Origin: Euzebya pacifica
GTDB taxonomy: Bacteria > Actinomycetota > Nitriliruptoria > Euzebyales > Euzebyaceae
Assembly (NCBI RefSeq): GCF_003344865.1
Contig: NZ_CP031165.1
Coordinates: 4,407,910 to 4,471,909, forward strand
DNA length: 64,000 nucleotides
Direction of reading: 5' to 3'
The notes beneath the pieces are model-generated. The model saw nothing but the letters and a program-made list of their open reading frames with translations, was not told the origin of the DNA and searched no databases. Position numbers and translations under genes: made by a program. Shown in pieces: positions 1 to 64,000 of the stretch. Each line of letters begins with the position of its first letter. Positions within the stretch are counted from its first letter, which is position 1.

Positions 1-72
1 GATCGTGTCGGCCGGGACGCCGCCGTCCTCAGTTTCTCGGGGGGTTGTCTTCGGGTCGTCCGGACCGCTCAC
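1..72 (-). CDS. Partial CDS, probable ABC transporter permease (N-terminus only)
   Basis: A GTG start lies at 72-70, overlapping the stop of the upstream ABC ATPase gene in a GTGA arrangement, and the frame stays open for 24 codons to the window edge. The visible residues are hydrophilic and rich in Pro, Asp and Thr, as expected for a cytosolic tail before a first membrane helix. In BMP-type importers the ATPase gene is normally followed by two permease genes, so a permease is inferred from position only. No transmembrane segment is visible in the part shown. Confidence 0.5.
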   Translation of the reverse strand, partial: MSGPDDPKTTPRETEDGGVPADTI

Positions 73-1631
73 ACCATCTCCTCCACGGCGTCGGGCTGCT
101 CGGGCGGCCCGGGATCCTCGGCTCCGGCCATCAGCGACCCCAACCGGTTGCGGCTTGCTTCGTCGCGGGGCATCTCCGCCACGATCGTCCCGCGGTACAG
201 CACACCGATGTGGTCGGCGAGGGACAGGATCTCGTCCAGCTCGGCGGATACCAGCAGGACCGCACAGCCCTCGTCGCGCTTGGCCACGATCTGGGAGTGG
301 ATGAACTCGATCGAGCCGACGTCCAGCCCGCGAGTGGGCTGGGCGACGATCAGCAGCTTCAGCGGGCGGGACAGCTCGCGGGCGACGACGACCTTCTGCT
401 GGTTGCCGCCCGACAGCGTGCTGACGGTGACCTCGGTCCCGGGCGTGCGAACGTCGTAGGCCTCGACGAGGCGTTCGGCCTGCTCGACCATGGGTTCTCG
501 GCGCATCACCCACCCACGCGAGAAGGGCGAGCGGTAGTACCCGTTCAGCACCAGGTTCTCGGTGATGGTGAAGGCGCCGACGACGCCGTGCTTGTTGCGG
601 TCCTCGGGGACATGCCCCACGCCGAGCCGCTCGACCTTGCGCGGTGACATGCCGACGATGTCGGTGCCGTCGATGTGGATGTGGCCGTCGGCGGCGTCAC
701 GCATGCCGGCGATGGCCTCGACGAGCTCGCGCTGGCCGTTGCCCTCGACTCCGGCGATGCCGTAGATGACACCGGCCCTCACCCGGAAGCTGCAGTCGGC
801 CACCGTGACGACCTCGCGATCGTCGGTCACACCGAGGCCGGCGACGTCGAGGACGACCGGCCCGGGCTCCGCCGGCCCCTTGGGCACCTGGAAGGACACC
901 GCGCGTCCGACCATCAGCTCGGCGAGCTCGGCGGTGGTGCTCGTGGAGGGGTCGGCGCTGCCGACGACGCGGCCGCGGCGCAGGACGGTGATGCGGTCGG
1001 CGACCGCCAGCACCTCCCGCAGCTTGTGGGTGATGAAGACGATGGACTTGCCGTCGTCGACCAGGCTGCGGACGACCTCGAAGAACTCGTCGACCTCGCC
1101 CGGCGTCAGCACCGCCGTCGGCTCGTCGAGGATCAGGATGTCGGCGTCGCGGTACAACGCCTTGATCAGCTCGACCCGCTGCTGTGCGCCAACGCTCAGC
1201 GATCCGACCAGGGCGTCGGGGTCAACGCCCAGCCCGTAGGCCTGGCTGAGCTCGGTGATCCGCTCGCGAGCCGTGTCGAGGTCCAGCTGGCCACGGCGGC
1301 TGGTCTCCACACCGAGGATCACGTTCTCCACGACCGTCAGCACGGGGATCAGCTGGAAGTGCTGGTGCACCATGCCGATGCCCGCAGCGATGGCGTCACG
1401 GGAGGAGGCGAACCGCTGGGGTTCACCGTTGACGAGGATCCGTCCCTCGCTCGGCTGGTACAGGCCGAACACGACGTTCATCAGCGTGGACTTGCCCGCG
1501 CCGTTCTCGCCCAGCAGGCAATGGATCTCCCCGCGATGGAGCGCGAAGTTCACGTCGGCGTTGGCCACCACACCCGGGAATCGCTTGGTCACTCCCTCGA
1601 CCTCGAGGACCGGGACCCTCTCGTCCTGCAT
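69..1631 (-). CDS. ABC transporter ATPase, BMP-type nucleoside/sugar importer (two ABC domains)
   Basis: A 520-residue tandem ATPase of the RbsA/YufO/NupO class, which powers uptake of nucleosides or simple sugars at the inner face of the membrane. The first domain has an intact Walker A (GENGAGKST, near residues 41-49), a signature region (LSVGAQQR) and Walker B (LILDEPTAVL). The second domain has the degenerate Walker A (GVEGNGQ) and a Walker B whose following residues read AQPTRGLD, typical of this class where only one site is fully catalytic. The ATG at 1631 is preferred over the adjacent in-frame GTG at 1634 because a GGAGG lies just upstream. The gene follows the substrate-binding lipoprotein gene on the same strand and overlaps the next gene by four bases. 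Substrate is not determined by sequence; nucleoside is the usual one for BMP partners. Confidence 0.93.
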   Translation of the reverse strand: MQDERVPVLEVEGVTKRFPGVVANADVNFALHRGEIHCLLGENGAGKSTLMNVVFGLYQPSEGRILVNGEPQRFASSRDAIAAGIGMVHQHFQLIPVLTVVENVILGVETSRRGQLDLDTARERITELSQAYGLGVDPDALVGSLSVGAQQRVELIKALYRDADILILDEPTAVLTPGEVDEFFEVVRSLVDDGKSIVFITHKLREVLAVADRITVLRRGRVVGSADPSTSTTAELAELMVGRAVSFQVPKGPAEPGPVVLDVAGLGVTDDREVVTVADCSFRVRAGVIYGIAGVEGNGQRELVEAIAGMRDAADGHIHIDGTDIVGMSPRKVERLGVGHVPEDRNKHGVVGAFTITENLVLNGYYRSPFSRGWVMRREPMVEQAERLVEAYDVRTPGTEVTVSTLSGGNQQKVVVARELSRPLKLLIVAQPTRGLDVGSIEFIHSQIVAKRDEGCAVLLVSAELDEILSLADHIGVLYRGTIVAEMPRDEASRNRLGSLMAGAEDPGPPEQPDAVEEMV

Positions 1632-1690
1632 CACACCTCCGTGTTCGTTGCCAGCAGGCAGCGTAGTCGGTAGCGACGACCTGACACACG

Positions 1691-1720
1691 CGGGCCCCGC
1701 ACGTCGCCGTGCGGGGCCCG
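1691..1720 (-). terminator. Strong intra-operon stem-loop between binding protein and ATPase genes
   Basis: A perfect 12-bp inverted repeat (CGGGCCCCGCAC / GTGCGGGGCCCG) with a 6-base loop sits in the 113-bp gap between the lipoprotein gene and the ATPase gene. There is no T-tract. Such hairpins after a binding-protein gene commonly cause partial termination or stabilise the upstream message, so that the binding protein outnumbers the ATPase. That role is inference; the hairpin is directly visible. Confidence 0.75.
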
Positions 1721-1744
1721 AGTGACTGGCTGGGTCGCGCGTGC

Positions 1745-3013
1745 CTACAGGGGCAGGCCCGTGGCCGGGTCGATACCCGTCTCGATGGAGCCGTCGGCCA
1801 GGCCCTGACGGACCTCCTCGAGCTGCGCCGCAGCGTCCTCGGGGATGGACGCGTCGTGGAACGGGGCGTAGCTGATGCCGCCGTTGGCCGCGTCCAGGGT
1901 GTAGATGCCGCCCTCGAAGGAGCCGGCAAGGGCCTCACCGATCTGGTTGAAGACACCCAGGTCGACGCGCTTCACGGCCGAGGTGGCCAGGAACTCCGAG
2001 CCGGGCGAGGAGCCGCCACCGAAGGTGGTGAAGTACTCGTCCTGGTCGACACCGATGCCCCAGGCGCCGGCCTCGGTCGCCGCGGACACGCCGCCGGAAC
2101 CGGTCTGGCCACCCGCGCCGAAGATCACGTCGGCACCCTCGCCGAGGAACTGCTGGGCCGCCGAGGCGCCCTGGGCAGGGTCGGTGAAGGAGTCGGTGTA
2201 GACCTTGAGGACGTTGATGGACTCGTCGATGTAGTGGGCACCGGCCTCGAAGCCGTTGACCAGGCGGACGACCGGCGGGACGACCTCGAGGCCGCCGACG
2301 ACGCCGATGGTGTTGGACTCGGTCAGCAGACCGGCCATGGCACCGGCCAGGAAGCCGCCCTGGTCCTCGCGGAACAGCACGCCGACGTAGTTGGCGGGGT
2401 ACTCGGCCTGGAACTGGTCGATGCCGATGAAGTTGACGTCCGGGTTGGCGTTGGCCGCCTCGAGGGTGGCGTCGGCGATCAGGAAGCCGACGGTCACGAC
2501 GACCTCCGGGTCGGCCTCGAGGGCGGTGGAGATGTTGGTGGCGTAGTCGGCCTCGGACGCGGTCTCGATGGCCTGGGACTCGAAGCCCAGGCAGTCAGCC
2601 GCGGCAACCATGCCGTCGTTGGCGAACTGGTTGAACGTGCCGTCGTCGACCTTGCCGATGTCGGTCACGAGGACCACGTTGAAGTCCTCGGGAACCTCGA
2701 CGCCCTCGTACTGCGCGCAGGAGTCCTCGATGGAGACGCCGCCCTCGGAGGCGTCAGCGGCCTCGTCCTCGGTCGCCTCGTCCTCGGTGGGCTCCTCCTC
2801 GGCCATCTCGTCCTCGGTGGGCTCCTCCTCGGCCATCTCGTCCTCGGTGGGCTCTTCCTCCGCCATCTCGTCCTCGGTGGGCTCCTCGTCGGTCGCCGCA
2901 GCGGCGTCCTCGGTGGCCTCCTCGTCAGTCGAGTCGTTGGCACAGGCGGCAGTGATCAGGGAAAGGGCCAGCAGCAGGGCGATCAGCCCCATGCGGCGCG
3001 CGAGAGCGCTCAT
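1745..3013 (-). CDS. BMP family ABC transporter substrate-binding lipoprotein
   Basis: A 422-residue lipoprotein of the basic membrane protein (BMP/PnrA) family, the ligand receptor for the adjacent ABC importer. Residues 1-24 form a lipoprotein signal peptide ending in a lipobox (LITAAC) with Cys24 as the lipidated residue. Residues 25 to about 92 are an extremely acidic low-complexity linker holding three perfect copies of a ten-residue unit (PTEDEMAEEE, residues 45-74). The BMP domain follows, with recognisable segments such as DIGKVDDGTFNQ near its start and FGAGGQTGSG, where ligand-contacting residues cluster. The linker probably spaces the receptor from the thick cell wall. A Shine-Dalgarno (AAGGA) precedes the ATG at 3013, with a promoter at 3074-3103. 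Confidence 0.93.
   Translation of the reverse strand: MSALARRMGLIALLLALSLITAACANDSTDEEATEDAAAATDEEPTEDEMAEEEPTEDEMAEEEPTEDEMAEEEPTEDEATEDEAADASEGGVSIEDSCAQYEGVEVPEDFNVVLVTDIGKVDDGTFNQFANDGMVAAADCLGFESQAIETASEADYATNISTALEADPEVVVTVGFLIADATLEAANANPDVNFIGIDQFQAEYPANYVGVLFREDQGGFLAGAMAGLLTESNTIGVVGGLEVVPPVVRLVNGFEAGAHYIDESINVLKVYTDSFTDPAQGASAAQQFLGEGADVIFGAGGQTGSGGVSAATEAGAWGIGVDQDEYFTTFGGGSSPGSEFLATSAVKRVDLGVFNQIGEALAGSFEGGIYTLDAANGGISYAPFHDASIPEDAAAQLEEVRQGLADGSIETGIDPATGLPL
2792..2881 (-). repeat. Three in-frame 30-bp repeats encoding the acidic linker
   Basis: Three consecutive 30-bp units within the lipoprotein gene encode PTEDEMAEEE three times, with a partial fourth copy after them. The units are nearly identical at the DNA level, so copy number is likely to vary between strains by slippage and change only the length of the surface linker. 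Confidence 0.9.
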
Positions 3014-3073
3014 GTCGATCCTTTTCGTTCTCGGGCGTCGCAGCGCCCTCGTGTTGGAGAGATGTCGCCGGGA

Positions 3074-3103
3074 ATTCTAGCGACCTCCGATCGCGGTAGT
3101 TAA
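3074..3103 (-). promoter_or_regulatory. Promoter of the BMP importer operon
   Basis: On the minus strand a TTAACT (-35, 3103-3098) is separated by 18 bases from a TAGAAT (-10, 3079-3074). Transcription would start near 3067, leaving a leader of about 54 bases before the ATG at 3013. The leader is too short for a known riboswitch and I see none. Confidence 0.55.
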
Positions 3104-3151
3104 CCACGGACCGGTGGCCGGATGTCCCCCTGTCTGGCAGGGTTGGCGGCC

Positions 3152-3781
3152 ATGCCCCAGGACCGTGTGACAGTCGTCGACCACCCGCTTGCCGGCCATC
3201 TGCTGGCCGACCTCCGCGACGCCGGGACCGAGCCGGAGCGCTACCGCACCCTGGCGGAGCGGCTGACCTCGGTCCTCGTGCTCGAGGCGACGCGGTCCCT
3301 GCCCACGGTGACGGAGACGGTGCAGACCCCGATCACCGCCACGAAGGTCACGCGCATCGGCCGCCACGTCGTCGCGGTCCCCATACTCCGCGCTGGTCTG
3401 GGCATGCTCAGCGCCGCGACCGACCTCCTGCCCGACATCGGCGTCGGCTACGTGGGCCTGGAGCGCAACGAGGAGACGCTGCAGCCGACGGAGTACTACT
3501 ACAAGGCGCCGTCCCTGGACGACGCCAGCGTCCTGCTGCTGGACCCGATGCTGGCCACGGGCGGGTCCGCCGCCTTCGCCGCCAAGCTGCTGCGCGACCG
3601 CGGCGCCACCGACCTGACCCTCGTCTGCATCATCGCCGCCCCGGAGGGCATCGAGCGCCTGACCCAGTCCGACCCCAACATCCGCATCGTCACCGCCTGC
3701 GTCGACGAGGGCCTCAACGACGTCGGCTACATCGTCCCCGGCCTCGGCGACTTCGGCGACAGGCTCTTCGGCACGTTCTGA
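3152..3781 (+). CDS. upp: Uracil phosphoribosyltransferase
   Basis: Converts uracil and PRPP to UMP in pyrimidine salvage. The 209-residue product has the full family pattern: the early basic segment TPITATKV, the PILRAGLGM segment, and the PRPP-binding loop around LLDPMLATGGS. The C-terminal segment VPGLGDFGDRLFGT matches the uracil-binding end of Upp proteins. The ATG at 3152 is chosen over an in-frame ATG at 3122 because the family is about 208 residues long and homology begins directly after it. The gene is divergent from the BMP importer operon, which fits a shared nucleoside/nucleobase salvage theme. Confidence 0.95.
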   Translation: MPQDRVTVVDHPLAGHLLADLRDAGTEPERYRTLAERLTSVLVLEATRSLPTVTETVQTPITATKVTRIGRHVVAVPILRAGLGMLSAATDLLPDIGVGYVGLERNEETLQPTEYYYKAPSLDDASVLLLDPMLATGGSAAFAAKLLRDRGATDLTLVCIIAAPEGIERLTQSDPNIRIVTACVDEGLNDVGYIVPGLGDFGDRLFGTF

Positions 3782-4486
3782 TTGCACTGCCTGGCTGCGC
3801 CGTTGTTGGTTGGTCCTCGCGTTGTTTGTTGGTCCTCGCTTCGCTCGTCTGGTCCTCGGGCTCTGACCCGACGAATCGCTCCCTCGATTCTCGGCCCTCG
3901 CTCCGCATCGGGCACTGCGAGCCTCGCTCGCGTTTCGCCGGCGCCCTGCGGCGGTGCGTTGGCACCTCGGTGAGCTGAGCACACGACGATTGGCACCTCG
4001 GTGGGCCGAGCACACGACGATTGGCACCTCGGTGGGCCGAGCACACGACGATTGGCACCTCTGTAGGCCGAGCACACGACGGTTGGCACCTCTGTGGGCC
4101 GAGCACACGACGGTGTGGGCGTTGCCCCGCTCCAGGTGCTGCTGATCGCACCCACCCTCGGCCGTTGTGTGACATGAACGTCCCGAGGAGGCGGGCATGT
4201 CGCACGAGCCCTCACCCCGGGTGCGTTGGACCACCCTCAGAGACGCCCAACGCACACGCCACCCCGACCACCGCAGCCGAACCGAGCACAGACCGCCGCA
4301 GGGCGCCGGCGATCCGTGAGCAAGACTCGAAGCCACGAGCTTGCGAGAGGCGAGAATCGGCGCAGCGGATCGCCGGTTACGAGCCCGAGGACCGTCCGAG
4401 CGCAGCGAGGCAGTGTGAAAGGACCCGACGAGCGAAGCGAGGACCAACAAACAAGGCGAGGACCAACAAACAACGTGAGGACCATG
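3782..4486. repeat. Composite intergenic element: inverted arms around a tandem-repeat core
   Basis: This 0.7-kb stretch has no convincing gene. Its left part (about 3801-3955) and right part (about 4289-4485) are imperfect inverted copies of each other: the run GTTGTTTGTTGGTCCTCGC at about 3821 and the following TTCGCTCGTC recur as reverse complement near 4428-4475, and GCCGGCGCCCTGCGGCGG near 3938 recurs inverted near 4292. The two arms enclose five 31-bp direct repeats at 3959-4113. Reading frames here are made of repeat translations (GAN-RRVLG type) and are not believable proteins. It looks like a non-coding repetitive element; whether it is mobile is unknown. Confidence 0.7.
3959..4113. 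repeat. Five tandem 31-bp repeats
   Basis: Units lie at 3959-3989, 3990-4020, 4021-4051, 4052-4082 and 4083-4113 with no spacers. Each begins TTGGCACCTC and ends GAGCACACGACG plus A or G. Units 2 and 3 are identical; the others differ by one to a few bases. Units 2 and 3 contain a short hairpin (CTCGG-TGGG-CCGAG), and unit 1 keeps pairing through a G-U wobble. Lack of unique spacers and of cas genes rules out CRISPR. Confidence 0.9.
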
Positions 4487-5347
4487 TCAGAGCCCGCTGA
4501 ACAGGTCCGTTTCCAGCTCGTCGTCGACTCGGACGTCGCTGCGGACGCGGACGAAGGACTCGGTGCCGTAGAGGGTGGGGATCAGGTCGTCGGGGACGTT
4601 GAGGAAGAACGACTCGGGCGAGATCTGGCTGTGGTGGGCCTTCAGGGCGGCCTGCTTGTCCTCGATGTGCTCGCTGACGTCGACGAGGCTGGTGATCAGG
4701 TCGTCGTCGGTGCCCATGGGGATCTCCGCCGGGTCGATCTCCTCGCCGAACGGTGAGGGCAGACCGCGGTCCAGGAACATCTGGTTCATCTTGACGATCC
4801 CCGACTTGGGGATGGCCGTGTAGTAGGCCTTGGGGGTCCGCCAGACCGGTCCGGCCTCGGGGTACAGGGCCGCCATCGACGCGGCCTCGACGGCCAGCAG
4901 CCCGACGCGGTGGGTCTGGATGTGGTCGGGGTGGCCGTAGCCGCCGAACGGGTCGTAGGTCACGAACACCGACGGCTTGAAGCTGCGGATGATCGCGACG
5001 ACCCGGCCGATGGCCTCGTGCATGTCGGCCTGCCAGAACGACGCCGGGTCCTCGTTGCCCTCGGTCCCCATCATCCCCGAGTCGGCGTACCCCAGGAACT
5101 CGTGCTCGGTCACCCCGAGCGCACCCAGCGCGTTGGCGATCTCCCCTCGACGCACCTCGGCGAGGCGCGGGAAGACCTCCGCCGGGTCCATCCCCTCCCC
5201 CACCACCTCTCCGCGGGACCCGTCGGTGCAGGTGACGACCTTCACCCGGAACCCGCGGACAACGCTGTGCCGCAGCACGCCCCCGGTGGTGATGACCTCG
5301 TCGTCGGGGTGGGCGTGGATCGCGAGCAGGCCGTGCGTGTCGGGCAT
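4487..5347 (-). CDS. mshB: PIG-L family deacetylase, MshB/Mca-like (mycothiol metabolism)
   Basis: A 286-residue zinc-dependent deacetylase. The metal-binding motif AHPDDE falls at residues 12-17, giving His13 and Asp16 as ligands and Asp15 as probable base. The second motif VTYDPFGGYGHPDH supplies the third ligand, His142. The segment DSGMMGTEGN and the ending DLFSGL match MshB (N-acetyl-glucosaminyl-inositol deacetylase, mycothiol synthesis) slightly better than Mca (mycothiol S-conjugate amidase), which is the main alternative. The start at 5347 is preferred over 5368 because a TAGGCT hexamer ends eight bases before it, so the longer start would lie upstream of the transcript. Confidence 0.82.
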   Translation of the reverse strand: MPDTHGLLAIHAHPDDEVITTGGVLRHSVVRGFRVKVVTCTDGSRGEVVGEGMDPAEVFPRLAEVRRGEIANALGALGVTEHEFLGYADSGMMGTEGNEDPASFWQADMHEAIGRVVAIIRSFKPSVFVTYDPFGGYGHPDHIQTHRVGLLAVEAASMAALYPEAGPVWRTPKAYYTAIPKSGIVKMNQMFLDRGLPSPFGEEIDPAEIPMGTDDDLITSLVDVSEHIEDKQAALKAHHSQISPESFFLNVPDDLIPTLYGTESFVRVRSDVRVDDELETDLFSGL

Positions 5348-5354
5348 CGGCCGC

Positions 5355-5360
5355 AGCCTA
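5355..5360 (-). promoter_or_regulatory. -10 element (TAGGCT), leaderless start of the MshB-like gene
   Basis: TAGGCT with 7 bases to the ATG at 5347. Transcription would begin at or next to the A of the start codon. Confidence 0.5.
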
Positions 5361-5403
5361 GCGCCCATCGTGACGCCATCGAGCCGATCGGACCATCCGG
5401 GCC

Positions 5404-5409
5404 TATCCT
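5404..5409 (+). promoter_or_regulatory. -10 element (TATCCT) for ribonuclease D gene
   Basis: TATCCT with 12 bases to the ATG at 5422, predicting a leader of only a few bases. It lies back to back with the minus-strand -10 at 5355-5360. Confidence 0.4.
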
Positions 5410-5421
5410 CATGGGCAACCC

Positions 5422-6564
5422 ATGCCTCTCGACCGCTACGAACTCATCGACGACCAAGCCGACCTCGCGTCGGCCCTTGACTGGCTTGCCGACCTCGACC
5501 CCATCGGGATCGACGTCGAACGCGCCGACTGGAACCGCTACTACCGCGCGGCAGCGCTGGTCCAGATCGGCGGCGACGGACGTGTCGCCCTCCTGGACCC
5601 GCTCCGCCTGGACGACTGGTCACCGGTCGCGGCCTTCTGCGCCGAACGCGAGGTCGTCCTGCACGCGCTGGAGAACGACGTGGCGCCCATGCAGGCGCTC
5701 GGCGTCGACCCGCCCGTCGTGCACGACACGGCCATCGCCGCTGCCCTGCTCGGCATGCCGACGGGCCTGGAGACCCTCCTCTCGGAGGTCCTCGGCGTGG
5801 AGATGGAGTCCGACAAGGCCGCGATGCAGCGCGCCGACTGGGAGAAGCGTCCCCTCACCGAGGAGATGCTGGTCTACGCCGCTGGTGACGTCGCCGACCT
5901 TCCCCGCCTGTGGGCGGTCCTGCGCGACAAGCTGGTCGAGGCCGACCGCTGGGAGTGGTACGTCGAGGAGCTCGCCGCCACGATCGACCAGCCAACGGTC
6001 GAGGATCGGCGCGACTGGACCCGAACCAAGGGTGTGGGCCGGCTGGACCCGAAGGCGCGCGCCCGGGCGAAGGCGCTGTGGGAGGCCCGTGAGGACCTGG
6101 CCAAGGACACCGACACCGCCCCCGGCCGGATCGTCAACGACAAGACGCTGATCGACCTGGCCCAGAAGCCACCCAAGGCCGTCCGCGAGCTGGGTCGACG
6201 CGGGGTGCGCCGCCAGGCCGTCCGCACCTTCGGCGAGGACATCGTGACCGCCCTGGATCAGGGTGCGAACGCCGACCCGGTCCCGGTCGACCGCAACGGT
6301 CGCCGCTCCACCGACGCCGATCGCGAGCTCGCCGACGAGCTGCGGGTCATCCGCGCGCAGGTCGCCGAGGAGGTCGGGCTGGACGCCGGGCTGCTGTGCC
6401 CCAGCCGCTACCTGCTCAAGGCCGTCGTGGCCGACCCCCAGACACCGGCGGAGTTCCGTGAGGCCCTCGGCCTGCGCGACTGGCAGTGGCGCCTGCTGGC
6501 TGACCCCTTCCTCGACGCCCTCTTCGAGCCCCCCGAGTCCGAGGACGACCCCCGGCGCGACTGA
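5422..6564 (+). CDS. rnd: Ribonuclease D (3'-5' exoribonuclease with HRDC domain)
   Basis: A 380-residue DEDDy exonuclease of the RNase D family, acting on 3' ends of structured RNAs such as tRNA precursors. The exonuclease core occupies about residues 5-175: the first acidic pair is Asp31 and Glu33 (GIDVER), and the last motif is YAAGDVADL, giving the family Tyr-x3-Asp. The C-terminal half carries one or two HRDC-like helical domains ending in a segment typical of actinobacterial proteins (LLCPSRYLLKAV). It is divergent from the MshB-like gene and convergent with a receiver-PAS gene, with a shared hairpin between. Confidence 0.9.
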   Translation: MPLDRYELIDDQADLASALDWLADLDPIGIDVERADWNRYYRAAALVQIGGDGRVALLDPLRLDDWSPVAAFCAEREVVLHALENDVAPMQALGVDPPVVHDTAIAAALLGMPTGLETLLSEVLGVEMESDKAAMQRADWEKRPLTEEMLVYAAGDVADLPRLWAVLRDKLVEADRWEWYVEELAATIDQPTVEDRRDWTRTKGVGRLDPKARARAKALWEAREDLAKDTDTAPGRIVNDKTLIDLAQKPPKAVRELGRRGVRRQAVRTFGEDIVTALDQGANADPVPVDRNGRRSTDADRELADELRVIRAQVAEEVGLDAGLLCPSRYLLKAVVADPQTPAEFREALGLRDWQWRLLADPFLDALFEPPESEDDPRRD

Positions 6565-6575
6565 CGCCGGATCCT

Positions 6576-6603
6576 GGCTGACCCGAGACGGTCTCCGTCA
6601 GCC
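6576..6603. terminator. Bidirectional terminator hairpin
   Basis: GGCTGAC and GTCAGCC pair around an inner GAGAC/GTCTC pair, giving a long nested stem between the convergent rnd and receiver-PAS genes. It slightly overlaps the stop codon of the latter. No T-tract is seen on either side, as is usual in actinobacteria. Confidence 0.6.
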
Positions 6604-7317
6604 GTCGACCGGCTTGAGGGTGATGTGTGCGAGGTCGGTGGAGGGGTCGACGGTGCCGGTCATGCTGCACTCGACCGCCCCCGACGGCGTCAGCAGCCGC
6701 GCCTCCGCCCAGACGCGCATCCCCGACGCCTCCGACATCGAGACCAGGAACGTCGCGACCTCCATCCGGTCCTCTGCGTGGAACAGCATGGTGAACGTGG
6801 CGTCCGGCGGGGGGATGAACCCCATCAGCTGATGCGCCGCGCGGTTGGCGGCCACCGTCTCGTCGGTGTTGTCGACGACGAGGAGGGGGGCGTCGGCCAG
6901 GTGGAAGCCCGTCCCCGGGGCGCCCGAACGGCCGACGGCGCGTTGGCGGCTGTGCACGACGGCGCGCTCCAGGTCGGTCTCGAGGGCGTCCTTCAGGACG
7001 ACGTCGTCGGCTCCGGCGACGATGGCGTCCCGGGCCGCGAGGCGATCGCCGGTCACGACCACCAGCGGGATCCGCGGGTGGGCGGTGCGCAGCGACTCGA
7101 CGGTGCCGATGCCGGTGCTGTCGGGCAGGTTCAGGTCGACCAGCAGGACGTCGGGTGGCGCCAGCATGCGGTCCAGCCCCTCCAGCAGTCCCGCCAACGC
7201 GTCGTGGGCCGCCGTCACCTTGACCGCGCTGTCCTCGAGCAGGGCCAGGATGAGCGCGCGATCTCCCGGCTCGTCATCGAGCAGGACCACATCGATGCTG
7301 TCCTCGGATCTGGCCAT
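6598..7317 (-). CDS. Receiver domain-PAS protein (atypical response regulator)
   Basis: A 239-residue protein. Residues 8-125 form a CheY-like receiver with the acidic pocket LLDDE (13-17) and phospho-acceptor Asp61 (LLVDLNLPDS); the expected Lys is in VVLKDA. Residues 140-239 resemble a PAS domain (LLVVDNTDETVAANRAA, then a segment on the mode of MRVWAEARLLTPSG), so the output is probably a sensor or protein-interaction domain instead of DNA binding. No partner kinase lies beside it. A clear Shine-Dalgarno (GAAGGGAG) supports the ATG at 7317. Its target is unknown. Confidence 0.8.
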   Translation of the reverse strand: MARSEDSIDVVLLDDEPGDRALILALLEDSAVKVTAAHDALAGLLEGLDRMLAPPDVLLVDLNLPDSTGIGTVESLRTAHPRIPLVVVTGDRLAARDAIVAGADDVVLKDALETDLERAVVHSRQRAVGRSGAPGTGFHLADAPLLVVDNTDETVAANRAAHQLMGFIPPPDATFTMLFHAEDRMEVATFLVSMSEASGMRVWAEARLLTPSGAVECSMTGTVDPSTDLAHITLKPVDG

Positions 7318-7373
7318 ACGACTCCCTTCGGACCGGAACCCCTGTCACCGGTCGAGGTGAAGCATGCCTCGTG

Positions 7374-8339
7374 TCAGACCCCGACGACCGGCAGGTTGCG
7401 GAGCTTGGCCGGGAGGGCGAAGTGCATGTCCTCCTCGATCACGTCGAGGCGTTCGACGACCGCACCGCGGTCCTGCGCCTGCAGCCAGTCGATGACACCG
7501 GTCACCAGCTGGTCGGGCGCGCTGGCGCCGGAGGTCAGCCCGATCGTGTCCACGCCCTCGAGCCACGCCGGGTCGATGTGGGTGGCGTCGTCGATCAGGT
7601 GGGCAGCCGGGGCGCCGTGGCCCAGGGCCACCTCGACCATCCGCTGGGAGTTGGAGGAGTTCTCGCTGCCGACGACCAGCACGAGGTCGCTGCGCTCGCT
7701 GAGCACCTTGGTGGCGTCCTGCCGGTTCTGGGTGGCGTAGCAGATGTCGTCGCCCTTGGGGCCCCGGGCCAGCGGGTACCGCTCCTTGATGGCGGCGATG
7801 ATGCCGGTGGTCTCGTCGACGCTGAGGGTCGTCTGGCTGACGTAGGCGACCTTGGTGGGGTCGGGCAGGTCCAGCTCGGCGACGTCCTCGGGGGTCTCGA
7901 CGAGGTTGATGGATTCCGGCGCCTGTCCCATCGTCCCGACGACCTCCTGGTGGCCCTCGTGGCCGATGAGGATGATCGACATCCCCTTCTCGGCGTACTC
8001 GCGGGCCTCGAAGTGGACCTTGGTGACCAGCGGACAGGTCGCATCGATCTGGTCCAGGCCACGGGCGGCGGCACGTTCGCGCACCTCCGGTGGGATGCCG
8101 TGGGCGGAGAACACGATGACGCCGCCCTCGGGCACCTCGTCCTCGTCCTCGACGAACACCGCGCCGCGGGACTCGAGGTCGGCGACGACGTGGGTGTTGT
8201 GCACGATCGCGTGACGCACGTAGACGGGGGCGCCGTAGTGCTCCAGGGCGATGTCGACGATCTCGATGGCCCTGTCGACACCGGCGCAGAACCCGCGCGG
8301 GGCGGCCAGCAGGACGGTACGGGGAGAGGTGGCGGTCAT
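7374..8339 (-). CDS. ispH: 4-hydroxy-3-methylbut-2-enyl diphosphate reductase
   Basis: Last step of the MEP isoprenoid pathway, reducing HMBPP to IPP and DMAPP with a 4Fe-4S cluster. The 321-residue product has the three cluster cysteines in their family contexts: GFCAGVDRA (Cys18), [11 protein letters not shown] and [11 protein letters not shown]. The substrate-binding ESINLVET-like and [11 protein letters not shown] segments are also present. The ATG at 8339 is chosen instead of the in-frame GTG at 8357 because a TAGGCT -10 lies between them, predicting a leaderless message. The gene is divergent from the EthD-like gene. Confidence 0.96.
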
Positions 8340-8346
8340 CACGGCC

Positions 8347-8352
8347 AGCCTA
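8347..8352 (-). promoter_or_regulatory. -10 element (TAGGCT), leaderless start of ispH
   Basis: TAGGCT with 7 bases to the ATG at 8339. This sets the ispH start. Confidence 0.5.
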
Positions 8353-8431
8353 GCCACTGCGACACCTGCCCCAACCCCTCCGGTGACCTATGGTGCGCCG
8401 GGACATCAACCGATCACGAGAGGACCAACCA

Positions 8432-8743
8432 GTGGCCAGCTTCATCGCCATGTACACCAAGCCCGAGGACGCCGAGGGCTTCCTCGCGGAGTACAAGGCC
8501 GACCACCTTCCCATCTGCGAGAAGTTCCCCAACACCACCCGTCAGTCGCTGACGGTGCTCAAGTCGACCCCCCGCCGCACCGAGCCGGCCTACTTCCTGC
8601 TGTTCGAGGCCGAGTGGGCCTCGGAGGCGGAGATGTTCGAGGCCATGAAGGACCCGTCCCTCATGGAGGCCAGCGGCCACGCCATCGGCCTGCTGAAGAA
8701 GTACGGCAACGCCGCGGAGATGATGCTCGGCGACAGCGCCTAG
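8432..8743 (+). CDS. EthD-like / dimeric alpha-beta barrel protein
   Basis: A 103-residue protein beginning VASFIAMYTKPEDAEGF, a pattern of the ferredoxin-like dimeric alpha/beta barrel superfamily that includes EthD and ABM monooxygenase-like proteins. Features are the first beta strand with Tyr-Thr, a PICEKFP turn, and the strand AYFLLFEAEW followed by a helix (EMFEAMKDP). These proteins are small oxidative or degradative enzymes whose exact role is usually unknown. GTG at 8432 is chosen because GAGAGG lies eight bases upstream; an in-frame start at 8390 has no such support. A hairpin follows at 8770-8803. Confidence 0.75.
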   Translation: MASFIAMYTKPEDAEGFLAEYKADHLPICEKFPNTTRQSLTVLKSTPRRTEPAYFLLFEAEWASEAEMFEAMKDPSLMEASGHAIGLLKKYGNAAEMMLGDSA

Positions 8744-8769
8744 CAGGACACAGGAGACCGCTCGCACGC

Positions 8770-8803
8770 GGCGGCCCGGGCCGGCAGCACGGCCGGGGCC
8801 GCC
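8770..8803. terminator. GC-rich terminator hairpin before the Trk operon
   Basis: GGCGGCCC-GGGCCGGC pairs with GGCCGGGGCCGCC across a short AGCAC loop. It separates the EthD-like gene from the Trk operon, whose -10 element lies directly after it. Confidence 0.6.
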
Positions 8804-8811
8804 GGCGAACC

Positions 8812-8817
8812 TACACT
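8812..8817 (+). promoter_or_regulatory. -10 element (TACACT), leaderless start of the Trk operon
   Basis: TACACT with 9 bases to the ATG at 8827. No Shine-Dalgarno lies between, so the first trkA is predicted to be leaderless. Confidence 0.5.
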
Positions 8818-8826
8818 CCCCAACCG

Positions 8827-9480
8827 ATGCACATCATCGTTGGAGGTTGCGGGCGCGTTGGCGCCGATCTGGCCGAACGGCTCAGCGACGAGGGCCACGA
8901 CGTCGTGGTCATCGACGCCAGCGACGAGGCGTTCCGCCGGATCGGCACGACGTTCAACGGCGAGGCCCTGGTCGGTGACATCACCGACAAGGAGGTCCTG
9001 TCGCGCGCCGGCGTGGAGCGGGCCGACGCCCTGGCGGCCGTCACGCCGTCGGACAACGCCAACCTGATGGCGGTGCAGATCGCCAAGGAGCTCTTTGACG
9101 TCCCCAACACCGTTGCGCGCCTGTTCAACCCACAGCGGGAACCGTCCTATCGCAAGATGGGCATCCGCTACGTGCCCGAGACCTCGATGATCGTCTCGGC
9201 CATCCGCAACGACCTCGAACCCGAGTCCTTCCCCGTGCACCTGTCGCGGGCCGAGGACGACGTCTCGCTGGTCGAGGTGCTCATCGGTGACCACGGGCGG
9301 GGCGTCTCGGTTGCCGAGGTCGAACGCGACGGCGACGCCCGGGTGGCCAAGCTGCAGCGCGGCGTGCGCATGCAGATCCCCCGGCTCGACGACCGCTTCC
9401 GCGAGGGGGACCTCGTCGTCTGCGCCGTCCGGCGCAGCGGTGAACGCCGGTTGCGCCACCTGCTGCTGGGGAGGGACTGA
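8827..9480 (+). CDS. trkA: TrkA-type potassium channel NAD-binding subunit (first copy)
   Basis: A 217-residue cytosolic regulatory subunit of a Trk/Ktr potassium transporter. Residues 1-120 form a Rossmann RCK_N domain with the dinucleotide motif GGCGRVG at 6-12 and the acidic residue ending the second strand (VVVIDAS). Residues about 135-215 form an RCK_C domain (VSLVEVLIG, LVVCAVRR). It is half the size of E. coli TrkA, as in the actinobacterial CeoB/CeoC pair, and would form a ring with itself or with the next gene product. It begins a seven-gene overlapping operon. Its stop codon overlaps the next start by one base (TGATG). Confidence 0.93.
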   Translation: MHIIVGGCGRVGADLAERLSDEGHDVVVIDASDEAFRRIGTTFNGEALVGDITDKEVLSRAGVERADALAAVTPSDNANLMAVQIAKELFDVPNTVARLFNPQREPSYRKMGIRYVPETSMIVSAIRNDLEPESFPVHLSRAEDDVSLVEVLIGDHGRGVSVAEVERDGDARVAKLQRGVRMQIPRLDDRFREGDLVVCAVRRSGERRLRHLLLGRD

Positions 9481-10145
9481 TGTACGCCGTCATCGCGGGT
9501 GGCGGCAAGGTCGGGCGCGCCATCGCCGGCGACCTGCTGGCCGAGGGCAACGAGGTCGCGGTCATCGAGATGATCCCCGAGCGGCTCGAGGCGCTGCAGC
9601 AGCGCCACGACCTGCTGGTCATCGCCGGTGATGCCACCGACGTGCGCTACCTCGAGCAGACCCGCCTGCAGCGCGCCGACGTGTTCGTGGCGACCACCCG
9701 CACCGACGACGTCAACTACGTCGCCTGCCAGCTGGCCAAGATCTCCTTCGACGTGCCCCGGGTGCTGAGCCGTGTGAACTCCCCCCGCAACGAGGCCCTG
9801 TTCCAGACCATGGGCATCGAGGCGGTGTCGACCACGACGTTGATCTCCCGCCTGATCCGCGAGCAGGCCACGGTGGGCGAGCTGATCCACCTCTACACCC
9901 TGCGCGCCGGGCAGGTGAACCTCGTGGAGATCGACGTGCCCCACGACTTCCCGGGCTACAAGCGCAACGTCAGCGAGCTGACCCTGCCGATGGAGTCGGT
10001 GCTGGTCTGCGTGTTCCGTGGCGAAGCCACCCTGATCCCCCGCGGTGACACCCGCCTGGCGGCCGGCGATCAGGTCATCGCCCTGACGACGCCGGACCTG
10101 GAGGACGCGCTGCGCGCATCGATCCTGGATCCCACGGCCCCATGA
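9480..10145 (+). CDS. TrkA-type potassium channel NAD-binding subunit (second copy)
   Basis: A 221-residue RCK protein paralogous to the preceding gene. The dinucleotide motif GGGKVG is at residues 7-12, with AVIEM closing the second strand. The C-terminal RCK_C half carries VNLVEIDVPHDF and a final strand with DQVIALTTPD. Two adjacent short TrkA genes mirror ceoB-ceoC of mycobacteria and may assemble as a heteromeric ring on one or both TrkH pores encoded downstream. The start ATG overlaps the upstream stop, and its own stop overlaps the next small gene in an ATGA arrangement. Confidence 0.93.
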   Translation: MYAVIAGGGKVGRAIAGDLLAEGNEVAVIEMIPERLEALQQRHDLLVIAGDATDVRYLEQTRLQRADVFVATTRTDDVNYVACQLAKISFDVPRVLSRVNSPRNEALFQTMGIEAVSTTTLISRLIREQATVGELIHLYTLRAGQVNLVEIDVPHDFPGYKRNVSELTLPMESVLVCVFRGEATLIPRGDTRLAAGDQVIALTTPDLEDALRASILDPTAP

Positions 10146-10303
10146 GCACCCCTCCTCCGGGCAAGCGCCGGCTGCGCGACGTCGTCGACGAGCACCCCTT
10201 CCAGGGTGGCCTGACCGGCATCCTCCTGGTGGCCCTCGCCACGCTCGCGATGGCCGTCGCCGCCGCGGGCCTGGTCGGCCTGATGCTGCTGATCGCCGGC
10301 TGA
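10142..10303 (+). CDS. 53-residue single-pass membrane peptide of the Trk operon
   Basis: A small gene lies between trkA and trkH, starting at ATG 10142 inside the upstream stop (ATGA) and ending at 10303, five bases before the trkH GTG. The product has a basic, proline-rich N-terminus (STPPPGKRRLRDVVDEHPF), then one hydrophobic helix of about 27 residues (TGILLVALATLAMAVAAA onward) and ends ...LLIAG. By the positive-inside rule the N-terminus is cytosolic. Its position and coupling suggest a small subunit or assembly factor of the potassium transporter, like KdpF in the Kdp system. I do not recognise the family. Confidence 0.65.
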   Translation: MSTPPPGKRRLRDVVDEHPFQGGLTGILLVALATLAMAVAAAGLVGLMLLIAG

Positions 10304-10307
10304 CCCC

Positions 10308-11813
10308 GTGCTGATCAGGCCCGACGCCGGTGACTTCCGGCTGATCCTGCTCTACACCTCACGCGTGGTGTACGGGGTGGGCCTCGCCATGCTCGTGCCG
10401 GCGGCCGTGGCCGTTGCCTTCGGGGAACGCATGGACGCGTGGAGCTTCGTGCTCGCCGCCTCCCTGGCGATCGGCATCGGGCGCCTCTCGGAGATGTTCC
10501 TGCAGACCAGGCGACCGCTGAACACCTCCCATGCGCTGGCATCCGTGGCGTCCTCCTGGCTGGTGGTGCCGCTCTTCGGTGCCCTGCCCCTGGTCCTCAG
10601 CGGGCACTACGTCAGCTACCTGGATGCCTACTTCGAGGCGATGTCGGGGTTCGCCACCATCGGGTTGACGCTGGCCAACGACCTGGACCACATGTCCCGT
10701 AGCGTCAACCTGTGGCGCCACCTCATGCAGTTCATCGGCGGCCAGGGCATCGTCGTCATCGTCCTGACGGCGTTCTCCTCCGGCGCGGCACGCCTCGGGA
10801 CGCTGTACTCCGGCGAGGGGCGCGAGGACGTCATCCTGCCCAACATCGTGCGGACGGCGCGGTTCATCTGGCGGGTCGCGCTGGTCTACGGCGTCATCGG
10901 CACCGGGGTGCTGTGGGCGGCGCTCATCGCGGCCGGGCTCGGGGTCGGCGAGGGCCTCTACCACGGCGTCAACCTGTTCATGGCGGCCTTCGACACCGGC
11001 GGGTTCTCCACCCAGTCCTCCAGCGTCGCCTTCTACCGCTCGCAGCTCGTCGAGACGGTGCTGCTGGTCATCATGACCGCCGGGGCCTTCAGCTTCGCCC
11101 TGCACTACCAGCTGTGGCAGGGACGACGCCGGGAGCTGCTGGCCAACACCGAGACCCGCACCGTCTTCCTGTCCACGCTGCTGCTCCTGGCGATCGCCGC
11201 CCTCGGACTGGCCCGCACCGAGACCTTCACCGGGTTCTTCGAGCTGTACCGGCACACGCTGTTCCAGGTCGTCAGCGCCCACACGACGACGGGGCTCGCC
11301 ACCGTGCCCGGCCGCCTGTTCGTCACCGACTGGGGTGCGTTGGCACCGGCCTCGATCGTGGCGGCGATGGCCATCGGGGGCATGGCCGGTTCCACGGCTG
11401 GCGGCATCAAGGGCATCCGCCTCGGCGTGGTGCTCAAGGGCCTCAAGGCCGACGTCCGCCGGGTGCTGCTGCCCGAGAACGCCGTCGTCATGGAGACCTA
11501 TCACGCCGGGGTGCGCAAGATCGTCCAGGGCCCGCAGGTCCGCGACGCCGCGCTCCTGCTGCTGCTCTGGCTCGGCCTGTACCTCGTCGGCGCGCTCGTC
11601 GGGTTGTTCTACGGCTACCCGCTGGAGCTCAGCCTGTTCGAGTCCACCGCCGCTGCGTCCTCGGGGGGCCTCAGCATCGGCATCGTCAGGCCCGACCTGG
11701 AGACCCCCCTCAAGCTGGTCTACATCGCCCAGATGGTGGTGGGCCGCCTCGAGTTCATCGCCGTCTTCGCCCTGATCGGCTACGCCGTGTCCGTCGTCAG
11801 GGGCAAGGTGTGA
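10308..11813 (+). CDS. trkH: TrkH-type potassium transporter pore subunit (first copy)
   Basis: A 501-residue membrane protein of the TrkH/KtrB superfamily, the potassium-translocating pore. The four pore-loop repeats with their filter glycines are visible: FATIGLT, AFDTGGFST, AHTTTGLAT and ASSGGLSIG. The fold has the expected four M1-P-M2 units plus an extra N-terminal hairpin. The segment LWRHLMQFIGGQGI and the intramembrane AGSTAGGIKG loop are family hallmarks. GTG at 10308 is the start, five bases after the 53-residue peptide gene. Its last four bases overlap the following OB-like gene (GTGA). Confidence 0.94.
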   Translation: MLIRPDAGDFRLILLYTSRVVYGVGLAMLVPAAVAVAFGERMDAWSFVLAASLAIGIGRLSEMFLQTRRPLNTSHALASVASSWLVVPLFGALPLVLSGHYVSYLDAYFEAMSGFATIGLTLANDLDHMSRSVNLWRHLMQFIGGQGIVVIVLTAFSSGAARLGTLYSGEGREDVILPNIVRTARFIWRVALVYGVIGTGVLWAALIAAGLGVGEGLYHGVNLFMAAFDTGGFSTQSSSVAFYRSQLVETVLLVIMTAGAFSFALHYQLWQGRRRELLANTETRTVFLSTLLLLAIAALGLARTETFTGFFELYRHTLFQVVSAHTTTGLATVPGRLFVTDWGALAPASIVAAMAIGGMAGSTAGGIKGIRLGVVLKGLKADVRRVLLPENAVVMETYHAGVRKIVQGPQVRDAALLLLLWLGLYLVGALVGLFYGYPLELSLFESTAAASSGGLSIGIVRPDLETPLKLVYIAQMVVGRLEFIAVFALIGYAVSVVRGKV

Positions 11814-12526
11814 ACGAGGAGTACCGCCCGACACCCCGCCGCGAGGTTGCGCTGTGGGTGCTCGTCGCGCTCGCGGCCGTCGCGGCGATGGTCGGCCTCG
11901 GGGAGGCGCTGCGACACGACCACCCGGCCGCGGGTGTGCAGACACCGGAGCTGACCGAGGAGATCGACCCGCTGCGCGAGGACGTGCCGTGCGAGCTGCC
12001 GGCCGGTCGCGAGGGCGCGGACCGTCCGGTCGTCGTGGCCGCCCCCGAGCTTCCCCAGCTGGTCAACTCCAACGAGCTGTACGACTGCCCGGCCACGTGG
12101 GACGGTCGTCGCGTCCGGTACGTCGGCGAGGTCGTCGGCGCGGTCCTGGAGCGTCGTGACGGCGCCTGGGTGCAGCTCAACGACGACGTCTACGCCGACG
12201 GCGTGGGACCGCTGCCCACCCACCGGGACTTCCGCGGCGGCAACGCCGGCATCGGTGTCCGCATGACCCGCGACCAGGCCGCCCGCATCGACAACGTGGG
12301 CGGTGCCACCCAACGTGGCGACCTGGTCGAGGTGGTCGCGGAGTTCCGCCGCGTCGATCCCGAGACCGCGGAGGTGGCGATCCTGCACGTGGAGACGATG
12401 CGGATCCTGCGACGCGGTGAACCCTTCGACGTTCCCGACGCCCCGGCCCGACCGGCCGTGGCCCTCGTGGCGGCCCTCGGGGCGCTGACGATCGTGGTGA
12501 TCGAGCGACGCCGGCGCGAGCGGTGA
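11810..12526 (+). CDS. Membrane-anchored OB-like protein of the Trk operon (first copy)
   Basis: A 238-residue protein with an N-terminal helix (residues 14-33), a soluble middle and a C-terminal helix (about 212-230) followed by a basic tail RRRRER. Charge distribution puts both ends in the cytosol and the middle outside. The middle has the look of a small beta-barrel (OB-like): CPATWDGRRVRYVGEVVG, then WVQLNDDVY and RGDLVEVVAEF. The same pattern recurs in the protein encoded at 14028, so these are paralogues, each placed directly after a TrkH. It overlaps both neighbouring genes by four bases. Function is unknown; an external accessory or gating subunit for its TrkH is inferred. Confidence 0.75.
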   Translation: MNEEYRPTPRREVALWVLVALAAVAAMVGLGEALRHDHPAAGVQTPELTEEIDPLREDVPCELPAGREGADRPVVVAAPELPQLVNSNELYDCPATWDGRRVRYVGEVVGAVLERRDGAWVQLNDDVYADGVGPLPTHRDFRGGNAGIGVRMTRDQAARIDNVGGATQRGDLVEVVAEFRRVDPETAEVAILHVETMRILRRGEPFDVPDAPARPAVALVAALGALTIVVIERRRRER

Positions 12527-14031
12527 CGCTCACCCTCAGACCCGACCTCGGCGACCTCGCCACGATCGCACAGCTGGTCGCCCGGGTGGTGGCGGTCGTC
12601 TCCCTCGCCATGCTGCTCCCGGCGCTGTTCGGCCTGGTCAACGGCGAACGCGACGCTGCCGCCGTCATGGTGTTCGGCGCCGCGCTCGGCCTGCTGCTCA
12701 GCGGGATCGCCGAGCTGCTGCTGCCTGCGGTGGACGACGTCAGCTGGGGCGAGGGCATGGTCGCCGCTGGCCTGTCGTGGCTCGTTGCGCCGTTGGTGTG
12801 CGCGCTGCCGCTGTACGCCTCCGGGTACTTCCCGACCTTCCTGCACGCCTACTTCGACGCCATGTCGGCGCTGACGTGCGCCGGCCTGTCGGTCCTCAAC
12901 GACCTCGACCACCTGCCCGACGCGCTGAACCTGTGGCGCCACCTGATGCAGTTCCTGGGCGGCCAGGGGATCATCCTCGTCGTGCTGACCTTCTTCGCCG
13001 GGGGCGGTGGCGCGGTCGGCATGTACGCCGGTGAGGCCCGTGAGGACAAGATCCTGCCCAACGTCCGTCGGACGGCCCGGTTCATCTGGCGCGCCTCGCT
13101 GGTCTACTTCGTCATCGGCGGGTCGGCGCTGACGCTGGCGCTGATCGCCGACGGCATGGCGCCGGGGTCGGCCGCCTTCCACGCCACCAACTTGTTCTTC
13201 GCCGCGTTCGACACCGGCGGGTTCGCACCCCGGTCCAGCTCGGTCGGCTACTACCACTCCGCCGCGGTCGAGGGAGTGCTGATCGTCCTCATGGTGGCCG
13301 GCGCGCTCAGCTTCGCCCTGCACTATCGCCTGTGGCAGGGCGACGCCCGGGAGATGCGACGCAACCTGGAGACCAGGGTGCTGGCCATCAGCTTCACGCT
13401 GCTCTCGACGATGATGTTCGCCGGCCTCGTCACCGAGCTCGTCCACGAGGACTTCGTGGCCACCCTCCGGCGTGGGCTGTTCCAGATGGTCAGCGCCCAC
13501 AGCGGCGCCGGGTTCGCGTCCGTGCCCGGGACGCTGTTCTCCAGCGCCTGGGGCGTCCTGGCACCCGGCGCGCTGATCCTCGCCATGACCATCGGTGGGA
13601 TGTCGGGGTCGACCACCGGGGGCATCAAGGCCATCCGCCTGGGGCTGGTCGGCAAGCAGCTGGCCCGGGTCGCCCGGCAGGTCGCCCTGCCCCGCGACGC
13701 CGTCGTGGTCAGCCGCTACCACCACCTGACCACCCACGTCCTCAACCCGGACGTCGCCCGGGCCGCCACGATGGTGCTGCTGCTGTTCGGGGCGCTCTAC
13801 CTCTCGGGTACCGCCGTCGGCCTGTTCTACGGCTACCCGCTGGAGGAGTCGCTGTTCGAGTCCACGTCGGCGGCCGCCGGGGTGGGCCTGAGCGTCGGCA
13901 TCACGTCGCCGACGATGCCGGCCCCGCTGATGGCCACCTACGTCGGGCAGATGTACCTGGGCCGGCTGGAGTTCATCTCCGCGCTCGCGCTGATGGGCTA
14001 CGTGCACTCGATGCTGCGGGGCAGGCGATGA
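12523..14031 (+). CDS. TrkH-type potassium transporter pore subunit (second copy)
   Basis: A 502-residue paralogue of the preceding TrkH. Filter loops read LTCAGLS, AFDTGGFAP, AHSGAGFAS and AAGVGLSVG, so all four glycines are kept while flanking residues differ (Cys-Ala in the first loop, Gly-Ala in the third). That may change affinity or selectivity toward sodium. The hallmark segments LWRHLMQFLGGQGI and SGSTTGGIKAIRLG are conserved. It starts at GTG 12523 inside the stop of the first OB-like gene and ends inside the start of the second. Tandem duplication of a TrkH plus OB-like module is the simplest origin. Confidence 0.93.
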   Translation: MTLTLRPDLGDLATIAQLVARVVAVVSLAMLLPALFGLVNGERDAAAVMVFGAALGLLLSGIAELLLPAVDDVSWGEGMVAAGLSWLVAPLVCALPLYASGYFPTFLHAYFDAMSALTCAGLSVLNDLDHLPDALNLWRHLMQFLGGQGIILVVLTFFAGGGGAVGMYAGEAREDKILPNVRRTARFIWRASLVYFVIGGSALTLALIADGMAPGSAAFHATNLFFAAFDTGGFAPRSSSVGYYHSAAVEGVLIVLMVAGALSFALHYRLWQGDAREMRRNLETRVLAISFTLLSTMMFAGLVTELVHEDFVATLRRGLFQMVSAHSGAGFASVPGTLFSSAWGVLAPGALILAMTIGGMSGSTTGGIKAIRLGLVGKQLARVARQVALPRDAVVVSRYHHLTTHVLNPDVARAATMVLLLFGALYLSGTAVGLFYGYPLEESLFESTSAAAGVGLSVGITSPTMPAPLMATYVGQMYLGRLEFISALALMGYVHSMLRGRR

Positions 14032-14675
14032 CCCGCGTCCCGACCCGCCTGCAGGGGCTGGTGATCCTGCTGGCCTGCCTCGCCGCCGCGGGGGGCCTTG
14101 CCATCGCGGCGGGGGCGGTCCGACCCTCGCCGGGGGACCCGCTGCTGCGAGGAGGCGGTGTCGCCGCCCGGACCTGCGCATCGGCGGTGGCGCTGGTCGA
14201 GCCGGTGCCGGTGTCCAGCGGCACGCTGCACGGCTGCCCCGAACGGTTCGACGGACGTCGGGTCGTCGTCGTGGGCGAGGCGGTGGGCGACCTGCTGGGC
14301 CGTGGCGATCGTCGCTGGGTCCAGGTCAACGACGACGCCTATGCGACGGCCGGGCCCCTGTCGGCACATGGCCGACCGCTCGGGACCAACAGCGGCGTGG
14401 CCGTCCTGTTGCCTGCTGGGCGCAACCCCTCCGTGCTGGGCGGCCCGGACCGCTGGGGCGACCTGGTCGAGGTCGTCGGCATCTTCCACACGACCGCCGC
14501 GGAGGACCAGGGCGGTCCGGCGGTGATCGCAGAGGAGATGACGGTGCTCGAGCGCGGCCGGACGGTGGCCGAGCTGCCGCTGGGGACGCTGCCGGTCGCG
14601 ACCGGCACGCTCCTGGTCGCCGCGGGCGGGGTGTGGGGCCTGATCGGCCGTCGTCGTTGGCAGCTCCGCTACTGA
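14028..14675 (+). CDS. Membrane-anchored OB-like protein of the Trk operon (second copy)
   Basis: A 215-residue paralogue of the 11810 product. It has an N-terminal helix (about 9-29), a soluble middle and a C-terminal helix (about 187-205) ending in a basic tail. Shared signature: CPERFDGRRVVVVGEAVG, WVQVNDDAY and WGDLVEVVGIF. The first cysteine of that signature and one upstream (RTCAS) could form a disulfide outside the cell; the other paralogue also has a second cysteine upstream (VPCEL). It starts in the stop of the second trkH (ATGA) and closes the operon seven bases before the convergent nth stop. Function unknown. Confidence 0.72.
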   Translation: MTRVPTRLQGLVILLACLAAAGGLAIAAGAVRPSPGDPLLRGGGVAARTCASAVALVEPVPVSSGTLHGCPERFDGRRVVVVGEAVGDLLGRGDRRWVQVNDDAYATAGPLSAHGRPLGTNSGVAVLLPAGRNPSVLGGPDRWGDLVEVVGIFHTTAAEDQGGPAVIAEEMTVLERGRTVAELPLGTLPVATGTLLVAAGGVWGLIGRRRWQLRY

Positions 14676-14682
14676 CCGCGGC

Positions 14683-15444
14683 TCAGTCGGTGCCGACGGC
14701 CCGTGCCTGCTTGGCCTTGTCCCGCCGGCCCGCGATCAGCGAGGAGGGGCAGAGGTCCTCGACCACGCAGCTGCCGCACCTGGGACGCAGCGCGTCGCAG
14801 ACCCGACGACCGTGCAGGATGATGACGAGGCTGGCCGGGCCGTACTGCTGCCGCGGGAACAGCCGCATCAGGTCCTTCTCGATCTTGACCGCGTCGTCGT
14901 TGCGGGTGAAGCCGAACCGCTTGGACAGCCGGGTCACGTGGGTGTCGACGGCGATGCCCGCGTCGGGGTCCTCCAGCAACGCCTCGGGCGCCGACCCGGC
15001 AAGGACGACGTTTGCCGTCTTGCGGGCCACCCCGGGCAGGGTGACCAGGTCGGCCATCCGCAGGGGCACTTCGCCGTCGAAGTCCTCGATCAGCGCCTGG
15101 CAGATACCCCGGATCGACTTGGTCTTCTGCCGGTAGAAGCCCGAGGACTTGATGTCGGTCTGCAGCTCCTCCTCGGGGACCGACAGGTAGTCCTCGGGGG
15201 TGCGGTACTTCACGAACAGCGTCTTGGTGATCTCGTTGATCTTCTTGTCCGTCGACTGCGCCGACATCACCGTGGCGATCAGCAGCTCGAAAGGGCTGGT
15301 GTGGTCCAGCTCGATGACGCCACCCTCGTAGGCCTCCATCAGGCGTTCGACGATGACGGGCGCCCGCAACGTCTTGCCGCTGTCGCGGTCGAGCGGACGG
15401 CCCGTCGAGGGCACGGAGGTGGTGGCGTCGGTGGAGTCAGGCAT
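14683..15444 (-). CDS. nth: Endonuclease III (base-excision DNA glycosylase/AP lyase)
   Basis: Removes oxidised pyrimidines and cleaves abasic sites. The 253-residue product has the helix-hairpin-helix with catalytic Lys (LVTLPGVARKTANVV), the catalytic Asp (VDTHVTRLSKRFG), and the C-terminal 4Fe-4S pattern C-x6-C-x2-C-x5-C (from CDALRPRC to LC). A serine- and threonine-rich N-terminal extension of about 25 residues precedes the fold. A TAGGCT -10 stands 9 bases before the ATG at 15444. It is convergent with the Trk operon. Confidence 0.95.
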   Translation of the reverse strand: MPDSTDATTSVPSTGRPLDRDSGKTLRAPVIVERLMEAYEGGVIELDHTSPFELLIATVMSAQSTDKKINEITKTLFVKYRTPEDYLSVPEEELQTDIKSSGFYRQKTKSIRGICQALIEDFDGEVPLRMADLVTLPGVARKTANVVLAGSAPEALLEDPDAGIAVDTHVTRLSKRFGFTRNDDAVKIEKDLMRLFPRQQYGPASLVIILHGRRVCDALRPRCGSCVVEDLCPSSLIAGRRDKAKQARAVGTD

Positions 15445-15453
15445 CGGCCGGGC

Positions 15454-15459
15454 AGCCTA
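15454..15459 (-). promoter_or_regulatory. -10 element (TAGGCT), leaderless start of nth
   Basis: TAGGCT with 9 bases to the ATG at 15444. Confidence 0.5.
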
Positions 15460-15488
15460 CCGGCACCACCCCTGCGTCACTCCACCCC

Positions 15489-16898
15489 TCACTCGCCGGG
15501 CGTGAACGCCTCGTTGGCCAGGAGCGTCGCGTCGACCTGCAGGAGGAACAGCCCGTCGTAGGCGTTGACGGCCACGACCCCGTCCTCGAAGTACGGGTAG
15601 TTCGACCAGGTCCCGACGAAGCTGGCGTTGTCGTGGTCGGGGAAGACGTCGAAGTGGGCGATCTCCGACAGGGTGCCGCCGTCGTAGAGCCCCTCGGTGT
15701 CGAGGATGCGCAGGCCCGCGGCGTAGTTGGACTGGTACAGCAGGCCGTCGCGTGTGTACATGTTGTGGTCGATCGCGGTGGTCGGGCCGAAGTACTCCAC
15801 CGGCAGCTGCGGCGAGGTGAGGTCCTCGAAGTCGAAGATCATCGTGCGGGTGTTGAACCCGAACCGCTGCTCGTCGGTCTCGTCGCCGAGGAGGAAGAAG
15901 CGGTGGTCCTCCGTCAGCCAGCCCTGGTGGACGTAGCTGGACCGGGTGTAGGGGAACACGCCCAGTCGCACGGGGGCGTTCTTGTCGGTCACGTCGACGA
16001 CGGAGACCCACTGCTCGGCGGCGTTGAAGCACAGCTCGCGACCGGTGAAGCGCGTGTCCGGGCCGTGGTAGGTGACGCACTGCGCGTCGTGGACGTACAG
16101 GTCCAGGGCCGAGCAGCCAGCGGAGGCGGGGGCGGCCGGGTCGGTGATGTCGACGAAGTGCAGGCCACCGCGACCGCACAGGACGTCGTTGACGGTGTTC
16201 CCCGAGGTGCCGCCCACGATGTAGGCCCAGTCGGTGTCGGGGTTGATCACGATGTTGTGGGAGGTGTTGGACGCGTCGCGGTAGTGGGCCGCGGCGGTGT
16301 GGCGACGGTCGGGGGCCTCGTCGAGCCCGTCGAGGGTGGTCAGGTCGAAGACCTGCATGCCGTGCGCGGAGGCCTCGGCCACGATGTAGGCGTGGTTGCC
16401 CCGGACCTTGATGTCCTTCCACACGCTGAACGAGGTCGCCGGGTTGGGCAGCTCGCCGAGGTTCTCCAGCGTCGGCAGGCCGGTGGCGTCGTCGGTGACG
16501 ATGCGGAAGAAGGCCGTGGCGTTGGTCTTGCCCATCAGCACGTACTCGTCCCCGGTCGACGGCGACGTCCAGCCCCACACGTCGCTGCCCTCGATCCGCC
16601 TCTCCGCCGAGCCGTAGCTCTCCTGGCCGAGCGCAGCGACCGGCACGAACGCCAGCAGGTCCACATCGGAGCAGTCGAAGGCGATGCCGCCGACCTCTGC
16701 CTGTCCGTTGGCGCACTGCGCGGCGCCCAGCGGCTGGGTCACGCCGGCGAGGACCTGCGAGGGCGTGCCCTGCATGGCAGCGGACTTGTGGTCGTGCTCG
16801 CGCAGCTCCGCGACGGACCACATGGCCTGCAGCGGGTTGGCGAACGCGAGGGTGCCCAGCAGGAGCAGGGCACAGAGGATGGTGTTGGTACGCGACAC
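15489..16898 (-). CDS. Secreted choice-of-anchor B family protein (LVIVD-type beta-propeller)
   Basis: A 469-residue exported protein. Residues 1-25 are a signal peptide (hydrophobic run ILCALLLLGTLAFA, cleavage probably near LQA). The rest has repeated blades reading like WKDIKVRGNHAYIVAEAS, GMQVFDLTTLDGL, GGLHFVDITDPAAP and RLGVFPYTRSSYVHQGW, the LVIVD repeat pattern that builds a propeller in choice-of-anchor B proteins. Several histidines and acidic residues follow the blades (VHDAQCVTYHGPD, DHNMYTRDG), suggesting a metal site. Substrate is unknown. No C-terminal sorting signal or anchor is visible, so it is probably secreted or loosely wall-bound. GTG at 16898 has AAGGA eight bases upstream. 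Confidence 0.82.
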   Translation of the reverse strand: MSRTNTILCALLLLGTLAFANPLQAMWSVAELREHDHKSAAMQGTPSQVLAGVTQPLGAAQCANGQAEVGGIAFDCSDVDLLAFVPVAALGQESYGSAERRIEGSDVWGWTSPSTGDEYVLMGKTNATAFFRIVTDDATGLPTLENLGELPNPATSFSVWKDIKVRGNHAYIVAEASAHGMQVFDLTTLDGLDEAPDRRHTAAAHYRDASNTSHNIVINPDTDWAYIVGGTSGNTVNDVLCGRGGLHFVDITDPAAPASAGCSALDLYVHDAQCVTYHGPDTRFTGRELCFNAAEQWVSVVDVTDKNAPVRLGVFPYTRSSYVHQGWLTEDHRFFLLGDETDEQRFGFNTRTMIFDFEDLTSPQLPVEYFGPTTAIDHNMYTRDGLLYQSNYAAGLRILDTEGLYDGGTLSEIAHFDVFPDHDNASFVGTWSNYPYFEDGVVAVNAYDGLFLLQVDATLLANEAFTPGE

Positions 16899-17036
16899 GG
16901 GGAAAATCCTTGGCGGTCGGTCGACGTCGGGGAGACGTCGGTCGTCGCCGTTGCATTCGCCAGCGACCGAGGGAACTCCTGCACCGTTCGTGACGACGCC
17001 GACGACCCGTCCGGCATCGTCGCCGTCAGTGGACGA

Positions 17037-18362
17037 TCAGCCCTCGGAGGTCCCGCCGTCGACGGGCAACATGACCGTGAACGTCGATCCCTCGCCCAGG
17101 ACGCTGGCCACCCGCACCTTGCCCTTGTGCCGCTCGACCGCGTGCCGCACGAGCGCCAGGCCCAGGCCCGTGCCGCCGGCAGCCCGGCTGCGTGCCTTGT
17201 CGACCCGGTAGAAGCGCTCGAACACCCGGTCCTGATCGACCTCGGGGATGCCGATGCCCGTGTCGGTGACGCGCACCATCACATCCGACCCTCGCCGTCG
17301 AACCGTCACCTCCACCCGGCCGTTGTCGCGGTTGTACTGGATGGCGTTGAGGACGAGGTTGCCGATGATGACCTTGAGGTCCTCGGGGTAGCCGATCACG
17401 CTGGCCTCGGGCGAGGCGTCGAAGTCCAGCAGGATGCCGCGTCGCTCGGCGGTCTCGCGGGCGCGTTCGACCTGCGCCTCGGCTAACGCGGTGACGTCGA
17501 CCCGTCGTTGCCCGCGGCCGTCCGCCCCCTCCTCCAGGCGCGTCAGGTCCAGCAGGTCCCGGACGAGCTGGGCCAGCCGGGTGGCCTCCCGCTGGATCCG
17601 CTCCGCCATGGTCCGCGCCCGCTCGGGGTCGCGCTCCATGGCCATCTGCAGGGAGTCGGCCAGCGCCTGCATGCCGGTGACGGGCGTCTTCAGTTCGTGC
17701 GACGCGTTGGCCACGAAGTCGCGACGCATGTCCTCGACACGGCGGATGTCGGTCAGGTCGGTCACGATCACCGCCACCTCGTTGGTCGCGATACGGCTGA
17801 GGTTGGCCACCAGCTCGCGCCCGTTGCGGGTCACCGCCACATCGACGACGCGATCGGTCTCCAGCACCTCCCGCACCGCCTCGGCCAGGCCCGCCACCCC
17901 CAGGGCGCGCATGGGCGTCAGGTCGACCATGTCCTCGGGAAGCGCGAACATCGCGGTCGCGGCGGGGTTGGCGTAGGCCAGGACACCATCGGTGAACAAC
18001 ATGACCGAGGCGGGGATGGCGTCGAGGACGCGCTGCACCCGCTCGCGTTCGTCGCGAAGCGCCTCGAAGCGGTCACGCAGCACGGTCGCCACGTCGTTGA
18101 GCGCCTGGACCAAGCGCTGCCACTCGCGGCCGCCCTCGGCGGTGAGGGTCTGAGGCCGCTCCACGTCGGAGGCGAACTTCACGACCTGGTCGGCCACGCC
18201 CCGGAGTCGTTCCTCGGAGATCCGCAGCAGCAACGCGTCCAGCCCGAGCCCGGCAAGGCCGAGCAGCGGCACGAGCCACCACACGACAGAACGGCCGGCC
18301 GCCCCGATCAGGGCGGCCAGCATCATCGCCAGCGGCAGGAGGTAGCGAGTGCGACGCAGCAT
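17037..18362 (-). CDS. senX3: Sensor histidine kinase, SenX3/PhoR-like
   Basis: A 441-residue kinase, sensor partner of the response regulator encoded just upstream. Two closely spaced membrane helices (about 8-24 and 28-47) leave almost no external loop, as in SenX3, which senses phosphate status through the Pst/PhoU complex and not a ligand outside. A PAS domain spans about 105-205, followed by the H-box with His222 (ANASHELKTPV). The ATPase domain has an N-box (LVLNAIQYN), G1 (VTDTGIGI), F and G2 (GTGLGLALVRHAVERH) boxes. Gap to regX3 is 27 bases, so both are one operon. Identity rests on domain order, the regulator's similarity to RegX3 and the adjacent phoU. Confidence 0.88.
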   Translation of the reverse strand: MLRRTRYLLPLAMMLAALIGAAGRSVVWWLVPLLGLAGLGLDALLLRISEERLRGVADQVVKFASDVERPQTLTAEGGREWQRLVQALNDVATVLRDRFEALRDERERVQRVLDAIPASVMLFTDGVLAYANPAATAMFALPEDMVDLTPMRALGVAGLAEAVREVLETDRVVDVAVTRNGRELVANLSRIATNEVAVIVTDLTDIRRVEDMRRDFVANASHELKTPVTGMQALADSLQMAMERDPERARTMAERIQREATRLAQLVRDLLDLTRLEEGADGRGQRRVDVTALAEAQVERARETAERRGILLDFDASPEASVIGYPEDLKVIIGNLVLNAIQYNRDNGRVEVTVRRRGSDVMVRVTDTGIGIPEVDQDRVFERFYRVDKARSRAAGGTGLGLALVRHAVERHKGKVRVASVLGEGSTFTVMLPVDGGTSEG

Positions 18363-18389
18363 GCCGCTATCGTCCCCCGAGCCGAGGAG

Positions 18390-19073
18390 TCAGTCGGTGA
18401 ACTTGTACCCGACCCCTCGGACCGTGACGATCAGCTCGGGGTTGCGCGGATCGTTCTCGATGCGACCGCGGATGCGCTTGATGTGCACGTCGAGGGTCTT
18501 GGTGTCCCCGACGTAGTCCGCACCCCAGACCCGGTCGATGATGAGGTCACGCGTCATGACCCGGCCGGCGTTGCGGACCAGCAGCTCGAGCAGCGCGAAC
18601 TCCTTGGGCGGGAGGTCCACGAGCTCGCCGCGAACCGACACCTCGTGTCGCTCGGGATCGATGCGGACGGCCTGGACCTCCAGCGGCGCGCCCATGTCGG
18701 GCAGGTCCCAGTCGGCCCCACGACGCAGGACCGCGCGGACCCGTGCGGCCAGCTCGCGCATCGAGAAGGGCTTGGTGACGTAGTCGTCGGCACCGAGCTC
18801 GAGCCCGACGACCTTGTCGATCTCCGAGTCCTTGGCTGTCAGCATGATGATCGGCACGGCCGAGGAGCTGCGCAGCTGTTTGCAGACCTCCGTGCCCGGC
18901 ATGCCGGGCAGCATCAGGTCCAGCAGGACCAGGTCGGGCCGTTCGCGGTCGAACATCTCCATGGAGGCCTTGCCGTCCATGGCAGACACCACCTCGAAGC
19001 CTTCGGCGGACAAGCCGTACTCCAACGCATCGACGATTGCGGGTTCGTCTTCGACCACCATGATTTTGGGCAT
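18390..19073 (-). CDS. regX3: Response regulator, RegX3/PhoB-like (OmpR family)
   Basis: A 227-residue regulator, the same length as mycobacterial RegX3. Receiver: VVEDE (6-10), phospho-acceptor Asp52 (LLDLMLPGMPG) and Lys101 (YVTKPFS). The C-terminal winged helix (about 130-225) has the RegX3-like stretch RVWGADYVGDTKTLDVHIKR and ends VRGVGYKF. It should bind direct-repeat PHO-box-like sites to control phosphate acquisition genes. It starts at 19073, nine bases after a TACCCT -10, so it is probably leaderless. The divergent neighbour is phoU. Confidence 0.92.
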   Translation of the reverse strand: MPKIMVVEDEPAIVDALEYGLSAEGFEVVSAMDGKASMEMFDRERPDLVLLDLMLPGMPGTEVCKQLRSSSAVPIIMLTAKDSEIDKVVGLELGADDYVTKPFSMRELAARVRAVLRRGADWDLPDMGAPLEVQAVRIDPERHEVSVRGELVDLPPKEFALLELLVRNAGRVMTRDLIIDRVWGADYVGDTKTLDVHIKRIRGRIENDPRNPELIVTVRGVGYKFTD

Positions 19074-19082
19074 CGTTCCGCG

Positions 19083-19088
19083 AGGGTA
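19083..19088 (-). promoter_or_regulatory. -10 element (TACCCT), leaderless start of regX3
   Basis: TACCCT with 9 bases to the ATG at 19073. Confidence 0.45.
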
Positions 19089-19147
19089 GGCGCCCTGATG
19101 GGGCACGAGCTTGTTCGCAGCCCGCTGGTCAGGCGATTTCATGGGGG

Positions 19148-19174
19148 GTTCATGTTCCTGTCCAACCGTGTTCA
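19148..19174. promoter_or_regulatory. Candidate PHO-box-like site between regX3 and phoU
   Basis: Two GTTCA pentamers at 19148-19152 and 19170-19174 are spaced by exactly 22 bases, two turns of an 11-base repeat, and a GTTCC lies at 19154. Direct GTTCA-type repeats at 11-base spacing are bound by PhoP/RegX3-type regulators in actinobacteria. The middle repeat unit is poor, so this is tentative. The site would allow autoregulation of regX3-senX3 and control of the divergent phoU. Confidence 0.35.
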
Positions 19175-19223
19175 GCGTCTGCGCCAGCCTGCCGGTGAAG
19201 ACTCGGTCGTGCAAGATCGGGGT

Positions 19224-19976
19224 ATGACCACCCCCGACCACCCTGCGGAGCCCGACCACGGCGACCGCGCCGAGCAGAGCGTCGAGGAGAGGACCATCCG
19301 AGCCATGGGCATGCTGCGAGTCGACTACCACGTCGCGTTGCTGCACGTGGAGGACGACCTGCTCCGCCTGGGCCGGGCCGTCGAGGGAATGATCGTCCCT
19401 GCCACCGATGCGCTGCTGTCCGGCGACACCGAGGAGGCGGCCCGGATCGTCAGCCGTGACGACGCCATCGACCTCGGCACCCACGAGGCCGAGGACGTGG
19501 TGCACAGCCTCATCACGCGCCAGGCCCCCATCGCCGACGAGCTCCGCCTGCTGCTGAGCCTCCTGTCGTTGGCCCGCAGCGTGGAACGCATCGGCGACTA
19601 CACCGTCAACATCGCCAAGCTGACCCCCGGCCTGCGTGGCTGGGGCCCCGACGACCTGACCGCCCAGGTCCGCGAGATGGCCCTCGGTGCCGAGCGGGCC
19701 GTGCGTACCGCCCTCGACCTGTTCAGCCGTCGTGACCCGCGTGGCGTGGAGCGGATGGGTGAGGTCGAGGATCGGCTCGACCGGCTTCGTGACGGGCTGA
19801 TCGGCCGGCTCATGGTCCACGCCGGCGAGGGCTCGGGCGCCACGGAGTGGGCGATCATGATGATCCAGGTCGCCCGCCACCTCGAACGCATCGGCGACCA
19901 CGGGGTCGGCATCGCGGAGAAGGGCCAGTGGATCACCACCGGCGAACGCCGCCCACCCCGCGCCGCCCGCGGCTGA
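19224..19976 (+). CDS. phoU: PhoU family phosphate-signalling protein (first copy)
   Basis: A 250-residue all-helical protein with two PhoU repeats. Both metal-binding segments appear: ARSVERIGDYTVNIAKL near residue 125 and ARHLERIGDHGVGIAE near 230, each with the family E/D-R-I-G-D core. PhoU links the phosphate transporter to the sensor kinase and keeps the kinase in phosphatase mode under phosphate excess. An acidic tail of about 25 residues precedes the first helix. ATG at 19224 follows a GGGG-containing stretch. It is divergent from regX3-senX3, as in many actinobacteria. Confidence 0.92.
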   Translation: MTTPDHPAEPDHGDRAEQSVEERTIRAMGMLRVDYHVALLHVEDDLLRLGRAVEGMIVPATDALLSGDTEEAARIVSRDDAIDLGTHEAEDVVHSLITRQAPIADELRLLLSLLSLARSVERIGDYTVNIAKLTPGLRGWGPDDLTAQVREMALGAERAVRTALDLFSRRDPRGVERMGEVEDRLDRLRDGLIGRLMVHAGEGSGATEWAIMMIQVARHLERIGDHGVGIAEKGQWITTGERRPPRAARG

Positions 19977-19986
19977 CGATCGGCGC

Positions 19987-20044
19987 CGCCTTCGGCCTCG
20001 CAGGCAGAGCTACTTCCGCCTTCGGCCGCAGGCCGAGCTACTTC
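19987..20044. repeat. Tandem duplication covering the 3' end of the kynureninase-like gene
   Basis: Two adjacent near-identical units, 19987-20016 and 20017-20044, each CGCCTTCGGC...GAGCTACTTC. The second unit supplies the stop codon of the minus-strand gene ending at 20038, so the first is an extra copy of that gene end and its short downstream hairpin (GCCTTCGGCC/GCAGGC). It fills most of the gap between two convergent genes and may serve as a terminator. Confidence 0.7.
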
Positions 20045-21186
20045 CGCATCGCCTGGATCAGCCGATCCAGCTCCTCGATCGTGTTGAAGAAGTGGGCACC
20101 GACGCGGATGCCGCCGCCGGGGCGGTAGTCCACGACGATGCCCTCCGCGATCAGGCGTTCCGCTGCGGCGGCGGTCCGATCCCCGAGGGAGAGGGTGACG
20201 CCGCCCGCGCGGTGCTCGACGGTCAGGGGGGAGTTGACGGTGAACCCGTGGCCGCGAGCCGCGGCGACGAGGTGGCTCGTCAGCACCTCGTGCGTCGCAC
20301 GGATCCGGTCGGTCCCCACCTCGGCGATGATCTCGTAGCCGGCCCGCGCGCTGTAGAGCGCAGGGATCGACGGTGTGCCGCCCATCCAGCCGAGCGCGCC
20401 GGGGGCCGGCTCCCACTCGTTGGCGAACCCGAACGGATCGTCGTGGCCCAGCCAGCCGACCATCCACGGACGCCAGCGCTCACGCATGCCGGGGCTGACG
20501 TACATGTAGCCGACCCCGGGGCCGCCGCACAGCCACTTCACGCTGCCGCCGACGTAGAAGTCGCAGCCGAGCGACATGACGTCCACCGGCATGTGACCCA
20601 TGGCGTGGTAGCCGTCGACGAGGACGACGGCCCCCATCTCGCGAGCCCGTGCGATGATCTTCTGCACGTCCACGATGGCGCTGGTCCGGAAGATGACGTG
20701 GCTGACGACGACCAGCGCCGTGCGCTCGTCGATGTTGGCGCAGAACCGGTCGGCGTCGATGCCGATGGCCCCCTCCGGTTCGTCGACGACACGGACCTTC
20801 GAGCGGCGGTGCTGCTCGAGCAGGTGGTGGTGGCTCGGCCAGTCGATTTCGGAGATGACGACGGTGTCGCGGGCGCCCCAGTCGATGCCGCTGACCACGA
20901 TGGCCATCAGCGAGGCGACGTTCTGGTGCACCGTCACGGTGCCCTCCGGCGCACCCATCAGCGACCCGAGCAGGTCGGCGACGCGCCGGACCTCGGGCAG
21001 CCACGTGGTGCGCCACGCCTCCACGCCCTCGGTGGCCCAGGCGTCGGTGAACGCCTGCAGCGATGCCGGGACGGTGTCCGGCATCGCCCCCAGGGAGTTG
21101 TTGATCAGGTACGTCTGCGTCGACAGGATCGGGAACCGCTCGCGCCAGCTCGCGACCTCGGCGTCGGTCAGGGGGGTAGCCACCAT
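20038..21186 (-). CDS. Kynureninase-like PLP-dependent enzyme (aminotransferase class V fold)
   Basis: A 382-residue fold-type I PLP enzyme. It has the start LINNSLGAMP, the cofactor aspartate region VVLVDGYHAMGHMPVD and the Schiff-base lysine in GGSVKWLCGGPGVGYMYV, a context close to kynureninase (SHKYLNGGPG). Kynureninase cleaves kynurenine to anthranilate and alanine; related enzymes act on other substrates. No other kynurenine pathway genes are nearby, so the exact reaction is uncertain. A TATCGT -10 ends eight bases before the ATG at 21186. Confidence 0.8.
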   Translation of the reverse strand: MVATPLTDAEVASWRERFPILSTQTYLINNSLGAMPDTVPASLQAFTDAWATEGVEAWRTTWLPEVRRVADLLGSLMGAPEGTVTVHQNVASLMAIVVSGIDWGARDTVVISEIDWPSHHHLLEQHRRSKVRVVDEPEGAIGIDADRFCANIDERTALVVVSHVIFRTSAIVDVQKIIARAREMGAVVLVDGYHAMGHMPVDVMSLGCDFYVGGSVKWLCGGPGVGYMYVSPGMRERWRPWMVGWLGHDDPFGFANEWEPAPGALGWMGGTPSIPALYSARAGYEIIAEVGTDRIRATHEVLTSHLVAAARGHGFTVNSPLTVEHRAGGVTLSLGDRTAAAAERLIAEGIVVDYRPGGGIRVGAHFFNTIEELDRLIQAMRK

Positions 21187-21193
21187 GCGCCGA

Positions 21194-21199
21194 ACGATA
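21194..21199 (-). promoter_or_regulatory. -10 element (TATCGT), leaderless start of the kynureninase-like gene
   Basis: TATCGT with 7 bases to the ATG at 21186. Confidence 0.45.
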
Positions 21200-21282
21200 C
21201 GAGAATCGACCGGCAGTCGTGAGGCTTGGCACCGACGGCGTTGTTTCCGCAGCCATGTGGTCCCGTGGCACAGTGCCCGTCC

Positions 21283-22224
21283 ATGGCTCGACCCCAGCTC
21301 TCCCCCGGCGTGTACTGGCCCAAGGATCGTTCGACGACCACCGCGGACGGGGCGAACATCCGCTGGACCACGTTGCCCGAGCGGGGTGGCAACGGCCGGC
21401 CGACCGTGGCGCTGCTGTCGGGCTTCCTCTGCGCCGACACGTGGTGGCACGACATGGCCCCGGCGCTGGCGGACGCCGGGTACCGCGTCGTGCTGCTGCA
21501 CTACCGCGGCATCGCCACGTCCGGCCTTCCACGGACCGGTATCGACCCCGGCGGCCTGACCGTCGAGCGATTCGCCGAGGACGTGCTCGACGTCCTCCAC
21601 GCTGCGGGAGTCGACGAGGTGTCGCTGGTCGGCCACTCCATGGGCGGACAGGTGATGGTCGAGGTGGCCCGCCGCATCCCCGCCCGTGTCCGGTCGATGG
21701 TCGGCGTGACCGCGGCCGACCGGTCCCCCTTCCGCGACCTGTACGGCGCCGGCTGGTTGGCCCACCCGATGGTCAGCACCGTGCTCCGGGCGCTGCACCT
21801 GCTGCGCGAGCCGATGGGGACCGCGGTCTACCGCACGGTCTGGCGCACGCTGCCCTTCCTCCCCCTGGCGCGGGCCAGCACCGCGTTCGGCCCCCTGACC
21901 CCCGCCGATGTGCTGCAGTCCTACAGCGACCACGCCGCGCAGCTGTCGGGGGACTACTTCACCGCGGTCCTTCGGGCGATGCACCGTCACGACCCCGGCG
22001 ACCTCCTTTACGAGCTGGACCACCCGACCCTGCTCGTGGCCGGGTCCGACGACCCGTTCACCCCGCTGCGGACCGCCAAGCGGATGTCGGCGCAGCTACC
22101 CCGGTCCGAGCTGTTCGTCGTCCCCGACACCACCCACGCGGCGATCCTGGAGGCCTCCACCGAGGTCAACCGTGCGGTGCTGCGCCACCTGCAGCGCCAC
22201 CACCCGGCGGACCCCCGCGGCTGA
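21283..22224 (+). CDS. Alpha/beta hydrolase
   Basis: A 313-residue alpha/beta hydrolase fold enzyme. The oxyanion-region strand reads LLSGFLCADTWWHDMAP, the nucleophile elbow is GHSMGGQ, the acid is in AGSDDPFTP, and the catalytic histidine is in VPDTTHAAIL. A lid of about 90 residues with paired aromatic and proline residues separates strands 6 and 7. Substrate cannot be read from the sequence; esterases and lipases of this type are common. ATG at 21283 is preferred over 21226 because it leaves only a short lead-in to the fold. It ends three bases from the convergent ppk stop. Confidence 0.85.
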   Translation: MARPQLSPGVYWPKDRSTTTADGANIRWTTLPERGGNGRPTVALLSGFLCADTWWHDMAPALADAGYRVVLLHYRGIATSGLPRTGIDPGGLTVERFAEDVLDVLHAAGVDEVSLVGHSMGGQVMVEVARRIPARVRSMVGVTAADRSPFRDLYGAGWLAHPMVSTVLRALHLLREPMGTAVYRTVWRTLPFLPLARASTAFGPLTPADVLQSYSDHAAQLSGDYFTAVLRAMHRHDPGDLLYELDHPTLLVAGSDDPFTPLRTAKRMSAQLPRSELFVVPDTTHAAILEASTEVNRAVLRHLQRHHPADPRG

Positions 22225-22227
22225 CCG

Positions 22228-24297
22228 TCAGTGCCGCTTGACGGCTGCCCGCTGGAGGACCTCGTGGGTGGCCGTCGAGGGGTCGCCCTGCTCGTGACGC
22301 CATCGACCCGCCGGGTCGAGGACCCAGGCCGATGACTCGTCGGCCAGCAGCACGTCGAGGATCTCCTGGAGGCGGGCCCGGTTGCCCGGATCGGTGATGG
22401 GCACGATCGCCTCGACCCGTCGGTCGAGGTTGCGCGACATCATGTCGGCCGATCCGATCAGGTAGTCCATGCCACGATCGGGGGTGCCGAAGCGGAAGAT
22501 GCGGGAGTGCTCGAGGAACCGGCCGATCACCGACCGCACCCGGATGCGCTCGCTCAGGCCGGGGATGCCCGGGAGGACCGCACACATCGACCGGACGATC
22601 AGGTCGACCTCGACACCCGCCCCCGATGCCTCGTACAGCGCGTCGATGATCTCCCGGTCCACGAGGTTGTTGCACTTGATCACGATGCGGCCGTCGGGTC
22701 CGGCGGCGATCTCGTTGCGTATGCGCTGCAGGAGGCCCTCGCGCATGGTGCGGGGTGCCACCAGCAGGGTGTCGTAGGAGTCCGTCGCGGAGTAGCCGGT
22801 CAACATGTTGAACAGGTGGGACAGGTCGCCGCCGACGTCGGGGCGAGTGGTGAACACGCCCAGGTCCTCGTAGATGCCCGCGGTCGCCGGGTTGTAGTTG
22901 CCCGTGCCGATGTGGGCGTAGCGACGCAGCCGGCCGTTCTCCTCCCGCACGACGAGGCAGGTCTTGGTGTGGGTCTTCAGGCCGATCAGCCCGTAGACGA
23001 CGTGCACGCCAGCGGATTCCAGGTTGCGAGCCCGGCGGATGTTGGCCTCCTCGTCGAACCGTGCCTTGAGCTCGACGAGGGCGACGGTCTGCTTGCCCGC
23101 CTCCGCGGCCCTGATCAGGGCGGCGACGATGGGGCTGTCGGTCCCGGTCGTGCGGTAGATCGTCAGCTTGATCGCCACGACCTTGGGGTCGTCGGCCGCC
23201 TGCTCGATGAACGCCTGGGTGGTCTGCTCGAACGACTCGTAGGGGTGGTGCACGAGGATGTCGCCGGCCCGGATGCGCGACCACATCTCCTCCCCTCGCC
23301 CGATGGAGGCAGGAACGCGGGGCGTCCACTTGGCGTCCTTGAGGTCCGGCCGGTCCAGGCCGTACAGCTGCCACAGGCCACCGTGGTCGAGCAGCCCGTC
23401 GATCCTGACGACGGCGTCGTCGTCGACGTCCATCTCGGCCATGAAGGGCGCCAGCAGGTCGTCCGGGCAGTCCGCCGCGACCTCGATGCGCACGACCTTG
23501 CCGAAGCGACGTTCCAGCAGGCCGGACTCGATGGTCTCCAGCAGGTCCTCGGCCTCTTCCTCCGCGAAGGCGCCGTGGGCATGCCGGGTGACCCGGAACA
23601 TGCCGTGCTCCAGGACGTCGACGGAGGGGAACAGTCGCGGCAGGTGGGCGGCGATGACCTGCTCGGTGGGGACGAACTGCAGGCGCCCGTCGGGGTCGGG
23701 TGGGATGGCCACGAAGCGCGGCAGCTGGTGGGGGATCTTCACCCGGGCGAGGGAGGCTCCCCCGTCGGCCAGCCGCAGGCGGACCGCGAGGTTCATCGAC
23801 AGGGTGGAGATGTGCGGGAACGGCCGGCCGGGGTCGATCGCCAGCGGCGTGAGGATCGGGTACATCCGCTCCTCGAACACCGCCGTGCAGTGCGCCTTCG
23901 CCTCGTCGTCGAGCAAGGCGTGGTGGACCAGCGCGATGCCCTCCTTCTCCAGCTCCGGCGTCAGGACCTCCTCGAGGATCCGTCCCTGGCGGCGAGCCAC
24001 GTCGGCCAGGATCGCCCTGATGGCAGCCAGCTGTCCGTTGGCGCTGAGCCACCCGCGCGCGTCCTCGCCCAGGTCGGCGTCCTGCCGGAGCAGGTCGAGG
24101 CGCTTCTGGATCCACTCGTCGGTGTTGCCGGAGTAGATCGCGCAGAACTTGACCCGTTCCAGCAGCGGCTGCGAGGGATCCAGGGCGAGGGCGAGCACAC
24201 GGGCGTTGAAGGCCAGCTGTGTCAGCTCACGATCCCCGTAGCGGGCCCCCTCGGGCGCGGGCGGGAAGGGGGCAAGCGGGTCGAGGTGGTCGTTCAC
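22228..24297 (-). CDS. ppk1: Polyphosphate kinase 1
   Basis: Makes long-chain inorganic polyphosphate from ATP, reversibly. The 689-residue product has the N-terminal helical domain (ELTQLAFNARVLALA), the head domain and both C-terminal domains. The phosphorylated histidine lies in YAHIGTGNYNP and the second conserved histidine in LIGLKTHTK; the ATP-binding segments ELKARFDEEANI and IKCNNLVD are present. GTG at 24297 gives the usual Ppk1 N-terminus. A CAGGCT hexamer lies six bases upstream, hinting at a leaderless message. Proximity to senX3/regX3/phoU fits phosphate-linked control. Confidence 0.95.
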   Translation of the reverse strand: MNDHLDPLAPFPPAPEGARYGDRELTQLAFNARVLALALDPSQPLLERVKFCAIYSGNTDEWIQKRLDLLRQDADLGEDARGWLSANGQLAAIRAILADVARRQGRILEEVLTPELEKEGIALVHHALLDDEAKAHCTAVFEERMYPILTPLAIDPGRPFPHISTLSMNLAVRLRLADGGASLARVKIPHQLPRFVAIPPDPDGRLQFVPTEQVIAAHLPRLFPSVDVLEHGMFRVTRHAHGAFAEEEAEDLLETIESGLLERRFGKVVRIEVAADCPDDLLAPFMAEMDVDDDAVVRIDGLLDHGGLWQLYGLDRPDLKDAKWTPRVPASIGRGEEMWSRIRAGDILVHHPYESFEQTTQAFIEQAADDPKVVAIKLTIYRTTGTDSPIVAALIRAAEAGKQTVALVELKARFDEEANIRRARNLESAGVHVVYGLIGLKTHTKTCLVVREENGRLRRYAHIGTGNYNPATAGIYEDLGVFTTRPDVGGDLSHLFNMLTGYSATDSYDTLLVAPRTMREGLLQRIRNEIAAGPDGRIVIKCNNLVDREIIDALYEASGAGVEVDLIVRSMCAVLPGIPGLSERIRVRSVIGRFLEHSRIFRFGTPDRGMDYLIGSADMMSRNLDRRVEAIVPITDPGNRARLQEILDVLLADESSAWVLDPAGRWRHEQGDPSTATHEVLQRAAVKRH

Positions 24298-24672
24298 ACA
24301 CGCAGCCTGACACACCTCGGTGAACGCCGGGTGACCGGTCCGACAGCCGCCCAGCCCGCCCCCCAGAGGCCACACCGCCCCCACGGCACACCCCACCACG
24401 GAACGTCACCGCCGCGCGACACCCCCACCACGGATGGAATCGCCTCCGGATTCGCCCCAGACCGTCGGGCCCCGAGGCGATTCCATCGGAGCGAGCCCAT
24501 GAACGCGCGGTTCTGCGCCATCACGTGAGGCGAATCCATCCACCGCGTGAGGCGATTCCATCCGCCTGAACCCTCAGGTGCCTTCGGCGCTCTACACCTC
24601 AGGCGCCTTCGGCGCTCTACACCTCAGGCGCCTTCGGCGCTCTACACCTCAGGCGCCTTCGGCGCTCTACAC
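24298..24672. repeat. Non-coding gap with two families of short repeats
   Basis: The 375-bp gap between ppk1 and the end of glpX contains no credible gene. It holds four copies of a 14-base motif GAGGCGATTCCATC: inverted at 24433-24446, direct at 24474-24487, direct with one mismatch at 24527-24540, and direct at 24549-24562. Next to them starts a separate 25-bp tandem array. The inverted first pair could fold a hairpin with a 27-base loop. Function unknown. Confidence 0.7.
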
Positions 24673-24697
24673 CTCAGGCGCCTTCGGCGCCAAGCTC
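24573..24697. repeat. Five 25-bp tandem repeats, each with a hairpin, at the 3' end of glpX
   Basis: Units at 24573, 24598, 24623, 24648 and 24673 read CTCAGGCGCCTTCGGCGCTC plus TACAC; the first has one change and the last diverges after position 17. Each holds the stem GCGCC-TTC-GGCGC. The last unit contains the glpX stop codon and final codons, so the array grew outward from the gene end. Read from glpX it is a series of four or five stem-loops, a possible multi-hairpin terminator. Confidence 0.85.
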
Positions 24698-25657
24698 CCG
24701 GAGCTTCTCCACCGTGTGGATCGCGCGGATGTAGCGGACCGTGCCGGACTTGCCGCGCATGCACAGCGAGTCGGTGGTGACGCCGGAACCGGTGTAGTTG
24801 ACGCCGGGGACCAGGTCGCCCGTGGTCACCCCGGTGCAGACGAAGAAGGTGTCCTGGCTGGAGACCAGGCGCTCGGTGGTCAGGACCTCGTCGAGGTCGT
24901 AGCCCTGCTCGTTGGCGGCCACGGTCTCCTCGTCGTTGCGGGCCCAGAGCCGGCCGAGCATCTCGCCGTCCAGCGCGCGGATCGCGCAGGCAGTGGTGAC
25001 GCCCTCGGGGGTGCCGCCGATGCCGATCAGCACGTCGACGGCCTTGTCCGGCATGGCCGCGAGCAGGCCACCGGCAACGTCGCCGTCCATGATCAGCCGC
25101 AGGCGGGCGCCGGCGTCACGGACGTCCTGGGCCATCCCGGCGTGCCGGTCGCGGTCCAGCATCATCACCGTCAGGTCGTTGACGGCCTTGCCCTTGGCCT
25201 TGGCGATCCGGGCCAGGTTGTCCTTGATCGGCGCGTCGATGTCGACCGCACCCTTGGCGTCCGCGCCGACGATCCACTTGTTCATGTAGACCATCGGGCC
25301 GGGGTTGAACATCGTGCCTCGCGGCGCCATTGCAAGGACCGCCAGCGAACCCGGCCGCCCCTGGGCCAGCAGGCGCGTGCCGTCGATCGGGTCCACGGCG
25401 ATGTCGGTCTGGGGGCCGTTGCCGGACCCGACCTCCTCGCCGTTGAACAGCATGGGCGCCTCGTCCTTCTCGCCCTCGCCGATGACCACGACGCCGTCCA
25501 TGTCGACGGTGTCCAGCAGCTGGCGCATCGCGTCGACCGCGGCCTGGTCGCCGGCCTCCTTGTTGTTGCGACCCATCCAGCGGCCGGCGGCGATGGCTGC
25601 CGCCTCGGTGGCACGGACGAGTTCGAGGGCGAGGTTGCGATCCGGCTTGGTGGTCAT
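24674..25657 (-). CDS. glpX: Fructose-1,6-bisphosphatase class II
   Basis: Hydrolyses fructose 1,6-bisphosphate in gluconeogenesis. The 327-residue product has the lithium-sensitive phosphatase metal motifs IGEGEKDEAPML and DPIDGTRLLAQG, and the GlpX segment GIGGTPEGVTTACAIR. A GlpX-type enzyme is the only FBPase in many actinobacteria. A TAGCCT -10 lies six bases before the ATG at 25657. The C-terminal codons run into the 25-bp repeat array. Confidence 0.96.
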   Translation of the reverse strand: MTTKPDRNLALELVRATEAAAIAAGRWMGRNNKEAGDQAAVDAMRQLLDTVDMDGVVVIGEGEKDEAPMLFNGEEVGSGNGPQTDIAVDPIDGTRLLAQGRPGSLAVLAMAPRGTMFNPGPMVYMNKWIVGADAKGAVDIDAPIKDNLARIAKAKGKAVNDLTVMMLDRDRHAGMAQDVRDAGARLRLIMDGDVAGGLLAAMPDKAVDVLIGIGGTPEGVTTACAIRALDGEMLGRLWARNDEETVAANEQGYDLDEVLTTERLVSSQDTFFVCTGVTTGDLVPGVNYTGSGVTTDSLCMRGKSGTVRYIRAIHTVEKLRELGAEGA

Positions 25658-25663
25658 GGGGGC

Positions 25664-25669
25664 AGGCTA
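25664..25669 (-). promoter_or_regulatory. -10 element (TAGCCT), leaderless start of glpX
   Basis: TAGCCT with 6 bases to the ATG at 25657. Confidence 0.45.
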
Positions 25670-25719
25670 CCCAACTCCCGGGCCGATCCCGAGTGCCCCG
25701 CCGGCCGGTTCGCGGACGG

Positions 25720-26520
25720 CTACCGGTGTTTCCAGGCCACCGCCGACCAGCCCGACGTCGTCTTGGGGTTGGGCGCGTTCAGTGCGGTGAAGTCACCGCC
25801 AGCCTCGGCCAGCGCGTGCAGCGCATCGTTCTCCGCGGCCACCCGGTCCCCGAGGCCCGAGAACCGATCGAACTGGGCCTTGAGGTAGGTGACGGCGTGG
25901 GGGTGGTTGCCCGCGATCGCGGTTGCCACCTCCACCGCGGCCTCCAGCGGATCGGTGTCGACCAGCCGCTGGACCAGGCCGATCCGGTGGGCTTCGACGG
26001 CGTCGATCATCCGTGAGGTCAGCACCAGGTCCTTGGCCGTGCCCAGCCCGACGAGCCCGACCAGCTTGGCGGGGCCGACGGGAAAGCCCAGCGATGCGCC
26101 GGGGAACCGGAACCGCGCCGTGTCGTCGGCAACGCGGATGTCGCAGGCGGCGGCCACCTCCACTCCCCCGCCCACGCACGACCCGTTGATGCCGGCCACG
26201 GTGGCCTTCGGACAGGTCGCCACGGCCTCGTAGACCATCCCGAACAGCTCCATCCGGCGGACCTGCCCCGCCCGGTCCATGGGCTCCTTGAGATCGGCGC
26301 CACCGGAGAAGTGTCCGGCCGCCCCGGTCAGGACGATCGCCGCAACACCGTCGTCCTCACGGGCATCGGTGACCGCGTCCAGCAGCTGTCCCAACAGCGC
26401 GGTGCTCATGGCGTTGCGGGCGTCCGGCCGGTCGAGCTCCAGCACGCGGATCACCCGCTCGGGCACCTCCTCAGCGGAGGACGCGGCGACGGGACGGTCG
26501 GTGGTGTTGACGAGCGGCAT
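25720..26520 (-). CDS. Enoyl-CoA hydratase/isomerase family protein
   Basis: A 266-residue crotonase-fold protein. The oxyanion-hole segments are AAGHFSGGADLKEP and INGSCVGGGVEVAAACD. The second catalytic Glu position of classical hydratases lies in the stretch RFRFPGASLGFPVGPA, where a Glu is not evident, so hydratase activity is uncertain and isomerase or thioesterase-like chemistry is possible. It is a single gene with a TAGCCT -10 eight bases before the start. No linked beta-oxidation genes are seen. Confidence 0.85.
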   Translation of the reverse strand: MPLVNTTDRPVAASSAEEVPERVIRVLELDRPDARNAMSTALLGQLLDAVTDAREDDGVAAIVLTGAAGHFSGGADLKEPMDRAGQVRRMELFGMVYEAVATCPKATVAGINGSCVGGGVEVAAACDIRVADDTARFRFPGASLGFPVGPAKLVGLVGLGTAKDLVLTSRMIDAVEAHRIGLVQRLVDTDPLEAAVEVATAIAGNHPHAVTYLKAQFDRFSGLGDRVAAENDALHALAEAGGDFTALNAPNPKTTSGWSAVAWKHR

Positions 26521-26528
26521 GGAGGAGG

Positions 26529-26534
26529 AGGCTA
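26529..26534 (-). promoter_or_regulatory. -10 element (TAGCCT), leaderless start of the enoyl-CoA hydratase-like gene
   Basis: TAGCCT with 8 bases to the ATG at 26520. Confidence 0.45.
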
Positions 26535-26553
26535 CGACCTCCCCGCCGGCAGG

Positions 26554-26997
26554 TCAGACCCGCACGGGGCTCGGCAGCCGGACCACGGTCGTCCAGTACT
26601 GCCGGAGCACATCGGTCAAGCGGTCGTACTCCGAGGCATCGGACGGCTTGACCACGTAGCTGCTGGCATGCCCGCGATACGCCGCGGCGATGTCGGCAGG
26701 CGCGTCGGAGGTGCTGAGGACGATCACGGGCACCTCGACCAGGACGTCGCTGGCCTTGATGTAGGTCAGCAGCTCCAGTCCACCGATGTAGGGCAGGTTC
26801 AGGTCGAGGAGGATCAGGTCGGGACGTTGATCCGCGGCCTTCTCGACCGCCTGCAGCCGCTCCAGCGCCGCGCGACCGTCGGTGGCCACCTCGAGCTCGG
26901 CCTCGAAGCCGACGTCCTGCATGGACTCGCTGATGAAAACGACGTCCGCGCGGCTGTCGTCGACGAGCAGGACCCTGAAGGGTTGGTCGTTGGTCAT
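26554..26997 (-). CDS. Single-domain response regulator, Rcp1-like
   Basis: A 147-residue stand-alone receiver. The acidic pocket is VDDSRAD (12-18), the phospho-acceptor Asp65 (ILLDLNLPYIGG), and the conserved Lys lies in YVVKPSDASEYDRL. The latter stretch is typical of Rcp1/phytochrome-type receivers, which pair with bacteriophytochrome or CHASE/PAS kinases. It overlaps the kinase stop by four bases (ATGA), making it the third gene of a coupled cassette and the likely phosphate acceptor of that kinase. Confidence 0.9.
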   Translation of the reverse strand: MTNDQPFRVLLVDDSRADVVFISESMQDVGFEAELEVATDGRAALERLQAVEKAADQRPDLILLDLNLPYIGGLELLTYIKASDVLVEVPVIVLSTSDAPADIAAAYRGHASSYVVKPSDASEYDRLTDVLRQYWTTVVRLPSPVRV

Positions 26998-29234
26998 GCC
27001 TGCGGCTCCTGGAGGCTGAAGGTGATCCGGGTCCCCGTCTCGACACCGCGTTCGACGTCGATGACGCCGCCGAGCAGCTCCACGCAGCGACGACAGATCG
27101 CGAGGCCGATGCCGGTGCTGTCGGTCCTGGTCGAACCGAGCCGTTCGAACATGTCGAAGGCACGTTCGGCGAAGCGGTCGTCGATGCCGATGCCGTTGTC
27201 GGCCACCGTGCAGGTCCACGTCGCGCCCACGCGGTTGGCGGTGATGGTCACGACAGGGGGCCGGTCGGGGTGGCCGTAGCGGATGGCGTTGGAGACCAGG
27301 TTCTGCACGACCCGGCGCAGCAGCGCCGCATCGGTGGCCACGACCAGTCCGGTGCGGCACTCGATCCTCGCCCCGGCCTCGGCGACCGTGGTGCCCATGG
27401 AGGCAACGACATCGGCGACGAGGTCGTCGACGTCGACCGGTTCGATGTCCAGGGCCGAGCGGCCGATCCGGGAGTACTCCAGCAGCGCCTGGATCATGGC
27501 GCGCATCCGGGTGGTGCCGTCGGTCACGAAGCCGAGGTACTGCTGGCCGCGTTCGTCGAGGACGTCGCCGTAGCGGGTCTGCAGGCGTTCGACGAACATC
27601 GAGACGTGCCGCAGCGGTTCCTGCAGGTCGTGGGAGGCGAGGTAGGCGAACTGCTCGAGCTCGGCGTTGGTGCGCTCGAGCTCGACGGTTCGTTCGACGA
27701 TGCGCTGCTCGAGCTCGGCGTTGAGCTGGGACAGCTCGCGTCGGGCGTCGGCCAGCTCGCTGATGTCCCGTACCGACACCGCGACCTCGTCGTGATCCAG
27801 CCGCGAGAGCCGGACGTGGAAGGTCCTGGGCTCGCCCGCGACGACCATCGGGGGCTCGAAGGACACGGGCTCCGACGACATCCGTGCAGCAACGTGCGCG
27901 GTCATGGCCCGCTCGAGGACCTGGGTCGGGAGCAGGTCGGCGATGGGTCGACCGATGTCGGCCTCGGTGAGCAGGCCCGGCCCGTTGCCGCCCTGGTGGA
28001 AGCCGAGCAGGGTCCCGTCGCCAGCCACGCGGAAGTGCATGTCGGGGAAGGCGGCCAGGATCGTCTGGATCTCCCGCGTGGCCTCGGCCACCTCCAGCGC
28101 CGCCGCCCGGGTCCGCCGGCGCGAGCGCTCCATCATCGCCGCCGCGAGGGCCACGACGAGCGTCACGAGGGTGCCGACGCCCCAGACCGCCGACGGTGAG
28201 GTCCCGCTGGCACGGGCACCGGGGGCGAGCATCGTGCGGACGACCCACACGCGGTCGGCCACCGCGATCTCGACCTCGTGTCCCGAACCGTCGAGGGCCG
28301 GGTCCGACACGGCATCGGCGACCACGATGCGGTCCTCGGAGGAGGTGACACCAGTCCCGGTGACGTCAGTCCCGGTGACATCGGTCACGGTGACGAGGAC
28401 GTCGGGTTCGCCGTCGAGGGCGGGGCCGAGGAGGTCTTCGATCCGGATCACGACGACGGCGACACCGACGAAGGCGTCACGACGCGCCTCGAGCGTCGTC
28501 GGGACGGACTCGGTGTCGTAGACCGGCACGTCGACGATGACCGCCCGGCCGCCCTGGACCAGGTCCAACGGGGCGGTGACGGACGGCAGGCCGGTGTCCC
28601 TCGCCGCAACCGTGACCTCGCTGCGACCGGGGACGAGCAGGAGGTCCAGGCCGTAGGCCGCCTCGTTGCCCTCGACCGGATAGACGTAGTCGATCAGGAA
28701 GTGCAGGTCGGCGTCGTCCAGCCGCAGGTCGAGCGCGGGATAGCCCAGCGAGGCGCGCGATGGGTCGACCGCCCGGCGGCCGACGAACTGCTCGAGTGCC
28801 TCCTCGGGTACCGCACGGCTGAACTCGATCGCGGCGACGCTGTCGAACAGCGACTCGGCGGTGTGCAGGTCCAGGCGGCGGTGGAACGACGCCACGTCGA
28901 TCGGCCAGTCCAGCATCATCTCGTTGCGCAGCGCCTGGAGGCTGGAGACCTCTGCCCCCATCCGGTGCTGGACTTCCTGCGCGACGCGTGCGGCCGCCGC
29001 AGAGACGCGTTCGTTGTCGTCGCGGCGTCGGTCGGCACCAACTGCGCCCGCGAGGAGGCCCGTCAGGAGCAGCCCGAAGGCCATGACCCCCGCGAGGATG
29101 GCCAGGCAGGCCGGCACGGGACTGCGCACACCTGCGCCGGCCGGAGGGGGACCGGGACGCCGTGGAGTCCCTCCCGGCCCCGGTGCCCCCTCGACACCGG
29201 CGCCGGGCATGGGGGGAACGCGAACCGTGCTCAC
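26994..29234 (-). CDS. CHASE-PAS sensor histidine kinase
   Basis: A 746-residue membrane kinase. A Pro/Gly-rich cytosolic tail precedes helix 1 (about 41-66). The external part (about 70-300) matches a CHASE domain: a helix with QEVQHRMGAEVSSLQALRN, then FDSVAAIEFSRAVPEEALEQF and LIDYVYPVEGNEAAYGLDL. Helix 2 (about 325-345) leads to a PAS domain (ILAAFPDMHFRVAGDG), a coiled coil with an ELEQRIVERTVELERTNAEL pattern, the H-box FAYLASHDLQEPLRHV of phytochrome-type kinases, and an ATPase domain ending with G2 (STGIGLAICRRCVELLGG). CHASE domains bind small extracellular ligands. GTG at 29234 overlaps the upstream stop (GTGA); an ATG at 29210 is an alternative. Confidence 0.9.
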   Translation of the reverse strand: MSTVRVPPMPGAGVEGAPGPGGTPRRPGPPPAGAGVRSPVPACLAILAGVMAFGLLLTGLLAGAVGADRRRDDNERVSAAAARVAQEVQHRMGAEVSSLQALRNEMMLDWPIDVASFHRRLDLHTAESLFDSVAAIEFSRAVPEEALEQFVGRRAVDPSRASLGYPALDLRLDDADLHFLIDYVYPVEGNEAAYGLDLLLVPGRSEVTVAARDTGLPSVTAPLDLVQGGRAVIVDVPVYDTESVPTTLEARRDAFVGVAVVVIRIEDLLGPALDGEPDVLVTVTDVTGTDVTGTGVTSSEDRIVVADAVSDPALDGSGHEVEIAVADRVWVVRTMLAPGARASGTSPSAVWGVGTLVTLVVALAAAMMERSRRRTRAAALEVAEATREIQTILAAFPDMHFRVAGDGTLLGFHQGGNGPGLLTEADIGRPIADLLPTQVLERAMTAHVAARMSSEPVSFEPPMVVAGEPRTFHVRLSRLDHDEVAVSVRDISELADARRELSQLNAELEQRIVERTVELERTNAELEQFAYLASHDLQEPLRHVSMFVERLQTRYGDVLDERGQQYLGFVTDGTTRMRAMIQALLEYSRIGRSALDIEPVDVDDLVADVVASMGTTVAEAGARIECRTGLVVATDAALLRRVVQNLVSNAIRYGHPDRPPVVTITANRVGATWTCTVADNGIGIDDRFAERAFDMFERLGSTRTDSTGIGLAICRRCVELLGGVIDVERGVETGTRITFSLQEPQA

Positions 29235-30148
29235 GGCCGAAGCACTGCCTGCGTCGACCTGCTGACACGGCGGGCAGCCTTGTCGCGGTACATGTCGAGG
29301 TCGGCGATCCGGAGCAGGTGGTCGAGGTCCATCCGCCGGTCGCCGCCGGGGCGTTGGGCGGTACCGATGCTGACGCCGAAGTCCATCGGGACGAGCCCCC
29401 GGTCGACCAAGCCGTCGATGGCGGTGCCCACCCGTTCGGCGATGGAGGATCCGGCACCCGACTGGTCGCCCACCACGAGGAGGGCGAACTCGTCGCCGCC
29501 GACACGAGCCGCGATGTCGACGTCCCGGCAGCAGCTGGAGAGCGCTTCGGCGACCGCCCGGAGCACCTGGTCGCCGTAGGCATGGCCATGCGCGTCGTTG
29601 ATGGCCTTGAACGCGTCGAGGTCGAGGTACAGCAGCGTCACCGGCGACCCGGTGCGGTCGGCGTGCCGCAGGTGCTGGCGCCCGAGGAAGTCGAGGCCGC
29701 GCCGGTTGTACAGCCCGGTGACGGGGTCCTCCAGCGCCAGTGACTCGACCTCCACCAGCAGCCGGTGCCGCTCGATAGCGTGCTGGACGGCCCGCAGCAA
29801 CCACGGGGAGTCCATCATCTGCTTGGGCAGGAACTCCTGCGCACGTTCGGCGAGGGCCGTGCTGGCCAGCTCCGCATCGTCGTTGCCGGTGAGGATGACG
29901 ATCGGGGTGTCGGGGGCGGCCAGGGCGAGCTCACGGAAACCGGGAAGCCCCTGGGCGTCCGGCAGCCCCATGTCGTAGATCACCGCATCGAAGGCCGTCT
30001 GCCCCAGCGCCGACACCGCCTGCCCCAGGCTTGCCACACGCTCCACCCGGACGTCGACAAGCGCAGCCTCGGTCAGCCGTTCCCGCACGACGACGGCGTC
30101 GGCGTCGCTGTCCTCGACGACGAGGACGTGCAGATGGCGTCGATGCAT
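29231..30148 (-). CDS. Response regulator with GGDEF domain (diguanylate cyclase)
   Basis: A 305-residue protein. The receiver (about 5-125) has VVEDSDAD and phospho-acceptor Asp59 (VIYDMGLPDAQG). The GGDEF domain starts at DPVTGLYNRRG and keeps the active motif RVGGDEF (217-221), with an inhibitory site RDVD exactly five residues before it. It should make cyclic di-GMP when phosphorylated and be feedback-inhibited. It is the first gene of the coupled cassette with the CHASE kinase and the Rcp1-like receiver. The ATG at 30148 is used; an in-frame GTG at 30172 is possible. Confidence 0.9.
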   Translation of the reverse strand: MHRRHLHVLVVEDSDADAVVVRERLTEAALVDVRVERVASLGQAVSALGQTAFDAVIYDMGLPDAQGLPGFRELALAAPDTPIVILTGNDDAELASTALAERAQEFLPKQMMDSPWLLRAVQHAIERHRLLVEVESLALEDPVTGLYNRRGLDFLGRQHLRHADRTGSPVTLLYLDLDAFKAINDAHGHAYGDQVLRAVAEALSSCCRDVDIAARVGGDEFALLVVGDQSGAGSSIAERVGTAIDGLVDRGLVPMDFGVSIGTAQRPGGDRRMDLDHLLRIADLDMYRDKAARRVSRSTQAVLRP

Positions 30149-30235
30149 GCCCCCACGATCGGCCGCCACCACACGGAGCTGAGTCGGACCGGCCGGTCAC
30201 TTCCGACGGACGGTCTCGCCAGTTGCGCTCCGCCC

Positions 30236-31066
30236 TCAGACTGCGTGCTCGCCGAACCGTCGGGCGAACCCCGGCAGCAGCCACTGCGCTTCCGCGGCCG
30301 CCGCTCGAGCGGTGTCGGCCGGCACCTGCACGACGACATCGGCGCCGACGATGTCGGTGCCCCACAGGCGCAGCGCCATGTCGTCGTTGGTCGCCTCCGC
30401 GGCAGCGACGAGGAGCGGCAGCGCGGGCAGCAGCAGCTCCAGCGGACCCGCGGACGTCGGGACCGACATCCTGACGCCCCCTTGGGGGTCGGCGGTCACC
30501 GCGCCGTCGGCGAGGGGATGGCCGACGACCGCGACATCGATGGCGAGTCCGCCCCGCCGAGGCGTCACCCGGGCGGGTTGCGCCGGGGCCGTGTGGGGCA
30601 GCGCCGCACCTCGGTCGACGATCGTGCAGAGGACCTGCAGGCGCGCCGCGGCGTGCTGGTGCAGCAGGCGAACGGGGCCGTCGGCGAGGTGGATGCAGGC
30701 CATGCCCTTGGCGGCCCGGATCCGGGTCCGGCCGTTGGTCCAGGACCCGGCGGTGTTCAGGTACGCGGCGACGATCCCCAGGTCCTCGGCGGGGATCGTC
30801 CCGAAGCGGGCATGCCAACCTGCGCGGAGGTCACCCTCGAGGATGCCGAGGTGGACCGCGCCGTCCCGATGGACGGCCCACATCCCCTCGTCGAGACGCG
30901 CGTGCACAGCAACCCTTTCCGCTTCGGCTCGGCACGACGGGGCGGGACCGTCAGCCGGGCACCGTTGGTGCCACCTCAGGGGTTCGCCGCCGACCCCGGT
31001 GGTTCCTGCTCGGGTCGACGGTGTTCGTTCGGCGTTTCCCGAGCCGTCACCGTTTCGCTCAGACAT
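30236..31066 (-). CDS. Hypothetical protein
   Basis: A 276-residue protein I do not recognise. The first 45 residues are low-complexity and may be untranslated, since internal starts exist. The body has alternating hydrophobic and charged strands (GMWAVHRDGAVHLGILEG, TRIRAAKGMACIHLADG) and a conserved-looking end (DIVGADVVVQVPADT...WLLPGFARRFGEH). There is no signal peptide or membrane helix. Its start overlaps the end of the SGNH hydrolase gene by eight bases on the same strand, so the two are translated together. Codon use is normal for the window, supporting a real gene. Confidence 0.65.
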   Translation of the reverse strand: MSERNGDGSGNAERTPSTRAGTTGVGGEPLRWHQRCPADGPAPSCRAEAERVAVHARLDEGMWAVHRDGAVHLGILEGDLRAGWHARFGTIPAEDLGIVAAYLNTAGSWTNGRTRIRAAKGMACIHLADGPVRLLHQHAAARLQVLCTIVDRGAALPHTAPAQPARVTPRRGGLAIDVAVVGHPLADGAVTADPQGGVRMSVPTSAGPLELLLPALPLLVAAAEATNDDMALRLWGTDIVGADVVVQVPADTARAAAAEAQWLLPGFARRFGEHAV

Positions 31067-31802
31067 GCTCCAGCTGCGGCCGTTTGGGCGGCTGTCCGGC
31101 GATGAGGGTGTCCCGGGCCACGCGCTTGGTGATGAAGCGGGGGGCCACGACGGCGGTCCGGTACAAGCGGTAGAGGCGTTCGGCCCGCGGACGTCGCGCC
31201 AGGTAGCTCGGGTCGGGTTCGGGGACGTCGAGCGCCTGCGCGAACCGTCGGGCGAAGCGGAGGTGGCCGAGGGGCGAGGGATGCACCCGATCCAGCGCCA
31301 GCTCGTCGGCGGTCATCGGGAGGTCGTCCTCGAGGTCGACCAGGACCAGGCCGTGGGCTCGCGCCGCGTCGCGCGCGGCGTCGTTGAGGACGTGCACGCG
31401 ACCGCGCCACACACGGGCCACCGCGCTGAGGTGGCCGAGGTCGGGGAGGGTGCAGGTGACGATGGTCGCGTCGGGCAGCGCCCGACGGAGGTCCCCGAAC
31501 AACGCGAGGATCTCGTCGTGGACGCGCCGGCGCGGAAAGGCCAGCGCGATCGCATCGTTGATGCCGGCCACGGCCGTGACGAGGTCGGGAGCCATGGCGA
31601 CGGCCTGCGGCACCTGGTCCCTGCGCACCTCGTGGGCCCGCACGCTGGGCCGCGCGAGGTTGGCGTACATCGCCTCGGGCGCAGCGAACCGCAACCCGTG
31701 GGAGATCATGTCGGCGAAGCCACGAAGCTCCCCGTTGGGGTAGGTATCGCCCTTGCCCTCGGTCAGCGAGTCACCGACGGCGACGAATCTGCGGTAGCTC
31801 AT
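31059..31802 (-). CDS. SGNH/GDSL-family hydrolase
   Basis: A 247-residue esterase-type hydrolase. Block I is VGDSLTEG with catalytic Ser12, block III GIND with Asn82, and block V DRVHPSPLGH with Asp171 and His174. There is no signal peptide, so it should act in the cytosol. A basic C-terminal extension of about 55 residues follows the fold. It heads a two-gene unit with the 276-residue unknown. A CATACT hexamer about nine bases before the ATG may be its -10. Confidence 0.88.
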   Translation of the reverse strand: MSYRRFVAVGDSLTEGKGDTYPNGELRGFADMISHGLRFAAPEAMYANLARPSVRAHEVRRDQVPQAVAMAPDLVTAVAGINDAIALAFPRRRVHDEILALFGDLRRALPDATIVTCTLPDLGHLSAVARVWRGRVHVLNDAARDAARAHGLVLVDLEDDLPMTADELALDRVHPSPLGHLRFARRFAQALDVPEPDPSYLARRPRAERLYRLYRTAVVAPRFITKRVARDTLIAGQPPKRPQLEHV

Positions 31803-31844
31803 CGGGACGGAAGTATGGCATCGGACACCCGCCAGACCTATTGA

Positions 31845-31873
31845 TTGATCGTTCGGTCAAGAACCGGTAGGAT
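31845..31873 (+). promoter_or_regulatory. Promoter of the excisionase-type HTH gene
   Basis: TTGATC (31845-31850), a 17-base spacer, then TAGGAT (31868-31873): a near-canonical sigma-70-type promoter and the best-spaced in the window. Transcription would start near 31880, giving a 150-base leader before the ATG at 32031. The spacer itself contains a GTTC-N6-GAAC dyad (31851-31864), a candidate operator. Confidence 0.65.
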
Positions 31874-31983
31874 CGCCCCGCATCCACCCCACGACACCCC
31901 CGAGCAGGCCCGGCCGCGGTCGCCCCGACGGGCCTTGTTCCCGGGGTTTCGTGGGGCCCCTGCCCCCCGATGTCACACCCATG

Positions 31984-32005
31984 GTGTTCCATGTGATCAG
32001 AACAC
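31984..32005. promoter_or_regulatory. 22-bp palindrome upstream of the HTH gene (candidate operator)
   Basis: GTGTTC and GAACAC flank ten bases containing TGATCA. The half-sites share GTTC/GAAC with the dyad inside the promoter at 31851-31864. Two related dyads before a DNA-binding protein gene suggest autoregulation. Confidence 0.4.
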
Positions 32006-32030
32006 ACGTTCACCACAGGAGACACCAGAC

Positions 32031-32291
32031 ATGCACGCTTCCCCCACCGACTCGACCGCCTCCGTTCACGACCTGGCCACCGGACACACGCCGCTGACGC
32101 AGTCCGCAGACCTGGGATCGCTGCTGACCGTGACCGAGGTCGCGGACTACCTGCGGGTCTCGGAGATGACGGTCTACCGCTTGATCAGCAGCCGGCGGAT
32201 CGGCGCCAGCAAGATCGGTCGGTCCTGGCGCATCCCGGTCGCCGACGTGCGGGCCTACGTGGAGCAGCAGCACGTCCCGCGTGCCAGCTGA
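32031..32291 (+). CDS. Excisionase-type helix-turn-helix DNA-binding protein
   Basis: An 86-residue protein whose C-terminal 53 residues are a MerR/Xis-like winged HTH: LLTVTEVADYLRVSEMTVYRLISS followed by the wing KIGRSWRIPVADVRAYVEQQ. Such genes are annotated as excisionase family, but no integrase or attachment site is nearby, so a transcription factor role is more likely. The N-terminal 33 residues are disordered. ATG at 32031 has an ideal AGGAGA eight bases upstream. It has its own promoter and long leader. Confidence 0.85.
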   Translation: MHASPTDSTASVHDLATGHTPLTQSADLGSLLTVTEVADYLRVSEMTVYRLISSRRIGASKIGRSWRIPVADVRAYVEQQHVPRAS

Positions 32292-32315
32292 CGCCCGGCC
32301 GGCGGTGGCATCGGG

Positions 32316-33593
32316 TCAGCCGTAGCCGATGAACCCGGTGTCCAGGTCCTCCTCGCTGACAGCGATGACCTTCTCGTCGGGCGCCTCGGGCAGGACGGTG
32401 TCCAGGTAGCTCGCCACCGCAAGCTCCATGCCGACGTCCTGCCCCTCCTCCTCCGACAGGATCCACTTGTGCCGGAGGATCTCGATGAAGACCTCGACCG
32501 GTTCCAGCTTGCCCTGGAGGGTGTCGGGGATGGCCTGGACCGTCGGTTCGAAGACCTCGGTGAGCCAACGGAAGGCCGCAGCGCTGGTCGGCAGCTGATG
32601 TCCGGTCGTGGACTCGACCCACGACCGAAAGCTCGCGAGGTCGTTGAGCAACGCCCGCGCCTGCCCCTCCTGGGCGCGGATGCCGGTCAGGTCGGTCAAC
32701 CGCCGGGAGTGGTGGCCCTGCTCGGTGACCGACGTGCGCAACCGCAGCTTCCCGCGCTCGCTGCCCTCCAGCGGGACCACCTCGACCTCGTCGACGTGGA
32801 ACCCGAGGTCGTTGAGGCGACGGATGCGTTCGTCGATCAGGTACCGCTCGTCGGTGCCCACGACCTCGTCGCGGTTCAGCTCCTCCCACAGCGCGTCGTA
32901 GCGTGTCCGCAGCCCCTCGGCGGTCTCCAGCGGGTCGAGCCCCTCCTCGACCCCGAGCTCGGCCTGCACGTCCATGAGGCCACCGGCGATGTTGGTCTCG
33001 GCGATCTCGAGGTCGACCAACCGCTGGCCGTCGGACAACGAGGCGTGGCGTTCGCCGGTCTCCATGTCCACGACGTAGGCCGCCAGCGCGCCCGCGTCAC
33101 GCTTGAGCAGCGTGTTGTTCAACGAACAGTCGCCCCAGAAGTAGCCGGCGAGGTGCATGCGGACCATCAGCAGTGACAGGGCATCGAGCAGCCGCTCCCC
33201 GACCGCGCGGCCCAGGACCCGCCGCCGGTCCTCCTGGCCCCAACGGGTCAGGAACAGGTGGCGATAGGGCAGGCTGTAGTCCAGGTAGCGGGTCACCAGG
33301 ATGTCGTCGAGCTCGTCGCGCTGGACCACGCCGATCACGTCCACGACGGGCAGCCCGTCGGCCGCCATCTCGCGGAGCAGCCGGTACTCCCGCCGGGCGA
33401 TGTCCCCGGGCAGCTCCTTGAGGGCGTAGATCCCGTCGCCGACGACGAGGAACCGCACGACGTGGCGATGGGTTCCGCGTGCGACCTCCACGAACGAGGC
33501 CTGATCCCACGACTCCAGGGGCAGCGTCCATGGCTGCGTCAGCAGGAACGGTTCGCTCCGGCGGGCGAGGAGTCGCCAGCTGCGTGCAGTCAT
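32316..33593 (-). CDS. DUF4032 protein (kinase-like fold)
   Basis: A 425-residue protein of the actinobacterial DUF4032 family. The N-terminal half resembles a lipopolysaccharide-kinase/ABC1-type kinase: YALKELP (ATP-binding Lys), the hinge-like VTRYLDYSLPY, the catalytic loop region HLAGYFWGDCSLNNTLL and a metal-binding VVDMETGE. The C-terminal half (from about residue 310) is the DUF4032 segment with PTVQAIP and ending EEDLDTGFIGYG. Substrate unknown. The start has both AGGAGGT and a TAGGCT -10 nine bases away, which is unusual. It is divergent from the second phoU, 75 bases away. Confidence 0.88.
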   Translation of the reverse strand: MTARSWRLLARRSEPFLLTQPWTLPLESWDQASFVEVARGTHRHVVRFLVVGDGIYALKELPGDIARREYRLLREMAADGLPVVDVIGVVQRDELDDILVTRYLDYSLPYRHLFLTRWGQEDRRRVLGRAVGERLLDALSLLMVRMHLAGYFWGDCSLNNTLLKRDAGALAAYVVDMETGERHASLSDGQRLVDLEIAETNIAGGLMDVQAELGVEEGLDPLETAEGLRTRYDALWEELNRDEVVGTDERYLIDERIRRLNDLGFHVDEVEVVPLEGSERGKLRLRTSVTEQGHHSRRLTDLTGIRAQEGQARALLNDLASFRSWVESTTGHQLPTSAAAFRWLTEVFEPTVQAIPDTLQGKLEPVEVFIEILRHKWILSEEEGQDVGMELAVASYLDTVLPEAPDEKVIAVSEEDLDTGFIGYG

Positions 33594-33602
33594 GACCTCC
33601 TG

Positions 33603-33608
33603 AGCCTA
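33603..33608 (-). promoter_or_regulatory. -10 element (TAGGCT) before the DUF4032 gene
   Basis: TAGGCT with 9 bases to the ATG at 33593; an AGGAGGT at 33601-33595 lies between them, so a leaderless start would destroy that Shine-Dalgarno. A longer transcript from an upstream promoter would use it. Confidence 0.4.
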
Positions 33609-33652
33609 GCCGAACGGGCGGTGAACCTCGTGCGACGCACTCGATGGTGGGC

Positions 33653-33658
33653 TAGCGT
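33653..33658 (+). promoter_or_regulatory. -10 element (TAGCGT), leaderless start of the second phoU
   Basis: TAGCGT with 10 bases to the ATG at 33669. Confidence 0.45.
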
Positions 33659-33668
33659 GCCCGACATC

Positions 33669-34358
33669 ATGAATCGCGACGCAGCAGACGAGCCGTTCGC
33701 CGCGCTGGAGGGTGAGCCGCCCCACGGGCGCCTCGAGCTCCAGGACGCGATGGACGAGTGCGATCGACGCCTCAAGGAGGTCGCCGACCTCGTCTCGGGG
33801 GCCATCCGCCCCATGACCGAGGCGTTCCTCTCCGGCGACACCCTGACCGCCAACCAGCTGGTGGCCGCGGACCACGAGATCGACGTCCGCTGCCAGGCGC
33901 TGGAGGAGATGGGGTTCGTGCTCATCGCCCGCCAGGGTCCCGTCGCCCGCGACCTCAGGCGGGTCATCGCCGTCCTGCGCTGCGTCAACGACGTGCTCCG
34001 CTCCGGCGACCTCCTGCGCCACGTGGGTGAGTCGTTGCGCTGGATCCACCCGCCGTCGCTGAACCCCAAGCTGCGCGAGACCGTGCAGCAGCTCGGCAAC
34101 ATCAGCCAGCAGCTGTTCGAGGGTGGGATCAACGCCTGGATGGCGCAGGACGCCCTGGCCGCCAACGAGCTGGAGGAGGCCGACGACGAGGTCGACCTCC
34201 TTCAGAAGGTGCTGCTGACCGACCTGTACACCGGCGAGCAGTCCGTCGAGGAGGCCGTCAGCCTGGCGTTGATCGCCCGCTACTACGAGCGCATCGCCGA
34301 CCACGGCGTGGAGATCGCCCGACAGGTGTCCTTCGTCGTCACGGGCGACCGCGTCTGA
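33669..34358 (+). CDS. PhoU family protein (second copy)
   Basis: A 229-residue two-repeat PhoU homologue, distinct from the one at 19224. The first repeat has LRRVIAVLRCVNDVLRSGDL where the usual E-R-I-G-D core is altered to V-N-D-V-L-R-S-G-D; the second keeps ALIARYYERIADHGVEIAR. Loss of one metal motif suggests a changed metal cluster. There is no pst operon nearby, so its transporter or kinase partner is unclear. The histidine kinase gene on the opposite strand overlaps its last 76 bases, an arrangement that hints at a functional or regulatory link. Confidence 0.87.
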   Translation: MNRDAADEPFAALEGEPPHGRLELQDAMDECDRRLKEVADLVSGAIRPMTEAFLSGDTLTANQLVAADHEIDVRCQALEEMGFVLIARQGPVARDLRRVIAVLRCVNDVLRSGDLLRHVGESLRWIHPPSLNPKLRETVQQLGNISQQLFEGGINAWMAQDALAANELEEADDEVDLLQKVLLTDLYTGEQSVEEAVSLALIARYYERIADHGVEIARQVSFVVTGDRV

Positions 34359-35218
34359 GGCGAGACCGGCAGACGCAGCCAGAAGTGGTTGCCGTCCACG
34401 CTGGTCCGCAGGCCCATCTGGCCGCCGTGCGCGGCCGCCAGGGACCGACACACGAACAGGCCGAGGCCGATGCCATCAGCATCCGTCCTGCCGCGCTGGA
34501 ACGGTTCGAAGAGCCGCTGGACGTCCTCCGGTGCGATGGGTTGCCCGGGTGAGGAGATGGTCACGATCGCGTCGTCGGCATGACGCCGCACGGTGATCGT
34601 GGCCCTGCCGTCCCCGTGCATGCGGGCGTTCTCCAGCAGGTTGTCCAGGATCTGACCGAACCGGTCCACGTCGATGTCGACCATCGCGTCGTCGTCGACG
34701 ACCAGGACGGGCCGTCCGACGGACCGAGCGCCCACGACCCCGGCCACCGTGGCGGCCAGCGACTCCGTGGTCGGGAACAACCGCAGCCGACCGAGCGCCA
34801 CCGCGGTGGCATCCACCGCGTCATCGGACAGCCGCTGGAGCCGGTCGACCTGGGCGACGATGCCGGCAGCCGCCCGCGGGATCAGGTCGGTGTCGACCTC
34901 ATCGGCGAGCAGCTCGGCCCACCCGCGGATCATCTGCAGCGGTGAGCGCAGCTCGTGGGCGACCACGCCGAGATGGCGGTCCCGCTGCACGACGGCCTCG
35001 GCGGTCGTTTCGCCGGCCAGGCCCTGGCGGCCGCCGGCGACGAACACCTCGACCCAGCCGTCGAGCACCTCGCGGGCCACGCCGTTGCGCTGGGCAACCA
35101 GCTCAGCGTTGACGCCCGCCAGCACCGCCAGGACCGCGGTCGCCCTGACGTCGGCGGTCACGGGTGACGATGCTGACTGCACATCCGGATGGCCTGTCAC
35201 TTCGTCTACCCGGTGCAC
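34283..35218 (-). CDS. Histidine kinase with N-terminal transposase-like HTH
   Basis: A 311-residue soluble kinase. Residues about 25-70 (ATAVLAVLAGVNAELVAQRNG then REVLDGWVEVFVAGG) fit the helix-turn-helix found at the start of IS3-type transposases. Next come the H-box with His88 (LGVVAHELRSPLQMIRGW) and an ATPase domain with N-box ILDNLLENARMHGD and G2 GIGLGLFVCRSLAAAHGG. No membrane helix is present. After the ATPase fold the frame runs about 25 residues into the antisense of phoU. The start is a GTG at 35218; an internal GTG at 35197 is possible. Confidence 0.82.
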   Translation of the reverse strand: MHRVDEVTGHPDVQSASSPVTADVRATAVLAVLAGVNAELVAQRNGVAREVLDGWVEVFVAGGRQGLAGETTAEAVVQRDRHLGVVAHELRSPLQMIRGWAELLADEVDTDLIPRAAAGIVAQVDRLQRLSDDAVDATAVALGRLRLFPTTESLAATVAGVVGARSVGRPVLVVDDDAMVDIDVDRFGQILDNLLENARMHGDGRATITVRRHADDAIVTISSPGQPIAPEDVQRLFEPFQRGRTDADGIGLGLFVCRSLAAAHGGQMGLRTSVDGNHFWLRLPVSPQTRSPVTTKDTCRAISTPWSAMRS

Positions 35219-35375
35219 CGCAACCCTTCGGTCTCATCCGTACCCCGAGCTCGTCCGTGTCGAGGTGCGTCGAGAAGAGGATCGTACGCATCGGGCGGCT
35301 GCACCATGACCCGTTCGAGGGGTTCCACATCGTCATAGTGGGCTAGTCCCCTGTGTGGCCGATGTTGTCATGTCC

Positions 35376-36701
35376 CTAGAAGGACATCGCAGCCAGCTCG
35401 GCCAACGGCGATCGGACGCCCTTGGCCATGGTCACGTGGCCGAACAGGTCGGTGCCCTTGAGCTTCTCGATCAGGGCCGCCATGCCCCCGTGCGGGGAGA
35501 TGTAGGGGTTGTCGACCTGCGACAGGTCGCCGCAGAACACCACCTTGGAGCCCAGCGCCATCCTCGTCAGGATCACCTTCAGGGTCGGCAGCTCCAGGTT
35601 CTGCGCCTCGTCGACGATCACGAACTCGTCGGTGATCGACCGGCCCCGCAGGTAGGTGATCGCCGCCATCTCCAGCTGGCCACGATCGAGCAGGGCGTCG
35701 ACCATCCGCTGCACGTGGCCCTGCCCGTGGAACGGGCTGTCGGAGTCCTTGCGGAACAGGCTGTAGAGGTTGTCGTGCACTGCGGCCATCCACGGGGACA
35801 GCTTGTCGTCGAGGTCGCCGGGCAGGAACCCGACCTCCTGTCGTCCGACCGCCACCAGGGGCCGATAGACGCTCAACCGTCGGTAGGTCGACCGCTCGAC
35901 GACCTGCTCGAGGCCTGCGGCAAGGGCGAGGAAGGTCTTGCCGGTGCCGGCCATGCCCATCAGCGACACGCAGGGCACGCTCGGGTCGGTCAGCAGGTCC
36001 AGGGCGAAGGTCTGCCGCACGTCGCGGGGCTGCACGCCGAAGGCCCGCGGCGACCCCGGCACCCGGGTGACCACGACCTCGTCGTCACGGATCTCGGTGA
36101 CCCGGGCCAGGCCCGACCCCGACTGGCCGGACTTCAGCACGAGGCACTGGTTGGTCCAGTGGGCGTGGGCCCGATCGGCGAGGACGGCCTTGCCATCGGT
36201 GTGGAAGTCCGCCATCCACGACTCGGCGACCTCGATCTCGTCGATGCCGGTGTAGTGGTGGTCGACCTGCACCTGGTCGGCGCGGTAGTCCTCCGCCGGC
36301 GCGCCGAGCTGTGCCGCCTTGATCCGCAGGGCGGCGTCCTTGGTGACCAGGGTGCCCCGCAGCGCCAGCGCCACGGCCAGGATGCGGTGGTCGGGCTTCA
36401 TCGGGTCCAGGTACTTGGGCAGCGTCTGGTCGACGTGGTTGCTCTCGATCCGCAGCGTCCCCCCGCCGCTGAGGGTGACCGGGGAGACCAACCCGTCGGG
36501 GCTGCCGGTGCGCAGCTCCTCGATCTGCCGAATCGCATGTCTGGCGTTGCGGCCCACCTCGTCCATCCGCGTCTTCTGCCGGTCCAGCTCCTCCACGACC
36601 ACCAGGGGGAGCACGACCTCGTGCTCGTCGAAGCGATACATCGCCTGCGGGTCGGCCAACAGCACACAGGTGTCGATGACGTAGCTGATCCGGTTGTCCA
36701 T
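35376..36701 (-). CDS. PIN-PhoH fusion protein (PhoH2-type RNA helicase/RNase)
   Basis: A 441-residue two-domain protein. Residues 1-150 are a PIN nuclease domain (Asp10 in YVIDTCVLLADP, VVVEELDRQK, and later acidic residues around DHRILAVAL and VTKDAALR). Residues 225-441 are a PhoH ATPase with Walker A GMAGTGKT (249-256), VIVDEAQN as Walker B and FCGDLSQVDNPY as sensor. PhoH2 proteins unwind and cut RNA. In mycobacteria this gene is often preceded by an antitoxin-like short gene (PhoAT); I see none upstream. AGAGAGG supports the ATG at 36701. Confidence 0.93.
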   Translation of the reverse strand: MDNRISYVIDTCVLLADPQAMYRFDEHEVVLPLVVVEELDRQKTRMDEVGRNARHAIRQIEELRTGSPDGLVSPVTLSGGGTLRIESNHVDQTLPKYLDPMKPDHRILAVALALRGTLVTKDAALRIKAAQLGAPAEDYRADQVQVDHHYTGIDEIEVAESWMADFHTDGKAVLADRAHAHWTNQCLVLKSGQSGSGLARVTEIRDDEVVVTRVPGSPRAFGVQPRDVRQTFALDLLTDPSVPCVSLMGMAGTGKTFLALAAGLEQVVERSTYRRLSVYRPLVAVGRQEVGFLPGDLDDKLSPWMAAVHDNLYSLFRKDSDSPFHGQGHVQRMVDALLDRGQLEMAAITYLRGRSITDEFVIVDEAQNLELPTLKVILTRMALGSKVVFCGDLSQVDNPYISPHGGMAALIEKLKGTDLFGHVTMAKGVRSPLAELAAMSF

Positions 36702-36793
36702 CAGGGTGGCCTCTCTGGTTGAACGGTCTGGCTGAACGGTCGCGAGCAGAGCTGGGCGTATGCAGTTGTGGGAGGCGGGCCGACCCGCGGGGG

Positions 36794-37327
36794 TCAGTCC
36801 GGCGGTGGGTGGTAGGTCGCGTCGACGCAGCGGGCGTCGGAGAAGGTGAGGGTGAAGCGTCCGCCCTTCTTGCAGCGGACGTCGGTGACGTCGAGGCCGT
36901 CGCGGCCGACGACAAGCGCCACGAGGGCAGGGATGACGTCACCGTGGGAACAAGCCACGACGCGCTTGCCGGCGTAGGTGGTCACGACCCGATCGACGAA
37001 GCCCACGGCCCGTCCGCCCAGCCAGGCGGAGGTGACCCAGGCGTCGCCGCCGTCGTGCACGGGCAGCGAGACGACCTCACCGAGGACGTCCTCCTCGACC
37101 GCATGCACGCCGAGGGTGTCGGCCAGCGGGTCGAGGGTCTGCAGGCAACGCGTCCACGGGCTGGAGAACAGCTTCGCGATGGGCGCGCCGGAATGGAGCT
37201 CCTTGGCCAGCGCCCTCGACTGGTCCATGCCGACGTCGGTCAGCGGTCGTTCGCGGTCCGGTCGGCCCCACCAACGGTCGCGGCTGTGCGCCTTGGCGTG
37301 ACGGACGAGTTCGATGACGGTTTCCAC
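36794..37327 (-). CDS. Histidine phosphatase, SixA-like
   Basis: A 177-residue phosphatase of the phosphoglycerate-mutase-like superfamily. The nucleophile motif is ELVRHAKAHSR near the N-terminus; the second arginine lies in SSPWTRCLQT, the acid in a GEVVSLP context, and the second histidine in VACSHGDVIPAL. SixA-type enzymes dephosphorylate histidine on signalling proteins; others act on nucleotides. The GTG at 37327 is preferred over 37339 because a TAGAGT -10 overlaps the earlier one. Confidence 0.87.
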   Translation of the reverse strand: METVIELVRHAKAHSRDRWWGRPDRERPLTDVGMDQSRALAKELHSGAPIAKLFSSPWTRCLQTLDPLADTLGVHAVEEDVLGEVVSLPVHDGGDAWVTSAWLGGRAVGFVDRVVTTYAGKRVVACSHGDVIPALVALVVGRDGLDVTDVRCKKGGRFTLTFSDARCVDATYHPPPD

Positions 37328-37337
37328 TCCTGCGGGC

Positions 37338-37343
37338 ACTCTA
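37338..37343 (-). promoter_or_regulatory. -10 element (TAGAGT), leaderless start of the SixA-like gene
   Basis: TAGAGT with 10 bases to the GTG at 37327. It overlaps the alternative start at 37339, excluding it. Confidence 0.45.
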
Positions 37344-37387
37344 CGTCTCCTGGTCGTCGGTTCCGTGCAGGCATCCCCAACGATCCG

Positions 37388-37960
37388 TCATGGCTGCTCG
37401 CCCGCCCACTTCGGGTGGTCCGGGAACAGCTCGCGCAGGGTCGGGTTCTCCTGGTCCTTGTCGCTGAGGATCGGGTCCTCCAGCGGCCAGTCGACGCCCA
37501 GGTCGGGGTCGTTCCAGATCACCGCCGGTTGCGTGATCCCCGGCTGCCAGTAGCCACTGACGTCGTAGAGGTAGTCGGTCCGCTCCTCGCCCAGCGTGAC
37601 GAAGGAGTTGGCAAGGCCCTCGCTGATGAACAGCCGGATGCGTTCGCCGTCGGGTGGGGTGCCGAGGGTGAAGGTCTCGACGGCGCCGAAGGTCGGCGAG
37701 TCGGGCCGGATGTCGGCGATCGCGGCCATCGCCAGGCCACGCACGACGTACACGCACTTGTCCCACGGCTCGGCGTGGAAACCGCGCAGGACGCCGGGCA
37801 CGGAGTGGGAGTGGTTGCCCTGGCGGAACGTCACCGGACGTCCGAGGGCATCGTCGAGCTCGCGGACCTGGTAGGTCTGGCGAAAGAAGCCGCGGTCGTC
37901 GTCGTGGGTGTCCCAGCGGACCACGAGGAGCCCGTCGATGGAGGTCTGTTCGATCGGCAT
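37388..37960 (-). CDS. dTDP-4-dehydrorhamnose 3,5-epimerase-like protein
   Basis: A 190-residue cupin of the RmlC family. It has the entry motif DTHDDDRGFFRQTYQ, the GNHSHSVPGVLRGFHAEPWDK region where the catalytic His sits (family form RGLHYQ), and the tyrosine-containing YLYDVSGYWQPG. The usual GFAHGF segment reads EGLANSF, so the second histidine is replaced, and the protein may make another deoxysugar or only isomerise. No other rml genes are adjacent. A GCAACACT sequence seven bases upstream is a weak -10. Confidence 0.82.
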   Translation of the reverse strand: MPIEQTSIDGLLVVRWDTHDDDRGFFRQTYQVRELDDALGRPVTFRQGNHSHSVPGVLRGFHAEPWDKCVYVVRGLAMAAIADIRPDSPTFGAVETFTLGTPPDGERIRLFISEGLANSFVTLGEERTDYLYDVSGYWQPGITQPAVIWNDPDLGVDWPLEDPILSDKDQENPTLRELFPDHPKWAGEQP

Positions 37961-38017
37961 GGCGGGCAGTGTTGCACGCCCGTGCGACCCGTCGGCCTCG
38001 CCCGGTCGTCGGGTGCC

Positions 38018-38809
38018 TCAGCGACCGAAGCGACGCCGTCGACGCTGGAAGTCCCGCAGGGCACGGAGGAAGTCGATGTGGCGGAACTCCGGCCAGTACG
38101 GATCGCAGAAGTAGAACTCCGAGTGGGCCGACTGCCACATCAGGAACCCCGACAGACGCAGCTCGCCGGACGTGCGGATGATCAGGTCGGGGTCGGGCGT
38201 TCCGGCGGTGTAGAGGTTCGCGGCGATGTGCTCGGGCTGGAGGTCCTCGATCACGTCGGTGATGCTGTCACCCGCCGCTGCGCGCTCCTCCAGGTGGTTG
38301 CGCAGCGCATGGATGATCTCCTGCCGTCCGCCGTAGCCGACGGCGATCTGTACGTGGAGGGTGTCGCCGTCGGCCGTGGCGTCCTCGGCCGCGCCGAGCT
38401 CCTCCTGCAGCGCCCCCGGCAGGTCACCGATCGCTCCGACGCCGGTGATCCGCAGTCCCGGCCACCGGTCACGTCGGTCGGCCAGGCCTCGCACGCTGGC
38501 GCCGATGATCTCCACGAGCGCGGCCAGCTCCTCCTCGTCGCGGCCCAGGTTCTCCGTCGACAGCAACCACAGCGTGACCCACCCGATGCCGAGGGACGCG
38601 CACCAGTCCAGCAGCTCGGGGATCTTCTCCGCGCCGGCCCGGTGCCCATCGGCCGGGCTGTCGTAGCCGCGTTCGCGGGCGAACCGCCGGTTGCCGTCCA
38701 GGATGACGCCCACGTGCTGCGGCAGGGTGCCCGCGCGCACTCGCGACTCCAGCTGCCGGTCGTAGAGCCGGTACAGCAGGTCGGGACCAAGCGGGACGCG
38801 GACAGCCAT
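38018..38809 (-). CDS. uppS: Cis-prenyltransferase, UppS/Z-FPP synthase family
   Basis: Condenses isopentenyl diphosphate onto allylic primers with cis geometry for decaprenyl or undecaprenyl carrier lipid. The 263-residue product has the catalytic aspartate motif VGVILDGNRRFARERG, WLLSTENLGR, GYGGRQEI and the C-terminal DLIIRTSGELRLSGFLMWQSAHSEFYF. The N-terminal extension YRLYDRQL is typical of the actinobacterial short-chain Z-FPP synthase branch, an alternative assignment. TACACT lies nine bases before the ATG at 38809. Confidence 0.94.
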   Translation of the reverse strand: MAVRVPLGPDLLYRLYDRQLESRVRAGTLPQHVGVILDGNRRFARERGYDSPADGHRAGAEKIPELLDWCASLGIGWVTLWLLSTENLGRDEEELAALVEIIGASVRGLADRRDRWPGLRITGVGAIGDLPGALQEELGAAEDATADGDTLHVQIAVGYGGRQEIIHALRNHLEERAAAGDSITDVIEDLQPEHIAANLYTAGTPDPDLIIRTSGELRLSGFLMWQSAHSEFYFCDPYWPEFRHIDFLRALRDFQRRRRRFGR

Positions 38810-38818
38810 CGGGCGGGC

Positions 38819-38824
38819 AGTGTA
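38819..38824 (-). promoter_or_regulatory. -10 element (TACACT), leaderless start of uppS
   Basis: TACACT with 9 bases to the ATG at 38809. Confidence 0.5.
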
Positions 38825-38918
38825 AGCACGTCGACGCCCGGGACGAGCCCGCCGGTCACCGAACCGTCACCCGCGACGCCATCGGCTGATGCCGATCGGT
38901 TGCCCGCCCCGTCGTACC

Positions 38919-40232
38919 GTGACGTCCGTGCTGGACCCTCGTGTGCTGCGCGACGCCGACGACGTCGCCGCCCATCTCGCTGCGACGTGCTTCGCACCCA
39001 CCGACGACCTCCCCGTCCGCGGAGCGGTCGGCCTCGAGGCGGAGATGTTCGTCCTCCACACCCGGGACCGACGGCGATCGGACCTGGAGGAGCTTGTGGC
39101 CGCGGTCGGCGCGGCAGACGGCGTGGTGGCGCAGGGCGGCAGCGAGCGGCCCCGCTGGTTGTCGGCGGACGGACAGGTCACCGAGGAACCCGGCGGGCAG
39201 CTGGAGCTGATCACCGACCCCGAGCCGACCCTGGCCTCGGCGCTGGACCGCCTGGACGGCCTCGCGACGGCGATCGAGCCGTGCCTGGACGCCGCGGGCC
39301 TGGCGCTGGCCGGCGCCGGCCTGGACCCGTTCCATCCGGCCGAGGGGCTCGGCGTCCAGCTGGACCTGCCGCGCTACCGCGCCATGGGGACCTACTTCGG
39401 CCGCCGGGGCACCAACGGCCAGGCGCTGATGTGTGCGTCGGCCAGCCTGCAGATCAACCTCGACCTCGGACCGCCCGCGATGGCCGTCGACCGGTGGCTG
39501 GTCGCGAACCTTGCCGCGCCCCTGGTCGTGGCGACGTTCGCCAACTCCCCCACCAGCGAGGCGGTCAACGGACGGGCGCTTGCCTGGGCACGGCTGGACC
39601 CGACCCGAACGGGCGTGCCCGCGCTGATCGCCCCCGGGGTGGACGACCCCGTGGCGCACCTGCTGTGGGACGTCATGCGCGCCGACGTGATGCTGGTCTC
39701 CCGCGGCACCGAGATGTCGCCCGGTCGGCCCGGCTGGACGTTCGGGGACTGGGTTCGCGACGGCCATCCCGAGCACGGGCGTCCCACCACCGCAGACGTC
39801 GACATGCATCTCTCCACGTTGTTCCCGGAGGTCCGGCTGCGCGGGTTCCTCGAGGTGCGCGGGGTCGACCAGCTGCCAAGGCGTTGGCGCGCCGCGCCGG
39901 CGGTGCTGCTGACCGGGCTGCTCTACGACCCCGCCACGACGACCGCAGCCCGCGCCCTCCTGGAGGACGTCCGGCGCGACCTGCCCCGGCTGCAGGGCCG
40001 GGCGGTTCGCCGCGGGTTGACCGATCCGCTGGTGTGGGACCTGGCCGGACCGCTGTGGGAGCTCGCCATGGACGGTGCCCGGCGGCTGGGCGAGGACTGG
40101 GTCGGGGCGCGCTGGATGGACACCGCCGACGCGTTCCTGGACCGGTTCACCCGCCGGCGTCGCCATCCCGCCGACGAGCAGCGGGACCTGCGCCGCCGCA
40201 GCCCCGCCGAGGCGCTGGAGTGGTCCCGGTGA
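38919..40232 (+). CDS. Glutamate-cysteine ligase family protein, EgtA paralogue
   Basis: A 437-residue GCS2/EgtA-like ATP-dependent ligase. Shared with the egtA at 41818 are GAVGLEAEMFVLH, DRWLVANLAAPLVVATFANSP-type and LFPEVRLRGFLEVR stretches and the ending EALEWSR. It could be a second gamma-glutamylcysteine synthetase or act on another amine. It lies 1.6 kb upstream of the ergothioneine cluster, separated by fpg and greA. The GTG at 38919 is a compromise: an ATG at 38889 lacks a ribosome site and a GTG at 38928 would be leaderless behind TACCGT. Its stop abuts the convergent fpg stop. Confidence 0.82.
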   Translation: MTSVLDPRVLRDADDVAAHLAATCFAPTDDLPVRGAVGLEAEMFVLHTRDRRRSDLEELVAAVGAADGVVAQGGSERPRWLSADGQVTEEPGGQLELITDPEPTLASALDRLDGLATAIEPCLDAAGLALAGAGLDPFHPAEGLGVQLDLPRYRAMGTYFGRRGTNGQALMCASASLQINLDLGPPAMAVDRWLVANLAAPLVVATFANSPTSEAVNGRALAWARLDPTRTGVPALIAPGVDDPVAHLLWDVMRADVMLVSRGTEMSPGRPGWTFGDWVRDGHPEHGRPTTADVDMHLSTLFPEVRLRGFLEVRGVDQLPRRWRAAPAVLLTGLLYDPATTTAARALLEDVRRDLPRLQGRAVRRGLTDPLVWDLAGPLWELAMDGARRLGEDWVGARWMDTADAFLDRFTRRRRHPADEQRDLRRRSPAEALEWSR

Positions 40233-41111
40233 CTACCGGCGCGACCGCTTCGGCCGCTTCTTGGGTGGTGCGTCGCGGACACCGAACTTGCTCATCGCGT
40301 TGTCGGCCAGGACCTTGCCGTCGGTCTGGCAGGTCGCGCAGTAGTTGACGGTGTAGGCCTTGTACTCCACCGCCCGCACCTCGTCACCGCACTCGGGACA
40401 CGGCTCGCCGGTGTGGTTGTGCACCCGTGAGGGCCGATCGGCGGAGGACGACATGTCGTCGCGTTCCCGTTCGACGGCCAGGGCCTCCTCGATGGCGTCG
40501 TGCATGGCGGCGGCGATCCGCTCGGTGTCCTCGGCCCCCATCGAGGAGGTCTGGGCGAACGGCGACACCTTGGCCCGGTGGCAGATCTCGTTGGCGAGCA
40601 TCCGGCCGATGCCGGCCAGCACCCGCTGGTCGCGCAACATCGTGTGCACCCGTGCGGAGTGGGCGGCGAACATGGCGGCCAGCTGCTCGGCGTCGACGGT
40701 GTCGGCCTCGGGCCCCAACCCGTCCAGCGGTGGTTGCCCCTCGACCTTGCCTCGCAGGACCCACACGCCGGCCTTGCGCTCGGTTCCGGCCTCGGTCAGC
40801 AACCACGAACCCCCGTCGGCGAAGGTCCAGCGGAACAGCCCACCGCGAGGTTTCTTCGCCTCCTTGGGGTCGGGACGCAGCCGACCGCCCTGCATGAGGT
40901 GCACGGCGTGGGTGGTGTCGCCGAAGTCCAGCAGCAGGTGCTTGCCGCGGGTGCCGACGCGCTGCAGGGCGCTGCCGACGGCGGCGTCGGGCGGCGGGTC
41001 GAAGGTCTTGAGCGACGAGAACCCCAGCAGCGTGACGCCGTCGAGGACGTCGTCGGCGAGGGCGGCGGTCATGCGCTCGGCATGGGCGCGGACTTCGGGA
41101 AGCTCGGGCAC
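40233..41111 (-). CDS. Formamidopyrimidine-DNA glycosylase / endonuclease VIII family
   Basis: A 292-residue Fpg/Nei enzyme that excises oxidised bases. The N-terminal PELPEV supplies the catalytic Pro and Glu, with Lys in the beta-hairpin RGKHLLLDF. The H2TH region is around LAGIGRMLANEICHRAKVSPFAQ. The zinc finger is C-x2-C-x16-C-x2-C (CPEC ... CATC) followed by QTDGKVLADN. The form MQGGRLRPDP, in place of the Fpg MTG segment, and the finger ending fit the Nei2/Nei-like actinobacterial branch as well as Fpg. A basic tail (KKRPKRSRR) ends the protein. Confidence 0.9.
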   Translation of the reverse strand: MPELPEVRAHAERMTAALADDVLDGVTLLGFSSLKTFDPPPDAAVGSALQRVGTRGKHLLLDFGDTTHAVHLMQGGRLRPDPKEAKKPRGGLFRWTFADGGSWLLTEAGTERKAGVWVLRGKVEGQPPLDGLGPEADTVDAEQLAAMFAAHSARVHTMLRDQRVLAGIGRMLANEICHRAKVSPFAQTSSMGAEDTERIAAAMHDAIEEALAVERERDDMSSSADRPSRVHNHTGEPCPECGDEVRAVEYKAYTVNYCATCQTDGKVLADNAMSKFGVRDAPPKKRPKRSRR

Positions 41112-41158
41112 CCGACCATCGTGACACGTCCTGCCGCCGCGGATGTCACACCGGGCAC

Positions 41159-41164
41159 TAGACT
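41159..41164 (+). promoter_or_regulatory. -10 element (TAGACT), leaderless start of greA
   Basis: TAGACT with 9 bases to the ATG at 41174. Confidence 0.5.
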
Positions 41165-41173
41165 CTCCTGCCT

Positions 41174-41656
41174 ATGAGCGAGACCGAGCACGCAGAGCAC
41201 CTCACCCAGCAGGCCCACGATCGCCTGAAGGAGGAGCTGCAGCGCCGATCCACGACCCTCCGGCAGGAGATCACCGACCGGATCGAGGTGGCGCGCGGTC
41301 ACGGCGACCTCAAGGAGAACGCCGAGTACCACGCGGCCAAGGACGAGCAGGGCATGAACGAGGATCGCATCCGCGTCCTCGAGTCCCGGCTGCGCAACGC
41401 CGTCATCTCCGAGGTCGATCCGAACTCCGGAGAGGTTGCGGTCGGCATGATCGTCACCGTCGACGACGACGGGGACGTCGAGGAGTACTTCATCGGCTCG
41501 ATGGAGGACACCCCGGGCGAGGGCGTGGAGGTCGTCAGCGCAAGCTCGCCCATGGGCAAGGCCCTGCTGGGAAGCAAGACCGGCGACGCGGTGTCCTACA
41601 CCGGCCCGACGGGCGTGACGTTCACGATGACAATCACGGACGTCCGCGCGCCGTAA
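41174..41656 (+). CDS. greA: Transcription elongation factor GreA
   Basis: Rescues backtracked RNA polymerase by stimulating RNA cleavage. The 160-residue protein has the N-terminal coiled coil with the acidic tip GDLKENAEYHAAKDEQ (Asp and Glu reach the active site) and the C-terminal FKBP-like domain (SSPMGKALLGSKTGDAVSY). Length and motifs match the family. It is a single gene with its own -10 and is followed by a 161-bp gap before egtA. Confidence 0.96.
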   Translation: MSETEHAEHLTQQAHDRLKEELQRRSTTLRQEITDRIEVARGHGDLKENAEYHAAKDEQGMNEDRIRVLESRLRNAVISEVDPNSGEVAVGMIVTVDDDGDVEEYFIGSMEDTPGEGVEVVSASSPMGKALLGSKTGDAVSYTGPTGVTFTMTITDVRAP

Positions 41657-41817
41657 CCTACAGGTTCCCTTCGCCGCTGGTTCACGGTTTCGCAATCGGT
41701 GGTGCGGAACAATCCCCTGACAGCTCGGTGTTCACAACCAGACCGTTCCTCGACCTCACTGCGTGGTGATGCGAGAGAGTGGGAAGGGTGAGGACTGTGT
41801 ACGAAGGGGCGACCAAC

Positions 41818-43158
41818 ATGACCGCGGTGACCGAACCAGATCAGGTTCGTGCGCTGCTCGCGGCCATGCTGGTCCCGGCGGCCAGCTGTCCCGGACCGGG
41901 CGCGGTGGGGCTCGAATCCGAACACTTCGTCGTCCACGTCGACGCGCACGGCGCCCCCGTCGGTCGTGCCGACCTGTCGACCATGACCGCCGTGCTCGAC
42001 GAGCATCCCGCCCTGGACCCCGAACCACCGAGCGCCACGTCGCTGACGGGGTGGCGCACCGCCGACGGTGCACGGTTGCTGCCCGAACCGGGTGCCCAGC
42101 TGGAGTTCGCCGGCCCGCCGGCGTGGACCGCCGCGGCCGCCCTCGGCTCGATGTCGAACGCCATCGGCGACATCGCCACCGTGCTGGACTCGCGTGGCCT
42201 GGCGCTCGTCTCCGCGGGCCTGGACGTCTGGCACCCGGCTGGCTCGGTCCGCCAGCAGCTGGCCTGCCCGCGGTACCCCGCGATGCACGACTACTTCGCC
42301 CGACGCGGCCCCCACGGCCGGACGATGATGACCCACACCGCATCGCTGCAGGTCAACCTCGACCTGGGCACGGGCAGCCAGCCGGTCGACCGCTGGGCCA
42401 CGGCGCTGCTCGCCTCGCCGCTGACCACCGCAACCTTCGCCTGCAGCCCGGCCGCCGGGGCGGTCAACGGCCGGGCGCTCGCCTGGCAGTGGCTGGACCC
42501 GACCCGCACGGGGGTTCCGGCGGCGTTCGTCGCCGGCGAGGACGACCCCGTCCGGGCGCTGTGCGCCCAGGCGCTGGCCGCCGATGTGCTGCTGTTCCAC
42601 GCCGCCGAGGACACCGTCCCGGGCGAGCCCGGTTTCACGCTGGAGCGATGGATCACCGATGGACATCCCGTCCACGGCCGGCCAACGACCGCCGACGTCG
42701 CCTATCACCTGACCACCCTGTTCCCCGAGGTCCGGCTGCGCGGCTTCCTGGAGATCCGATCCGTGGACGCCCTGCCCGAACGGTGGCGCGCCGTCCCCGT
42801 CGTCCTCCTGGCCGGGCTGCTGTACGACGACCGCACCCTCGACGGCGTCCGTGCGCTGCTCGAGCCCCAACGGTCACGCCTGCCCGAGCTGCTGCAGCGC
42901 GCCGCCCACCTCGGCGTGGCCGACGGTGAGCTGTGCGCCATGGCCGTGGAGGTGTGGACCATGGCGGCCGAGGGCGCCGCGCGGCTGGGCCCGGCGTTCC
43001 TCGACGCTGCCGACATCCGCCGGACCGAACGGTTCCTCGACCGCTTCACCCTCCGGGGCCGCACCCCTGCCGACGAGCTCCGCGAACGGTTCGTGGACGG
43101 TCCGGCCGCCGCGCTGGACTGGGCCCGCGAACCCGTCGGCACGCTGACCCTGTGCTGA
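41818..43158 (+). CDS. egtA: Glutamate-cysteine ligase EgtA (ergothioneine biosynthesis)
   Basis: Makes gamma-glutamylcysteine, the sulfur donor for ergothioneine. The 446-residue product has GAVGLESEHFVVH near residue 25 (ATP/Mg-binding Glu cluster), SLQVNLDLG, and TTLFPEVRLRGFLEIRS near residue 305. GAAGGGG eight bases upstream supports ATG 41818. It is the first gene of egtA-egtB-egtC-egtD; the gap to egtB is 82 bases. Confidence 0.92.
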   Translation: MTAVTEPDQVRALLAAMLVPAASCPGPGAVGLESEHFVVHVDAHGAPVGRADLSTMTAVLDEHPALDPEPPSATSLTGWRTADGARLLPEPGAQLEFAGPPAWTAAAALGSMSNAIGDIATVLDSRGLALVSAGLDVWHPAGSVRQQLACPRYPAMHDYFARRGPHGRTMMTHTASLQVNLDLGTGSQPVDRWATALLASPLTTATFACSPAAGAVNGRALAWQWLDPTRTGVPAAFVAGEDDPVRALCAQALAADVLLFHAAEDTVPGEPGFTLERWITDGHPVHGRPTTADVAYHLTTLFPEVRLRGFLEIRSVDALPERWRAVPVVLLAGLLYDDRTLDGVRALLEPQRSRLPELLQRAAHLGVADGELCAMAVEVWTMAAEGAARLGPAFLDAADIRRTERFLDRFTLRGRTPADELRERFVDGPAAALDWAREPVGTLTLC

Positions 43159-43240
43159 CCTGCGACTGACCGGCCCTGGCCGACCCGACCCACCTGACCA
43201 ACCCCCGCCACCACGACCGTCCCAGCCCTGGAGGACCCAC

Positions 43241-44713
43241 GTGCGCGACACCCCGACGACGACCACCAGCCACGCCGATCATCGGCGGGTGAAGGCCCGC
43301 CTGGCCGCGGCGCTCGACAACGGCCGTCGGTGGACGTACACCCTGCTGGACCCGCTGGACGACGAGGCGATGCACCGCCAGTTCGACCGCATCATGTCCC
43401 CGTTGGTGTGGGACCTCGGCCACATCGGCAACTTCGAGGAGCTGTGGCTGCTGCGCGGGCTGGGTGACCGCAGCCAGCACGACCCCGACCTCGACCGGAT
43501 CTACAACCCCTTCGACAACCCCCGGTGGACCCGCGCCGACCTGCCGCTGCTCCGGCGGCCCGAAGCGACGGAGTACGCCGCAGACATCCGCGCCGACGCC
43601 CTGCGGCTGCTCGACGCCATCGACCTGGACCCCGACGTGCCGCTGCTCGCCGACGGCTTCGTCTACCACATGGTCCTGCAGCACGAAGCGCAGCACCAGG
43701 AGACGATGCTGCAGGCGCTGGACCTGCGTGAGGACCCCCGTCCCGGTGATGCCGACGAGCTCGCGGCGGTCGACGATCCCCGCTTGCAGCTGTACCTGCC
43801 GGCCACCGCCCGGACCGTCCGCCAGCCGCGCCGGGTCGACGACACCGACATCGTGACGATCGCCGGCGGACCGTTCGGGTTCGGGGCCATGCGCGGGGTC
43901 GACGTGCCGCTCGGTGCCGGTCCCGCGGCGCGCGAGGCGGCCGTGGCGGCCTACGACAACGAACGCCCGCACCACCTCGTCGACGTGCCGACCTTCGCCA
44001 TCGACCGGTTCCCCGCGACGGCCCGTCGATACGCCGCGTTCGTGGCCGATGACGGCTACCGCGAGGACCGCTGGTGGTCGCCCCGGGGGATCGAGTGGCG
44101 CAACGAGACCGGGCACACCGCACCCCAGGGGTGGGTGGCCACCGCCGACGGGGGCTGGCGGATCCGCCGCTTCAACCGGATCGACGAGCTGGACCCACGC
44201 GAGCTGGTCGAGCACATCAGCTTCTTCGAGGCCGAGGCGTTCGCCGCGTGGTGCGGTGGTCGGCTGCCCAGCGAACAGGAGTGGGAGAAGGCCGCCGCCC
44301 ACGACCCGGCGACCGGCACCTCCCGTCCGTTCCCGTGGGGGGATGCCGCACCCGGGCCGGCGCTGGCCAACGTCGACCGGGCGCTGTGGGGGCCCTCGCT
44401 GGTCGGCAGCTACCCGCAGGGGGCGTCGGCCCTGGGCGTCGAGCACCTGCTCGGCGACAGCTACGAATGGACGACCAGCGACTTCGAGCCCTACCCCGGC
44501 TACACCACGTTTCCTTACCCCGAGTACAGCGAGGTGTTCTTCGGCGGGGACTGGAAGGTGCTGCGAGGGGCATCCTGGGCGACCCGTCGTGGGGTGGCCC
44601 GCACCACGTTCCGCAACTGGGACCATCCCTACCGACGACAGATCTTCTCCGGCGTCCGCGTGGCCTACGACGTCGACGGCGTGGGACGTCCGGCCACCCC
44701 ACGGCGGCACTGA
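43241..44713 (+). CDS. egtB: Hercynylcysteine sulfoxide synthase EgtB
   Basis: A 490-residue non-haem iron enzyme joining hercynine and gamma-glutamylcysteine with oxygen. The N-terminal DinB-like domain supplies the iron ligands: His61 (WDLGHIGNFEE), His148 and His152 (QHEAQHQET). The C-terminal formylglycine-enzyme-like domain (from about residue 205) carries VDVPTFAIDRFPATARRY, LPSEQEWEKAA, and the substrate-binding YEWTTSDFEPYPGY. It precedes egtC by two bases, so both are translated together. Confidence 0.95.
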   Translation: MRDTPTTTTSHADHRRVKARLAAALDNGRRWTYTLLDPLDDEAMHRQFDRIMSPLVWDLGHIGNFEELWLLRGLGDRSQHDPDLDRIYNPFDNPRWTRADLPLLRRPEATEYAADIRADALRLLDAIDLDPDVPLLADGFVYHMVLQHEAQHQETMLQALDLREDPRPGDADELAAVDDPRLQLYLPATARTVRQPRRVDDTDIVTIAGGPFGFGAMRGVDVPLGAGPAAREAAVAAYDNERPHHLVDVPTFAIDRFPATARRYAAFVADDGYREDRWWSPRGIEWRNETGHTAPQGWVATADGGWRIRRFNRIDELDPRELVEHISFFEAEAFAAWCGGRLPSEQEWEKAAAHDPATGTSRPFPWGDAAPGPALANVDRALWGPSLVGSYPQGASALGVEHLLGDSYEWTTSDFEPYPGYTTFPYPEYSEVFFGGDWKVLRGASWATRRGVARTTFRNWDHPYRRQIFSGVRVAYDVDGVGRPATPRRH

Positions 44714-44715
44714 GG

Positions 44716-45483
44716 ATGTGCCGCCTCGCTGCTCGGACCGGACCGTCCGCGCCACTCTCGAGCCTGCTGTACGACCCTCCTCGGTCGCTGGAGGTCCTGG
44801 CTTACGACCCACGCGAGCAGCAGTCGGGCCACGTCAACGTCGACGGCACCGGGGTCGCCTGGTTCGACGACGCCGACCCCGCGCCCCTGTCCTATCGCAG
44901 CATCCAGCCTCCGTGGTCGGACCCCAACCTGCCCGTCCTGTCGCGCCGCCTGACCAGCACGGTGATCCTCGCCGCGGTCAGGTCGACCACACCCGGCCTG
45001 CCGCAGGGCCCGTCCTTCGTGCACCCCTTCACCAGCGGTGGCCTGGCAGGCACCCACAACGGCTGGATCGCCGACTTCCGGGCGACCGTCGCCCGGCCGC
45101 TGATGGCGGAGCTGTCGGACCGGGCGTTCGCCGAGCTCCCCGGGCCGAGCGACACCGCGGTGCTGTTCGGCCTGGCCGCTGACGCCCACCGGGGCGGCGC
45201 CTCGGTGCTGGAGGCCGCGGAGGAGGCAACGGCGCGGACCGCGAAGGCCTGCCGCTCGCTCGGGGTCACCGCCACCCTGACCCTCGTGCTCGCCGACCGG
45301 ACCGGCGTCGCCGCCGTCAACGCCGCGGTCGACCGGCCCGCCAACTCCCTGTACGTGGCCACCGACCCCGACGGCGCCCACCTGCTGGCCAGCGAACCCC
45401 TCGACCCCGCCCTCGACTGGCGTCCCGTTGCCGAGGGCACCCGAGCCCACCTGACCCCCACGAGCCTGGAGATCCACCCGTGA
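44716..45483 (+). CDS. egtC: Gamma-glutamyl-hercynylcysteine sulfoxide hydrolase EgtC
   Basis: A 255-residue class II glutamine amidotransferase-fold hydrolase that removes the glutamate from the EgtB product. Cys2 becomes the N-terminal nucleophile after Met removal (MCRLAAR). Family segments HVNVDGTGVAWFD, AAVRSTTPGLP and HPFTSGGLAGTHNGWI are present. The start lies two bases after egtB and the stop overlaps the egtD GTG start by four bases (GTGA). Confidence 0.95.
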   Translation: MCRLAARTGPSAPLSSLLYDPPRSLEVLAYDPREQQSGHVNVDGTGVAWFDDADPAPLSYRSIQPPWSDPNLPVLSRRLTSTVILAAVRSTTPGLPQGPSFVHPFTSGGLAGTHNGWIADFRATVARPLMAELSDRAFAELPGPSDTAVLFGLAADAHRGGASVLEAAEEATARTAKACRSLGVTATLTLVLADRTGVAAVNAAVDRPANSLYVATDPDGAHLLASEPLDPALDWRPVAEGTRAHLTPTSLEIHP

Positions 45484-46463
45484 GCGCCACCTTCGACCTG
45501 ACCCGCATCGCGGTCGACACCGACTACCACGGGCAGATGGCTGCCGACGTCCGCGCGGGGCTGACAGCCACCCCGAAGGCGCTGCCACCGAAGTACTTCT
45601 ACGACGCCGCGGGGTCGGAGCTGTTCGTCCGCATCACCCAGCTGGAGGAGTACTACCAGACCCGCACCGAGACGGCGATCCTCGAACAGGTGGCCGACGC
45701 CATCGTGGCCGATATCGCCCCGGTGGAGCTCGTGGAGCTGGGGTCGGGGGCCAGCCGCAAGACCCGGGTCCTGCTCGAGGCCATGCACCGCAGCGGTGCG
45801 GCCGAGCGGCCGCGATACGTCCCCTTCGACGTCAGCGAGGACGCGATCGTCGGGGCCGCCGAGGCGCTGACCGGCGACTACGCATGGCTGGACGTGCACG
45901 GCATCGTCGGCGACTTCGACCACCACCTGACCGACGTCCCCCGCAGCGGCCGACGACTGGTGGCCTTCCTGGGCTCGACCATCGGCAACCTCGACCCCGA
46001 CGAACAGGTCGCGCTGCTGACCCAGGTGCGGGCCATGCTCGACGACGGCGACGGGTTCGTGCTCGGCGTGGACCTGGTGAAGGACGCCACGACGCTGGTC
46101 CGGGCCTACGACGACGCCGAGGGGGTGACCGCCGCGTTCAACCGCAACGTCCTCCACAACGTCAACGCCACGCTCGGCGCGGACTTCGAACCCGACGACT
46201 TCGACCATGTCGCCCGATGGAACGACGCGGAGTCGCGCATCGAGATGTGGCTGCGCGCACGCCGGGACATGCAGGTGCGGGTCAAGGACCTCGACCTCGA
46301 CGTCGAGCTCGTGGAGGGCGAGGAGGTGCACACCGAGATCTCCTCCAAGTTCACCGAGCCCACGATCACCGACCGGTTGGCCACCGCGGGCTTGCGGGTG
46401 GCCCGGTTCGACACCGATCCGCGCGGCTGGTTCGGGGTCGTCACGGCCGTGCCCGCCGGGTGA
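45480..46463 (+). CDS. egtD: Histidine N-alpha-trimethyltransferase EgtD
   Basis: First committed enzyme of ergothioneine synthesis: three methyl transfers from SAM to histidine yield hercynine. The 327-residue product has the histidine-binding PPKYFYDAAGSELFVRI (37-53), EYYQTRTE (57-64), the SAM motif VELGSGASRKT (85-95) and FLGSTIGNL. The C-terminal EEVHTEISSKFT also matches. It ends the cluster; the final enzyme EgtE (PLP lyase) is not adjacent. The kynureninase-like gene at 20038 is a distant fold relative and not a clear EgtE. Confidence 0.96.
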   Translation: MSATFDLTRIAVDTDYHGQMAADVRAGLTATPKALPPKYFYDAAGSELFVRITQLEEYYQTRTETAILEQVADAIVADIAPVELVELGSGASRKTRVLLEAMHRSGAAERPRYVPFDVSEDAIVGAAEALTGDYAWLDVHGIVGDFDHHLTDVPRSGRRLVAFLGSTIGNLDPDEQVALLTQVRAMLDDGDGFVLGVDLVKDATTLVRAYDDAEGVTAAFNRNVLHNVNATLGADFEPDDFDHVARWNDAESRIEMWLRARRDMQVRVKDLDLDVELVEGEEVHTEISSKFTEPTITDRLATAGLRVARFDTDPRGWFGVVTAVPAG

Positions 46464-46470
46464 CGCCGTC

Positions 46471-47667
46471 GTGACCTCCGCACGTCGCCGGCTGACCGCC
46501 GGACAGGCCCGACGTGTCGTGCTCGCCCGGCTCGGCATGCAGCGACGCCGGCCCTCCGGTCGCATCGACGCACGACACTTCCGGCGGGTCTACGACGACA
46601 TCCGTGTGGTGCAGATCGACCCGATCAACGTGCTTGCCCGGGCACACCACCAGGTGGTGATGAGCCGGCTCGGCCCCTACGACACCGACGCGCTGGATCG
46701 CTGGATGTGGCGGTCCGGTGAGGTGTGGGAGGGCTGGATCCACGTCGACGCCACCGCGCAGGTCGACACGTGGCCGTTGCTGGCGCACCGTCGGGCCTCG
46801 ACGCTGCCGTGGCGAGCGGTCCGCCACGTCATGGACGAACGCCCCGACTACCTGCAGTCGGTGATGGCCGACGTGGCCGAACGAGGTCCGCTGTCGGCCG
46901 CCCAGCTCGCCGACCCCGGCGGCCGCATCACCACGTGGGGCAGCCGGTCGATGGGTCGGGCCGCGCTGGACTACCACCACCTGCGGGGGGCCCTCGCCAT
47001 CGCCTGGCGCGACGACCGCATGACCGCGTACTTCGACCTGCCGGAGCGTGTCATCCCATCGGTGTGGCTGGACGCACCGGTGCCCTCCCCCGAGGAGGCC
47101 GAACGTGCGTTGCTGCTCCGGGCGCTGGAGGCCGTCGGGGTGGGCACAGCCGCAGACCTGGCCGATCACCATCGTCAGCACGTGCCGACCGCCCGTCGCC
47201 ACCTCGCTGCGCTGGCCGCCGCAGGACTGGTCGAGCAGGTCGACGTCGAGGGCTGGCGCGGCCCCGTCTACGCCGTCCCCGACCTGGTGGTCCCACGCGG
47301 GATCGGTGCCGCGACCCTGCTGAACCCGTTCGACCCCGTCATGTGGAACCGGCCACGGGTCGCCCGCATGTTCGACCTCGACTACACCGTGGAGATCTAC
47401 GTCCCTGCCGACAAGCGCCGGTGGGGCTACTACGTGCTGCCGTTCCTGCTGGGCGATCGGCTGGTCGCGCTGGTCGACCTCAAGCACGACCGGAAGGTCG
47501 GCGTGCTGCGCGTGGCAGCGGCACACCTGCTCCCCGGCGCCGACGCCGCCACGGTGGTGCCGCCGCTGGTGGACGAGCTGCACTCGTGGGCGACCTGGGT
47601 GGGTGCCGACGAGGTCGAGGTGGTCCGCCGCGGTGATCTCGCCACTGCCCTTTCGAGCCGCGTCTGA
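46471..47667 (+). CDS. YcaQ-type winged-helix DNA glycosylase-like protein
   Basis: A 398-residue member of the HTH_42/YcaQ (AlkX/AlkZ) family, which unhooks DNA interstrand cross-links or acts in antibiotic self-resistance. It begins with LTAGQARRVVLARLGM, then the family hallmark VVQIDPINVLARAHHQVVMSRLG carrying the conserved Gln-x-Asp pair, GEVWEGW, three winged-helix units, and the late LLNPFDPVMWNRPRVARMFDLDYTVEIYVPADKR. The GTG at 46471 begins seven bases after egtD. Its 3' end carries the likely promoter of the next gene. Confidence 0.88.
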   Translation: MTSARRRLTAGQARRVVLARLGMQRRRPSGRIDARHFRRVYDDIRVVQIDPINVLARAHHQVVMSRLGPYDTDALDRWMWRSGEVWEGWIHVDATAQVDTWPLLAHRRASTLPWRAVRHVMDERPDYLQSVMADVAERGPLSAAQLADPGGRITTWGSRSMGRAALDYHHLRGALAIAWRDDRMTAYFDLPERVIPSVWLDAPVPSPEEAERALLLRALEAVGVGTAADLADHHRQHVPTARRHLAALAAAGLVEQVDVEGWRGPVYAVPDLVVPRGIGAATLLNPFDPVMWNRPRVARMFDLDYTVEIYVPADKRRWGYYVLPFLLGDRLVALVDLKHDRKVGVLRVAAAHLLPGADAATVVPPLVDELHSWATWVGADEVEVVRRGDLATALSSRV

Positions 47668-47673
47668 GTGCCC

Positions 47674-47698
47674 TAGGTTCTTGGATTAACGCCGTTAA
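47674..47698 (+). promoter_or_regulatory. -10 element and dyad before the molybdopterin oxidoreductase gene
   Basis: TAGGTT (47674-47679) is a candidate -10 with a weak TTTCGA 17 bases upstream. Just after it is the 13-base dyad TTAAC-GCC-GTTAA (47686-47698), overlapping the likely start of transcription. A repressor or an FNR-unlike regulator could bind there; its identity is unknown. Confidence 0.4.
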
Positions 47699-47718
47699 CC
47701 CTCGTTCCGGAGCCGAGC

Positions 47719-49929
47719 ATGACCGCCAGCCGCATCGTCAACCGTCAGTGCCAGCTGTGCGAGGCGCACTGCGGCGTCAGGGTCCACGTCGATGGCGACG
47801 CGGTCACCAGGATCGAGGGCGACCCCGAGGATGTGATGAGCAAGGGCTACATCTGCCCGAAGGGGACGACCCTGTGGGACCTGCATCGCGACCCGGAACG
47901 GCTGCGCCGACCGCTGGTGCGCGTCGGCGACGGTTTCGAGGAGGCGTCGTGGGCGGACGCCCTGTCCCTGGCCGGCGAACGCATGCGGGCGATCCAGCGC
48001 GACCACGGTCGTGACGCGCTCGGCCTGTACGCCGGCAACCCAACCGCACACAGCTCCTCGGCGCTGGCGGTGGAGGTCCTGGCCCGCCTGCTGCGCAGCC
48101 GCAACCGGTTCTCTGCCGCCTCGGTCGACCAGTTCCCCCAGTACGTGGCCGCCCACGAGATGTTCGGCGACACGACCCTGATGCCGGTTGCCGACATCGA
48201 CCGCACCGACCTGCTGGTCGTCATCGGCGCCAACCCGGCGGTGTCCAACGGGTCGATCACGACCATGCCGGACGCCCGAGGTCGGCTGAAGGCGATCCGT
48301 GCCCGGGGCGGCCAGGTCGTCGTGGTCGATCCGCGCAGGACCGAGACCGCTCGGCTGGCCGACCAGCACGTCGCGGTCCGTCCGGGTGGGGATCCGGCGT
48401 TGCTGCTCGGGGTCCTCCACGTGCTGTTCCGCGACGGCGCAGTCGACACTCGCGACCTGCCGGTCACCGGGCTGTACGAGGTCGAGCGGCTGGCGGGCCC
48501 ATGGACGCCGGAGCGGGCCGCCGGGGCTTCCGGGGTGGACGCCACGGTGATGGTCGAGCTGGCGCACGCGCTGGGCGGTGCCGAGCGGGCCTGCGTCTAC
48601 GGCCGGATCGGCGTGTGCCACCAGCCGACCGGCACCGTGACCCACTGGCTGATCAACGTGCTCAACGTGGTCACCGGGAACCTCGACCGGCCGGGTGGCG
48701 CCATGTTCGCCTCCCCGCCGGTCGACCTGGCGGCGGTGCTCAGGCTGCTGTGGGGGAAGTCCAGCCTCGGCACGAGCCCGAGCCGGGTCCGCGGACGGCG
48801 GGACGTCCACGGTGAGCTGCCCGTCGTGGCGATGCCCGAGGAGGTCCTCACCGACGGGCCCGGCCGGCTCCGCGGGTTGATCACCGTGGCCGGCAACCCG
48901 GCCCTGTCGAGTCCCGAGTCGTCACGGGTCGAGGAGGCCCTGCGCCACCTCGACCTGATGATCAGCGTCGACATGTACGTGACCGAGACAACCCGGCACG
49001 CCGACATCATCCTGCCGCCCGTCAGCCACCTCGAGCGGGACGACCTCGACATCGTCTTCCCCTACTTCAGCGTCCGCAACAACCTGCGGTGGTCGCCGAA
49101 GGTGTTCGAGCCACCGGCCGACAGCCTGACGGACTGGTCGATCATCCTGCGGCTCGCCGCCGAGCTGCCCGGCGGGGCGGTGGGCGGCGCCGTTCGTCCG
49201 GCCCTCCGTGCGATCAGCGGCGTGGTGCCCGACACGCTCGTCACCAGCGCCCTCGTGGCCACCGGGCCCCAGGGCCCGCTCCGTCGCGGACGCAACGGCA
49301 TCACCGCCGCGGCCGCACGTCGGGCCAGGGGCGGGCTGGACCTCGGCGCGCTCGAACCCCGCCTGCCCGGCATCCTCCGGACCCGCGACCGCCGGGTGCA
49401 GCTGGCCCCACCGACGCTGCTCGAGGCGGCGGGAACGCTGGCGGACCACGCCCCCGAGGACACGGGCGACTACGACCTTCAGCTGATCGGACGGCGACAC
49501 CTGCGCAGCAACAACTCGTGGCTGCACAACATCGAGTCGATGGTGAAGGGCCGGGACCGCTGCACCGTCATGCTGCATCCCGACGACGCCGCGGCACGGG
49601 GGCTGGTCGACGGCGATCACGTCGTCGTGTCCTCCCGGGTGGGGACCATCGAGCTGCCCCTGGAGGTCAGCGAGGACATGCGGCCCGGCGTGGTGTCCAT
49701 CCCGCACGGATGGGGCCACGACGTCAAGGACGTCGGATGGTCGACCGCTGCCGCCACGCCCGGGGTCAACGTCAACCTGCTGACCGAGGCCGGGCTGGTG
49801 GACGGCCTCAGCGGGAACGCCGCGCTCAACGCCACCTGGGTTCGGGTCGAGCCCGTTCGGGACCTGCCGGTCTCCGACGGCGCCGATGGGGCCTCGACCA
49901 CGTCGGGGACGGTACCCGCGACCACTTGA
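47719..49929 (+). CDS. Molybdopterin-dependent oxidoreductase (DMSO reductase superfamily)
   Basis: A 736-residue MopB enzyme. An N-terminal 4Fe-4S site has Cys11, Cys14, Cys18 and Cys46 (C-x2-C-x3-C-x27-C). Guanylate-cofactor contacts are seen in VVIGANPAVSN, VVVDPRRTETARLAD, VAGNPALSSPE and the C-terminal HLRSNNSWLHNI, SRVGTIELPLEVSEDMRPGVVSIPHGWGHD stretch. The segment where formate dehydrogenases have the molybdenum-ligand Cys/Sec reads RFSAASVDQFPQYVA and has no Cys, so the ligand may be Asp or Ser, and substrate is uncertain. No twin-arginine signal, so it is cytosolic. No small electron-transfer subunits adjoin. GGAG six bases before ATG. Confidence 0.9.
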   Translation: MTASRIVNRQCQLCEAHCGVRVHVDGDAVTRIEGDPEDVMSKGYICPKGTTLWDLHRDPERLRRPLVRVGDGFEEASWADALSLAGERMRAIQRDHGRDALGLYAGNPTAHSSSALAVEVLARLLRSRNRFSAASVDQFPQYVAAHEMFGDTTLMPVADIDRTDLLVVIGANPAVSNGSITTMPDARGRLKAIRARGGQVVVVDPRRTETARLADQHVAVRPGGDPALLLGVLHVLFRDGAVDTRDLPVTGLYEVERLAGPWTPERAAGASGVDATVMVELAHALGGAERACVYGRIGVCHQPTGTVTHWLINVLNVVTGNLDRPGGAMFASPPVDLAAVLRLLWGKSSLGTSPSRVRGRRDVHGELPVVAMPEEVLTDGPGRLRGLITVAGNPALSSPESSRVEEALRHLDLMISVDMYVTETTRHADIILPPVSHLERDDLDIVFPYFSVRNNLRWSPKVFEPPADSLTDWSIILRLAAELPGGAVGGAVRPALRAISGVVPDTLVTSALVATGPQGPLRRGRNGITAAAARRARGGLDLGALEPRLPGILRTRDRRVQLAPPTLLEAAGTLADHAPEDTGDYDLQLIGRRHLRSNNSWLHNIESMVKGRDRCTVMLHPDDAAARGLVDGDHVVVSSRVGTIELPLEVSEDMRPGVVSIPHGWGHDVKDVGWSTAAATPGVNVNLLTEAGLVDGLSGNAALNATWVRVEPVRDLPVSDGADGASTTSGTVPATT

Positions 49930-50038
49930 CCGGACCCGTCGGGCAGGGGTCGGGTTGGGCCGGTTCGGTTCGAGCGGGTAGCGTTCCCTGTGGGTCCGGC
50001 TCGGGGGCCCACTTTCTTCGTCCTGCCCCTCCCACCCC

Positions 50039-50044
50039 TAGGTT
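50039..50044 (+). promoter_or_regulatory. -10 element (TAGGTT) for the RNB exoribonuclease gene
   Basis: TAGGTT with 11 bases to the GTG at 50056, predicting a very short or absent leader. This excludes the in-frame GTG at 49990. Confidence 0.4.
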
Positions 50045-50055
50045 CTGGTTCAACC

Positions 50056-52155
50056 GTGCAGGTTTCCGGTCGCTTCTCACCTCATCCCCGTGGCTTCGGC
50101 TTCGTCGACCCCGCTCCCACCGCCACAGGCAACCCGCCTGTGGTCGTGGACGATGCTGGTCGTACGCACAAGGTCGAGTCCGTCTTCGTCCCACCGGACG
50201 TCGCGCGCGGTTGGATCGCCGACGACCGTGTCGTCGCGACCCTCGCCGTCGACGACCAGGGTCGCCTCAACGCGGCGTCCATGACGTTGGAGTCCCGCCA
50301 GCGGCGCTTCGTCGTCGGCGTGGTCCAGCCGTTCGCCGGGAAGATGGTGCTGTCCCCCGACGCCCGTCTCGGCAGCGGCGAGATCCCCATGGACGACGCC
50401 ATGTCGGCCAAGCTGATGCATGCCGAGGGCAAGCAGATCGTCGCCACGCTGGCGCCGACCGGCAAGGCCATGTGCACCGCGCTGGTCGCCGGTCCGCTGC
50501 CGACGTTCGCGCCGTCCGCGGTCCGTGCCCGGGCGGTCGTGATCGCCCACGGTGGCGCCACCCCCGACTCGATCCCGGGTGGCCCTGCCGCTGTCGGCCT
50601 GCCGCCGGCGGAGACCAACTCCAACGTCCTGCGCGCCACCGGCCGCATGGCGGCTGGCCAGGCCGGGTTGTCCGCCGGCCTGTCCTCCGAGGAGGGTCCC
50701 GTCCCCGGTCCGCACGCGGAGATGATCGACCGTCGCCACGAGGTGCAGGTCACCATCGACGCCGACACCTCCAAGGACCTCGACGACGCCCTCACCGGCG
50801 CGTGGTCCGGCCAGGCCGCCGACCCGGTCCTGGTCAAGGTCCACATCGCCGACGCCGCGGGCACCATCGGCATCGGCTCGGCTGCTGACCGCTACGCCCG
50901 CACCGTTGCGGCCACCGCGTACTTCACCGCTGGGCCGAACGCCTCGATGATCGACCCGGCGCTGTCGGAGGGCGACCTGTCGCTGCTGCCCAAGCAGGAC
51001 CGTCGTGCCGTCACCGTCACCATGCTGGTCGACCCCGACGGCTCGGTCTCGGGTACCGAGGTCGACCTGTCCTGGATCAACCCCGACGCCCGGCTGTCCT
51101 ACGCCGCCGTCGAGGAGTACCTGGAGAACCCGACGCCGACCGGCCTCGCCAAGACCCGCAACGGGGTCAGCGGTGCCGACCCGGAGTCCCTCGGTGCGGT
51201 CACCGCGACGGTCATCTCCCTCGCCGAGGCCGCCCGCCGCCTGGGCGCCGAGCGCGATGCGCGTGACACCCTCGAGGACCTGTTCACCGACGCCGAGCTC
51301 GAGGCCGTCGTCGTCGACGGCAAGATCCGCACCGCCGAGGCCGACCCGCACCCGGTCGCGCAGCGGGTGGTGGAGCGCCTCATGGTGGCCGCCAATGAGG
51401 CCGTCGCCGGCTGGGCGCACGCCATCGGCCTGCCCATGCTGTACCGCGGGCACGTCGGGTTCGACCCCGAGCGGGTCGACACGCTTCGCCAGGCTGCGGC
51501 CGCGCTGAACGTGCCGTTCGCCGAGGACGCCACCATCCAGCCCAAGGACCTGGTCGCGCTCGTCGAGCGCCTTCAGGAGGAGGGTCGTGAGGACGCTGCT
51601 GCGGCGCTCGCGACCGTCGCCACCGGTGTGGTTGCCCGTGCGGGGTACACCGCGACGCCGTCGGCCCACGACGCGCTCGGTTCGGGGTTCTACACCCACT
51701 TCACGAGCCCCCTGCGTCGCTACACCGACCTGGTCGTGCACCGTCAGCTGCGTGCGGCGATCGCCGACGAGATGCCGCCGTACACCACCGAGGACCTCGC
51801 CGCGCTGGCCACCTGGCTGGACGCTCGCGGCGGTGCCGTCAACCACGCCCAGGCGCTGGAGCGCAACGCCCTGTGGGCGGTGCTGCTGGACCGCAAGGCC
51901 ATCACCTGGCCCACCCCCGGCACGGTCGTGGGGATCAGCAAGGCCGGTCTGCGCATCCGCTTGACCGTCCCCGGTGTGGTCGGCTTCATGTCGGCCGCGC
52001 GTGCGCTGGGCCTCCCGCCCCGCGAGCGCGCGTCGCTGGAGCTGGACGAGACCGGCATGGCGACCGTCGACGGCAAGTACCACCTGGGCGCGTCGATCAA
52101 GGTCCGCCTCGACCGCCTGGACGAGCTCGGCCGCCCGGACGTCAAGCCGGCCTGA
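50056..52155 (+). CDS. RNB-domain exoribonuclease (RNase R/II-like)
   Basis: A 699-residue processive 3'-5' exonuclease. A cold-shock-type OB domain begins at once (GRFSPHPRGFGFVDP). The RNB core has the acidic active-site cluster in TIDADTSKDLDDAL, followed by VHIADAAGTIG and LLPKQDRRAVTV. Near its end are TSPLRRYTDLVVHRQL and an S1-like OB domain (GTVVGISKAGLRIRL). The usual RNB motif D-x-x-D-x-D-D is thus present with Leu for Phe. Codons are strongly biased to CGT/CGC for Arg, suggesting high expression. GTG at 50056 is used, placing the first OB strand at the N-terminus. Confidence 0.93.
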   Translation: MQVSGRFSPHPRGFGFVDPAPTATGNPPVVVDDAGRTHKVESVFVPPDVARGWIADDRVVATLAVDDQGRLNAASMTLESRQRRFVVGVVQPFAGKMVLSPDARLGSGEIPMDDAMSAKLMHAEGKQIVATLAPTGKAMCTALVAGPLPTFAPSAVRARAVVIAHGGATPDSIPGGPAAVGLPPAETNSNVLRATGRMAAGQAGLSAGLSSEEGPVPGPHAEMIDRRHEVQVTIDADTSKDLDDALTGAWSGQAADPVLVKVHIADAAGTIGIGSAADRYARTVAATAYFTAGPNASMIDPALSEGDLSLLPKQDRRAVTVTMLVDPDGSVSGTEVDLSWINPDARLSYAAVEEYLENPTPTGLAKTRNGVSGADPESLGAVTATVISLAEAARRLGAERDARDTLEDLFTDAELEAVVVDGKIRTAEADPHPVAQRVVERLMVAANEAVAGWAHAIGLPMLYRGHVGFDPERVDTLRQAAAALNVPFAEDATIQPKDLVALVERLQEEGREDAAAALATVATGVVARAGYTATPSAHDALGSGFYTHFTSPLRRYTDLVVHRQLRAAIADEMPPYTTEDLAALATWLDARGGAVNHAQALERNALWAVLLDRKAITWPTPGTVVGISKAGLRIRLTVPGVVGFMSAARALGLPPRERASLELDETGMATVDGKYHLGASIKVRLDRLDELGRPDVKPA

Positions 52156-52196
52156 GGACCCGAGCCGCGTGGTTACCGGCGCGATCGGGGCCCAAG

Positions 52197-52210
52197 TCGC
52201 CCATGGGCGA
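52197..52210. terminator. Dyad between convergent RNB and membrane-protein genes
   Basis: TCGCCC-AT-GGGCGA is a perfect 14-base palindrome in the 108-bp convergent gap. With only two central bases it needs to open to form a loop, so terminator function is tentative. Confidence 0.35.
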
Positions 52211-52263
52211 TGACCGGCACGATTCGCCGCCGGCCGCTCCCCTCACGGCGCCTCCCGCGGGGC

Positions 52264-53220
52264 TCAGGTGCGCGGAAGGACTCCGACGACCTGCCACTCC
52301 TCGCCCACCGGGCCGAGGACCAGCAGGAAGGGCGTCGTCGACTGCACGGGGACGACACGGGCCCAGGCGTAGACGTCGGGCCCGTACTCGCTGAGGAGGG
52401 CGGTAGTGCCGTCGGCGTCGGCCAGCGACCGGACGGCACCGAGCTCGACCAGATCGGGCTGGTCCTCCTCGCACAGCTGTGAGGCCAGCACGGGCGCACC
52501 GACGAGGCGAGCCTCCAGCGCTGCCGTGTCCGCGCAGTCCACCCGTGCGTCGACCCACTGGCGGGCGGCGGCGTCGGCACCGTCCTGGGAGGGGTAGAGG
52601 GCACGGTTCTCGGTGGCGGTGGTCTCCACGCGCCACAGGCCGTCCTCCTCCTGCAGCGTCCAGGTCGAGCGGCCGCGGGCGGCGACCAGCCCGATGACCG
52701 GGTCGATCATCGGCTCGAACCCGGTGAGCGTGTCGATGCGCGCGGTGCCAGACCCGTCGTCGTCGACGTTGTCGACGCGATAGCCGGTGATGCGGGGGAA
52801 GTCGGCGTGGGCGTTCACCCACAGCGCAACGCTCGGGTAGAGGGTGTTCTGGACCGACTCCGTCAGGAACGCGTAGGAGGTCTCCCAGTCGCCCGACGCC
52901 TCGGCGGCAAGGAACCCGCGGAGGGCCTGCTCGGGGTCGGTGGCGTCGTCGGGGGCGATGCCAGCGTCCGGTGCCGGCAGCTCGGCAGCCGCCTCCGGAT
53001 CCCCGTCCCGGCTGGTCGAGGACGTCGTGACCGGGGTATCGGCATCCTGGTCACCGCCGCTTCCGAAGACCCCGGCCAGGGCGAGGCCGGCGCCCAGGCC
53101 AACGACGAGCGCAAGCACGATGAACACCGCCGTTCGGACACGGCTACGGGAAGGGGCATCCGAGCCGCTTTGGTCGGGCATGGTGCCGTAGGGGGTGTCC
53201 ATATGGTCATTGTCAGTCAT
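52264..53220 (-). CDS. Membrane-anchored protein with extracytoplasmic domain, unknown function
   Basis: A 318-residue protein. A short cytosolic tail precedes a single helix (about 29-51, VFIVLALVVGLGAGLALAG). An acidic, threonine-rich linker follows to about residue 95. The external part begins PEQALRGFLAAEASGDWETSYAFLT, a pattern of NTF2-like domains found in actinobacterial lipoproteins, and has two further strands-rich segments (STWTLQEEDGLWRVETTATEN, FLLVLGPVGEEWQVVGVLP). Two cysteines (DCADT, LCEED) may pair. I do not recognise a named family. The ATG at 53220 is chosen; 53202 and 53253 are alternatives. It is divergent from the CWB2 gene. Confidence 0.7.
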   Translation of the reverse strand: MTDNDHMDTPYGTMPDQSGSDAPSRSRVRTAVFIVLALVVGLGAGLALAGVFGSGGDQDADTPVTTSSTSRDGDPEAAAELPAPDAGIAPDDATDPEQALRGFLAAEASGDWETSYAFLTESVQNTLYPSVALWVNAHADFPRITGYRVDNVDDDGSGTARIDTLTGFEPMIDPVIGLVAARGRSTWTLQEEDGLWRVETTATENRALYPSQDGADAAARQWVDARVDCADTAALEARLVGAPVLASQLCEEDQPDLVELGAVRSLADADGTTALLSEYGPDVYAWARVVPVQSTTPFLLVLGPVGEEWQVVGVLPRT

Positions 53221-53270
53221 TTGTGGGTGCATCTCGGTTGAAGTTCGGAGCAATGGGCAAGCCGGACGGG

Positions 53271-53288
53271 GTGGTCGTTACGAACCAC
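53271..53288. promoter_or_regulatory. 18-bp dyad in the divergent region before the CWB2 gene
   Basis: GTGGT-N8-ACCAC with an inner TCGT-T-ACGA dyad. It lies between two divergent envelope-protein genes and could be an operator. No -10 could be assigned with confidence in this region. Confidence 0.3.
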
Positions 53289-53376
53289 TCACTGCTGGGA
53301 GGCGTCTGCGCGGACTCGTCTGCGCCACCGCGTTCCGGCTGACCGAGTATCCGACAAGGCCTTGGAGGCCAAACAC

Positions 53377-54414
53377 ATGAGCAGATTCACAGTTGCGCTG
53401 GTCGCGGCTGTCTCGATGCTGTTCGCCCTGGCAGGACCTGCGCTCGCGCAGGACAGCCCGAGCCCGATCGTGAGCGGTCCGACGACCGTTGACGAAGCGG
53501 TGGCTTGGAGCCAGGCGACCTTCGCAGACGGCAGCGCACCCGACGTGATCCTTGCACGCGACGACAACTTCCCGGACTCCCTCGGAGCCGGCGCGGTCCA
53601 GGCCGCCCTCGAAGCCCCGTTGCTGCTGACCAACTCAACCCTGCTGAGCCCGCAGACCGCCGCTGAGATGACTCGTCTCGGTGCGGAACGCGTCATCATC
53701 CTGGGCGGCGAGGAAGCGGTCGGCCCGACCGTCGTCACCGAGCTCGAGCTCCTGGGCGTCGAGACCGAACGGGTTGGCGGATCCACGCGTGCCCTGACGG
53801 CCGTCGCCATCATCGAGCGGTTCTTCCCCAACGCCACCGCAGTCGTCGTCGCCCGCGCCGACGCTGCCGAGGGCAACCCCACGAGCGCCTTCGCTGACTC
53901 CATCGTCACCGCGGCCGTCTCTGCGGTCGCCCACGTGCCGATCCTGCTGACCAACTCCGACACCCTGCTGCCCGAGACCGGTGACGCCCTCGCGGCGCTG
54001 CCGATCGAGAACATCATCGTGGCCGGTGGCACCGACGCCATCAGCGACGCGGTCGTGGACGACATCGCCTCGGCCATCGACGACGGCAACAGCGGCACCG
54101 AGGAGTCCGTCCAGCGCCTGGCCGGTCCCTCCCGTGACGTGACCGCCATCGAGATGATGTCCTACCTCGGCTACTCCTCCGCCGCTGACGCCTCCCGCGT
54201 CCTGCTGGTCGAGGGCTACGCCGACGACGCATGGGCCTCCGGCTTCGCGTCGGCCGTCCAGGCCGGCAACGGTGCCGCGCTGGTGCTGTCCAACGGCGAT
54301 GACATCTCCGACGCCACCGCCGACTTCCTGTCGGGCGCCGGCGTGCCGCTCATCTGCGGTCCCGGAACCACGCAGTCCGCTTGCGACGCCGCGTCCGCGG
54401 CGCTGAACGGCTGA
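53377..54414 (+). CDS. Secreted cell-wall-binding repeat 2 (CWB2) protein
   Basis: A 345-residue surface protein. Residues 1-24 form a signal peptide (VALVAAVSMLFALAGPALAQ, cut after Ala). The remainder is three CWB2 repeats (PF04122 pattern) of about 100 residues: each has a DVILARDDNFPDSLGAGAVQ-type start, an APLLLTNS strand and a VIILGGEEAVGPTV-type end. In Firmicutes such triplets attach proteins to anionic wall polymers. Here no other domain exists, so the protein is a bare wall-binding module, possibly structural. GGAGG lies eight bases before ATG 53377. It stands 64 bases ahead of the DUF4331 gene. Confidence 0.9.
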   Translation: MSRFTVALVAAVSMLFALAGPALAQDSPSPIVSGPTTVDEAVAWSQATFADGSAPDVILARDDNFPDSLGAGAVQAALEAPLLLTNSTLLSPQTAAEMTRLGAERVIILGGEEAVGPTVVTELELLGVETERVGGSTRALTAVAIIERFFPNATAVVVARADAAEGNPTSAFADSIVTAAVSAVAHVPILLTNSDTLLPETGDALAALPIENIIVAGGTDAISDAVVDDIASAIDDGNSGTEESVQRLAGPSRDVTAIEMMSYLGYSSAADASRVLLVEGYADDAWASGFASAVQAGNGAALVLSNGDDISDATADFLSGAGVPLICGPGTTQSACDAASAALNG

Positions 54415-54478
54415 CGCCATGACACCTGACATCGAACCCAAGACACACCCATACCCCATGCAGAGAGGTACACAGACC

Positions 54479-55972
54479 ATGACCATCACACGCAGCCGGT
54501 CCTTCCGGGTGCTCCTGGCCGCAGCCCTTGCGGCGGTGCTGGCGATCACGACCCTCGGGACCGTTGACGCCTCCAGCCACCGCGAAGCGCCGCTGATCGC
54601 CCAGGACCCGGTCGCTGACAACACCGACACCTACGCGTTCGTGTCGCCGACCAACGACGACAACGTCGTGCTCATCGCCAACTACATCCCGCTCCAGCAG
54701 CCCTCCGGCGGACCGAACTTCTACAACTTCGGTGACGACGTGCTGTACGAGATCCACGTCGACAACGACGGCGACGCCGTCGCTGACGTGACCTACGAGT
54801 TCGACTTCACGACCTCGCTCAACGTCCCCACCACGACGCTGTACAACATCGGCCAGATCACCGCCCTCGAGGGCGAGGGTGCTGCCGCGTGGAACCTGCG
54901 TCAGCGCTACACCCTGTCCAGCGTCGTCGACGGCACCCGCACGGTGCTCGGCCAGGACCTGCCGGTCCCGCCGAACAACCTCGGCCCGCGTTCGACCCCC
55001 AACTACGACGACCTCGCCTCGCAGGCCATCGTTGAGCTGTCCGACGGCGTCACCGCCTTCGCCGGCCAGCGTGATGACCCCTTCTGGGTCGACCTGGGCT
55101 CCATCTTCGACCTCGGCGCCCTGCGTCCGTTCGAAGGCGCCCACATCATCCCCGAGCCGAACACCGACGCCATCGACGCCGTCGCTGGCAAGAACACCCA
55201 CTCCCTGGTCCTCGAGGTTCCGATCGACTCGCTGACCAACGGTGACGACCCCGTCATCGGCGTCTGGGCGACCGCGTCCCGTCGTCGCACCCGTACCTTC
55301 GCCGACGGCAGCTCCGCCACCCCGGTCCACAACGGCCCCTACGCCCAGGTCTCCCGCCTCGGCATGCCGCTGGTCAACGAGGTCGTCATCCCGACCGCGC
55401 TGAAGGACACCTTCAACACCCTGCTGCCCAGCCAGGACGCGACCGCCCTGTCGGGCGTCGGCTCCGACGACATCGCCCCGGACGCCGGCTACCAGCCGTC
55501 GACCGTCGGTGACATCCCGATCGTGACCGACCCCGAGCTCGCCGGCCTGTTCGAGATCCTCTACCCGGACGTGTTCGGTCCCGACGGTGCGGCTCCTCTG
55601 CCCCCGGCCCCCCGCGCCGACCTGGTCCAGGTCTTCCTGACCGGTATCCCGGACGTCAACCAGCTCAACGGTGGTGACTTCACCCCGGCGGAGTACATCC
55701 GCCTGAACACCTCCATCAAGCCGGCTGACGGCGACCTCAACAACGACAACCGCCTCGGCGTCATCGGTGGCGACACCCAGGGTTACCCCAACGGCCGTCG
55801 TCTGTACGACGACACCGTGGACATCTCCCTGCGCGTCGTTGCCGGCGAGCTGGTCAACGGTGGCGACGCCACCCCCGACCTGACCGACGGCATCCTCACC
55901 AACGACAAGCCGTTCCTCAACGAGTTCCCCTACGTGGCCGCCCCCTGGGACGGCTACAGCTCGACCCAGTAG
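54479..55972 (+). CDS. Secreted DUF4331 protein
   Basis: A 497-residue exported protein of the DUF4331 family. Signal peptide: residues 1 to about 30 (SFRVLLAAALAAVLAITTLG). The mature part begins with the family hallmark SSHREAPLIAQDPVADNTDTYAFVS, then NFYNFGDDVLYEIHVDNDGDA and VPTTTLYNIGQIT; it has EVPIDSLTN and repeated metal-like acidic turns (DPFWVDLGSIFDLG). Function is unknown; the family is secreted or periplasmic and often near metal or redox genes. Codon use is strongly biased, so it may be abundant. AGAGAGG precedes ATG 54479. Followed by the TPR gene after 10 bases. Confidence 0.92.
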   Translation: MTITRSRSFRVLLAAALAAVLAITTLGTVDASSHREAPLIAQDPVADNTDTYAFVSPTNDDNVVLIANYIPLQQPSGGPNFYNFGDDVLYEIHVDNDGDAVADVTYEFDFTTSLNVPTTTLYNIGQITALEGEGAAAWNLRQRYTLSSVVDGTRTVLGQDLPVPPNNLGPRSTPNYDDLASQAIVELSDGVTAFAGQRDDPFWVDLGSIFDLGALRPFEGAHIIPEPNTDAIDAVAGKNTHSLVLEVPIDSLTNGDDPVIGVWATASRRRTRTFADGSSATPVHNGPYAQVSRLGMPLVNEVVIPTALKDTFNTLLPSQDATALSGVGSDDIAPDAGYQPSTVGDIPIVTDPELAGLFEILYPDVFGPDGAAPLPPAPRADLVQVFLTGIPDVNQLNGGDFTPAEYIRLNTSIKPADGDLNNDNRLGVIGGDTQGYPNGRRLYDDTVDISLRVVAGELVNGGDATPDLTDGILTNDKPFLNEFPYVAAPWDGYSSTQ

Positions 55973-55982
55973 GACGGTCCTC

Positions 55983-57296
55983 GTGACCACGCCGGTACCC
56001 AGTGCCGTCGCTCCCGAGGGGAGGGGCTCACGCCTCTCCCCTCGTGGGGAGCCCACCAACTCGACGAACAGTCCTCGTTCCATGACAACCTCCCGCACCG
56101 CACGCACCCTCCTGATCACCGCTGTCGTCGCTGCGGTCGTCGGGCTGCTGGTCGGGCGCTTCCTCACCTACTCCGACACACCCACGGTCCCGCTGCCGAC
56201 CGTCGTGGTGCCCGACGACACCGAGGTCCGGGCCCTCCAGGCCACCGCCGAGGCAGCCCCCGACAACGCCGCTGCCTGGCAGACGCTGGGCCTGGCCGCG
56301 ACCGACCACGCCATAACCACCGCCGACCCTGCCTGGTACGCCGTCGCCGACGACGCCCTCGAGCGCGCGACCGAGCTGGACCCCGACGACCACTTCACCA
56401 CCATCGCCAGCGGCCGGCTGGCGTTGTCCCTCCACGACTTCACCACCGCCCGCGAGCTCGGGTTGTCCGCCACCGCCGCCGCGCCCGCGTCCGCCGACGC
56501 GTGGGGCGTCCTGGTCGACGCCCACGTCGAGCTGGGCGACTACGACGCGGCCGCCACGGCGCTGGACACGATGCTCGCCCTCGACCCCGACCTGTCGGCC
56601 CTTGCCCGTGCCAGCTACCTGCGTCAGCTGAACGGCGACCTCGACGGTGCGATCGTCGCGATGCGCCAGGCCGTCGCTGCCGGCGCCGGCAGCAACCCGA
56701 CCGTCAACGCCCTCCTGGGCGACCTGCTGCTGCAGCGCGGCGACCTCGACGCGGCCCGTGCCGCCTACGAGTCGACCGCCACGGCAGCCGGCGCCGCGGG
56801 CCTGGCACGGGTCGCCGCTGCCGAGGGTGACCTGGCCACCGCCGAGCTGATCCTCACCGACCTCGCTGGCCGCACCCCCGCGCCGCCGGTCATCACCGCC
56901 CTGGCCGAGGTGCAGCAACGGGCCGGCAACACCGAGGGGCTGGCCGACACCGTCGAGCTGGCCCGGACCGTCGCGGCCCTGCAGATCGACGCCGGACAGG
57001 TCGTGGACCTGGAGCTGGCGCTGTTCGAGGCGTCGTTCGGCGATCCCGAGCGGGCCGTGGAGCTGGCCGAGCTGGCCCACGAGGCACGGCCGGACAACGT
57101 CTACGCGGCTGGTTCGCTGGCGTGGGCCAACCACGTCGCCGGCAACGACGCCGAGGCGCGGGCCCTGGCCACCGACGCAACCCGTCTGGGGACGGTCGAC
57201 ACGGCGCACGAGCTGCGCATGGCCGCCATCACCGGCGAGGGCATGGACGCCCTGCTGGCCCGCAACCCCCTCGCCGAGGAGCTGTTCCTGCCGTGA
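55983..57296 (+). CDS. Membrane-anchored TPR protein
   Basis: A 437-residue protein with one membrane helix (about 41-59, LLITAVVAAVVGLLVGRF) and an external array of about eight tetratricopeptide-like helical pairs (for example AAWQTLGLAATDHAI, DAWGVLVDAHVELGDYDAAATALDTML, GDLDAARAAYES). It probably scaffolds partners outside the membrane, the DUF4331 protein and NicO permease being the candidates. GTG 55983 has AGGA eight bases upstream; an ATG at 56082, just before the helix, is a serious alternative because a strong hairpin lies between the two. Stop overlaps the NicO start (GTGA). Confidence 0.82.
   Translation: MTTPVPSAVAPEGRGSRLSPRGEPTNSTNSPRSMTTSRTARTLLITAVVAAVVGLLVGRFLTYSDTPTVPLPTVVVPDDTEVRALQATAEAAPDNAAAWQTLGLAATDHAITTADPAWYAVADDALERATELDPDDHFTTIASGRLALSLHDFTTARELGLSATAAAPASADAWGVLVDAHVELGDYDAAATALDTMLALDPDLSALARASYLRQLNGDLDGAIVAMRQAVAAGAGSNPTVNALLGDLLLQRGDLDAARAAYESTATAAGAAGLARVAAAEGDLATAELILTDLAGRTPAPPVITALAEVQQRAGNTEGLADTVELARTVAALQIDAGQVVDLELALFEASFGDPERAVELAELAHEARPDNVYAAGSLAWANHVAGNDAEARALATDATRLGTVDTAHELRMAAITGEGMDALLARNPLAEELFLP
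56015..56044. terminator. Hairpin at the DUF4331/TPR junction
   Basis: CGAGGGGAGGGG pairs with CCTCTCCCCTCG (11 of 12) over a six-base loop. If the TPR gene starts at 56082 this is an intergenic attenuator that lets the abundant DUF4331 message end; if it starts at 55983 the hairpin is inside the coding region. Confidence 0.5.
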
Positions 57297-58921
57297 CCAC
57301 CACCCCCTCCTCCTCGTCCCCCTCCCCTGTGGTGCGCGGTCACGCGCGCGTCCTCGTGGTCCTGTTCGCCGCGGTCCTGGTGTCGATGCTCGTCGCCGGA
57401 CCTGCGTCGGCCCATCCCCTGGGCAACTTCACGACCAACACCTCCGCGGCGATCCTGCCCGGTCCCGACGGCGTCGACGTCGCCTATGTGCTGGACCTCG
57501 CCGAAGTGCCGGCCCAGCAGTCAGGTCGCGCCATCGAGGCAGCCGGGGGCCCGGAGGCATGGGCGCAGGAGGAGTGCACGACGGTCGCCGGCGCACAGAC
57601 GCTGACCGTCGACGGCACCGTGGTTCCGCTGGACGTGGCGACCGTCGGCATCACCTTCCCGCCGGGGCAGGCGGGCCTGGACACGCTCCGGCTTCGCTGT
57701 GACCTGATCGCCGACACCGACGTCGCCGCCGGGACGTCCATCGGCTACGCCGACGGCTACCGGGCCGACACCCTCGGCTGGCGAGAGGTCGTTGCGGCCG
57801 GCGACGGGGTCGACCTGACCGACAGCGACGTCCCGGCAACCTCGTCGTCGACGCAGCTGCGGACCTACCCCGAGGCCACCGTGTCCGACCTCACGACCGC
57901 CACGGTCGTCGTGGGCGAGGGAGCCGGCGACCCCGCCGCCGTCGAGGCGCTGCGTGCCACCGACGTCGAGCTGGTCGACGCCGCCTCGCCCGGTGGTCTG
58001 GAGGGGCTGGTCGAGCGCTACACCGAGCTGGTGGCTCGTCAGGACCTGACCGTCGGCTTCGTGCTCGTGGCCATCCTGCTCTCGATCGTGCTGGGCACCG
58101 CGCACGCCGTCGCCCCCGGGCACGGCAAGACCGTCATCGCCGCCTACCTGCTGGGCGAGGGCGGGCAGGCCCGCCAGGCAGTGGCGCTCGGCTCCACCGT
58201 CGCCGTCACCCACACCATCGGCGTGCTCGTGCTGGGTGTGATCGTGTCCACGTCGACGAGCCTTGCGCCCGAGCGCCTCTATCCGATCCTCGGCGTCATG
58301 GGTGGGGTGCTGTTCACGCTGCTGGGGGTGTCCCTGCTGGTCCGCGCGCTGCGCAACAAGGGCCACTCGCACGACCACGATCACGGCCACTCACACGGGC
58401 ATGGCCACGGGGGTCACGACCACGGGGCCGGGCATGTCGCGCCGGTCCCTGCGCAGGACCGCGTACTGGTCGCCCACGGCCCGGCCGAACCCTTCACGAG
58501 TCCAGAGCCGGCCACCCTCCGTCCGCACGAGCACCACGATCACCCCAGCTCCACTGGCCACGACGACGACCACGACCACAGCCACGCACCGACCCCCGCG
58601 GCGGGTTGGCGGTCGCTGATCCTCCCCGGCCTGGCCGGTGGCATGGTGCCGAGCCCGTCAGCGCTGCTCGTGCTGCTCGGCGGCATCGCGATCGGACGGG
58701 CGTGGTTCGGGGTCCTCCTGGTGCTGGCGTACGGCATCGGCATGGCGCTGGCGCTGGTCGGAGCCGGCTACCTGCTGCACCGTGTCCGTTTCCGTGTGGC
58801 CGAACGGCTGGAGAGCCAGACGTGGGCCCGCGTCAGCACCGCGCTGCCGGTGATCACGTCCAGCCTGATCGTCGTCGGCGGCTTGGTGATCATCGGCCGC
58901 TCGCTGCTCGGCGCTGCCTGA
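57293..58921 (+). CDS. NicO/RcnA-type nickel-cobalt permease with extracytoplasmic domain
   Basis: A 542-residue transporter. After a signal-like helix (about 21-39, ending AGPASAHPLGNFTTN) comes an external domain to about residue 250, rich in Thr and Asp. The permease core begins at FVLVAILLSIVLG and has the NicO motif GTAHAVAPGHGKT. A His-rich loop (about 362-440, with HSHDHDHGHSHGHGHG and HHDHP clusters) separates the two halves and should bind metal ions. The second half has GGMVPSPSALLVLLGGIAIGR. It would move nickel, cobalt or a related ion. The HPLGNFTTN start of the external domain is common in such two-part permeases. It ends the block. Confidence 0.9.
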   Translation: MTTTPSSSSPSPVVRGHARVLVVLFAAVLVSMLVAGPASAHPLGNFTTNTSAAILPGPDGVDVAYVLDLAEVPAQQSGRAIEAAGGPEAWAQEECTTVAGAQTLTVDGTVVPLDVATVGITFPPGQAGLDTLRLRCDLIADTDVAAGTSIGYADGYRADTLGWREVVAAGDGVDLTDSDVPATSSSTQLRTYPEATVSDLTTATVVVGEGAGDPAAVEALRATDVELVDAASPGGLEGLVERYTELVARQDLTVGFVLVAILLSIVLGTAHAVAPGHGKTVIAAYLLGEGGQARQAVALGSTVAVTHTIGVLVLGVIVSTSTSLAPERLYPILGVMGGVLFTLLGVSLLVRALRNKGHSHDHDHGHSHGHGHGGHDHGAGHVAPVPAQDRVLVAHGPAEPFTSPEPATLRPHEHHDHPSSTGHDDDHDHSHAPTPAAGWRSLILPGLAGGMVPSPSALLVLLGGIAIGRAWFGVLLVLAYGIGMALALVGAGYLLHRVRFRVAERLESQTWARVSTALPVITSSLIVVGGLVIIGRSLLGAA

Positions 58922-58935
58922 TCACCCCGGTGATC
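58920..58935. terminator. Hairpin after the NicO gene
   Basis: GATCACC-CC-GGTGATC, overlapping the NicO stop, in the 114-bp convergent gap before the Spo0M-like gene. More dyads follow (GGGGGCCCAG region). No T-tract. Confidence 0.4.
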
Positions 58936-59035
58936 TCAGCTCCGACCCGGCCCGTGGGTCAGGCTCTGGGTGGGGGCCCAGTCCGTTGGGTCGACTGGCG
59001 GCCTGAGCCCCACCTCGTGGCCACGAACGGTCGGG

Positions 59036-59491
59036 TCAGTGGACCTCGACCATCTGCCAACCGCTGTCCGGGTCGTTGCCCTTCATGTCCAGCCGTGCGC
59101 GCACTTGCCAGCGGAACTCCGCGTTCCTGCCGCGGGCCGACGGTGGCAGGTGTGCCGGGAGCTGGATCTGGCCCTCGAAGCTGCCGGTTTGGTTGGCGCC
59201 GAGCTGCTGGCCGGAGGCGATCGTGAACTCCTGGTGGTGCAGGCGCTCGTTGGCCCGGCCATCCACCCGCTCGTTGTCCCCGTCACCCATCAGGTCCACG
59301 CCGTTGAGCGACACCCGCTCCTGCAGGGACAGCTCCACGATCACGCCGTTGACGGTGATGTCGTTGTCCTTGACCTGCACGTCAACCGCGACGCTGGCCG
59401 GCTCGCCCCGTCGCAGCTCCGGCCCCGTTCGCACGTTCACGTTCGCCCAGCTGCCGGTCAGGTTGTTCTTCATGTTGGACAAGAAGCCCAT
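59036..59491 (-). CDS. Spo0M-like arrestin-fold protein
   Basis: A 151-residue cytosolic protein resembling the sporulation-control Spo0M/SpoOM family (arrestin-like beta sandwich). It begins MGFLSNMKNNLTGSWANV, then alternating strands (ELRRGEPASVAVDVQVKDNDIT, VIVELSLQERVSL) and ends WQVRARLDMKGNDPDSGW. Family members are about 250 residues, so this is a single-lobe or shortened form. Function outside Bacillus is not established. GGGGGA eight bases upstream supports ATG 59491. The gap on its 5' side is 323 bp to the next gene. Confidence 0.8.
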   Translation of the reverse strand: MGFLSNMKNNLTGSWANVNVRTGPELRRGEPASVAVDVQVKDNDITVNGVIVELSLQERVSLNGVDLMGDGDNERVDGRANERLHHQEFTIASGQQLGANQTGSFEGQIQLPAHLPPSARGRNAEFRWQVRARLDMKGNDPDSGWQMVEVH

Positions 59492-59769
59492 GGGATCAAT
59501 CCCCCTCGATCACGCCGCGGATCCCCTCAACGGCCCGCGACTGGTCAGGGCACTATCCGGGACCAGCGCGAACGATGTCCACCGTTGTCACCGCCATGTC
59601 ACACCTGGTAGGGGGCCGGCAGACGTCCGGTCCGGATTGTTGATCACTTCCCTAGTCACCGAATGACACTGTGCAACACGAGCCACGAAGCGGAGATGAT
59701 CACCACTGACATTCCGTCCGAAATAGCGTTTGAGCTGGGGAAACAGCCGATCCGAGACCGTCGATGCGG

Positions 59770-59775
59770 TATACT
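59770..59775 (+). promoter_or_regulatory. -10 element (TATACT) of the DUF222/HNH gene
   Basis: TATACT is close to the ideal -10 and is followed at once by the SOS box, one base shared. No good -35 is present at 16-18 bases. Transcription would begin near 59782, inside the box, so LexA binding would block it. Confidence 0.55.
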
Positions 59776-59790
59776 CGAACACACGATCGA
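59775..59790. promoter_or_regulatory. SOS box (LexA site)
   Basis: TCGAAC-ACAC-GATCGA matches the actinobacterial LexA consensus TCGAAC-N4-GTTCGA with one mismatch. It overlaps the -10 and lies 25 bases before the ATG at 59815. Several 13E12/DUF222 genes of mycobacteria are known to have SOS boxes, which supports the assignment. Confidence 0.7.
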
Positions 59791-59814
59791 GACAGCCAGA
59801 CCTGGGGTCGGGAC

Positions 59815-61110
59815 ATGGGTGGGCAAGGGGTGGTTGAGGCAGGTGAGGTGACCGAGCTGGTCACCCACCTCCACACCCTCGCCAGCCGCTTCGACCCCGA
59901 CCAGATCCCCGACAGCGACGTGGCGGGGTTGGTGGTCGACCTGGGTCGTGCGGGTCGGCTGGTCGACGGCATGTTGACCCGGGCCGCCCGACGCGCCACC
60001 GAGACGTCCGCACACGAGACCACCGGGGCCAAGGACGCGGCGACGTTGATCGCCACCGCCACCGGCACCTCCACCGCAGCCGCCAAGAAGATGTTGAGGA
60101 CCTCGTCCCAGCTGGTGGACCAGCCCGACGTGGACAAGGCCGTCACCGACGGGACCCTGTCGACCGACCAGGCCGTCGTCGTCTCCGAAACGGTGGCCGA
60201 TGCGCCGGAGAAGGCGGGCGAGCTGATCGTCGATGCCACCACCCAGACGTTGCCGGAGCTGCGCAAGAAGGCCCGTGACATCCGCACCGCAGCCGACCCG
60301 GACCGGGAAACGACCCGACGTCGGCACCTGGCCCGGCGGGCGTTCCGGTCCTGGACCGAAACCGACGGCGAATGGAAGGCGTTCCTGTCCGGCCCCGGCG
60401 ACCTGGGGGCCCGGATCGAGGCGGCGCTCCGGGGCGAGCACGACGCAGTGTTTCGGACCGCACACGCCGCCGGCCAACGAGAGGACGACGCCTGCTACCG
60501 GTTCGACGCCCTCCTCAACCTCCTCGAAGGACACACTGCGGACGGCGACGCGGGCACCACCCCCAAGGGGGCGGATGAGACGCCGGCCACCGGTACGGCC
60601 GAGGCCGGCGAGACCGTTGCTCGTCGCCCACGTCGGACGGGTCGGCAGACCAAGGTGATCATCCGTGTCGACGGCTCGGCGCTGGTCCGCGGCGAGGTGG
60701 AGGACGGCGAGACCTGCGAGATCGCCGGCATCGGCCCGGTCGCCCTGTCCGCGGTGCGCGAGCAGATCCCCGACGCCCACATCACCTACGTCATCACCAG
60801 CGCCCAGGATGTGACCGTTGCCCACCTCGGACGGCAGGTCACCGCCCACCAACGCACCGCCCTCGAAGCACGCGGCTACCAGTGCGAAGTCCCCGGTTGC
60901 ACCGCCGACCACCTCCTGGAGATCGACCACGTCACCGGATGGGCCATCACCAAACAGACGCGGCTCGGCGACCTCGCCTGGCTGTGCACCAGCCACCACC
61001 GACAGAAATCCAGACGTCACTACCGACTGCTCGGCCCACCCGGCCAACGCACCTGGACCACCCAAACCGGCGTCGAGATCAGCCGAGACCCACCCGCCCA
61101 AGCCGCATGA
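59815..61110 (+). CDS. DUF222/HNH endonuclease-domain protein (13E12 type)
   Basis: A 431-residue protein. DUF222 spans about residues 10-310 with TRAARRATETSAHE, GTLSTDQAVVVSETV and RGEHDAVFRTAHAAG segments. The C-terminal HNH module reads HQRTALEARGYQCEVPGCTADHLLEIDHVTGW then LAWLCTSHHRQKS, giving the metal and catalytic histidines and zinc cysteines. Such proteins occur in many copies in actinobacteria and may be nucleases of selfish or defensive elements. The start at 59815 is used because the SOS box and promoter cover an earlier in-frame ATG at 59764. Damage-induced expression is expected. Confidence 0.88.
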   Translation: MGGQGVVEAGEVTELVTHLHTLASRFDPDQIPDSDVAGLVVDLGRAGRLVDGMLTRAARRATETSAHETTGAKDAATLIATATGTSTAAAKKMLRTSSQLVDQPDVDKAVTDGTLSTDQAVVVSETVADAPEKAGELIVDATTQTLPELRKKARDIRTAADPDRETTRRRHLARRAFRSWTETDGEWKAFLSGPGDLGARIEAALRGEHDAVFRTAHAAGQREDDACYRFDALLNLLEGHTADGDAGTTPKGADETPATGTAEAGETVARRPRRTGRQTKVIIRVDGSALVRGEVEDGETCEIAGIGPVALSAVREQIPDAHITYVITSAQDVTVAHLGRQVTAHQRTALEARGYQCEVPGCTADHLLEIDHVTGWAITKQTRLGDLAWLCTSHHRQKSRRHYRLLGPPGQRTWTTQTGVEISRDPPAQAA

Positions 61111-61226
61111 CCCGGCGTGCACCGCGATCGGTGGAGACGTCCGAAGGGGGAACTCGCCCTCGACGGCCCTCTTCCGTCGCGGCCCCGAGCGAACGGCCGC
61201 AACCCTTACCGGGCACGAAACGGCCC

Positions 61227-61255
61227 TTCACCTCTCGGGGCCGCACCCCTAGGCT
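61227..61255 (+). promoter_or_regulatory. Promoter of the FHA-ABC transporter gene
   Basis: TTCACC (61227-61232), 17 bases, TAGGCT (61250-61255). The start of transcription near 61262 gives a 32-base leader with an AGGGGA ribosome site seven bases before the GTG. Confidence 0.5.
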
Positions 61256-61293
61256 CGACCCAGATCACAGCAACTTTCTGAGGGGAAACGCTC

Positions 61294-63741
61294 GTGACCA
61301 CCACCGAAGCCAGAGGATCCGCGGCCCATGGACCCGAGTGGGAGCAGCGCATGGCGCTGGTGCAGCGCATCCCGTTGTTCCAACGCGTCTCGCCGCTCTC
61401 CCTGCCGGAGATCGCCAACCTGCTGCAGCACACCATCGCCACCGCTGGGACGGTGCTGCTGACCCAGGGCGAACCCGGCGACGCGATGTACCTGATCGAG
61501 GAGGGCGCGTGCCTCGTCGAGCACACGTCCACGGCCGGCACCCGCCCGCTCGCGCGCCTCGGCCCCGGCGAGTTCTTCGGCGAGCACTCCCTGCTTGCCG
61601 GCGGTCCCCGTTCGGCGACCGTGCGCGCGGACACCGACATGTCGCTGTGGGTCCTCTCCCGGCAGGACTTCGCCGCGCTCAGCCAACGCGAACCCGCGGT
61701 CGGCACCGCCGTCGCCGAAGCCGCCGAACAGCGCGCGAAGTTCCGCGACGCGGGCGACTACGGGCTCATCCGCGCCGATCTCGGCGCGCTCTCGCAGGCC
61801 AACGGACAGGTCAGGGTCGGCCGGGCCGACGACAACGACCTGGTGCTCGACTCCCGGCTGGTCTCCACCCACCACGCCATCCTCCGCAACGCCGGGCAGA
61901 GCATCGTCGTGGAGGACACCTCTGCCGACGGGGCCACGTTCGTCAACGGGGCCCCGGTCAAGACCGCCACCCTCAAGGAGGGCGATCACGTCTTCTTCGG
62001 CGACCAGCACCTCGTCTGGTCCACGGGCGCCCTCAACGAGGTCATCAGCCCACGCGCGATCCGCATCGAGGCGGCCGGCCTGCGCAAGGAGGTCAAGGGC
62101 GGCAAGAACCTGCTGCAGAACATCTCCCTGTCGATCGCCCCCGGCGAGATGGTGGCCATCGTCGGCACCAGCGGCGCCGGCAAGTCCACGCTCATGGATG
62201 CCCTGTCGGGGGTGCGCCCGCCCACCCACGGCGAGGTCCGCTACAACGGCGAGGACGTCACCCACTCCCGCGACCGGTACCGCGAGTCACAGGGCTACGT
62301 GCCCCAGGACGACATCATCCACCGCGACCTGCCCGTGAAGGTCACCCTCGACTACGCCGCCCGCCTGCGCCTTCCCGGCGACACGTCGAAGGCCGAGCGG
62401 CAGGCCATCGTGCAGAAGACGCTGGAGGACCTGCAGATCGCCGCCCACGCCGACACCAAGGTCTCGGCCCTGTCCGGCGGCCAGCGCAAGCGGTGTTCCA
62501 TCGGGGTTGAGCTGCTGACCAAGCCGCGCGTGTTCTTCCTCGACGAACCCACCTCGGGCCTCGACCCGGCCACCGACACGGCGATGATGAAGCTGCTGCG
62601 GCGGCTGTCCCACGACGGGGCCACCGTGCTGCTGACGACCCACGCGACCAAGAACGTCCTGCTGTGCGACAAGGTCGTCTTCATGGCCCGTGGCGGCAAC
62701 CTGGCGTTCTTCGGCACCCCTCGCCGGGCCCTCGAGCACTTCGGCTGCACCGAGTTCGACCAGATCTACGAGCTCCTGGAGGGATCGACGACGCCCGAGG
62801 AGTGGGCGCAGCGCTACACCCAGACGCCCGAGTACGCCTTCGTTGCCCAGCTGCACGCGCAGGCCGGCCCGGCGATGCAGGACCCCGGTCAGCAGACCCG
62901 CCAGGGTGGCTTCGGCCGCTCCATCTCGCAGTTCGTGACCCTGTCCAGCCGCAACGCGCAGCTGTTCCTGTCCAACTCCGACCGGCTGGCCCCGCTGTTC
63001 ATCGGCCCGATCGCGCTCGCCCTGCTGATGCTGGCGCTGTTCAGGCCCGGGGCGTTCGACCCCGACACCGACAACCTGATCGTGCCCGGGTTGATCTGCT
63101 TCCTGCTGGTCTTCTCCGGCTTCCTGATCGGCTTGACGTCGGGGCTCCAGGAAATCGCGTCGGAGTTCGCCATCATCAAGCGCGAGCGGCTGGTCAACCT
63201 CAAGCTGACGCCCTACATCCTGTCCAAGATGACGTTCCTCGCGCCGGTGCTGTCGATCGGCATGGCGCTGATGCTGCTCATCCTCGGCCTGACCGACCGC
63301 ATCCCAGACCTGTCGGCCAGCGAGTACGCCGCCGTCTGGTTCACGATGGTGCTCTCGACCCTGCTCGCCCTCGCCATCGCCCACTTCACCTCTGCCGCAG
63401 CCCCCAGCGCCCAGACGGCCAACGACCTGGCGCCGGCGTGGATCATGCCGCAGGTCCTGTTCTCCGGCGGCCTGTTCCCGATCGCGGCGATGATCACGGT
63501 CGGAGAGGCCATCTCGACGGTCATGCCGTTGCGGTACGGCTTCCAGGCCGCCGGCAACGTGCTGGACGTCCTGGGCCTCTACGACGCCGCCGGTGGCCCC
63601 GTCGCGGAGAACCTCGCCGCGCAGTACCGGGACCAGTTCGACGTGAACCTGGCCGTGCAGTGGGCGGTCATGGGCGCCGCCGTCGTGATCCTCCTCGTGG
63701 CCGCCGGGTTGGTGCTGCGACGCAAGACCGCACCCCAGTGA
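61294..63741 (+). CDS. ABC transporter fused to cyclic-nucleotide-binding and FHA domains
   Basis: An 815-residue exporter-type half transporter with regulatory domains. Residues about 15-145 form a cNMP-binding domain (MYLIEEGACLVEH, GEFFGEHSLLAGGPRSATVRA, the phosphate-binding cassette with Glu and Arg). Residues about 165-245 are an FHA domain (VRVGRADDNDLVLDSRLVSTHHAIL), which binds phosphothreonine. The ABC domain follows: Walker A GTSGAGKST, LSGGQRKRCSIG signature and FFLDEPTSGLD. Six membrane helices of the ABCG/White type end the protein (about 560-812). Regulation by a Ser/Thr kinase and a cyclic nucleotide is likely; substrate unknown. AGGGGA supports the GTG start. Confidence 0.92.
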   Translation: MTTTEARGSAAHGPEWEQRMALVQRIPLFQRVSPLSLPEIANLLQHTIATAGTVLLTQGEPGDAMYLIEEGACLVEHTSTAGTRPLARLGPGEFFGEHSLLAGGPRSATVRADTDMSLWVLSRQDFAALSQREPAVGTAVAEAAEQRAKFRDAGDYGLIRADLGALSQANGQVRVGRADDNDLVLDSRLVSTHHAILRNAGQSIVVEDTSADGATFVNGAPVKTATLKEGDHVFFGDQHLVWSTGALNEVISPRAIRIEAAGLRKEVKGGKNLLQNISLSIAPGEMVAIVGTSGAGKSTLMDALSGVRPPTHGEVRYNGEDVTHSRDRYRESQGYVPQDDIIHRDLPVKVTLDYAARLRLPGDTSKAERQAIVQKTLEDLQIAAHADTKVSALSGGQRKRCSIGVELLTKPRVFFLDEPTSGLDPATDTAMMKLLRRLSHDGATVLLTTHATKNVLLCDKVVFMARGGNLAFFGTPRRALEHFGCTEFDQIYELLEGSTTPEEWAQRYTQTPEYAFVAQLHAQAGPAMQDPGQQTRQGGFGRSISQFVTLSSRNAQLFLSNSDRLAPLFIGPIALALLMLALFRPGAFDPDTDNLIVPGLICFLLVFSGFLIGLTSGLQEIASEFAIIKRERLVNLKLTPYILSKMTFLAPVLSIGMALMLLILGLTDRIPDLSASEYAAVWFTMVLSTLLALAIAHFTSAAAPSAQTANDLAPAWIMPQVLFSGGLFPIAAMITVGEAISTVMPLRYGFQAAGNVLDVLGLYDAAGGPVAENLAAQYRDQFDVNLAVQWAVMGAAVVILLVAAGLVLRRKTAPQ

Positions 63742-63751
63742 GGCCACCCCG

Positions 63752-64000
63752 ATGACCGCGACATCGGACGGCATGCTGGTCGGGATGACCGACCGATCCG
63801 AACCCGTCATTCGTCGCGGCCGCCCGGAGGACCACGGCGCCGTGGTCGCCCTCGACATCCGCAGCTTCGAGCCCCATACCTCCCCCGGCCAGCCGATCAC
63901 CGCAGCCAACAACTTCTTCGAGCGGGTCCCGGCCGACCAGCACTTCATGGCCTGGCTCGACGACCACCTCGTCGGCTACATCCGCATGGGCCACCCCACG
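63752..64000 (+). CDS. GNAT acetyltransferase (5' part, cut by window end)
   Basis: The first 83 codons of a gene that begins 11 bases after the ABC gene. After a short lead the sequence reads VIRRGRPEDHGAVVALDIRSF and then FMAWLDDHLVGYIRMGHP, the first strands of a GNAT fold with the helix after a PEDHGAV turn. The acetyl-CoA-binding loop lies beyond the window. ATG 63752 or an internal ATG at 63785 could be the start. Probably cotranscribed with the ABC gene. Confidence 0.7.
   Translation, partial: MTATSDGMLVGMTDRSEPVIRRGRPEDHGAVVALDIRSFEPHTSPGQPITAANNFFERVPADQHFMAWLDDHLVGYIRMGHPT

Follow-up and report, generated by a model that had tools for sequence, protein, structure and literature searches.

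An OB-fold membrane protein and a one-helix peptide accompany a clade of TrkH potassium pores in Actinomycetota

A compact seven-gene operon in Euzebya pacifica

The window analysed here is a stretch of 64,000 nucleotides from the genome of Euzebya pacifica, in which positions 8827-14675 form a single compact operon of seven head-to-tail frames on the forward strand. The genes follow the order trkA1, trkA2, a peptide of 53 amino acids, trkH1, OB1, trkH2 and OB2 (Table 1), and the successive junctions measure -1, -4, +4, -4, -4 and -4 bp. All seven frames of the original prediction, made before any database search, were confirmed at their positions. It had described six of the seven genes as touching or overlapping by 1-4 bases; our count is of overlaps of 1-4 bp at five of the six junctions, the sole exception being the 4-bp gap between the peptide and trkH1. 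Inspection of the translations showed that the flanking genes are opposite-facing or separate, and the predicted limits of the operon are therefore right. No KdpB ATPase gene was found in the operon or its immediate neighbours, and no riboswitch was found near it with Rfam. Beyond the endonuclease III-like gene, the reverse strand carries a frame of 469 amino acids with an apparent N-terminal signal sequence (15489-16898).

Table 1. Features of the potassium operon and its flanks in the window
Feature	Position	Strand	Basis
IspH-like frame, flanks the operon	7374-8357	-	Inspection of translation
Short frame, flanks the operon	8390-8743	+	Inspection of translation
trkA1, single-RCK TrkA regulator, 217 aa	8827-9480	+	PF02254 TrkA_N, 99.5 bits
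trkA2, single-RCK TrkA regulator, 221 aa	9480-10145	+	PF02254, 88.1 bits; PF02080 TrkA_C, 36.2 bits
One-helix membrane peptide, 53 aa	10142-10303	+	Comparable transmembrane peptide in this position in 78/81 OB-linked operons that also have trkA upstream
trkH1, potassium pore, 501 aa, GTG start	10308-11813	+	PF02386, 147.9 bits; aligns to solved TrkH (4j9u/3pjz), E 1e-31
D-L-D-H of trkH1, immediately past the first selectivity filter	10680-10691	+	Almost fixed among TrkHs of the OB-linked clade, infrequent in others
OB1, N- and C-terminal helices and OB domain, 238 aa	11810-12526	+	AlphaFold2, PDB comparison, family alignment
OB domain of OB1, residues 81-205	12050-12424	+	Range of structure match, Z 11.2
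trkH2, second potassium pore, 502 aa, GTG start	12523-14031	+	PF02386, 129 bits; falls among other second copies in the TrkH phylogeny
D-L-D-H of trkH2	12901-12912	+	Motif identical to that of trkH1
OB2, second OB membrane protein, 215 aa	14028-14675	+	38% identity to OB1 over 159 aa
Endonuclease III-like frame, flanks the operon	14683-15444	-	Inspection of translation

Pores and cytoplasmic regulators

The assignment of two trkA and two TrkH genes held, as the Pfam TrkA_N domain was recovered in both regulators and the TrkH domain in both pores, the latter against a cut-off of 27 bits for PF02386. These are the only TrkH genes in the whole source genome. Three selectivity filter segments of TrkH1 align by column with those of solved TrkH (G119, G232 and G454), the fourth filter glycine, G329, was matched by eye in the HMMER alignment, and the intramembrane loop is conserved. 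The two pores are paralogues with 50% identity, and the predicted difference in their filter flanks, which read TIG in one and CAG in the other, is real. Both are ordinary members of PF02386, and their conduction of potassium under TrkA control is inferred from sequence alone, without flux or patch-clamp data. The regulators differ in their C-terminal domain: TrkA2 passes the thresholds for both TrkA_N and TrkA_C, while the TrkA_C match of TrkA1 is weak (21.3 bits against a cut-off of 27 bits), on account of which it is conceivable that the two bind different ligands.

An OB domain between two membrane helices

OB1 and OB2 are paralogues (E 8e-23; Table 1), and three motifs previously listed as common to them are present in both. 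An AlphaFold2 model of OB1, built with 35 relatives, has a mean pLDDT of 83 and consists of a helix at residues 10-33, an OB domain at approximately 81-205 and a second helix at 213-237. Its best matches in the PDB are the OB domains of Asp- and Asn-tRNA synthetases, MCM and RPA, with Z between 11.2 and 10 and rmsd of 2-3.5 Å over about 90-100 residues. A divergent family member of 169 amino acids (L195) was modelled with a pLDDT of 96 on an identical plan, with the OB domain between two helices, and likewise matches OB domains (Foldseek E 4e-6). The groups to which the two proteins belong are joined by profile-profile comparison (99.8%, E 1e-28). The criterion of a five-stranded OB barrel is met by confident models of two divergent members together with their PDB matches, and the fold, which the original prediction had called OB-like, is thereby shown. 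Across the family, G106-E107 and G170 (OB1 numbering) are invariant (118 of 118 members), and 98% of members have W120.

No specific relative emerged. Neither OB1 nor OB2 has a credible match in Pfam or NCBIfam, so that identity with a known unrelated family, which had been set out beforehand as grounds for refutation, was checked and not borne out. KdpC was not matched in Pfam by OB1, OB2 or the divergent members at E values up to 1, a search of the OB profile against PDB sequences returned nothing credible, and no relatives were detected in a scan of viral contigs or by tblastn against plasmids. Structure searches with Foldseek and VIA-align returned generic OB domains alone.

Both helices are flanked by basic residues on their far side relative to the OB domain. 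The domain is therefore very probably exposed on the outside of the membrane, an orientation inferred from these residues and not measured. Members from Nitriliruptoria, the class of E. pacifica, carry two additional invariant cysteines (C61 and C93), which might form a disulphide. A motif C-x2-H-x-G-x2-D-x-H, present in 39 of the 59 members outside this class, may represent a metal site restricted to part of the family; both suggestions rest on sequence alone. This motif lends some support to an explanation in which the OB domain senses a metal, sugar, nucleotide or envelope polymer outside the cell and couples this signal to the Trk pore, and ligand binding is common among OB folds. However, the motif occurs in none of the 59 Nitriliruptoria members, among them those of the window, which rules out metal sensing as the common function. 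No ligand is known. The sensor reading is considered unlikely.

Exclusive linkage to TrkH across Actinomycetota

The OB family was found in 108 of 396 genomes in a spread sample of Actinomycetota. Neighbourhoods were inspected for nearly all carriers among these 108 genomes, yielding 144 OB genes. Immediately upstream of 142 of them lies a TrkH gene in the same orientation, and the remaining two begin at a contig edge. Wherever the upstream neighbour could be assessed it is thus TrkH, and the linkage is exclusive, so the outcome that would have counted against the original prediction, homologues mostly unlinked to TrkH, did not materialise. In contigs of GTDB genomes, a set partly overlapping the whole-genome sample, TrkH directly precedes OB in 61 of 62 cases. 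In Nitriliruptoria the OB profile adjoins TrkH on its downstream side at nearly every locus, and OB also follows TrkH in Coriobacteriia, Acidimicrobiia, Anaerosomatales and other groups of the GTDB contigs. Gut genomes resembling Eggerthellaceae, a family inferred from sequence, appear to have the same module. The arrangement is beyond chance, because its layout recurs across Actinomycetota.

At the level of whole genomes, TrkH is present in 107 of the 108 carriers of OB, compared with 118 of the 288 genomes without it (Fisher 1.6e-31). The one exception (G301) is a genome 64% complete whose OB gene is a fragment at a contig edge. The survey covered the Actinomycetota sample and a sample of Spirochaetes, with Firmicutes and other phyla outside its scope; the OB family is absent from 148 of the 149 genomes of the Spirochaetes sample. 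A contig labelled Spirochaetes (L122) carries a trkA-trkA-peptide-trkH-OB operon whose TrkH falls inside the Actinomycetota clade, and is likely to be a misbinned contig or the product of a transfer.

The possession by each pore of an OB of its own is usual without being universal. One locus has a tandem TrkH-TrkH-OB arrangement (L190:1649-5111), in which a single OB protein may serve two pores, and TrkH genes without an OB of their own occur at L059 and L076, tandem TrkHs lacking OB being among the arrangements found; a strict one-to-one pairing is therefore not required. Other variants concern the regulators: at five loci (L205, L208, L209, L211 and L213) at least three trkA genes surround a single TrkH-OB pair, some runs lying downstream of OB, as an expanded RCK set. 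A layout common to three genomes (L079, L080 and L083) has two same-strand TrkH-OB pairs about 8 kb apart, with trkA at just one of them. A further TrkH and OB, split into several frames (L206:6126-8143), are likely a decaying extra copy in a genome with an intact pair (L205).

A one-helix peptide upstream of TrkH

The peptide of the operon, merely listed in the original prediction, is also part of the unit on the evidence of operon conservation. A one-helix frame of 37-68 amino acids lies between trkA2 and trkH in almost all OB-linked operons with trkA upstream (Table 1), whereas a comparable frame was seen in 2 of 18 OB-less operons, namely the TrkH-TrkH-OB operon (L190) and a locus where it looks spurious (L254). 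The main comparison used a strict rule which excludes the tails of longer frames; a transmembrane peptide then precedes 76 of 120 OB-linked TrkHs and 1 of 57 others, again L190 (p 3e-17). A relaxed rule was discarded, as gene tails produced false positives at loci without trkA upstream. The peptide is missing from OB-less trkA-trkA-trkH sets neighbouring OB-bearing ones on the same contigs (L136, L137, L143 and L148), and TrkHs present as second copies, such as trkH2 of the window, have none of their own.

Little sequence is common to the peptides apart from a glycine where the helix begins. The 53-residue peptide has no credible match in Pfam or NCBIfam, and five peptides gave no Pfam match, to KdpF or otherwise, although such short peptides are hard to place by profile. 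The gene content of the unit is shown. The pore and TrkA are unremarkable representatives of established families, and the OB protein and the peptide belong to no family of the libraries searched.

One TrkH clade and paired inheritance

A tree of 172 TrkHs, obtained with a quick search and including a selection of 50 OB-less loci, contains a clade of 122 rows (support 97) which comprises 118 OB-linked and 4 OB-less TrkHs. The other 50 sequences fall outside and none has an OB gene, so the OB family is confined to a single TrkH clade. The four OB-less members are additional TrkHs located within OB operons or next to them (L049, which is cut by a contig end, L059, L076 and L190). On the four contigs with adjacent trkA-trkA-trkH sets mentioned above, the OB-bearing set belongs to the clade and the OB-less set lies outside it.

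Paralogous pairs are inherited together. Distances between OB proteins track those between TrkHs (Mantel r 0.72, 0/999 shuffles), and of 18 comparisons made inside genomes with at least two pairs, 16 show the OB differences following those of their own TrkHs (r 0.70 for the window). In the window, the second TrkH-OB pair groups with the second pairs of related genomes, and the duplication is therefore old.

These data bear on the possibility that the OB gene is an operon passenger with an unrelated envelope function, which merely shares the trkH promoter. Nothing favours this beyond its generic plausibility in compact operons. Against it, no unlinked copy was found among the 144 inspected genes, and OB stays with TrkH when the pair is duplicated into paralogues and also at loci that lack trkA; it is thus regarded as very unlikely.

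A putative contact site at the outer mouth of the pore

In the OB-linked clade, the residues D125, L126, D127 and H128 of TrkH reach 99, 92, 98 and 100%, in comparison to 18, 6, 2 and 8% in other TrkHs. Further clade-specific residues are E249 after the second filter and L468 and Y472 after the fourth. In total, 10 of 18 clade-specific positions are located in outer segments, where 4.3 are expected (p 0.003), the sequence windows having been set after inspection of the data. These residues suggest that the OB domain docks at the outer mouth of TrkH, without showing it; no binding data exist, and the inference is one we hold with slightly more doubt than confidence. Covariation was rejected as evidence for an interface: 118 TrkH-OB pairs first seemed to point to the outer face of TrkH, yet shuffling within groups gave a mean of 16.4 outer pairs against 14 observed.

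Proposed mechanism and significance

The interpretation we favour, and consider likely in the absence of a complex structure or binding data, is a Trk variant with two dedicated extra membrane subunits, the peptide and the extracytoplasmic OB protein. In this model TrkH would form the pore and the two single-RCK TrkAs would regulate it from the cytoplasm, like in known Trk systems, while the peptide of 37-68 residues would sit in the membrane beside the pore. The OB protein would be anchored by its N-terminal helix (or signal sequence) and its C-terminal helix, placing the OB domain on the external side of the membrane, up against the outer mouth of TrkH; there it would modulate conduction or stabilise the assembled pore. 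In the window, where the TrkH-OB pair is duplicated, both pairs would presumably share the two TrkAs and the single peptide. That the accessory proteins physically bind TrkH is a probable inference; genomic linkage alone cannot distinguish a subunit from a dedicated assembly factor.

The original reading of an accessory OB subunit beside TrkH is supported overall; its gating role is not shown, and a role in assembly or stability fits equally well. KdpC was once proposed to cap its pore, and this role has been contradicted by later structures (PMC6255902); similar weight is therefore given here to modulation of gating or conduction and to assembly or stability, and the inference could fall either way. 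In a rival explanation based on the latter, the OB protein and the peptide would be factors for the folding, dimerisation or membrane retention of TrkH, with no part in conduction or gating. The identical linkage evidence supports it, KdpF has been called a lipid-like single spanner, and the gating proposal for KdpC is contradicted by its immobility in later structures (PMC6255902). On the other hand, a role beyond scaffolding is suggested, though not decisively, by the size and order of the OB domain and by the near-invariant TrkH residues at the outer mouth. We regard this rival as unlikely. Returning to the subunit model, a bolder version remains possible, in which a form of Trk widespread in actinobacteria has, beside the peptide, an extracytoplasmic OB subunit that covers the outer pore mouth and controls conduction from outside; this would be a second, independently evolved Kdp-like accessory set on a potassium pore, without an ATPase.

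Trk is among the best-studied bacterial potassium systems and is described as a pore with cytoplasmic RCK regulators. The OB-linked clade, present in about a quarter of the sampled Actinomycetota genomes, adds two conserved components unnamed in family libraries. Nothing relevant to the OB protein, the peptide or accessory subunits of TrkH was found in the literature searched, which left out most subscription journals, and within the same limits no paper mentioned "OB-fold" and "TrkH" together. Should these proteins be true subunits, structural and electrophysiological work on TrkH lacks parts for this branch, and it becomes possible to test whether a Trk pore is controlled from outside.

Comparison with known systems

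Among the closest known systems is TrkH-TrkA of Vibrio parahaemolyticus (3pjz, 4j9u, 6v4j-l), which has in common with the window the TrkH Pfam family and an RCK-type TrkA, and whose filter loops and GG-x-A-G-S-T intramembrane loop align with the TrkH of the window. There, the opening of TrkH accompanies a switch of TrkA from tetramer to dimers upon ATP binding (PMC6987127). That complex consists of TrkH and TrkA only (PMC6987127), whereas the operon of the window adds the peptide, the OB protein and two single-RCK trkA genes, and its TrkH belongs to a separate clade. Loci with trkH followed by trkA and no OB also fall outside the OB-linked clade in the TrkH tree. KtrAB similarly pairs a cytoplasmic RCK subunit with a pore from the superfamily that includes TrkH, but it is described as a two-component system (PMC12059179, PMC5449183).

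The OB domain itself finds its best fold matches in the anticodon-binding OB domains of Asp-, Asn- and Lys-tRNA synthetases (Z of about 11). At 11-21% identity only the fold is common, and the protein of the window is membrane-anchored and gives no hint of nucleic acid binding. In its components, the unit recalls KdpFABC, which likewise comprises a superfamily pore (KdpA), a one-helix peptide (KdpF) and an anchored subunit with an outside domain (KdpC) (PMC6255902). However, the operon lacks the KdpB ATPase and the OB protein matches no KdpC family; the resemblance, drawn by analogy, would be one of layout only and not of sequence homology.
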